This document shows positions 1-29,259 of a DNA stretch of 29,259 bases, piece after piece (position 1 is the stretch's first letter; every line of letters starts with the position of its first letter). The DNA lies in contig NZ_JNWV01000065.1 in NCBI RefSeq assembly GCF_000716535.1, forward strand, positions 1 to 29,259, in the 5' to 3' direction. Source of the DNA: Streptomyces flaveolus. GTDB lineage: Bacteria > Actinomycetota > Actinomycetes > Streptomycetales > Streptomycetaceae. Under the pieces are notes generated by a model. The model worked only from the letters and a program-made list of their open reading frames with translations. It was not told the DNA's origin and did no database searches. Both the position numbers and the translations under genes were made by a program.

Positions 1-6
1 GCCTAG

Positions 7-33
7 TACTGCAATCACAGTTATGGGGTTTGG
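7..33 (+). repeat. Left terminal inverted repeat of the IS
   Basis: These 27 bases match the reverse complement of 1354-1380 with a single mismatch (G versus A at repeat position 20). The repeat starts immediately after the CTAG duplication at 3-6. Confidence 0.93.
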
Positions 34-178
34 CCTCGCCGTTTGTAGTGGCTGATGCGAGCGCGGGTCTGACTGAGCCGTCTCCACCATGACCAGCGCA
101 GATGGTATGTCGGAGTGAGGTGTGGTGGGCGGAGGAGCAGTCCGATCAGGCGGCGGATCTCCGCGACGGACAGGGGTA

Positions 179-1348
179 TCAGGCGGGTTTGTCCAAGATC
201 GCTGCCCCTTTTGACAGTTCCTGGGCACGGATGGCGGTCAGTGCGGCGAGTGCGGCCATGGACAGGGTGATGTGCCGGTACCAGGCGTCGTAACGGCGGA
301 CCTGGTAGTGGTCCAGGCCGCACTCGTTCTTCGCGGCCTGGAAACATTCCTCGACCTGCCACCGAGCCCCGGCCACCCGGGCCAGGTCCCTCAGCCGCGT
401 GCCGACCGGGCCGTAGCACACGTAGTAAGCAATCTCGGTCGGGTTACTGACGCCGCGGCGGGCCAGTACCCAGTGGCCGAAGCCGTTCTCCCACCAGATT
501 CGGATCGGCACCCGGGCCCAGTCGTAGAACCTGTGCCCATGAGCACCGGCTCCTGCCGACACGCGCTTCCATGCCTGCCGCGGCAGGCCGGCCACCAGGG
601 CGTCGACCCGGGCCTCGGCGCCTCGGGTGGTGATGACGGTGTCGTTGACCTTGGTCGCCAGCACATGCGCGACCGCGCGCTGCTCCAGCCAGTACCGCAG
701 CCGCTTGACCTGCCCGTATGCCTCGTCCGCGGTCACCCACGCGAACGGCACCTTCGCGTCCAGTACCCGCTGGAGCATGGCCTGGAAGTGCTCGATCTTC
801 GTGGCGAACGGCACGTCGTCCGGGATGCCGGCCGCCCGGCACCGCTCACGGTCGTCGGTCCAGGACTTCGGCAGATACAACTCCCGGTCGATCAACGCCC
901 GCCCTCGCCGCGAGGCGTAGGCAAGGAAGGTGCCGATCTGGCAGTTCTCGGTGCGGCCGGCCGTTCCGGAGTACTGCCGCTGCACCCCGGCCGAGCGGAC
1001 TCCCTTCTTCAGGAACCCGGTGTCGTCGCCGATCAGCACCGCGTCCTTGTCACCGATGCTCTCGATGACGAAGTCACGGACGTCGTCGCGGACCCCGTCG
1101 GCGTCCCAGTCCGCCTCACCCAGCAGCCGCTGCATCCCAATCGGATGCGCCTCACCAGCGCGTTCTGCCAGCGACCAGCCGTTCTTACGCTCCAGCGGTG
1201 CCACCAGCCCGGCCATGTACTCCAACGCCCGGCCCCGCGGCTCCGAGCGGGCAAACCGCGACGCGAACCGCGCGTGTAACCCGGCCAACGCCTCACGCCA
1301 GGACTCGACTTGACGCACACCAAGATCCACAGACACCGGGACACTCAA
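179..1348 (-). CDS. IS701-family DDE transposase
   Basis: A 389-residue transposase filling most of the element, the usual size for the family. It should cut and rejoin the IS ends through a two-metal DDE active site. Candidate catalytic residues are D108 or D109 in GDDTGFLKKG, D208 in VTADEAYG, and E333 or E334 in WQVEECFQAAK. The last motif, followed by the segment around CGLDHYQVR and the DAWYRH block, is typical of IS701-type actinobacterial transposases. The reading frame is uninterrupted and the ATG at 1348 lies just inside the right repeat. About 170 noncoding bases separate the stop codon from the left end. I infer an active enzyme; only the family assignment and intactness are visible. 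Confidence 0.93.
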   Translation of the reverse strand: MSVPVSVDLGVRQVESWREALAGLHARFASRFARSEPRGRALEYMAGLVAPLERKNGWSLAERAGEAHPIGMQRLLGEADWDADGVRDDVRDFVIESIGDKDAVLIGDDTGFLKKGVRSAGVQRQYSGTAGRTENCQIGTFLAYASRRGRALIDRELYLPKSWTDDRERCRAAGIPDDVPFATKIEHFQAMLQRVLDAKVPFAWVTADEAYGQVKRLRYWLEQRAVAHVLATKVNDTVITTRGAEARVDALVAGLPRQAWKRVSAGAGAHGHRFYDWARVPIRIWWENGFGHWVLARRGVSNPTEIAYYVCYGPVGTRLRDLARVAGARWQVEECFQAAKNECGLDHYQVRRYDAWYRHITLSMAALAALTAIRAQELSKGAAILDKPA

Positions 1349-1353
1349 TCACA

Positions 1354-1380
1354 CCAAACCTCATAACTGTGATTGCAGTA
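1354..1380 (-). repeat. Right terminal inverted repeat of the IS
   Basis: This is the mate of the left repeat (26 of 27 matches), directly followed by CTAG at 1381-1384. It lies just upstream of the transposase start, so the transposase promoter should overlap it. Confidence 0.93.
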
Positions 1381-1384
1381 CTAG

Positions 1385-1841
1385 GGGCCACGGAACTTTC
1401 CCGCTCGACAACGATCGGTTGCCGGTGCCTCGCGGCCGGGCGCGCCGGGGAACGGCTGCGCCCTCAGGGCAACCTGTCGGACGAGGAGGGCGGCCGAGAC
1501 TTGCGTTGTCAGCCGGCCCTCTGTCTCGCCGCCAGGACCGGTGGCCGAGGAAGAACGACAGGATGTCGGTCGCGCGGTCGCACGTCATGCCCTCGACCCG
1601 CCCGGCATGATCCCCGCCGACCTGGAGCGTCTGGGGCAGTAGCCCTCCGGCCGCAGGTCGACGCGGACGCGGTCGGCGGGCGAGACCTCGCTTGGATCCT
1701 CGGCTGGCCGGCGGCCGCCTGTTCTTGCGCGCTGTAGCGCTGACGCCCGCCACGTCTCCGGTCCAGTAGGACACCCGGCCGGTTCCGGGACGCCGATCGA
1801 TCGCGCCCGCCGCCACCTTGCACAGCGCGGGGGACGGCCCG
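1385..1841. other. Intergenic stretch beside the IS, no supported gene
   Basis: About 460 GC-rich bases between the IS duplication and the MBL-fold gene. Reading frames are open on both strands, as expected from composition, but none has a convincing start with a ribosome-binding site or a recognisable domain. The minus frame near 1500-1830 stays open without family resemblance and could be an eroded coding remnant cut by the insertion. I assign nothing here. Confidence 0.5.
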
Positions 1842-2735
1842 TTACTCGGGCAGGACGAGCGGCTTGAAGTGAACCGGTACCCAGTCGTAGCCGGCACCGG
1901 CGCGGCGGACGTGGCCGAGCCCGGGGAAGGGCAGATGGGCCGCGGCGACCCACCATCCGTGGGTGGCCACTCGGTCGAGGACGCCGACGCGTGCGGCGAC
2001 AGCGCCGGCTTCATCACTGTCGATGGCGATCGACACGTGGGGACACGGCAGTTGGACGGTGTGACTGTGGACGGTGTCACCCCAGAAGAGCACCGGCTGG
2101 TCGTCTTCACCGAACAGGTAGCCGCTGTGTCCCGCGGTGTGCCCGCGCTGATCGAGGGAGCGTACGCCGGGCAGCGCGTTGAGAGCGTCGAACGCGTCGA
2201 GCCGGCCGGCCCTGCGGTAGGGGTCCAGAGCGGACGCCGCGGACTCGTGGATCATCCTCCGAACGCCCTCCGCCCGCGCGAGCTTCTCGTCGAGCCAGTA
2301 GTCGACCTCGCCGCGGGCGACATGGACCGTGGCGTGCGGGAAGACAGGCTTGCCGTCGTCGGTGACAAGGCCGCCGCAGTGGTCGGGGTGGAGGTGGGTG
2401 ACGAGGACATCATCGATGTCGTCGGCCGCGACGCCGGCAGCGGACAGTTCCTCGAGAAGGTGCCCGGTGGAGGGGCCGAGCGTGTTGCCGCTGCCGGCGT
2501 CGACGAGGACCCGCCTGCCATCGAGCTCGACGAGGAAGCCGATGACGGCCGTATGGAGATCACCCTCCTCCGGCAGGTACGCCTCGACGAGGCGTCGGCG
2601 TATGCCGTCCTGCGGCTCGCCGTGCAGGTCCTCGGCAAGAATGGGCACGTGTCCGTCGTACAGGGCTGTGACCAGAAGGCCGCCGAGGCGGAACCTCTGG
2701 AAACCGGGTGCCTGGCGTGGTGACGTGCTGGACAT
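1842..2735 (-). CDS. MBL-fold metallo-hydrolase
   Basis: A 297-residue protein of the metallo-beta-lactamase fold superfamily, which hydrolyses ester, thioester, lactone or amide bonds with a dinuclear metal centre. The signature THLHPDH gives H114, H116, D118 and H119. Further expected ligands are H199 or H203 (GHTAGHSG), D220 (FWGDTVH) and H267 (AAAHLPFPG). No signal peptide is visible, so it should be cytoplasmic. I chose the ATG at 2735 because GGAG lies 11 bases upstream; an in-frame ATG at 2840 would add 35 low-complexity residues. It follows the NmrA-type gene on the same strand after about 145 bases that hold a hairpin. The substrate cannot be told from sequence; quorum-quenching lactonases share this motif but so do many other enzymes. 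Confidence 0.88.
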   Translation of the reverse strand: MSSTSPRQAPGFQRFRLGGLLVTALYDGHVPILAEDLHGEPQDGIRRRLVEAYLPEEGDLHTAVIGFLVELDGRRVLVDAGSGNTLGPSTGHLLEELSAAGVAADDIDDVLVTHLHPDHCGGLVTDDGKPVFPHATVHVARGEVDYWLDEKLARAEGVRRMIHESAASALDPYRRAGRLDAFDALNALPGVRSLDQRGHTAGHSGYLFGEDDQPVLFWGDTVHSHTVQLPCPHVSIAIDSDEAGAVAARVGVLDRVATHGWWVAAAHLPFPGLGHVRRAGAGYDWVPVHFKPLVLPE

Positions 2736-2848
2736 GGGTGTGCTTTCTCCGGATGGGAGTACGTCGGTCGGTGAGGGGGCGGCGCGTGAGGCGGGATCGT
2801 CATGACCCTTCTGCCTCCGAGCCGCCAAGGGGCGGGACATGGCACGCG

Positions 2849-2880
2849 CCGTCCGTCCCGTGCGCGGGAGGAGCGGACGG
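2849..2880 (-). terminator. Candidate stem-loop after the NmrA-type gene
   Basis: CCGTCCG at 2849-2855 pairs with CGGACGG at 2874-2880, and CCCG/CGGG pair inside the loop. It lies immediately past the stop of the minus-strand NmrA-type gene and before the MBL-fold gene. There is no T run, which is common for actinobacterial terminators, so it may be an attenuator or partial terminator. Confidence 0.4.
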
Positions 2881-3867
2881 TCAAGCCGTGGCGATGGCGG
2901 TGGCGAGGAACTGTTCGAGGGTGGTCCGGGTGGTGATCGTCCGGCTGGTGCCCATCAGCCGGATGCGGCCCTCCGCCACGTCGAGCGTCATGTCGACGAT
3001 GCCGTCCGCCACGTGGGCGGTGAACCCTGCCTCGATCAACGTGGCGCGCACGGCCTCGCGGGACCGGGGAACGTACCGGGTGTCGTCCGCTCCGACGGCG
3101 GCCCCGATCAGGCGTGTGGCCTCGGCGAGGGTCCGGTAGGCCGGGCCGGCCACCTCGACCGGGCCTGGCACGAAAGCGCGGTCACCGCGCAGGAACTCCG
3201 CCGCGACCCGCCCGATGTCCTCGGTGGAGATCATCGGCAGGGGGAGGTCCGGAGGAACGAGACCACCTGTGGTGCCGGTGGCCTTGATGGAGGCGATGTC
3301 GGTCCGCAGGTTCTCCATGAACGAACCCGCCCGCAGGTGGACCGCCGGTACACCGGTGGCGTCGATCGCCTCCTCCAGCCGCTTCAGCCCCCAGACCGGC
3401 CCGCGCGCCTCCGGGTAGTTCGCCGCCCAGCCGCTCAGGGTCACCACGCGTCGCAGGGAACCGTGCCGGTACGCCTCCTGCACGGCCTGCGCCTGCGCCG
3501 CGATCAGAGCCCGCTGGTAGGCCTGGAAGTCCGTGCTGGTCGGAAGGATGCCCGGTGCCAGCATGACGAACGCGCCAGTGGCGCCGTGCAGGACCGCGGA
3601 CAGCCGGTCGGCGTCGTCGAGGGGGCTGACGTGTGTCCGGGCGCCGCGCTCGGCGTAGGGCCGAAGCCGCTCGAGATCGCGGCCCACGGCCACGACTGCC
3701 GACCCGCTGTCCAGCAGGGCCCGCACGACGGCGGACCCGGTGTCGCTGGTGGCGGCGGTGACGACGAAGAGATCCTTCTCGGCCGCGGCGTGACGCGCGG
3801 GGGTGCTTGCGGAGGTGCTGCCGGAGGCGCTTGCTGAGGTGTTCGCGGAGGGATGCGTTTCGTTCAT
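2881..3867 (-). CDS. NmrA/SDR-type NAD(P)-binding protein
   Basis: A 328-residue atypical short-chain dehydrogenase of the NmrA or ergot-alkaloid-type reductase class. After a Ser/Ala/Thr-rich N-terminal extension (about residues 1-28) comes a Rossmann strand with the variant glycine motif TAATSDTGSAVV, then VVAVGRDLERL as the second strand. The middle holds VVTLSGWAANYPEARGP and LRAGSFMENL, typical of NmrA-like proteins that inspect or reduce quinone-type or other substrates. The ATG at 3867 was chosen because the longer frame would run into the divergent promoter region. The gene is divergent from an MmyB-type regulator, a common arrangement in Streptomyces in which the regulator controls its oxidoreductase neighbour. 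The reaction is not determinable; a redox-sensing rather than catalytic role is possible. Confidence 0.85.
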   Translation of the reverse strand: MNETHPSANTSASASGSTSASTPARHAAAEKDLFVVTAATSDTGSAVVRALLDSGSAVVAVGRDLERLRPYAERGARTHVSPLDDADRLSAVLHGATGAFVMLAPGILPTSTDFQAYQRALIAAQAQAVQEAYRHGSLRRVVTLSGWAANYPEARGPVWGLKRLEEAIDATGVPAVHLRAGSFMENLRTDIASIKATGTTGGLVPPDLPLPMISTEDIGRVAAEFLRGDRAFVPGPVEVAGPAYRTLAEATRLIGAAVGADDTRYVPRSREAVRATLIEAGFTAHVADGIVDMTLDVAEGRIRLMGTSRTITTRTTLEQFLATAIATA

Positions 3868-4023
3868 GGCCCCACCGTCCGACACGGCCGGGCGGCCAAC
3901 CAGACCATGCCATGGACACCCAGGGAGCGGCTGCGGCTGCGCCTGACCGCGCCGGAAACCCCGGGCGTGGGGGACCACGGCATGGACAGGCACCGGGGCG
4001 GACCGGTTTGCGACACTCGAGGC
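3868..4023. promoter_or_regulatory. Divergent promoter region between NmrA-type and MmyB-type genes
   Basis: This 156-bp gap must contain promoters for both genes. Before the regulator, GACACT at 4012-4017 lies exactly six bases before its ATG, resembling a leaderless -10 box with one mismatch at the first base. No ribosome-binding site is visible there. The operator was not identified. Confidence 0.5.
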
Positions 4024-4869
4024 ATGAGCAGCACCTGGTCATCGTCCATGGAGCTCGGGGCGTTCCTGCGCAGCCGGCGGGCGGCCCTCACCCCCGAGGA
4101 GACGGGCGTGCCGTCGTGCGGACAGCGCCGCGTACCCGGCCTGCGGCGCGAGGAACTGGCCCATCTCGCGGGCATCAGCGTGACCTACTACACCCGCCTG
4201 GAGCGGGGCGAGAGCCACCAGGTCTCGGACTCGGTCCTGGATGCGCTGGCGAGGGTCCTGAAGCTGACCCCCGACGAGCGTGCCTACCTGGTCAGGCTGG
4301 CCCGGCCCGGCAGGATCGGCAACCGGCTGGGAGAGCCCGAACAACTGCGCCCCGCGGTCCAGGCCCTCGTCGAGGCCGCGGGCAGTCAGGCGGCGATCAT
4401 CGTCGGCCGGCGCGCCGATCTCCTGGGTGGCAACCGGCTCGGTTACGCCCTGTGGAACCTGCCCGCACCACAGGACACCTCCGGTGAGTCCCGGCCGAAC
4501 ATCGCCCGGATCACGTTTCTCGACCCATCCGCCCGCGATCTCTTCCCGGACTGGGAAGCGCAGGCGAGAGACCTCACCGCCTACCTGCGCCACGCGGCGG
4601 CCCACCACCCGGACGATCAGGAACTGCATGCCCTGATAGGCGAGTTGAGCGTGCGCAGTCCGGACTTCGTGCGGATCTGGTCCGAGCACCCGGTCAGCGA
4701 CTGCCTGCCCTCGCAACGCGAATACCGCCATCCGCAGGTCGGCAGCATGACGCTCAACGAGGAAGTGGTCCGGCTGACCGACGATCCCGGGGTACGCATC
4801 ATCTTCAGCGGCGCGCAGGAGGGCACCCCGTCCGCGGAGCGGCTCCGCCTGCTGGCCACCCTGAGCTGA
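4024..4869 (+). CDS. MmyB-type XRE-family transcriptional regulator
   Basis: A 281-residue DNA-binding regulator. The N-terminal helix-turn-helix spans about residues 12-80, with the block PGLRREELAHLAGISVTYY and then TRLERGESHQVS. The C-terminal part (about 110-275) matches the MmyB-like ligand-binding domain: FLDPSARDLFPDW, then LRHAAAHHPDD, ELSVRSPDFVRIW and the closing GTPSAERLRLLATL. MmyB was described as a regulator of methylenomycin production, and homologues carry a PAS-like pocket that binds lipid. The start was placed at 4024 because the helix-turn-helix begins nearby and the upstream extension lacks family resemblance. It probably controls the divergent NmrA-type gene. It also sits directly upstream of the lasso-like cluster, so control of that cluster is possible but only an inference. 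Confidence 0.92.
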   Translation: MSSTWSSSMELGAFLRSRRAALTPEETGVPSCGQRRVPGLRREELAHLAGISVTYYTRLERGESHQVSDSVLDALARVLKLTPDERAYLVRLARPGRIGNRLGEPEQLRPAVQALVEAAGSQAAIIVGRRADLLGGNRLGYALWNLPAPQDTSGESRPNIARITFLDPSARDLFPDWEAQARDLTAYLRHAAAHHPDDQELHALIGELSVRSPDFVRIWSEHPVSDCLPSQREYRHPQVGSMTLNEEVVRLTDDPGVRIIFSGAQEGTPSAERLRLLATLS

Positions 4870-4917
4870 TGGACGGGCGAACTCCCTGGCTCCGCCCCGT
4901 TCCGCGCCCGCTCAAGG

Positions 4918-4945
4918 TTGCGAGGCATTCGGGTCAGAGTAGCCT
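4918..4945 (+). promoter_or_regulatory. Candidate promoter of the lasso-like cluster
   Basis: TTGCGA at 4918-4923 and TAGCCT at 4940-4945 are separated by 16 bases, close to a housekeeping-sigma promoter (TTGACA / TANNNT). It lies after the regulator stop and about 38 bases before the precursor ATG, leaving room for the GGAGG ribosome-binding site at 4972-4976. Confidence 0.5.
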
Positions 4946-4982
4946 GGAGTTGATCGACGCCACCCGGTTCTGGAGGTAGGCG

Positions 4983-5099
4983 ATGTTGATCCGATTTCTG
5001 CGGCGCCGTATGCCGCGCGGCCTTGTCCTTCTCGGCGGCGGCCGTCTGATCAGGGGTTTCAGCGGCGGCGACTACGACGGTCACGGGTATCAGTCCTGA
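4983..5099 (+). CDS. Putative lasso-type RiPP precursor peptide
   Basis: A 38-residue ORF with a strong ribosome-binding site (GGAGG, six bases before the ATG). It lies 31 bases before the RRE/protease gene and on the same strand as the cyclase, the position expected for a lasso precursor. The N-terminal half is arginine-rich (MLIRFLRRRMPRG). P11, L14 and G18 recall the Pro-Leu-Gly leader pattern that lasso RREs recognise, with Pro and Leu one residue further apart than usual. There is no Tyr before the Pro and no Thr at the usual penultimate leader position. If cleavage falls after R24, the core is GFSGGDYDGHGYQS, where Gly1 could form an isopeptide with Asp8, leaving a six-residue tail. Anantin, a known lasso peptide, also starts Gly-Phe and closes at Asp8. 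Other cuts (before F26 for a 7-ring, before R24 for a 9-ring) are possible. Confidence is high for the ORF and moderate for the exact core. Confidence 0.75.
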   Translation: MLIRFLRRRMPRGLVLLGGGRLIRGFSGGDYDGHGYQS

Positions 5100-5130
5100 C
5101 ACCCTGCACCGGGGCATGGGAGGTCGTGCG

Positions 5131-5745
5131 GTGACACAGGACCCCGACGCCCTGGTGGCCATGACACGGATCCTCTCACCACACTGCCGCGTCACCAGGC
5201 TTCCCGGAGGGGCGCTCATCGCCGACTGGAAGCGGACGCGCTTTCTCGGGATGGCGGCGGCGGACGTCGAGAAGTTCGCCGACGAAAGCTCAGAGGAACG
5301 CGCGGAACTCGTCACCGGTCTCGTCCGAGCCGGATGCTCGGCGGGTCGTCGGCGGTCGGACACGGACGCCGAGGTGGGACTCTGGCTGCGCAGTGGGCAC
5401 CTGTTGATCCGGACGCTCGGCTTCGGACGGGTCCTTCGGCTCCTGCCCTTGGCCGCCCCTCAGTACGCCCGAACGGACACCCCTTCCGCCGCGGACGTCG
5501 CACGGCTGAAACGAGCGGTTCAAGCGGTCGGCCGGAGAAGCTGGTTGGTCAACGGCGACTGCAAGACCGAGGCCGTCACTGCCTTCGTCCTGCTACGGCG
5601 GCGCGGCTTCAAGGCGGTACTGCATGTGGGTGTGCGCGAGCACCCGTTCGCCATGCACGCCTGGACGTCTGCGGCCGGCCTGTGCATCCCGGACGCCGAT
5701 CCGCGAGGCCATGCCTTCACCCCGGTCCTCTCGATCGGCTGTTGA
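5131..5745 (+). CDS. Fused RRE and lasso-type leader peptidase (B1-B2 fusion)
   Basis: A 204-residue protein. Residues about 6-70 look like a PqqD-fold RiPP recognition element (VTRLPGGALIADWKRTRFLG, then a helical EERAELVTGLVRAG segment). Residues about 120-204 match the transglutaminase-like cysteine protease of lasso pathways: C144 in NGDCKTEA, H176 in FAMHAW, and D188 in CIPDAD form the expected triad. LLRRRGFKAVLHVGVREHPF is the typical intervening block. It should bind the precursor leader and cut it off, working with the cyclase. I preferred the GTG at 5131, preceded by GGGAGG at seven bases, over the ATG at 5116 with a poor ribosome-binding site. Actinobacteria usually encode these two domains as separate genes, so the fusion is notable. 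The cyclase starts ten bases after its stop. Confidence 0.88.
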   Translation: MTQDPDALVAMTRILSPHCRVTRLPGGALIADWKRTRFLGMAAADVEKFADESSEERAELVTGLVRAGCSAGRRRSDTDAEVGLWLRSGHLLIRTLGFGRVLRLLPLAAPQYARTDTPSAADVARLKRAVQAVGRRSWLVNGDCKTEAVTAFVLLRRRGFKAVLHVGVREHPFAMHAWTSAAGLCIPDADPRGHAFTPVLSIGC

Positions 5746-5755
5746 GGGCGTCGGC

Positions 5756-7570
5756 ATGGAAGCGCTCCGAGTCGAGTTCGACGGGAACGTGCCCGAACTC
5801 CTGACGGCCGGGGGCATGGTCCGGCAGGGACTCGTGACGACGGTTTCGTCGCCAGTCGGCACAGCGGTGGTCGTCGGCTGGGTCGGTTCCGTCCACGACC
5901 GCCTGGCGGGCACACGTGCTCTCCTCACCGCCTTCGCCCGGTCTGGAACCCAACCTCCGCTGCCCACCGGCGACTTCGCGGCCGTCCTGGTGTACCAGGA
6001 CCGCGTCCTGCTGATGCGGGACGAGCAGGCGCGCATCCCGTTGTTCTTCAGGGAGTCCGACGGCCGGGTGAGCGCGGTGAGTACCTCGGCGCGCAGCCTG
6101 GGCAGCGCCACCGAGCTGGAACCCGGCTACTTCTGCCGGTATCTGACCGGGAACATGGCACAACCGCACACGGAACCGACCCCGTTCGCCGGGGTGCACC
6201 GGATCCTCGGCGGCGAGGTGGTGGAGCTCTCCGTCAGCGGGCGGATGCGTGGCCGGCGGCTGAGCCGGACCGGGCGCACCGACGATTCGCCGGCACCGCC
6301 GGCAGACGGATCCGGTCCCGGGCAACGGCTTCGCCACGCTCTGGAGCACGCTGTCGGGCGCCGCCTCGGCCGGACGATCGCCTGCCATGTCTCCGGCGGC
6401 ACCGACTCCACCAGCGTCGCGTTGCTCACGGCCCGTCTGCTCGCCGCGGGGCAGGAGGGCAGTACCGGGGACCTGATCCTGCTCGCCGGGCGCTACGGCG
6501 GGGGAGAGCTGGCCGCGGAACGGCCGTACCTGGAGGAGGCGGTGGAGGCGGTCCGTGAACAGGCGCCCGGCGCCCGCCCGGTGATCGTCGACGCCGACGA
6601 CGTGGCAGACTTCGACGACTTCCTGCACCACGCCGGGGACTCGGACGAGCCGCACGCCCACGCCTTCCGTGCCCCCTTCTGGAGCAGGCTGCACACCGTC
6701 GCGGCCGAGCTGGGCTGCGACACCCTCCTGACCGGATGCGGAGCCGATCCGGTCGTGGACGCCAACCCGTTTCATCTGCACCGGCTGGCCCGTTCCGGAC
6801 GGCTCCGGGAGATGACGAGTCAGGCCCGGGCCCGGGCCACGGCGGGCGAACAGGGAGTGCGCGACATCGTCCGCACCCACGTCCTCCGGCCGACGTTGCC
6901 ACTGACAGCCGAACGGATCAACAGGCTCGTCCACCGAGGAACCATCCTCGGGGGCCTCGGCCACTTCACCCGCCCGCCATGGCTGAGACGCGGATTCGCA
7001 CGGGCTCACGGCTACCGCGCGGCCTGCCTCACGGAGAGCCGGTTCCTGTTCGGGCGCGAGCCGGAACGGTCGCTCTACGACGCGGCGAACTATCTCGCCG
7101 CGCCCGACCCGCTGTCCTGGCGCTGCGCACCGCAGCACGGATTCTTCCTCTCGCACCCCTTCCTCGACCCGGAGGTCATCGCCACGATGCGCAGCCTCCC
7201 CGCCGAAGCCACGTTCCGCCCGGGCTCTCCGAAGACGGTTCTGCGTGAGGCTATGGCGGACATGCTCCCGCCCCGGATACGCGACCGGACGGACAAGGTC
7301 CCCTTCAACGAGCCCTACGTCCATGGTCTGCGGTCACACGGCGATGACCTCATCGACCTGTGCCGCTCCGCACGGCATCCGCTCATCGCGGAGATGTTGA
7401 ACGTCGAGACACTCTGCCGGGCGGTACGGGAGGCTCAGCTCGGCACGGGGGATTCCGCCTCCTGGGACCGTATGAACGGCTCGCTCGCCCTGGTGGTGTG
7501 GCTCGAGGGACTGCTGGACGAGCGTCCGGGTGTGCCCGGTGCGGCTGTGCCGGTCAGTGTTGGTTCTTGA
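5756..7570 (+). CDS. Asparagine-synthetase-like lasso peptide cyclase
   Basis: A 604-residue protein that should adenylate an Asp or Glu side chain of the core peptide and close an isopeptide bond to its N-terminal amine. The N-terminal third resembles the glutaminase-like domain of class B asparagine synthetases but starts MEALRV, without the catalytic Cys2. The C-terminal domain has the ATP pyrophosphatase loop SGGTDST at 213-219, and later LLTGCGADPVVDANPFHLH and SPKTVLREAMADMLPP, as in lasso macrolactam synthetases. The ATG at 5756 has GAGGG upstream and follows the protease stop by ten bases, so the genes are one operon. Its last 17 bases overlap the 3' end of a convergent gene. No ABC transporter follows. 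Beta-lactam-synthetase-type use is an alternative, but the RRE and protease neighbours favour the lasso role. Confidence 0.9.
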   Translation: MEALRVEFDGNVPELLTAGGMVRQGLVTTVSSPVGTAVVVGWVGSVHDRLAGTRALLTAFARSGTQPPLPTGDFAAVLVYQDRVLLMRDEQARIPLFFRESDGRVSAVSTSARSLGSATELEPGYFCRYLTGNMAQPHTEPTPFAGVHRILGGEVVELSVSGRMRGRRLSRTGRTDDSPAPPADGSGPGQRLRHALEHAVGRRLGRTIACHVSGGTDSTSVALLTARLLAAGQEGSTGDLILLAGRYGGGELAAERPYLEEAVEAVREQAPGARPVIVDADDVADFDDFLHHAGDSDEPHAHAFRAPFWSRLHTVAAELGCDTLLTGCGADPVVDANPFHLHRLARSGRLREMTSQARARATAGEQGVRDIVRTHVLRPTLPLTAERINRLVHRGTILGGLGHFTRPPWLRRGFARAHGYRAACLTESRFLFGREPERSLYDAANYLAAPDPLSWRCAPQHGFFLSHPFLDPEVIATMRSLPAEATFRPGSPKTVLREAMADMLPPRIRDRTDKVPFNEPYVHGLRSHGDDLIDLCRSARHPLIAEMLNVETLCRAVREAQLGTGDSASWDRMNGSLALVVWLEGLLDERPGVPGAAVPVSVGS

Positions 7571-8843
7571 TGTCCCACAGGGGCCGCTCGACAGGGCCCG
7601 TTTCCACCAGGCGGACGCCGTACCGGCCTTCCACCGATTCCTGGGACTCGTCCTTGCCGTTTTCCGTGCTGATGGTTTCCAGAATATTGACGCCGTGAGC
7701 CCCGAACCGCCAGTAGACGGTCATGTACCGGGGCTCCCTGGTCCTTTCGTCAATCACGTTGTTCTCATGAATCCGGCTTTTGTAGACGATGGAGTCAAAA
7801 TCTTTCTTATTCAACCACTGGGGTACCTGGGCGCCACGCCAGCTGTACCCGTCGATGTGCAGGTTCTCCAGGCGAGCGCGGTCCTTGCGAGTGAGGTGCG
7901 CGCTGGCATAGAACGCCAGCTGATCGTACTGGGTGTCCACGGGAAGTTGCACGACTACTCGGGAGGAGAACGTATCGCTGGCGTAGACCCACCGCCCCCA
8001 GGGCATCCAGGGCTGCGCCGACACCAACTCGCCGGGCTGGTGCATCTCCCTTCGGGAGACCGGGTTGACTTCCTGGAAGTTCGCCCATTGTTCGGAATCG
8101 GATCGCCATTGTTGACGGAGCCGGTCGTGTGAGCTGAGCGGCACCCGTTCCGCCATGGCGTGAAATTCGGTGCCCAGAACGTAGAAGGCCGCCTCACTTC
8201 GGTTCTCGATCGTGATGTCCACCGGCAGGGAAAAGGCCTTGCGATCCGGATTCGTCATCGGCTTTCCCACGGTCAACCGGATGACGGGCCTGACTTCGCG
8301 TTGGGACGGCTGGTACAGGTTCTGGTAGCCGAAATTCGCCACCGCGATGACCGTGGTGACGACCAGTGTCGCGGCCACCCGTTTCGGAGCGGGAATCACG
8401 ACCGATGTGCGGCACACCGCGAGGACAGCCCATGCCGAGCCTGCCGTGAGGGCGCTGAACAGCGCCTTGAACAGCGCGGAATCGCCGTCCTTCAGAATCT
8501 CGGCCAGGATGAGGAGGTTGCTCAGCGCGGCCGCGAAGGCGCCGATCAGCGCCACCAGCCCGGAGTAGTCGAACCTGTGCGACAGCCAGTGGTCCGCGGC
8601 CGCGAAAGCGCCCAGCAGCGTGGTGAAGGCCACCGCGATGAGCACGGCACCGGTGATACGGCCGGCGAAGGTCAGCGCCCCGACGAAGTCCGCAATGCCG
8701 AACCAGCCCAACAGCCCGGTCGTCGCGAGGAGAACCAGCAGGATCAACGTCAGCGAGACCCTCGACGGTCTGGCTTTCGCCTTCGCCAGCGTCCGTTGCG
8801 CCCTCTGCCGCGAGCTGGCGGGCGAGTTGCCGTACATTCTCAC
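7554..8843 (-). CDS. Membrane protein with five predicted helices, unknown function
   Basis: A 429-residue protein I do not recognise. The N-terminal 175 residues hold about five hydrophobic segments (roughly 29-47, 60-82, 94-115, 127-143 and 156-173). The remaining 250 residues are soluble, with beta-rich stretches such as SLPVDITIENRSEAAFYVLG and VVVQLPVDTQYDQLAFY, possibly an Ig-like or jelly-roll domain outside the membrane. The first residues are basic (RQRAQRTLAKAKARPSR), consistent with a cytoplasmic N-terminus. The GTG at 8843 overlaps the stop of a 20-residue ORF as GTGA, which suggests translational coupling; an ATG at 8837 is an alternative start. Its 3' end overlaps the lasso cyclase gene convergently by 17 bases. 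A link to the peptide cluster is unproven. Confidence 0.75.
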   Translation of the reverse strand: MRMYGNSPASSRQRAQRTLAKAKARPSRVSLTLILLVLLATTGLLGWFGIADFVGALTFAGRITGAVLIAVAFTTLLGAFAAADHWLSHRFDYSGLVALIGAFAAALSNLLILAEILKDGDSALFKALFSALTAGSAWAVLAVCRTSVVIPAPKRVAATLVVTTVIAVANFGYQNLYQPSQREVRPVIRLTVGKPMTNPDRKAFSLPVDITIENRSEAAFYVLGTEFHAMAERVPLSSHDRLRQQWRSDSEQWANFQEVNPVSRREMHQPGELVSAQPWMPWGRWVYASDTFSSRVVVQLPVDTQYDQLAFYASAHLTRKDRARLENLHIDGYSWRGAQVPQWLNKKDFDSIVYKSRIHENNVIDERTREPRYMTVYWRFGAHGVNILETISTENGKDESQESVEGRYGVRLVETGPVERPLWDIKNQH

Positions 8844-8902
8844 CAGACCACCGCCGGTAAGATTCCCCCGGTTCCGAACCGGCCTGTGTCAACGCTTTCC
8901 AC
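8840..8902 (-). CDS. Candidate 20-residue coupled micro-ORF
   Basis: The GTG at 8902 is preceded by GGAGG at six bases, a strong ribosome-binding site. The peptide reads VESVDTGRFGTGGILPAVVW. Its TGA stop overlaps the GTG of the membrane-protein gene as GTGA, and its own start lies inside the end of the upstream 34-residue ORF. The arrangement suggests a chain of coupled translation or a leader peptide that sets expression of the membrane protein. There is no family to compare with, and chance occurrence cannot be excluded. Confidence 0.4.
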   Translation of the reverse strand: MESVDTGRFGTGGILPAVVW

Positions 8903-8993
8903 GCGGTGCCTCCTTCACAGACCCGCAGCGAACCACCAGATCTGCCACCAGGGACGCGTACTCATCCTCCGTGGTGATCGATCCGCTCGCCAT
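8889..8993 (-). CDS. Candidate 34-residue ORF upstream of the membrane protein
   Basis: The ATG at 8993 has GGAGG seven bases upstream. The acidic-then-basic peptide contains ITTEDEYASLVADLVVRCGS and ends APRGKR. It overlaps the 20-residue ORF by 14 bases. The middle could form one amphipathic helix, and the sequence looks like the start of a larger actinobacterial protein that was cut short. I do not recognise a family. The two good ribosome-binding sites in succession are the main reason for listing it. Confidence 0.4.
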   Translation of the reverse strand: MASGSITTEDEYASLVADLVVRCGSVKEAPRGKR

Positions 8994-9070
8994 CCGCGTG
9001 CCTCCGGATGGGGAGCCGCGACCAGGCGGCCCTGTCGTGTACGGCAAGGCAGTGCGGGCCCGCTCGCCGG

Positions 9071-10324
9071 TCAGAGTCGGACGACGATCAGCGCGATGTC
9101 GTCGCGGCCGCCGCTCGAGACGCCGAGGCGTGCCAGGACGGTGTCGGCGAGTTGTTCGGTCCCCAGGCGGCCGCATTCGCTGAGCACGTCGGTCAGGCGT
9201 CCGAGCCCGGCGTAGATGTCCTCGCCGCGGCGCTCGATCAGTCCGTCGGTGTACAGGACGAGGGTGTCGCCGGGTCTGTAGGGCAGGCTGGCCTGTGGGC
9301 GGGGGACGTGCTGGGGGCGGGCGCCGAGAGGTGGGTCGGTGGCCTGGTCGAGCAGTTCGCAGTCGCCGTCGGGGTGGAGGAGTAACGGCGGCGGGTGGCC
9401 GGCGTTGCTGTAGGTGATCAGGCGGCTGCGGGTGTCGGCGAGTGTCTGGACGGCGGTGGTGCCCAGGGCGTCCTCGATGGACCGGGCGTACAGGCCGAGG
9501 ACCTCCAGAGCCTGGGCAGGGCGTTCCAGGGCCCGGGTGGCCGCGGACAGGGCACTGCGGAGCATGCCCATGACCGCTGCGGCCTGGAGGCCGTGGCCGA
9601 TGACATCGCCGACAGCGAGGGCGAGCCGGTCGGGTGGGATGTCGACGACGTCGTACCAGTCGCCGCACACATTCAGGGAGCCGGTGGCGGGCAGGTAGCG
9701 CACCGTCACATCGTGTGGGTGCTGAGCCAGGTCAGGGGCGTGCAGCATGGCTTCCTGCAGGGCGAGGGCGACCTCCCGTTCGCGCGTGTGGGCCTGGCGC
9801 AGTTCCTCGTTCAGCCGCTGCAACTCCCGCGCCCGTGCGTACAATTCGGCCTCCAGCGCCTCGGTTTCCTCCAGGTACTGGCCCACCCGGACATCGGCGG
9901 GCCGCGCGGCGCGGTGGGCTTTGACGAACGCGGTGACGTCCTCGACCCGGTGGATGATGTAGGCCACCTGCCCGTCCGGGCCCAGGACGGGAGTGTTCAC
10001 CGGGGACCACCACCGTTCCTCGAAGACGCCTGGCCGGCCCATGACGGGGATGTCGTACTTCTGCAGGCCCATCGTGTCGGGCCGGCTGGTGGCCAGGACC
10101 CGGTGCAGGGAAGCGCCGAGGTTGCGGACCCCGTCGGCATCCGGGTCGGCGGGATTGTCGGGGAACGCGGTGAAGATGTGCAGGCCGAGCAGGTCCTCGC
10201 GGGTGCGTTCGGTGGCCTCCAGATAGGCCTGGTTCACATCGACGATGACCAGGTCCGGGCCGAGTACCAGGTACGGGCTCGGTGTGGCGGCGAACAGTGC
10301 CGCGTGATCAACCCGCGATGCCAT
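9071..10324 (-). CDS. PAS domain SpoIIE-type PP2C phosphatase
   Basis: A 417-residue serine/threonine phosphatase of the SpoIIE/RsbU class, which typically dephosphorylates anti-anti-sigma factors in partner-switching circuits. Order of parts: a PAS sensor (about 5-125, including SPYLVLGPDLVIVDVNQAYL and VAYIIHRVEDVT), a helical linker (about 140-185, ELYARARELQRLNEELRQ), then the phosphatase domain. Metal-site motifs are GDWYD, AVGDVIGHG, LYTDGLIERR and the closing SGGRDDIALIVV. No histidine-kinase-like ATPase domain is attached, unlike many Streptomyces relatives. The ATG at 10324 was chosen because GGAAGGGAG ends eight bases upstream; a GTG at 10333 would sit against it. It is transcribed divergently from the carbonic anhydrase. 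The sensed signal and target are unknown. Confidence 0.92.
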   Translation of the reverse strand: MASRVDHAALFAATPSPYLVLGPDLVIVDVNQAYLEATERTREDLLGLHIFTAFPDNPADPDADGVRNLGASLHRVLATSRPDTMGLQKYDIPVMGRPGVFEERWWSPVNTPVLGPDGQVAYIIHRVEDVTAFVKAHRAARPADVRVGQYLEETEALEAELYARARELQRLNEELRQAHTREREVALALQEAMLHAPDLAQHPHDVTVRYLPATGSLNVCGDWYDVVDIPPDRLALAVGDVIGHGLQAAAVMGMLRSALSAATRALERPAQALEVLGLYARSIEDALGTTAVQTLADTRSRLITYSNAGHPPPLLLHPDGDCELLDQATDPPLGARPQHVPRPQASLPYRPGDTLVLYTDGLIERRGEDIYAGLGRLTDVLSECGRLGTEQLADTVLARLGVSSGGRDDIALIVVRL

Positions 10325-10600
10325 CGGTGGCACTCCCTTCCGGCCCCAACAGCCCTCACCCTCAACTTACGGGTCGCCCTCCGTCCGCGCCCGCCGTCCC
10401 CACCGCAGGGCCGCGCGGACGGTTCAGCCCCAAGTGCCGAGGTCAGCCACCCCCACCACCGCCCCCACCTCAGCAGCGCCGCACGCCGACGCATCGAGGC
10501 CACCCTGGCCGGCGCCTGGGCATGACGTCCAAGCCGTCGGCGTCGGCCGACCCGGCGATGACGGGGGGGACCAGGCGGTGCGACCACCGCGCCCGGGTTC

Positions 10601-10606
10601 TAAGCT
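10601..10606 (+). promoter_or_regulatory. Leaderless-type -10 box of the carbonic anhydrase gene
   Basis: TAAGCT fits TANNNT and stands exactly six bases before the ATG at 10613, so transcription probably starts at the A of the start codon. No ribosome-binding site is present. The rest of the 288-bp divergent gap (10325-10612) shows no gene. Confidence 0.5.
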
Positions 10607-10612
10607 GCGGTC

Positions 10613-11254
10613 ATGACCGAGATCCAGACACCGACGCCCCGTGACGCCTTCGAGCTGCTGTTGACCGGTAACCAGCGCTTCGTCGCCGGCACCCCCGAGC
10701 ACCCCAACCAGGACGCCACCCGCCGCGCCGAGATCGCGCCGTCCCAGCAGCCCTTCGCCGTGCTGTTCGGGTGTTCGGACTCCCGGCTGGCCGCCGAGAT
10801 CATCTTCGACCGCGGCCTGGGCGACCTGTTCGTGGTGCGGACCGCCGGACACGTGGTGGGTCCGGAGGTGCTGGGCAGCATCGAGTACGGCGTGGACGTG
10901 CTGGGCTGCCCGCTGGTCGTGGTGCTCGGTCACGACTCGTGCGGCGCGGTCGGCGCGGCGTGTGCCGCCCTGGAGGACGGGATGACACCGGCCGGGTACG
11001 TACGGGACGTCGTCGAGCGGGTGACCCCCAGCGTGCTGGCGGCGCGGGCCGCCGGACGGGTCGAGCCGGACGAGATTCTCGCCGAGCACATAAGGCACAC
11101 CGTCGACCTGCTGCTCGACCGTTCCCGGGTGCTCGCCGAGAAGGTCGCCGCCGGTCAGGCCGCCGTCGTGGGCCTGTGCTACCGCCTGGCCGACGGCAGT
11201 GCGCAGGTCGTCGCCTCTCACGGCATCGATACGTCGGTCCCGGCCGCGTCCTGA
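10613..11254 (+). CDS. Beta-class carbonic anhydrase
   Basis: A 213-residue enzyme interconverting carbon dioxide and bicarbonate with a zinc ion, in the cytoplasm. Zinc ligands are C54 (in FGCSDSR), H107 and C110 (in LGHDSCGAV); D56 and R58 form the catalytic Asp-Arg pair. The block VVRTAGHVVGPEVLGSIEYG is the usual family sequence, and the length matches bacterial beta-anhydrases. There is no signal peptide or transporter fusion. The start at 10613 appears leaderless. It stands alone, followed by a strong hairpin terminator. Only the cellular need it serves is uncertain. Confidence 0.95.
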   Translation: MTEIQTPTPRDAFELLLTGNQRFVAGTPEHPNQDATRRAEIAPSQQPFAVLFGCSDSRLAAEIIFDRGLGDLFVVRTAGHVVGPEVLGSIEYGVDVLGCPLVVVLGHDSCGAVGAACAALEDGMTPAGYVRDVVERVTPSVLAARAAGRVEPDEILAEHIRHTVDLLLDRSRVLAEKVAAGQAAVVGLCYRLADGSAQVVASHGIDTSVPAAS

Positions 11255-11307
11255 CCGCGCCGGCCGCGGCTGCGTCCGATGGCTCGCGGAGCCGACCAGG
11301 TGCCCGG

Positions 11308-11340
11308 CACCGCCCGCGCCGACCTGGTGCGCGGGCGGTG
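11308..11340. terminator. Bidirectional hairpin terminator
   Basis: A perfect 12-bp stem, CACCGCCCGCGC at 11308-11319 with GCGCGGGCGGTG at 11329-11340, around a nine-base loop. It sits between the convergent carbonic anhydrase and membrane-anchored protein genes. There is no T run, as is frequent in Streptomyces. Confidence 0.7.
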
Positions 11341-11460
11341 GGCTGCGAGGTGCGAGATGTCGGGGGAGGGGCGACGGCCCTCGCCGGCGACCGGAGGCAG
11401 GGGCACACCCGTCCGGCGACTGGCCGGTTGCCGCGGGACGGCGCGCCGGGATGAGCGGTA

Positions 11461-12069
11461 TCAGCCGACGGTGAGCTGGAAGTAGGCAGTCTCCCGGTAG
11501 CCGGCGTCGGGTACGGCCACCTCGACGGTGACCGGGATACCCGCCCGGGTCGGCTTGACGTGGACGGGTACGGTGCGCTTGTCGCCCTCGGCGAGCGGTG
11601 GCACCAGGTCGGAGGCGGCTGCCTGGCGATTCAGCCAGTCCAGGTCGTAGTCGGTGACGTAGTCGTCGAGGCTTTCGCCGGGACGTACGACCAGCGGTGC
11701 CGGGCCGATCTCGGAGACGCTGTCTTCGAGCGACGTGCCACCCGGGAGTACTTCGGCGTCGGTACCGTTCTCATAGGTCACGAAGAAGGCGTGGGTGCCG
11801 TTGCCCTTGGCGATCGGCGGGCTCACGGTGACCTTCAAGCCGTCTTCGAACTGGGCCGTCTCGCCGGGACCGAGGGGATCGGCCACTGTTCCCGAGCGGC
11901 CCGCCTGTTCCATCTGTCCGTACCCGTCCAGGCCCTTCTCCAGGTCTTCCAACGCGTAGGCGCCGTACGCCACCAAGGCGGCGATGATGATCGCCGCGAG
12001 CGCGCAGCCGGTGAGCCACCGTGTACTGCCTGTAGCCACGGTGTCGGTGGAGGGCGAGTCCATGTCCAT
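11461..12069 (-). CDS. Membrane-anchored or secreted protein of unknown function
   Basis: A 202-residue protein with one hydrophobic segment (about residues 19-39, LTGCALAAIIIAALVAYGAY) followed by an acidic extracytoplasmic region. The outer part contains TVSPPIAKGNGTHAFFVTY and a beta-rich C-terminus ending TAYFQLTVG, resembling the DUF4352-like or Ig-like secreted domains of Streptomyces lipoproteins, though without a lipobox. I chose the ATG at 12069 because TATCGT lies six bases upstream as a leaderless -10 box; an ATG two codons later is possible. It converges on the carbonic anhydrase across a hairpin. The function is unknown. Confidence 0.7.
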   Translation of the reverse strand: MDMDSPSTDTVATGSTRWLTGCALAAIIIAALVAYGAYALEDLEKGLDGYGQMEQAGRSGTVADPLGPGETAQFEDGLKVTVSPPIAKGNGTHAFFVTYENGTDAEVLPGGTSLEDSVSEIGPAPLVVRPGESLDDYVTDYDLDWLNRQAAASDLVPPLAEGDKRTVPVHVKPTRAGIPVTVEVAVPDAGYRETAYFQLTVG

Positions 12070-12075
12070 GACGGC

Positions 12076-12081
12076 ACGATA
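12076..12081 (-). promoter_or_regulatory. Leaderless-type -10 box of the membrane-anchored protein gene
   Basis: On the minus strand TATCGT is followed by six bases and then the ATG at 12069, the same geometry as at 10601-10613. This supports the chosen start, which lacks a ribosome-binding site. Confidence 0.45.
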
Positions 12082-12593
12082 GAAGCCGGCCGACAGACGA
12101 TCACGAGTCGGCGTACTCAGGAAAGCTAGGTACGTGTCCCCACGTCCCCGGTTCCACACCGCGTGCTCGCTCGGCCCGGCCCCGGCCGAACGCCGTGCCG
12201 TTCACCGACCCGTCAGGCTTCGAAGCGTCGCCGGGCGGCCCGCAGTCTGCGGCTCTGGACGTCCCTGAGTAACTGGTCGAGACGAAGCCACCGCGGTCCT
12301 GGACTGAGCGTGACGAGCGCCGCGTCCACCCCTGGCGGCACGTCACGCCGCACTCCGCCACCGCGGGGCGAGCCGGGCCCGTCGGCGTGAGCGCCGGACG
12401 GGACGACTGGCGCTCCGCGGCCCGGAACAAGCGCGCGCCCGCCGTGCCGTGCGCGCCGCGCCGGCTCCGGAACACGCGCGCGTTTCGTGCAGTGCGGCGC
12501 GCGCATTGTGCAGGACGACGCGCCGCCCTCCTCCGCACACTCGGTGCTCCAAGCGATCGACGCACACCGGATGGCACGCGGAGGCAGAACTCA
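12082..12593. other. Control region upstream of the aromatic catabolic operon
   Basis: About 510 bases with no supported gene, although GC-driven frames stay open. It lies between a divergent gene and the operon start and should hold the operon promoter. The 3' part is very GC-rich with many GCGCG runs; a spaced direct repeat near 12487-12513 is listed separately. The ribosome-binding site GGAGG precedes the operon start by nine bases. Confidence 0.55.
12487..12513 (+). repeat. GTGCAG direct repeat with 21-bp period, possible operator
   Basis: GTGCAG occurs at 12487-12492 and again at 12508-12513, exactly two helical turns apart on the same face of DNA and about 80 bases before the operon start. 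AraC-family regulators commonly bind direct repeats with this period, and an AraC-type gene ends the operon region. The motif is short, so chance is possible. Confidence 0.35.
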
Positions 12594-14522
<1,929 letters not shown>

Positions 14523-14539
14523 CCGAGGAGCGCCCATCC

Positions 14540-16312
14540 ATGACGACCACCGACCCGCTCGACGCGTACGACACCGACGTCCTCGTCGTCGGCAGCGGCC
14601 CCGCGGGCGGCTCCGCCGCCCTCCTGCTGGCCACCTACGGCATCCGCACCCTGCTGGTGACGAAGTACGGGTGGCTCGCCAACACCCCGCGCGCGCACAT
14701 CACCAACCAGCGCACCATGGAGGTCCTGCGCGACCTCGGCGTCGAGTCGGAGGCGCTGGCCCTCGGCAGCCCCTCCCACCTGATGGGGGACACCGTGCTG
14801 TGCACGGCGCTCACGGGCGACGAGATCGGCCGCATCCGCAGCTGGGGCACAGGCCCCGCGACGGCCACCGAGTACTCCGCCAAGAGCCCCTGCGAGATGA
14901 TCGACCTGCCGCAGACCTATCTGGAGCCGATCCTGGTCGACAACGCGGCGGCCCGCGGTGCCAAGGTCCGCTTCGACACCGAGTTCCTCAGCTTCGAACA
15001 GGACGAGGCCGGGGTCACCGCCCGCCTGCGCGACCGGGTCCGAGGTGACGAGTTCACGGTGCGGGCCCGCTACCTGATCGGCGCCGACGGCGGGCGCAGC
15101 GCCGTCGCCGAGCAGCTCGGCCTGCCCTTCGCCGGCCGCATGGCCAAGGCCGGCAGCATGAACATCGTCTTCAAGGCCGACCTGACCCGGTACTGCGCCC
15201 ACCGTCCGAGCGTCCTGTACTGGGTGCTGCAGCCCGGCGCGGACACCGGGGGCATCGGCATGGGCCTCGTCCGCATGGTCCGCCCGTGGAACGAGTGGCT
15301 GCTGGTGTGGGGTTACGACATAGAGCAGCCGCCGCCGAGTGTCGACGAGGAGGCCGCCCGGAAGATCGTGCGCGACCTCATCGGCGATCCCGACCTCCCG
15401 GTGGAGATCACGTCGACCTCGCTGTGGACCGTCAACCACGCCTACGCCGAGGAGTATTCGTCCGGCAGGGTCTTCTGCGCCGGCGACGCCGTGCACCGTC
15501 ATCCGCCGTCCAACGGACTGGGCTCCAACACCTCCGTCCAGGACGCGTACAACCTCGCCTGGAAACTCGCGATGGTGATCCGCGGCGAGGCGGGGCCCGC
15601 GCTGCTCGACAGCTACACGGCCGAACGCGCCCCGGTGGGGCGGCAGATCGTCGAGCGGGCCAACCTCAGCCGTGACCAGTTCGGGCCGATCTTCGACGTA
15701 CTCGGCGTCGGCGGCGGCAGCGACGCGGAGGCCATCGCCGAAGGGATCGCGGCGATACGGGAGCGGACACCCGAGGGCGCCAAGAAGAGACGCCGGCTCG
15801 AAGAGGCGATCCAGCTGAAGAACTACGAGTTCAACGCGCACGGCGTGGAGATGAACCAGCGGTACGTCTCCACCGCGGTGCTCCCCGACGACAGCCCGGC
15901 CGAAGTGTGGGCGGGCGACCGCGAGTTGGTGCACCAGCCGACGACCCGTCCGGGCGCCAAGCTGCCGCACGCCTGGCTGGTCGACGCACAGGGCGAGCGC
16001 GTGTCCACGCTGGACGTCGTCGGCCACGGCGTCTTCACCGTGCTGACCGGTCTGTCCGGCGGTGTCTGGGAGACCGCCGCGCGCACCTGCGGCGACGCCC
16101 TCGGCGTACCGCTGCGCGTCGTGCGCGTCGGTGACGACGACTGCCGTGACGCCTACGGCGAATGGAGCCGCGTCAGCGAGATCGCCGAGGACGGTGTGCT
16201 GCTGGTGCGCCCGGACGGACACGTCGCCTGGCGCCGGGCCACCGCCGCGGAGACCGACGAGGCGGCGCGGGAGGAACTCCTCGGCGCGCTCCGCCACGTC
16301 CTGGCGCGTTAG
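14540..16312 (+). CDS. FAD-dependent phenol/resorcinol-type monooxygenase
   Basis: A 590-residue flavoprotein hydroxylase of the PheA/TfdB class, expected to hydroxylate a phenolic ring with NAD(P)H and oxygen. Motifs: [16 protein letters not shown] (FAD ADP-binding GxGxxG, about residues 14-29), [17 protein letters not shown] (DG motif), and [20 protein letters not shown] (GD motif). The C-terminal 180 residues form the thioredoxin-like domain usual for this class. Given the downstream dioxygenase, resorcinol to hydroxyquinol is the likely reaction, but a chlorophenol, salicylate derivative or other phenol cannot be excluded. I chose the ATG at 14540 behind GAGGAG; an earlier ATG at 14519 overlaps the previous stop as ATGA. 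Both fit an operon. Confidence 0.9.
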
Positions 16313-16322
16313 GGAGGACGCG

Positions 16323-16769
16323 ATGGACAAGCTCGTGGCCACGGCCGGTGAGGCCCTGGCGGACGTGACCGACGGACAGTCGTTCGCCGTGGGAGGCCTC
16401 GGACTGAGCGGTGTCCCGGAGGTCCTCATCGACGCCCTGTACGCGACCGGGGCGGGACCCGGCCTCGCGGTCGCGTCGAACAACTGCGGGGTCGACGGCC
16501 GGGGTCTCGGCGTCCTCCTGGCGGCGGGCCGCATCGGCCGGGTCACGGGCTCGTACATCGGTGACAACAAGGAGTTCGCCCGTCAGTACCTCGCCGGTGA
16601 ACTGGAGGTCGAACTCACCCCGCAGGGCACCCTCGCCGAGCGGCTGCGGGCGGGAGGCAGCGGCATCCCCGCCTTCTACACCCCGGCCGGAGTCGGCACG
16701 CAGGTCGCCGAGGGCGGGCTGCCGGTGCGATGGACCTCGTCCACGGGGTCCGCCGGGTCGTCGTACTGA
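16323..16769 (+). pseudogene. 3-oxoadipate CoA-transferase subunit A, truncated by deletion
   Basis: The first about 137 residues match the alpha subunit of 3-oxoacid CoA-transferases (PcaI type): [17 protein letters not shown] (the CoA-binding glycine motif), [48 protein letters not shown] and [18 protein letters not shown]. Homology stops abruptly near 16729; the last dozen codons read beta-subunit sequence in the wrong frame before a stop. Roughly 90-100 C-terminal residues normally present are missing. The start has GGAGG five bases upstream and follows the hydroxylase by ten bases, so it is still translated within the operon. The product should not form an active transferase. Confidence 0.88.
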
Positions 16770-16984
16770 TGGAGCACACGGCGAAGGACGGCACCTCCAA
16801 GATCGTGGAGGAGTGCACCCTGCCGCTCACGGGCCGCGGCTGCGTGGACCGGATCATCACGAACCTGTGCGTGCTCGACGTCACCCCGCACGGACTGGCC
16901 CTCGTGGAGACCGCCCCGGGTGTGACGGTGGACGAGGTCGCCGCCGTGACACCCCTGACCGTGCCCCCGCCCCAGGCGCCTTGA
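16730..16984 (+). pseudogene. 3-oxoadipate CoA-transferase subunit B, C-terminal remnant
   Basis: These 84 residues match the C-terminal end of the beta subunit (PcaJ type): [20 protein letters not shown], then [19 protein letters not shown] and the tail [16 protein letters not shown]. The N-terminal about 130 residues, including the catalytic glutamate region, are missing. It is fused out of frame (+2 relative to subunit A) directly to the truncated subunit A, which fits one deletion of about 0.65-0.7 kb spanning the A/B gene boundary. The 5' ATG at 16730 is an internal methionine in intact homologues and has no ribosome-binding site of its own. Confidence 0.88.
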
Positions 16985-17034
16985 CCTCCCACCTGCCGCC
17001 CTGACCATCCCCGTCGTCCCACCAGGAGCCCTCC

Positions 17035-18225
17035 ATGATCGAGCGACCGCGTGACGTGTACGTCGTGGACGCCGTCCGCACCCCCTTCGGACGCTACGGC
17101 GGCGCACTGTCGGGCGTACGCCCCGACGACCTGGCCGCCGGTGTGCTGCGCGCCCTTCTGGACCGCAGCCCCGACCTGGACCCGGCGCGCATCGACGACG
17201 TACTGCTCGGCAACGCCAATGGCGCGGGCGAGGAGAACCGCGACGTGGCCCGCATGGCCGTACTGCTCGCCGGCCTCCCCGTCAGCGTGCCCGGCGCCAC
17301 CGTCAACCGGCTGTGCGGATCCGGCATGGAAGCCGTCGTCCAGGCGGCCCGCGCCGTCGCCCTCGGTGACGCCTCCGTCGTGGTGGCGGGCGGCGTCGAG
17401 TCCATGAGCCGCGCACCCTGGGTGCTGCCCAAACCGGACCGGGCCTTTCCCGCGAAGGACCAGCAGCTGTACTCGACGACGCTCGGCTGGCGGCTGGTCA
17501 ACCCGCGGATGCCGCAGGAGTGGACCATCCCGCTGGGCGAGAGCGCCGAGCTGGTCGGCGCCAAGTACGCCGTCACCCGCGAGGCGCAGGACGCGTTCGC
17601 GCTCGCCAGCCACCGCAACGCCGCGCGCGCCTGGCGCGAGGGCCTCTACGACGGAGAGGTCGTCCAGATCGAGGACGTCAGCCTGCCGCGCGACGAGAAC
17701 ATCCGCGACGACACCTCCCTGGAGGCCCTCGCCAAGCTGAAGCCGGCGTTCCGCACGGACGGCACCATCACCGCCGGCAACGCCTCGCCGCTCAACGACG
17801 GGGCGGCCGCGCTGCTGCTCGCCGACGAGGAGGGGCTCGCGGCGATCGGACGCGAGCCGCTGGCGCGGGTCCGGGCGGCGGCGGTGACCGGCATCGAGCC
17901 GCAGTACTTCGGGCTCGGGCCGGTCGACGCGATCCGCAAGGTGCTCACCAAGGCGGACCGCGCCCCCCGCGACCTGCACACCGTCGAACTCAACGAGGCC
18001 TACGCGGCCCAGGCACTGGCCTGCCTCGCCGCCCTGCCCGAGCTCGACCCGGCCGTCGTCAACCCGCGCGGCGGCGCCATCGCCATCGGTCACCCGCTGG
18101 GCGCGTCGGGGGCGCGCATCACGGGAGCGGTCGCGCACCAGCTCGCCGCGGCGGGCTCGGGCACGGGGCTGGCCGCGCTGTGCATCGGGGTGGGCCAGGC
18201 ACTGGCGCTGGTACTGGAACGCTGA
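17035..18225 (+). CDS. pcaF: 3-oxoadipyl-CoA thiolase (acetyl-CoA acyltransferase)
   Basis: A 396-residue thiolase that should split 3-oxoadipyl-CoA with CoA into succinyl-CoA and acetyl-CoA, the last step of the 3-oxoadipate pathway. The nucleophile is C94 in NRLCGSGMEA; the second half has VELNEAYAAQALA, the histidine motif GGAIAIGHPLGASGARI and the C-terminal cysteine motif LCIGVGQALALVLE. Length and motif order are standard. AGGAG lies six bases before the ATG. It is the last gene of the aromatic operon, 50 bases after the CoA-transferase remnant. The family alone would allow a general acetyl-CoA acyltransferase; the operon context favours the PcaF role. It needs its substrate from a CoA-transferase encoded elsewhere. 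Confidence 0.9.
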   Translation: MIERPRDVYVVDAVRTPFGRYGGALSGVRPDDLAAGVLRALLDRSPDLDPARIDDVLLGNANGAGEENRDVARMAVLLAGLPVSVPGATVNRLCGSGMEAVVQAARAVALGDASVVVAGGVESMSRAPWVLPKPDRAFPAKDQQLYSTTLGWRLVNPRMPQEWTIPLGESAELVGAKYAVTREAQDAFALASHRNAARAWREGLYDGEVVQIEDVSLPRDENIRDDTSLEALAKLKPAFRTDGTITAGNASPLNDGAAALLLADEEGLAAIGREPLARVRAAAVTGIEPQYFGLGPVDAIRKVLTKADRAPRDLHTVELNEAYAAQALACLAALPELDPAVVNPRGGAIAIGHPLGASGARITGAVAHQLAAAGSGTGLAALCIGVGQALALVLER

Positions 18226-18236
18226 TCGCGGCCACC

Positions 18237-18295
18237 GCGTTCGGCCTGAGCGGCGAAGGGTGGCGGCTGTGCTGCGTTCGGCGTGAGTGGCGTAG
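18237..18295. repeat. Imperfect 22-bp direct repeat between convergent genes
   Basis: The segments at 18237-18258 and 18274-18295, both beginning GCGTTCGGC, match at 19 of 22 positions and start 37 bases apart. They fill the gap between the thiolase and the convergent AraC-type gene. No clear terminator hairpin was found there, so their role is open. Confidence 0.55.
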
Positions 18296-18317
18296 TGAGG
18301 CGGGAGTGGTGCCGTGG

Positions 18318-19187
18318 TCAGCCCGAGCGGCGCAGGGCGGCAGGGGTGGTGCCGAGCCGGGCGCGCATCACCCGGGTGAGGTGCTCCTGGTGGGAGAACC
18401 CGCAGGCGACGGCCACCTCGGCGATCGGGTCGGTACCGGTGCGCAGCAGCCGGCACGCCCGCTCCAGACGCAGCGCGAGCAGGAACTGGTGCGGCGACTG
18501 TCCCGTGCTGGCCCGGAACCGCCGGGTGAACTGGCTGGGGCTCAGCGAGGCCGCGTCGGCCAGGTCCGCGATCGGCAGCGGTTCGGCCAGCCGCTCCTCC
18601 ATGAGCGCGCGGACGGCGGCGAGCCGGCGGGCGGACAGTCCGGACCGGCTCTGCGCCGGAGCGGCCTCGCGGACGCCGTGCCGACGGGCGAGCTGTGCGG
18701 CGAGCATCCCGGTGAGGTGGTCGGTGTAGGTACGGGCCGACGGCTCCCACGAGCGCACCGCGCCCGCCAGCGCGAGCAGGAGCTGCTCGGCCAGGGGATC
18801 GCTGGCGCCGAGTTCCTCGGAGAGCTCCACAGGCCGTCCGTCGTTCGCCTCGCACAGCGCCTCGTCGGTGAGGTAGGCGTGGACCGTGTCGAGCGTGCCA
18901 CCGAGTTCGACGGCGAGAGTACGGCCGGCCGGCTGGAGGAAGAGCCCACCGGCCGGGATCGTCCGCGACCGTGCGGCCGCCCCCTGTCCCCGGCGCACGG
19001 TGACGGGGCCGCTCAGGTGCAGGATCAGCAGGTGCGTGGGCGCCGGATCGAAAGCGGCACGATAGGGCTGCTCCACCTGCGTGGACAGGTACAGCCGCTC
19101 CCACCCGAGCCCGGCGCTGCTGTGCCGTGTCCGCACGCCGGGCTGCCGCAGGATGCCGACGGTGTCGGCCAGACCCAGCTCCGCCAT
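18318..19187 (-). CDS. AraC-family transcriptional regulator
   Basis: A 289-residue regulator with an N-terminal cupin-like sensing region (about residues 1-165, including YRAAFDPAPTHLLILHLSG and FLQPAGRTLAVELGG) and a C-terminal double helix-turn-helix (about 190-289). The DNA-binding part shows LADAASLSPSQFTRRFRAST, SPHQFLLALRLERACRLL and the second helix-turn-helix IAEVAVACGFSHQEHLTRV. I took the ATG at 19187, preceded by GAGGAGG at seven bases. It converges on the aromatic operon and is its most likely regulator, perhaps acting at the 21-bp-spaced repeat 5.8 kb away near 12500; that link is inferred. AT-rich bases at 19210-19235 probably carry its promoter. Confidence 0.9.
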   Translation of the reverse strand: MAELGLADTVGILRQPGVRTRHSSAGLGWERLYLSTQVEQPYRAAFDPAPTHLLILHLSGPVTVRRGQGAAARSRTIPAGGLFLQPAGRTLAVELGGTLDTVHAYLTDEALCEANDGRPVELSEELGASDPLAEQLLLALAGAVRSWEPSARTYTDHLTGMLAAQLARRHGVREAAPAQSRSGLSARRLAAVRALMEERLAEPLPIADLADAASLSPSQFTRRFRASTGQSPHQFLLALRLERACRLLRTGTDPIAEVAVACGFSHQEHLTRVMRARLGTTPAALRRSG

Positions 19188-19603
19188 GGTGCGACCTCCT
19201 CGTGGCACCGAATGTAGTTGAAGTGTAAACCGTAGCGGCGGGAGCGGAAGGCGTCCCGCCCTGATTCCGGCCGCGTCCGCCGCGAGAAGCAGGGTGACGC
19301 GGCGGTTACCGTCGGTGGTGATCCACGGGGACCGGCGAAACGACGGGGGAAGGGGTCAACCGGCTGCCCGGCCGACACCGGGACCGGGAGGACGGCACGC
19401 CGCCGACTCCGACGCGACCGGCTTCCCGCTCACTCGGACGGAAACCGGCTCCGGCACATGATCGCTCGGCGCCGCCCCGGGGACGGCCGCTGCCGCGGTC
19501 GTGGGAGGCGTCGGCAGCGGACTGCGAGCGTGAACGGTCCCTCCCGGAGCGCGGCCGACCCAGGGACACCTCATGGCCAGCTGGTCCAGGCACCGGCTGC
19601 CGC
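19188..19603. other. Intergenic region, no supported gene
   Basis: About 415 bases upstream of the AraC-type gene and downstream of the DUF4240 gene. The part nearest the regulator is unusually AT-rich for this window (around GTAGTTGAAGTGTAAACCG), suggesting the regulator promoter. The remainder is GC-rich with open frames on both strands but no start, ribosome-binding site or domain worth naming. Confidence 0.5.
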
Positions 19604-20140
19604 TCAGCCCAGGTAGAGGGCAGTCAGACGCGGCAGTCGGCGAGCCATCTCGTCCGAGTCGTCGAAGTCGAAGGCCCAGGCAGGGTCCGGCTGCGGGTAG
19701 CGGATGCTGAACGCGTCTGCGGGAAGCTGATCACCCGTCGCCGCGAGGTGCGCGTTCCGGGCGATGCCCAGTACGTCCTCACCCTCCAGGACAACGCCGT
19801 CGGCCGCGGAGGCCTGTACGACGGGCAGTTCCGCGAGGGCATCGGGATCAGCGACGACGCGCTCGAAGACCTCGCGCCCCTGAGCGACGAGCCAGCCGCG
19901 GAAGTAGTCGAAGCCGTCGTCCGAGCAGCCGCCGTTGATGACGTAAGCCGCGGCCCACAGAGGGTTGGTGTAGGACTCGGCCATCAGGTCCCAGAACGCC
20001 TGCTGAGCGGCGACGATCTCCTCGGCGGGCCGGGCGGCCAGCAGCAAGGTCGCCTCATGAGCGACGGTTTCGCTTTCATGGGGGTCGATCACCTGGTCGC
20101 GGGCCGCCGCGATGAGCTCCCAGAACTGCTGCTTGTCCAT
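19604..20140 (-). CDS. DUF4240 domain protein
   Basis: A 178-residue cytoplasmic protein matching the DUF4240 pattern: MDKQQFWELIAAARDQ at the start, then a helical LLAARPAEEIVAAQQAFWDL block, WAAAYVINGGCSDDGFDYFR and GWLVAQGREVFERVV. The aromatic and cysteine-rich NGGCSDDGFDYFR segment is the most conserved part of the family; its biochemical role is not known. The ATG at 20140 was chosen because family members start with MD..FW at this point; the longer upstream frame is arginine- and proline-rich and probably noncoding. No ribosome-binding site is strong. It stands alone between two genes on the same strand. Confidence 0.85.
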   Translation of the reverse strand: MDKQQFWELIAAARDQVIDPHESETVAHEATLLLAARPAEEIVAAQQAFWDLMAESYTNPLWAAAYVINGGCSDDGFDYFRGWLVAQGREVFERVVADPDALAELPVVQASAADGVVLEGEDVLGIARNAHLAATGDQLPADAFSIRYPQPDPAWAFDFDDSDEMARRLPRLTALYLG

Positions 20141-20336
20141 GGCGCAGAGCATGCCACCCGGCAGTGACAGCGCAGCAGTTACCGACGGCCGGAGATCACG
20201 CACCCTAAGCCGACCCAGGAGGGCGAGTATCTGCTTGCCGCGCGCGTCCGGGATGAACACGTGCCCGCCGCCCCGCCCGCAGGGCGGCTCGGCGGGCACG
20301 GCGGACGGTCCTGCGTCCGGACGGGCGCCTGCGCGC

Positions 20337-21341
20337 TCAGGCGTCGCTCGTGGCGGCGTCGGCCCGCTGTGCCTCCGGTTCGTCCACGGCGGGCGGCGGG
20401 GTGAGTGCGAGGACGGCCTGCGGCGCCGGACGGTCACGGCGCACGTCCGCCACGATCAGGGCCACCACGGCCGCCGAGCCCGCCAACTCCAGGAAGGACT
20501 GCACGGTGTTGAGCGGGGAGCCCAGCAGGTCGGCCGTCCCGGTGAGGCCCCACAGCTTGGTGAAGGCGATCGGCATCATGAACAGGGCGAGCCCGACGGA
20601 GAATCCGGTCGCACTGGGCCGGCGCTTGGCGGCGAGCACCATGCCCACTCCGCACAGAACGGTCAGACAGGCCCACTGCCACGGTGACGAGACTCCGAGC
20701 ACCGCGCGGCCGATTCCCCTGCCGACGAGGAGATCCGCCAGCGTTTTGGGTCCCACCTGCACAGCCGTCAGGATGTTGCGGCAGATGTAGAAGACGTTCA
20801 GCACCGCGAGAAGGGTGCACGAGGCCGAAGCGGTGATCTTCACCGGGCGGATGCCACCGGAGCGGCTCTCCTCCTCCGCGGCGGCTTCACGCTCCAGCCC
20901 GCGCACACGGTACAGGAGGCCCCCCAGAGCGACGGCGACCAGGATCGCGAGGGCGCAACTGAAGCCGACCGCGGTGAGTGAGGGACCTTCCAGGCCGCCG
21001 AACCAGGGGTCGGACTCGGAGTCGAGCAGCATGTACCAGACGACCGGCGCCCGGAAGACCACGGTCGTGACGCACGCGGTCACCAGCAGTCCGCCGGCGC
21101 CCCGGACCCGCAGCAGCAACCCGCAGACGGCGCCGAGTTGGAGCGCCGCCAGGCCGAGGTCCAGCGCGGTCGTCGCCGAGAGCCCGGGGACCGGGCCGTT
21201 CGTCCACGCGGTCCACATGAGCGGCAAGCCGCGGTCGGCGATGTCGTACACGAGCCAGAACGCCGTCTGTACGAAGAGCAGCACGCTCAAGGGGCCCACG
21301 GCGAGCCGCGCTTGCTTGATCGACACTTCTGGACGGTTCAT
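20337..21341 (-). CDS. Integral membrane protein, about eight helices
   Basis: A 334-residue protein with hydrophobic segments near 13-33, 56-77, 82-104, 120-144, 169-190, 219-238, 245-263 and 281-299. A charged loop (about 146-168, GLEREAAAEEESRSGG) separates two four-helix halves. The last 30 residues are a proline- and alanine-rich cytoplasmic-looking tail (TPPPAVDEPEAQRADAATSDA). I do not recognise a family. The ATG at 21341 has GAGGAG four bases upstream, much better than earlier in-frame starts. A candidate promoter lies about 260 bases upstream. Function unknown. Confidence 0.8.
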   Translation of the reverse strand: MNRPEVSIKQARLAVGPLSVLLFVQTAFWLVYDIADRGLPLMWTAWTNGPVPGLSATTALDLGLAALQLGAVCGLLLRVRGAGGLLVTACVTTVVFRAPVVWYMLLDSESDPWFGGLEGPSLTAVGFSCALAILVAVALGGLLYRVRGLEREAAAEEESRSGGIRPVKITASASCTLLAVLNVFYICRNILTAVQVGPKTLADLLVGRGIGRAVLGVSSPWQWACLTVLCGVGMVLAAKRRPSATGFSVGLALFMMPIAFTKLWGLTGTADLLGSPLNTVQSFLELAGSAAVVALIVADVRRDRPAPQAVLALTPPPAVDEPEAQRADAATSDA

Positions 21342-21599
21342 GGCTCTCCTCGAGCTGCATGGCGAGGTCGTGACGTGCGGTCGGCGACGCGGCGGGAGTC
21401 CGGCAGTCCGAGGAGAGGCCCCTCGGCCCGCATCGGAGCGGTGCAGACGCACGCGTGCATCCATACAAGGGGAGACCGCGGCGATGCGTCTCAACGACCG
21501 GTTCGGAAGGGGCACTTGGGGCGCTCGGTTCGGGCGGCGTGCGGGGGACGTGGATCATTGCCCGTCGGCGTCGAGGCGTGATCCTAGCACGACAGTTGA

Positions 21600-21629
21600 A
21601 GATTGAACCTAATTGATCCAGTGCGTCAA
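21600..21629 (-). promoter_or_regulatory. Candidate promoter for the eight-helix membrane protein
   Basis: On the minus strand TTGACG (21629-21624) and CAATCT (21605-21600) are separated by 18 bases, in a conspicuous AT-rich patch. Transcription would run toward the membrane-protein gene and give a leader of about 250 bases with no supported ORF. A TAGGAT at 21586-21581 could serve as an alternative -10. The rest of 21342-21705 shows no gene. Confidence 0.4.
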
Positions 21630-21705
21630 CTGAGAACCAGGCTCCTGGCGTTGGCCGGCCACAGGAGGGACGTGACGGCATGCGCCCAGGCGACGTTCTG
21701 CCGGG

Positions 21706-22308
21706 TCAGGCGTCCCAGGCACGAGGGCGGCTCAGCTCTTCCCACTCAGGGCGGAGCAGCGAGAACACGGCGAGGTCATGGCGGCGGCCGCGGTGGAGGC
21801 AGGCGGCGCGACTGATCCCTTCCTGGGTGAAGCCGGACTTGGCGAGGACGGCGCGCGCTGGGGCGTTGTCGGTGTGGGTTCTCGCCGTGAGCCGATACAT
21901 CGGGAGCTCACCGAAGGCCAGGTCCACCACGGCGTCGAGGGCGGCGGTGCCGTGGCCGTGCCCGCGATGCTGTGCAGCGAGCATCAGCTCGATCTCGGCA
22001 GTGCCGTCGACAACGTTCTGGCTGGTCAGTGCAACGTAGCCGACAGGGGTGCCGCCGGGGAGGAGGACGAGGAAGTCGTCGCGATCGTCATCCTCGATGT
22101 CGCGCTCGATGCGCTCGCGTACGGCGGTGAGTGAGCGTGGCCAGATACCTATTTGGTGGGCGGCTACAGGGTCGGATCGCCAGCGGTGCATCAGCTCGGC
22201 GTCGTCAATGTCGAGTGCTGCGAGGCCGAGGGACTTGGCCCGCCAGGAAAGCTCCCTCTCGGCCTCCGCGTCCTGCTCGTCGCCGGCGATCCTGATCTCT
22301 TCATTCAT
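21706..22308 (-). CDS. GNAT-family N-acetyltransferase
   Basis: A 200-residue protein of the RimJ/RimL-like GNAT class, transferring an acetyl group from acetyl-CoA to an amine. The fold is visible as LTSQNVVDGTAEIELMLAAQ (strand 4), the acetyl-CoA loop QHRGHGHGTAALDAVVDLAF, then YRLTARTHTDNAPARAVLAK with the typical asparagine, and SGFTQEGISRAACLHRGRRH. The ending DLAVFSLLRPEWEEL is typical too. The N-terminal 25 residues are acidic and variable. The ATG at 22308 has no ribosome-binding site but a leaderless-type TAGCAT six bases upstream. The acceptor could be a ribosomal protein, antibiotic or metabolite; it cannot be told. Confidence 0.9.
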   Translation of the reverse strand: MNEEIRIAGDEQDAEAERELSWRAKSLGLAALDIDDAELMHRWRSDPVAAHQIGIWPRSLTAVRERIERDIEDDDRDDFLVLLPGGTPVGYVALTSQNVVDGTAEIELMLAAQHRGHGHGTAALDAVVDLAFGELPMYRLTARTHTDNAPARAVLAKSGFTQEGISRAACLHRGRRHDLAVFSLLRPEWEELSRPRAWDA

Positions 22309-22314
22309 GGGCGG

Positions 22315-22320
22315 ATGCTA
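22315..22320 (-). promoter_or_regulatory. Leaderless-type -10 box of the acetyltransferase gene
   Basis: TAGCAT on the minus strand is followed by exactly six bases and the ATG at 22308. This matches the geometry seen at 10601 and 12076 and supports the chosen start. Confidence 0.5.
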
Positions 22321-22390
22321 TGGGCGGCTTCAGGCCACGACCAACGGGTTTCTCCACTGAGCAACGCGAGCGCGTCGGCGTGCCGGGGCA

Positions 22391-22748
22391 TCGACGGGCC
22401 CAGCCGTGGATGGCAGCCAGGTGGAGTCCAGCCTGAGACGCGAGGGCAAGCTTGTCGGTTCGCAGTGGCCATACCGCTCCACTGCTTGAGCCGGGCGATG
22501 CACCGCTCAACCTTGTTGCGCTCCTCGTGTGTCTCGGCGTCGAAGCGAGGCGGACGGGCCGCCGGCGCCGCCTCGGCGTAAGCGGCGGCCGACCTGGTCC
22601 GCGTGCTGCGGAATTGACGACCCGATACCTCGGTGCCGGACATCCCCGGGGACGGAGCGGGAGGAGTAGGCGCGACCCGCGCGGACAACCGCGGGCCGGG
22701 TTCTTGGTCTGCCGACCCGCGGCGCGGAATCCGGATTCCGGCCTTGAC
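22391..22748 (-). pseudogene. Decayed IS5-family transposase (C-terminal half)
   Basis: Transposase similarity is spread over all three minus frames in the expected order: VKAGIRIPRRG, then GRPRTRPAVVRAGRAYSSRS and RHRGIGSSIPQHADQVGRRL, then RPPRFDAETHEERNKVERCI with ARLKQW, and finally RTDKLALASQAGLHLAAIHG with WARR. Three frameshifts are needed to join them. The ERNKVERCIARLKQW block is the DDE glutamate region of IS5-like transposases. The N-terminal half and both IS ends were not found. The gene is clearly dead and old. Confidence 0.85.
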
Positions 22749-22875
22749 CCTCTCGCAGGCCGGAGCGTCGCCGGCCTGGTACCCCCATGAGTTCCCAGTG
22801 GCCGTCCAACACCCTCCGATCAACCGGCCAGCCCGTCAAAGAGGAACTCTCCAGCTGCCGAACCAGACTGTCCTG

Positions 22876-23448
22876 TCACCGCCACACGCGCAGCACCAGT
22901 TGCGGAAGGCGCCTGACCAGCCAGGCGCTGACGAGCCCGACGGCGGCACCGGCAGCGACGTCACTGGGGTAGTGGGCACCTGACTGCACCCGCTCCACGG
23001 CCACCAGTGCGGCCGGCACCGCGCAGACCGCCCCGGCCGACGGCCACGAGGGGGCGACCGCAGCGGTGAAAGCCACCGCGGCTGCCGTGTGCCCGGACGG
23101 AAACGACGAGGAGTCAGGCCGGTCCTCGACCTCATCGTGGGGGATCCACTCCTCGGGCGGGCGCGGACGGTCGGTCACCTGCTTGCACACCCCGTTGCAC
23201 AGCAACTGCGCCAAGGTGAGAGCCGCCAGCCCCGCCACCGCAGCCTTACGGCCCTTCCACCCGCCGGTCCAGACCATCACCGCGGCGGCACCGCACCACA
23301 ACTTGGTGGCTTCCGCCGTTTCCTCCACCACCGACAGCGTCCGGTGGATCCCGGGCTCCCGCCAGGAAGCCATCCGCTTGGTCAGACGACGGTCCATCTC
23401 GCGCACTGCGGCCAGCAACCTCATGACCTGCTGGTATCCCGCACTCAC
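22876..23448 (-). CDS. PAP2-family phosphatase
   Basis: A 190-residue membrane phosphatase of the type 2 phosphatidic acid phosphatase superfamily, which removes phosphate from lipid phosphates such as undecaprenyl pyrophosphate or phosphatidic acid. The three active-site motifs are present: K89 to R96-P97 (KQVTDRPRP), SGH at 118-120 (FPSGHTAAA), and R153, H159 and D163 (RVQSGAHYPSDVAAG). Hydrophobic stretches around 50-62, 68-86, 120-150 and 163-180 give four or five helices. The GTG at 23448 is used; an ATG at 23424 is also plausible, and neither has a clear ribosome-binding site. It lies between two transposase remnants and appears intact. Confidence 0.88.
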   Translation of the reverse strand: MSAGYQQVMRLLAAVREMDRRLTKRMASWREPGIHRTLSVVEETAEATKLWCGAAAVMVWTGGWKGRKAAVAGLAALTLAQLLCNGVCKQVTDRPRPPEEWIPHDEVEDRPDSSSFPSGHTAAAVAFTAAVAPSWPSAGAVCAVPAALVAVERVQSGAHYPSDVAAGAAVGLVSAWLVRRLPQLVLRVWR

Positions 23449-23689
23449 CAGATCACGCCCATCCGGATTCGGCCGCTGGCAGGGGCTGCGACGGGCGGCT
23501 CATCGTCGGCCCCTCCCCGTACCTCTGACGCCCAGCCGATGGGGATACCTACGGCGCGTGCTGGACCTTGGCACCGCGTGCCGGGTCTTGGCGCAGCGTG
23601 CAATGGAATGAGCCCTCTGATCTCCCGCCATGGCGAGACGGCTGGCCCTGAAACCAGCCGTGCCTGATCAGCCGACGCCGCCGGTCTCC

Positions 23690-23946
23690 GCTGTAGGACG
23701 GTTTGTCCGGTGGCGTCGTTGTGCCAGATCGCGGCGGTCAGCGCGAGGATGCGTTGCACGACGTGGCTATGACGCCTCCGGGTGTGCGCCCTCGGTGCCG
23801 TTCGAGGTCAAGCTGTCCCTTGAAGGTCTCGTTGATCGATTCGATGACCTGGCCAGCGGCTTGAACAGGGCTGCGCCAGGCCGTTCCCGTTCACCTTTAC
23901 GGTCAGGCCGCAGCAACTGGGCTCCATCCTCGGACAGTTCGAGTTT
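23690..23946 (-). pseudogene. Decayed IS982-like transposase (C-terminal part)
   Basis: The minus strand reads KLELSEDGAQLLRPDRKGER and ERPGAALFKPL in one frame, GQVIESINETFKGQLDLERH and RGRTPGGVI in a second, and VVQRILALTAAIWHND with ATGQ in a third. These are the familiar end blocks of IS982-type transposases from actinomycetes, needing two frameshifts to join. The usual C-terminal ending and the N-terminal DDE part are missing. The flanking stretches 23449-23689 and 23947-24120 show no gene. Confidence 0.85.
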
Positions 23947-24120
23947 CGGAGCGTTTGACGGTCTCGCGGTAGCGGCCGCATTCTACCGGGGTGGAGCCAC
24001 GACTGGTGGCGCAGGTGGGCACGGGCATGGCAGAGCCATTGCCGTTCGTCACGAAACGATCTTGGACACCCGTTCTCGTCTCCGCAGGCGCCCCTTGGAC
24101 CACACCACCAGGAGGAACCA

Positions 24121-24510
24121 GTGTCACACCCGGAACTGTTCACCCCCGAAGAGAAGCTCGCCGACGCGAAGAAGCTGTTGAGCCTCCCGCGTATCGTCGT
24201 GATCTGCGGCTCCACCCGCTTCATGACCGCGATGAACGAGGCCGATCTACGGGAGACGAAAGCCGGAAAGATCGTCGTCAAACCCGGCTGCGACATGAAG
24301 TCGTCGCACGAACTTTGGTCCGATTCTGTCGAGGCCGAGGCGCTGAAGGTTCGACTCGACGATCTGCACCGGGCGAAGATCCGGCTCGCTGATGAGGTGC
24401 TCGTAGTCGGCGACTACATCGGAGACAGCACCCGAGCCGAAATCGCCTACGCCCGGTCGCTGGGCAAGCCCGTGCGGTTCACGCACCCCGAAGTCGACCC
24501 CGACGCCTGA
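24121..24510 (+). CDS. Nucleoside 2-deoxyribosyltransferase-like protein
   Basis: A 129-residue protein with a Rossmann-like fold of the nucleoside deoxyribosyltransferase/DUF4406 group. It shows VVICGSTRFMTAMNEADL (first strand and loop), LADEVLVVGDYIGDSTRAEI (last strand and the helix carrying the candidate catalytic glutamate in TRAEIAYA) and a final ARSLGKPVRF. Such proteins act on nucleosides or nucleotides, or process phage-related nucleotides, but many are uncharacterised. The GTG at 24121 is preceded by GGAGG at five bases. A hairpin terminator follows the stop by seven bases, so it is a single-gene unit. Its neighbour is a dead transposase, and mobile-element origin is possible. Confidence 0.8.
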   Translation: MSHPELFTPEEKLADAKKLLSLPRIVVICGSTRFMTAMNEADLRETKAGKIVVKPGCDMKSSHELWSDSVEAEALKVRLDDLHRAKIRLADEVLVVGDYIGDSTRAEIAYARSLGKPVRFTHPEVDPDA

Positions 24511-24517
24511 CCGTCTC

Positions 24518-24537
24518 GCGGTGGCTTCGGCCGCCGC
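24518..24537 (+). terminator. Hairpin terminator with UUCG tetraloop
   Basis: GCGGTGGC at 24518-24525 pairs with GCCGCCGC at 24530-24537 (one G-U pair) around TTCG, a very stable loop closed by C-G. It begins seven bases after the stop of the deoxyribosyltransferase-like gene. Confidence 0.7.
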
Positions 24538-24573
24538 CCACCCCCTCCGCAGGCATCCCTTGGAATTGATCAC

Positions 24574-24714
24574 CTAGGCACTCGCAGGTGTCACGAGCGC
24601 GACCAACTCCGCAGAGGCCACGCCGACGGCCATCACCAACAGGGCGATTCCCCCGGGTCTGTCTCGGCTCCAGCACCTGGGGCAGCGACGTCGGCGTGTC
24701 CATCCGTGTGCCAT
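24574..24714 (-). CDS. Possible small zinc-finger membrane peptide
   Basis: A 46-residue minus-strand ORF beginning MAHGWTRRRRCPRCW, with a CxxC pair, followed by a hydrophobic stretch (IALLVMAVGVASAELVALV) that could span the membrane once. GGTGG lies a few bases before the ATG as a weak ribosome-binding site. No family is recognised and no neighbour suggests a role, so this may be a chance ORF. Confidence 0.3.
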   Translation of the reverse strand: MAHGWTRRRRCPRCWSRDRPGGIALLVMAVGVASAELVALVTPASA

Positions 24715-25045
24715 GCCGACCACCCGGCCCTCACCCCGGCCTGCGGCTTCACGGCCGAGCGCCTGCCCGTCCGTCGGCCTGTACGTCAACGGGCCGCACC
24801 ACGCGCACGAATTCGTCCTCCGGTGGCCGCCTCGGAGCGCCGCGCAAGATGGCACACGCACCGACCTGTCCTCGCGGCGCCCTAGGACCATGTGCCGAGG
24901 CCGGATCGGGCTGCGGGCGGGTTTCCACGCCCGGTCGCGTCGCTAGCGTGGGCGATCAGCCCGAGCACGTGCGTGACGCTCTCGGCCCGCCCGACGCACC
25001 TCCGTGAGGCGGATGACCGCCACGCGGACGCACCCGAGGAGTTCG
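24715..25045. other. Intergenic region upstream of the Rieske/TetR pair
   Basis: About 330 bases without a convincing gene. TTTCCA near 24924 and TAGCGT near 24950 could form a weak promoter for the Rieske gene, whose ATG has GAGGAG four bases upstream. Confidence 0.4.
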
Positions 25046-25378
25046 ATGCCCACCAGCGGCTACACATACGTCTGCAAGTTCGCCGCACTGGAGGAGGGCG
25101 TTCCCCGGCGGGTCGAGGCGGAAGGCGTGCCCGTCTCCCTCGTCCTGACCGAGGACGAGGTGTTCGCGATCCACGACGTGTGCTCGCACAGTGCCGTTTC
25201 GCTCTCCGAAGGCGAAGTGGACGGGTGGACGGTCGAGTGCTGGCTGCACGGCTCCCGATTCGACTTGCGCACCGGCAAACCGCTGGACCCGCCGGCCACA
25301 CGGCCCGTACCGGTGTATCCGGTGCGGATCGAGGATGGCTGCGTATACGTCGGTGTCGCATCGCGGAGCGATAGGTGA
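25046..25378 (+). CDS. Rieske [2Fe-2S] ferredoxin
   Basis: A 110-residue Rieske protein of the type annotated as the ferredoxin subunit of non-heme iron oxygenases. The cluster ligands are in CSH (VCSHSAVSLSEGEVDG) and CWLH (VECWLHGSRFD), with the expected 17-residue spacing between the two pairs. The following RTGKPLDPPATRPVPVYPV is the usual proline loop. It should carry one electron at a time to a partner enzyme, but no oxygenase or reductase is nearby. The ATG at 25046 has GAGGAG upstream. The stop overlaps the GTG of the TetR gene (GTGA), so both are translated together and the regulator may respond to the same pathway. In other actinomycetes a similar ferredoxin sits in the suf operon, but no suf gene is seen here. 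Confidence 0.9.
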   Translation: MPTSGYTYVCKFAALEEGVPRRVEAEGVPVSLVLTEDEVFAIHDVCSHSAVSLSEGEVDGWTVECWLHGSRFDLRTGKPLDPPATRPVPVYPVRIEDGCVYVGVASRSDR

Positions 25379-25977
25379 CCGAGCGCCCGGGAGACCTCGC
25401 GGGGGAGCGCTCCGACGCCGTCCGCAACCGTGCCCTGCTGTTGAAGGCCGCTGCATGGCTGGTGGCCGAGCGCGGCGCCGAGCACCTGACGATGCACGAG
25501 GTCGCGCAGGCGGCCGGGGTGGGCAAGGGCACGCTCTTCCGCAGATTCGGCGACCGCAACGGCCTTCTGCTGGCTCTGCTGGACGACGTCGAGGCGGACT
25601 TCCACGAGGCGTACACCTCCGGTCCCCCTCCGCTGGGGCCGGGAGCGCCGGCGAAAGACCGACTGAGGGCCTTCGGTTGCGCTCTGATCGAACGCGCCGC
25701 CTGCGAGACGGACCTGGGCCCGGCACTGGCACGCCAGGTTCCCTGCGAACGGCGCCAGACCACGTACTACGGCCGGGCCTTCCGCCACCACGTCCAAGCG
25801 CTCCTGCGGGAAGCGGGCATCGTGGGCGACCACGCCATGCTCGCCCACGCCCTGCTCGCCTTCGTGGACCTGGAGACCCTGGACTACTTGCGCAACGAGG
25901 AGCAGGTCACCACAGCGCGGCTGCGGCACACGTGGGCGGATCTGGTACGGCGGGTGACCGGCGCCGACGAACGGTGA
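25375..25977 (+). CDS. TetR-family transcriptional regulator
   Basis: A 200-residue repressor-type protein. The N-terminal helix-turn-helix (about 38-72) reads LTMHEVAQAAGVGKGTLFRR followed by FGDRNGLLLALLDD, the standard TetR recognition unit. The C-terminal ligand-binding half (about 90-195) is helical, with one notable segment, CERRQTTYYGRAFRHH. The GTG at 25375 overlaps the Rieske stop by four bases, so the two are translationally coupled. It probably controls its own operon; the ligand is unknown. Confidence 0.92.
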   Translation: MTERPGDLAGERSDAVRNRALLLKAAAWLVAERGAEHLTMHEVAQAAGVGKGTLFRRFGDRNGLLLALLDDVEADFHEAYTSGPPPLGPGAPAKDRLRAFGCALIERAACETDLGPALARQVPCERRQTTYYGRAFRHHVQALLREAGIVGDHAMLAHALLAFVDLETLDYLRNEEQVTTARLRHTWADLVRRVTGADER

Positions 25978-26174
25978 ACGAGTGCGAGGTTCCGGGGCGC
26001 CCCTTCCAGGCTGACTTCTCGTTCCGCCGTGCGTTGATTGCGCGGTGACGCGGCCGGCGCGCTGGTTGACCGCGTCCAACTGGGGCGGGGGATGAGCGTG
26101 CGGGGCTCATCGACGCTCTTGCCTCGGCGGACGCCGTCGGGAGAAGACCATCCCCCTGGATAGCGGTCCCGCCG

Positions 26175-26195
26175 GGAGGTTCCCGGTGAACCTCC
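26175..26195 (+). repeat. Perfect 8-bp hairpin with five-base loop
   Basis: GGAGGTTC at 26175-26182 pairs with GAACCTCC at 26188-26195. It contains a GGGAGG ribosome-binding-like site and a GTG at 26186 in the loop region. It lies in the 470-base gap between the TetR gene and the dimethylformamidase-like gene, which otherwise holds no supported gene. It could be a weak terminator or a structured leader. Confidence 0.4.
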
Positions 26196-26305
26196 GTATA
26201 CCGGCGCTCGCCGTTCTGGCCGTTCTGGCCGCTCTGCCCCCTTGCCGGTGGGCCGGTGACGGCGGTGGCCGGTGGTGTGCGGCGCGGGCTTGGGTGCCGC
26301 GGCCA

Positions 26306-26361
26306 GAGGCCCCGTCCCGCCGTCCGACGGCCCCGAGGCCCCGTCCCGCCGTCCGACGGCC
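26306..26361. repeat. 29-bp tandem repeat, two copies
   Basis: The unit beginning GAGGCCCCGTCCCGCCGTCC occurs at 26306-26334 and 26335-26361 (27 matching bases in the second copy). Each unit contains a small palindrome, GCCGT/ACGGC. It sits about 90 bases before the dimethylformamidase-like start. Confidence 0.7.
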
Positions 26362-26446
26362 GGGAGCGGAGCGCGCGGTCCGCATGGCTGTGCCACCTTG
26401 GCTCGGAGAGACGGGTGACCCGCGAGCCGTAACCACGGGAGGCGTG

Positions 26447-28005
26447 ATGAGCATCGGTCCTGCTCGGCAAGGGGGCCCGGACGACGGGACCGCACACGCA
26501 CGGCAGCCGGGACGCAGGCGTTTTCTCGGAGCGTGCGCCGGCCTCGGGCTCGCCTCGGTGACGGCCGTGGCCTGCGACGCGACCGATCCCGCGCACGGGC
26601 ACCACAGGGCGGCCCTCTCCCACCGGCCCGAAGCGGAACGGGACCGGCCGGGAACACCCGATTGGCGTATCACGTCCCGGGGCCCTGCCCCGGCCGTCGC
26701 CGGCTACGCGGACCGGGTGAGCGTGACGCCGGGCGAGGAGTGCGGCCTGTACGTCTCGACGACCGCGTCGTCGTTCCGGGTCTCGGCCTTCCGCGTCGGC
26801 TGGTACGGCGGCACCCAGGCCCGGCTGGTGTGGTCGTCCGAGCGCATACGGGGCCGCGTCCAGCCGGAACCCCGCTTCCTGCCGGCCACCCGTACCGTGC
26901 GCGCGGAGTGGCGGCGCACGCTCACCTTCGGAACCGCCGGCTGGCCGGAGGGCGCGTATCTGCTGCGGCTGGACGCGGACGGCGGCCACCAGCGCTACAT
27001 CCCGCTGATCGTGCGCTCCACGCAGGGCACGGGCCGAACGGTCCTGATCCACGCCCCGGCCACCTGGCAGGCCTACAACCGGTGGGGTGGCTACAGCCTC
27101 TACGCAGGTGCCTCCGGCGCGTACGCCACCCGTTCCCTGGCCGTCAGCTTCGACCGGCCCTACGACTCCGACGGCGCGGAGAAGTTCACGGTGTACGAAC
27201 GGGCGGCGGTGGTGCTGGCGGAACGGCTCGGCATACCCCTCGCCTACACCACCGGCATCGATGTGCACCGCGACCCGCAGGTCCTGCACGGCGCGGCCAC
27301 GGTGGTCTGTCTGGGGCACGACGAGTACTGGACCCCGGAGCAGCGCCGGCATGTCACACAGGCCCGCGACGCCGGCACCAACGTGGTCTTCCTCGGCGCC
27401 AACACGTGCTTCCGCCGAGTCCGCATCGAGCAGGGGCAGACGCAGCCGGACCGCACAGTGGTCTGTTACAAGTCCTCGGCCACGGCCGACCCCTGCTACA
27501 CCACCCAGCCCGCCCTGGTGACCACCAGACCCCGGCGCCGGATCCCGAGTCCTCGCTCACGGGGGTGCTCTACGAGGGCTATCCGACGGACGCGCCGTAC
27601 GTCGTCCACGCGGCGGACCACTGGCTGTACGAAGGAACGGGCGTACGGCCCGGCGACGGCTTCGACCACCACAGGGTCACACCTGCGGCCCCCGTCCCCG
27701 AGCCGCTGGAGATCACGGCCCATTCTCCCCTCGTGTGCGGTGGCCGCCGCACCCACAGCGACTCGGCCTACTACACGGCTGCCAGCGGCGCGGGCGTGTT
27801 CGCCACCGGCACCATGCGCTGGGTGGAGGCCCTCATGGCCGGCACCCCCGACGGCGGCCGCGACCACGGAATGGACGCGCGTACCCGCACCTTCGTGACC
27901 CGCACCACGGAGAACGCCCTGCGAGCCTTCGCGCAGGGCCCCGCAGCCCATCACCGCCCGGCAGCCCGCCCGAACGTCAGCGAGGTGTACAAGACCCGCA
28001 CATAA
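26447..28005 (+). pseudogene. Exported N,N-dimethylformamidase-beta-like protein, frameshifted
   Basis: The product would be about 519 residues of the N,N-dimethylformamidase beta-subunit-like family, exported through the Tat system as a lipoprotein: RRRFLGACAGLGLASVTAVAC has the twin arginine, hydrophobic core and lipobox cysteine. The first frame runs through FRVGWYGGTQARLVW, VLIHAPATWQAYNRWGGYSL, CLGHDEYWTPEQRRH and LGANTCFRRVRIEQ up to QPALVTT. Homology then continues in another frame as APDPESSLTGVLYEGYPTDA, the GTGVRPGDGF block and MRWVEALMAG. Adding one C to the run at 27530-27533 restores the frame and reads VTTRPPAPDPESS. So it is either a real one-base deletion or a sequencing error. 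The ATG at 26447 follows GGGAGG. It may act on amides or polysaccharide; the substrate is unknown. Confidence 0.85.
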
Positions 28006-28218
28006 GGCGGCAACCGGGCCTTGGCAATGCGGGCAGTCTGTCGGGACGCCGCTGGCCGGCGTGGTCGGTTCGGCCTGATGCGCGCTGGATGTGTAGGCCC
28101 CTGGGAGGAAGCTGTTGGGGCTGTTGGCGGGTGCTGGGGCATGTTGCCGGACGTGAGCGCCTGTGCGCCCTGCACGCCCTCTCCACGGGCACGGCCTGCG
28201 TGTCGCACGGTCGATCGC

Positions 28219-28446
28219 ATGGGGGCCGACTGGGAGCAGGAGTGCGTGGGGCGCGGTGACGGCAGCGGATGCCCGCACGGGGCCGTACTGACGATCGACG
28301 CGGGGATCCCGGTGTACCGGTGTGATGACTGCCGGCACTACTGGGAGCTGGACGAGACGGAGCCGGGGCGCCGCGCGGGTTCGGATGATGGGCTGACCCG
28401 GCCGTTGGGGGATCCGCGGCAGGCAGGGCCTGGGACAGCGGCGTAG
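28219..28446 (+). CDS. Possible small zinc-ribbon protein
   Basis: A 75-residue ORF with a CPHG and CDDC pair (SGCPHGAVLTIDAGIPVYRC then DDCRHYWELDE), which resembles a zinc ribbon of the type found in small actinobacterial regulators or RNA-polymerase-like fingers. A further cysteine lies near the start. The C-terminal 25 residues are disordered-looking. The ATG at 28219 has no clear ribosome-binding site, so start and expression are uncertain. The 213-base gap before it (28006-28218) shows no gene. Confidence 0.45.
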   Translation: MGADWEQECVGRGDGSGCPHGAVLTIDAGIPVYRCDDCRHYWELDETEPGRRAGSDDGLTRPLGDPRQAGPGTAA

Positions 28447-28684
28447 GCAGGGCTCGGTCAGCTGTCCCTAGCTGCCCGTGCCCGGTGCGCGGCAGCCGGA
28501 TACCTCCACTTCGGGCAGCGACGCGGCGAGCGCCTGCCGGTGGTGTGGGTCCAGACGGCTGGCCACAACAGCTCTGCCCAGCAGCGTGCGGAGGTACGAC
28601 AACTCGCTGTCCGCTACGAGGCGACCGTACTGATCGCCACGTTCAACGATGGGATATGAGTGTCTCCGGAGCCCCCGTGATCGC
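28447..28684. other. Unassigned region with coding-like frames on both strands
   Basis: A minus frame over about 28467-28640 reads as plausible protein (for example RLVADSELSYLRTLLGRAVV) and ends in a stop near 28467, but it lacks a start codon after the upstream stop. A plus frame (GYLHFGQRRGERLPVVWVQT) is also open. Third-position composition does not separate them. It may be the C-terminal remnant of a lost gene. Confidence 0.35.
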
Positions 28685-28690
28685 TAGCCT
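28685..28690 (+). promoter_or_regulatory. Leaderless-type -10 box of the ankyrin gene
   Basis: TAGCCT stands eight bases before the ATG at 28699, and no ribosome-binding site is present. TGTCTC lies 18 bases further upstream as a weak -35. Confidence 0.4.
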
Positions 28691-28698
28691 CGTCGCCC

Positions 28699-29160
28699 AT
28701 GAAGCAACGGCAGCAGAAGAAGCTCTCCCGCCGTCTCTTCGAGGCAACCCTGTCAAGTGACGCCAGCGGTGTGAGAGCGCTGCTGAGCAATGGGGCAGAC
28801 CCGGAGAGAAGCGACAAAGACGGCACCACTCCTCTGTATTTGGCCGCAGTCCAGGGAGAGGCCGACATAGCCCGCATGCTCATGGAAGCGGGAGCATTTC
28901 CCGACAGGGAAAGCAGTGGCCCCGGCTCGGAGGGCACACCGCTGTGTGCTGCTGCCTGCTGGGGACACACGGAAACGGTCCGCGAGTTGTTGACCCACGG
29001 AGCCGATCCCAACCTCCGGGAGGACCACGGCACAGGCTTGTCCCCACTGGACTGGGCAAACAACGGCCCTCACCCCGCCACTGCCGAACTGCTCAGGTCA
29101 TCGGGAGCACAGCCGGCACGGAAAGCTCCCACCAGCAGCGACTTTCGCAACAAGCCGTAG
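28699..29160 (+). CDS. Ankyrin-repeat protein
   Basis: A 153-residue cytoplasmic protein made of about four ankyrin repeats, used for protein binding. Repeats begin at roughly residue 14 (LFEATLSSDASGVRALLSNG), 44 (TTPLYLAAVQGEADIARMLM), 80 (GTPLCAAACWGHTETVRELL) and 114 (SPLDWANNGPHPATAELLRS). The GADPN-type hairpin turns are visible (NGADPERSDKDG, HGADPNLREDHG). A short basic start (MKQRQQKKLSRR) and a disordered tail frame the repeats. The region is noticeably less GC-rich than its neighbours, perhaps recently acquired. No obvious partner is adjacent, and its function is unknown. Confidence 0.9.
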   Translation: MKQRQQKKLSRRLFEATLSSDASGVRALLSNGADPERSDKDGTTPLYLAAVQGEADIARMLMEAGAFPDRESSGPGSEGTPLCAAACWGHTETVRELLTHGADPNLREDHGTGLSPLDWANNGPHPATAELLRSSGAQPARKAPTSSDFRNKP

Positions 29161-29168
29161 CTTGATCT

Positions 29169-29259
29169 TTAACCTGTGCGGCGGGGTTTCGGGGTGGTTG
29201 TCTTCTTCTTTGGTCGTCTTGCTGGCTGTGTCTTCTTGGGTGTGTGCACGTCGTGGCGG
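29169..29259 (-). CDS. Partial gene, basic C-terminal tail only
   Basis: The minus frame open to the window edge ends with a Lys/Arg/Pro/Thr-rich tail (TPKKTQPARRPKKKTTTPKP) and a TAA at 29169-29171. Such tails occur on nucleic-acid-binding proteins and on some transposases. Only about 29 residues are visible, so no family can be named. Confidence 0.4.
   Translation of the reverse strand, partial: RHDVHTPKKTQPARRPKKKTTTPKPRRTG

What the first reader, a model, noticed from the sequence alone, without database searches (positions are those of the whole stretch)
4918..7570. Compact lasso-peptide-like cluster with an unusual precursor
Seen: a promoter-like pair, a 38-residue ORF with an excellent ribosome-binding site, a fused RRE/cysteine protease with an intact Cys-His-Asp triad, and an asparagine-synthetase-like cyclase with SGGTDST, all tightly spaced. 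Known: these are the core parts of lasso peptide biosynthesis. Unusual: the leader is arginine-rich and lacks the customary Tyr and penultimate Thr, and the predicted core GFSGGDYDGHGYQS would have an 8-residue ring (Gly1-Asp8) but only a six-residue tail without large plug residues other than one Tyr. No transporter is present. Inference: either a divergent short lasso peptide or a branched-cyclic peptide that does not thread.
Basis: partly seen in the sequence, partly recalled or inferred. Interest (0 to 1): 0.85.

Follow-up and report, generated by a model that had tools for sequence, protein, structure and literature searches.

The report
Conserved short lasso-type peptide cluster
A small Streptomyces gene cluster encodes an almost unchanging 14-residue peptide, two enzymes that should turn it into a ring with a tail, and a membrane protein of unknown family that was found in every cluster-bearing genome searched for it, which suggests the peptide and the membrane protein work as a pair.

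Summary
The precursor is a real, conserved gene, found upstream of the protease in 17 of 17 cluster genomes of a 392-genome sample and in 38 of 38 loci. Gly1, Ser3, Gly4, Asp8, Gly9, His10 and Gly11 never vary in 35 distinct precursors; the window's Asp6 does, so Asp8 is the likely ring acceptor. Its full-length close form occurs in 17 of 17 cluster genomes and 0 of 375 others (one has a fragment), and in 29 of 29 distinct cluster genomes overall, even where unlinked. One genome also holds a peptide-plus-partner pair without enzymes beside it. The cyclase is a separate lineage (100/100 support), below curated lasso cut-offs. Best reading: a lasso-type peptide with a dedicated surface partner. 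Threading, product and partner role are inferred; no coevolution of peptide and partner was detected. Motif searches of open papers found nothing.

The parts
4918..4945 (+). promoter: -35 TTGCGA (4918-4923), 16-bp spacer, -10 TAGCCT (4940-4945)
   Evidence: TTGC is seen by eye in 38 of 38 homologous upstream stretches, with TAGCCT or a near variant downstream of it
4972..4976 (+). ribosome-binding site GGAGG
   Evidence: sequence; the like recurs before the ATG in the homologous loci printed
4983..5099 (+). precursor peptide gene, 38 codons plus stop; leader 4983-5054 (24 aa), predicted core 5055-5096 (GFSGGDYDGHGYQS)
5131..5745 (+). lasso-type leader protease (B), 204 aa from GTG; residues 1-68 RRE-like (inferred), residues 87-201 B2 protease domain
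   Evidence: NF033537 over cut-off, PF13471, alignment A2, model, structural comparison
5756..7570 (+). asparagine-synthetase-like macrolactam cyclase (C), 604 aa
   Evidence: PF00733; NF033561 162 bits, below its cut-off of 300; tree
7554..8843 (-). partner membrane protein (M), 429 aa: helices to about residue 177, then a beta-sandwich domain 178-429; convergent, overlaps the cyclase end by 17 bp
   Evidence: conserved next door in 32 of 35 loci with enough flank; co-occurrence; model mean pLDDT 82; overlap

Best explanation
This is a four-gene lasso-type RiPP unit. Steps: (1) a housekeeping-type promoter drives precursor, protease and cyclase as one transcript (inferred from spacing and conservation). 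(2) The N-terminal domain of the protease binds the conserved leader (Arg-rich, Pro at -14, LVLLGNGRLIR) and the Cys-His-Asp protease cuts after Arg(-1), freeing Gly1 (inferred; about 0.8). (3) The cyclase adenylates Asp8 and joins it to the Gly1 amine, giving an eight-residue ring and a six-residue tail (about 0.8). (4) The tail probably threads, with His10 and Tyr12 on either side of Gly11 as locks (about 0.55). (5) The product acts at the outer domain of the partner membrane protein, which is its dedicated receptor, target or immunity protein (about 0.6 for direct action in one of these roles). Shown here: gene content, conservation and co-occurrence. Inferred: every chemical step and the partner's role.
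For: Protease over the curated lasso B2 cut-off. Precursor in 38 of 38 loci and 17 of 17 genus genomes. Gly1 and Asp8 invariant in 35 of 35 distinct precursors; Asp6 in only 7 of 35, which singles out Asp8; position 12 is Tyr 33, Phe 1, His 1. Pro(-14) 34 of 35; Ile(-2) 34 of 35, Val in the other, with an experimental precedent for Ile(-2). Partner: full-length close form (47 to 64 percent identity to the window's) in 17 of 17 cluster genomes and in none of 375 others (Fisher p 4e-30, uncorrected for relatedness); 29 of 29 distinct cluster genomes when searches are joined; the gene is unlinked from the cluster in 4 of these 29 (G016, G566, G567=G605, G601) yet present. S. echinatus (G016) carries a second precursor beside a partner gene with no protease or cyclase next to it. 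The positive N terminus of the window's partner fits an outward beta domain.
Against: No product has been seen. The cyclase is below both curated cut-offs and sits on a stem of 2.43 changes per column. The RRE domain is not secured. A mirror-tree test found no precursor-partner coevolution beyond protease and cyclase (partial correlation 0.01, Mantel p 0.47, 31 loci), so that test does not support direct peptide-partner contact. Close partner genes lie without a precursor-like ORF in the stretch held in L133, L134, L139, L145, L189 and L190 (L139 and L189 are the same gene; four of the six stretches reach only 1.5 kb either side). One genome without the cluster, G032, has a partner fragment (58 percent over 74 residues; 54 percent over 93).
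Confidence: 0.62

Rival explanations
1. The enzymes make the Gly1-Asp8 ring but the six-residue, Gly-rich tail never threads: a branched-cyclic peptide.
For: Core of 14 residues with a six-residue tail, near the low end of the 13-33 range; Tyr12 is the only large tail residue besides His10 in the window core; divergent cyclase.
Against: Positions 9 to 11 are invariant and position 12 is Tyr, Phe or His in 35 of 35, a bulky-Gly-bulky pattern that suits a threaded Gly11; short threaded lassos with small rings are reported (huascopeptin, xanthomonins; details recalled, only a reference title and a figure legend seen).
Confidence: 0.35
2. The partner is the exporter of the peptide and stands in for the missing ABC transporter.
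For: No ABC transporter among the window ORFs scanned; the partner was present in all 29 distinct cluster genomes searched.
Against: No ATPase or curated transporter family: no Pfam match in the window protein; 5 of 61 homologues match PHO4 weakly, best E 0.0009. More than half of the protein is a beta-sandwich domain.
Confidence: 0.2
3. The peptide is an antibiotic and the partner is only its immunity protein.
For: Linked gene, faster divergence than the enzymes (mean distance 0.40 against 0.25 to 0.26), patchy distribution (17 of 392).
Against: Immunity-only strains, usual for bacteriocins (recalled), were not seen: 0 of 375 genomes with a full-length close partner, one with a fragment. The core hardly changes across species.
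Confidence: 0.3
4. The cut is elsewhere, or the ring uses another residue, for example Asp6 in the window peptide.
For: The leader lacks Tyr(-17) and Thr(-2); hydrophobic and Gly residues before Arg(-1) are also conserved.
Against: Asp8 is the only invariant acidic residue and precursor residue Gly25 is invariant; a seven- or nine-residue ring closing on Asp8 would start at Phe or Arg.
Confidence: 0.1

Closest known systems
Ordinary lasso-type clusters of the same genus (seven loci looked at: L155, L158, L160, L162, L165, L168, L171)
   Same: Asparagine-synthetase-like cyclase, and a short Cys-His protease by eye in five of the seven.
   Different: There the cyclase is followed by a separate protease (L158, L162, L165, L168, L171) and in some by a separate B1 of about 84 residues. 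Here the order is precursor, single-chain protease with an extra N-terminal domain, cyclase; another cyclase lineage; no Tyr(-17)/Thr(-2); a dedicated membrane partner.
Albusnodin/ikarugamycin family macrolactam cyclases (NF033561)
   Same: Best curated match of the cyclase, 162 bits over residues 14-585.
   Different: Below the cut-off of 300 and on another branch than the six over-cut-off rows; no Lys in any of the 35 cores, so no Lys acetylation as in albusnodin (passages).
Bradymonas BsfA lasso precursor with Ile(-2)
   Same: Penultimate Ile, Gly1-Asp8 ring predicted, Pro(-14) (PMC10368454).
   Different: BsfA keeps YxxPxL and has a kinase and separate B1 and B2 proteins; sequences were not compared here.
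Microcin J25-type (McjB) single-chain leader proteases
   Same: Gene order A-B-C and, if the RRE is real, one chain carrying recognition domain and protease (family knowledge; cluster layout).
   Different: That cluster has an ABC transporter (McjD); here none was found beside it.

Membership tests
lasso peptide (RiPP class) | B2-type leader protease | tested here: met
   NF033537 78.5 bits against 33
lasso peptide (RiPP class) | lasso macrolactam cyclase | tested here: inconclusive
   Asn_synthase family PF00733; curated lasso cyclase NF033535 88 bits against 525 and NF033561 162 against 300; separate clade
lasso peptide (RiPP class) | precursor with leader and a core with Gly1 and an acidic residue at 7 to 9 | tested here: met
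   Gly1 and Asp8 in 35 of 35 distinct precursors; the cut site itself is inferred
lasso peptide (RiPP class) | usual leader motif Tyr(-17), Pro(-14), Leu(-12), Thr(-2) | tested here: not met
   Only Pro(-14) kept (34 of 35); -17 is Arg in 31 of 35, -12 is Arg or Gly in 34 of 35, -2 is Ile in 34 of 35. Thr(-2) has a known natural exception, so the motif is usual rather than strictly defining
lasso peptide (RiPP class) | RRE (PqqD-like) domain | tested here: inconclusive
lasso peptide (RiPP class) | tail threaded through the ring | not testable with these tools
   needs the isolated peptide
albusnodin/ikarugamycin family cyclase NF033561 | curated score cut-off | tested here: not met
   162.4 against 300 bits
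albusnodin/triculamin-type lasso peptides | Lys in the core acetylated by a clustered acetyltransferase | tested here: not met
   no Lys at any core position in 35 distinct precursors; the only acetyltransferase among the window ORFs scanned lies about 13 kb away at 21706-22308
lasso clusters with ABC transporter | linked ABC transporter | tested here: not met
   none among the window ORFs scanned; in other loci only the partner recurs at a fixed place, though their single neighbours were not annotated. A common, not a defining, feature

The most novel reading that the evidence does not exclude
The 14-residue macrolactam is a dedicated ligand or cofactor of a new family of outward-facing membrane proteins, a peptide-receptor pair in which neither part is kept intact without the other in Streptomyces. 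It would be a lasso-type peptide used as an endogenous signal or protein effector rather than as an antibiotic, and one enzyme set could serve a second, enzyme-free peptide-partner pair elsewhere in the genome.
Probability: 0.3. Interest if true: 0.85.

Novelty: new variant of a known kind. Interest (0 to 1): 0.62.

Why it matters
Lasso peptides are mostly studied as weapons with variable cores. Here is a lineage, seen in 17 of 392 sampled genomes of the genus, whose product hardly changes and whose presence is tied to one membrane protein of no curated family. If the pairing is functional it offers a direct test of whether lasso-type peptides serve their own producers, and it gives a very short ring-and-tail scaffold plus an unexplored cyclase lineage. 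In the one annotated record examined (a plasmid) the precursor is not in the gene table (which is incomplete by its makers' account) and cyclase and partner are called asparagine synthase-related and hypothetical, so precursor genes of this kind may be overlooked.

Full report
Anatomy. The window is the whole contig C65 of a 10.3-Mb genome; the nearest listed cyclase is 98 percent identical, from Streptomyces flaveolus. From 4918: a TTGCGA/TAGCCT promoter with a 16-bp spacer, a GGAGG ribosome site, a 38-codon ORF (4983-5099), a GTG-started protease gene (5131-5745), a cyclase gene (5756-7570) and, on the other strand and overlapping the cyclase end by 17 bp, a 429-codon gene (7554-8843). The protease passes the curated lasso B2 cut-off (78.5 against 33 bits); the cyclase has the asparagine synthase domain but scores below the curated cut-offs of both macrolactam cyclase models. 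The convergent gene has no Pfam or NCBIfam match.

Conservation. In a genus sample of 392 genomes, 17 carry the cyclase at E 1e-60 or better (68 to 76 percent identity apart from the window itself) and the same 17 the protease at 1e-20 or better (68 to 79 percent). All 17 carry the precursor upstream (16, the last, with His at position 12). A scan of named genomes gave 34 loci: 32 labelled Streptomyces, one Actinobacteria bacterium, one Peterkaempfera. With the window and three loci, all 38 have the precursor; these come from 36 genomes. It is 38 residues in 37 loci and 39 in L059, whose genome also shows an in-frame TGA in the cyclase (G658, matched by coordinates); L069 holds two copies. In a family sample, 3 of 200 genomes (3 of 17 genera, the window's own genome included) have the protease; in an order sample, 14 of 293 genomes, all of the window's genus, have the cyclase. 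The samples overlap.

The peptide. Among 35 distinct precursor DNAs (L059 left out for its extra residue; duplicates collapsed), pN/pS is 0.45 in the leader and 0.35 in the core. Invariant: the start Met, Arg4, Gly18, Arg24 (-1), Gly1, Ser3, Gly4, Asp8, Gly9, His10, Gly11. Pro(-14) is kept in 34 of 35 and Ile(-2) in 34 of 35. Position 6, Asp in the window and six others, is Phe, Leu, Met, His, Tyr or Ser elsewhere, so it is not a general ring acceptor. A natural Ile(-2) was validated for BsfA (PMC10368454; outline with abstract and passages seen). The same source places Tyr, Pro and Leu at -17, -14 and -12; only Pro matches here.

The partner. A comparison of neighbours showed one flanking gene conserved at a fixed place, the convergent membrane protein; other recurring ORFs overlap it or lie scattered and were not annotated. 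A direct search finds it beside the cluster in 32 of 35 loci with enough flank; L053, L073 and L077 lack it there, but each of those genomes has it elsewhere. In the 392-genome sample its full-length close form (47 to 64 percent identity to the window protein) occurs in exactly the 17 cluster genomes; 48 other genomes have only relatives at 24 to 33 percent, one of them (G032) also a close fragment (58 percent over 74 residues), and 327 have none at E 1e-5. add 12 distinct cluster genomes, all with it: 29 of 29 in all, linked in 25 and unlinked in 4. Genomes were taken as the same where coordinates were identical (G016=G568, G422=G570, G567=G605, G569=G658). One search scored at most four candidates per genome, so a missed copy is possible.

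A two-gene pair. G129 has an extra partner beside a fragment of a cyclase, and G281 an extra partner without cluster genes beside it. These cases show that the peptide-partner pair can lie apart from the enzyme genes, in a genome that still has them.

Partner structure. The model (mean pLDDT 82) has a helical membrane part to about residue 177 and a beta-sandwich domain 178-429. The N terminus carries seven Lys/Arg and no Asp/Glu in the window protein, 3.8 Lys/Arg on average in 48 aligned rows, which fits N-in, C-domain-out for five spans; this is inference. Fold matches are to common sandwiches and carry no function. The partner diverges faster than the enzymes (mean distance 0.40 against 0.25 to 0.26) and shows no coevolution with the precursor beyond that of the enzymes; the precursor does keep a partial correlation with the cyclase given the protease (0.38, untested).

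How it probably works. The precursor is bound through its leader, cut after Arg(-1) and closed between Gly1 and Asp8. His10-Gly11-Tyr12, nearly invariant, could straddle the ring plane if the tail threads. The product then meets the partner's outer domain. Because no cluster genome lacked the partner and no full-length close partner was found without the cluster, I favour a dedicated pair (receptor, target or immunity) over an unrelated neighbour. The absence of immunity-only genomes in the sample argues mildly against a plain antibiotic; the G032 fragment shows that partner remnants can remain after or without the cluster. None of this is shown biochemically.

Known or new. It works like a lasso pathway and shares the protease family; whether it is a lasso peptide depends on threading, which cannot be tested here. 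It differs from the compared lasso-type loci of the genus in gene order, cyclase lineage, leader and partner. Where a source names them, the listed cyclases are mostly asparagine synthase-related proteins and the partners mostly hypothetical proteins (120 listed of 246 and of 256); in the one plasmid record read the precursor is not in the gene table (precursor seen). antiSMASH-type scans may already flag such loci: the S. lydicus 103 paper lists a lassopeptide cluster without a known relative (PMC5357945, passage), but I did not check that it is this family. No paper in the held library contains the core or motif strings searched.

Noticed in passing
window 12387-14522, +: One ORF joins an iron-containing alcohol dehydrogenase (maleylacetate-reductase-like by recall) and an intradiol dioxygenase (N and C domains), a possible natural fusion of two steps of hydroxyquinol breakdown; it stands next to an FAD aromatic hydroxylase, a CoA transferase and a thiolase.
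   Followed up: partly
window 16287-16769, +: The CoA-transferase match covers only profile positions 2-130 of 217; the ORF looks short or broken.
   Followed up: no
window 179-1348, -: DDE transposase near the contig start, about 3.6 kb before the precursor.
   Followed up: no
window 21706-22308, -: GNAT acetyltransferase about 13 kb from the cluster; probably unrelated to it.
   Followed up: no
L132 (G016:C6), 9924-10040 minus and 8675-9850 plus: Precursor and partner gene without protease or cyclase beside them.
   Followed up: yes
L085 and L087 (G464 C1, 104 kb and 10.04 Mb): Two equally scoring copies of the cluster near both ends of a chromosome, probably terminal inverted repeats.
   Followed up: partly
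L178 (NZ_CP106796.1): The cluster lies on a 114-kb linear Streptomyces plasmid; its precursor is absent from the gene table.
   Followed up: partly
L069, 4786 and 5193: Two precursor genes with the same peptide.
   Followed up: no
G607:C1:72972-74777 and G658:C61:81823-83625: Cyclase matches with one in-frame TGA each: possible decaying copies.
   Followed up: no
L084, 7768-8999: The partner gene matches in two separate pieces, perhaps interrupted.
   Followed up: no
L134 (G129:C279): Cyclase fragments next to an extra partner gene.
   Followed up: partly
L137 (G032:C53), 8498-8776 minus: Fragment of a close partner gene in a genome where the cluster was not found.
   Followed up: no
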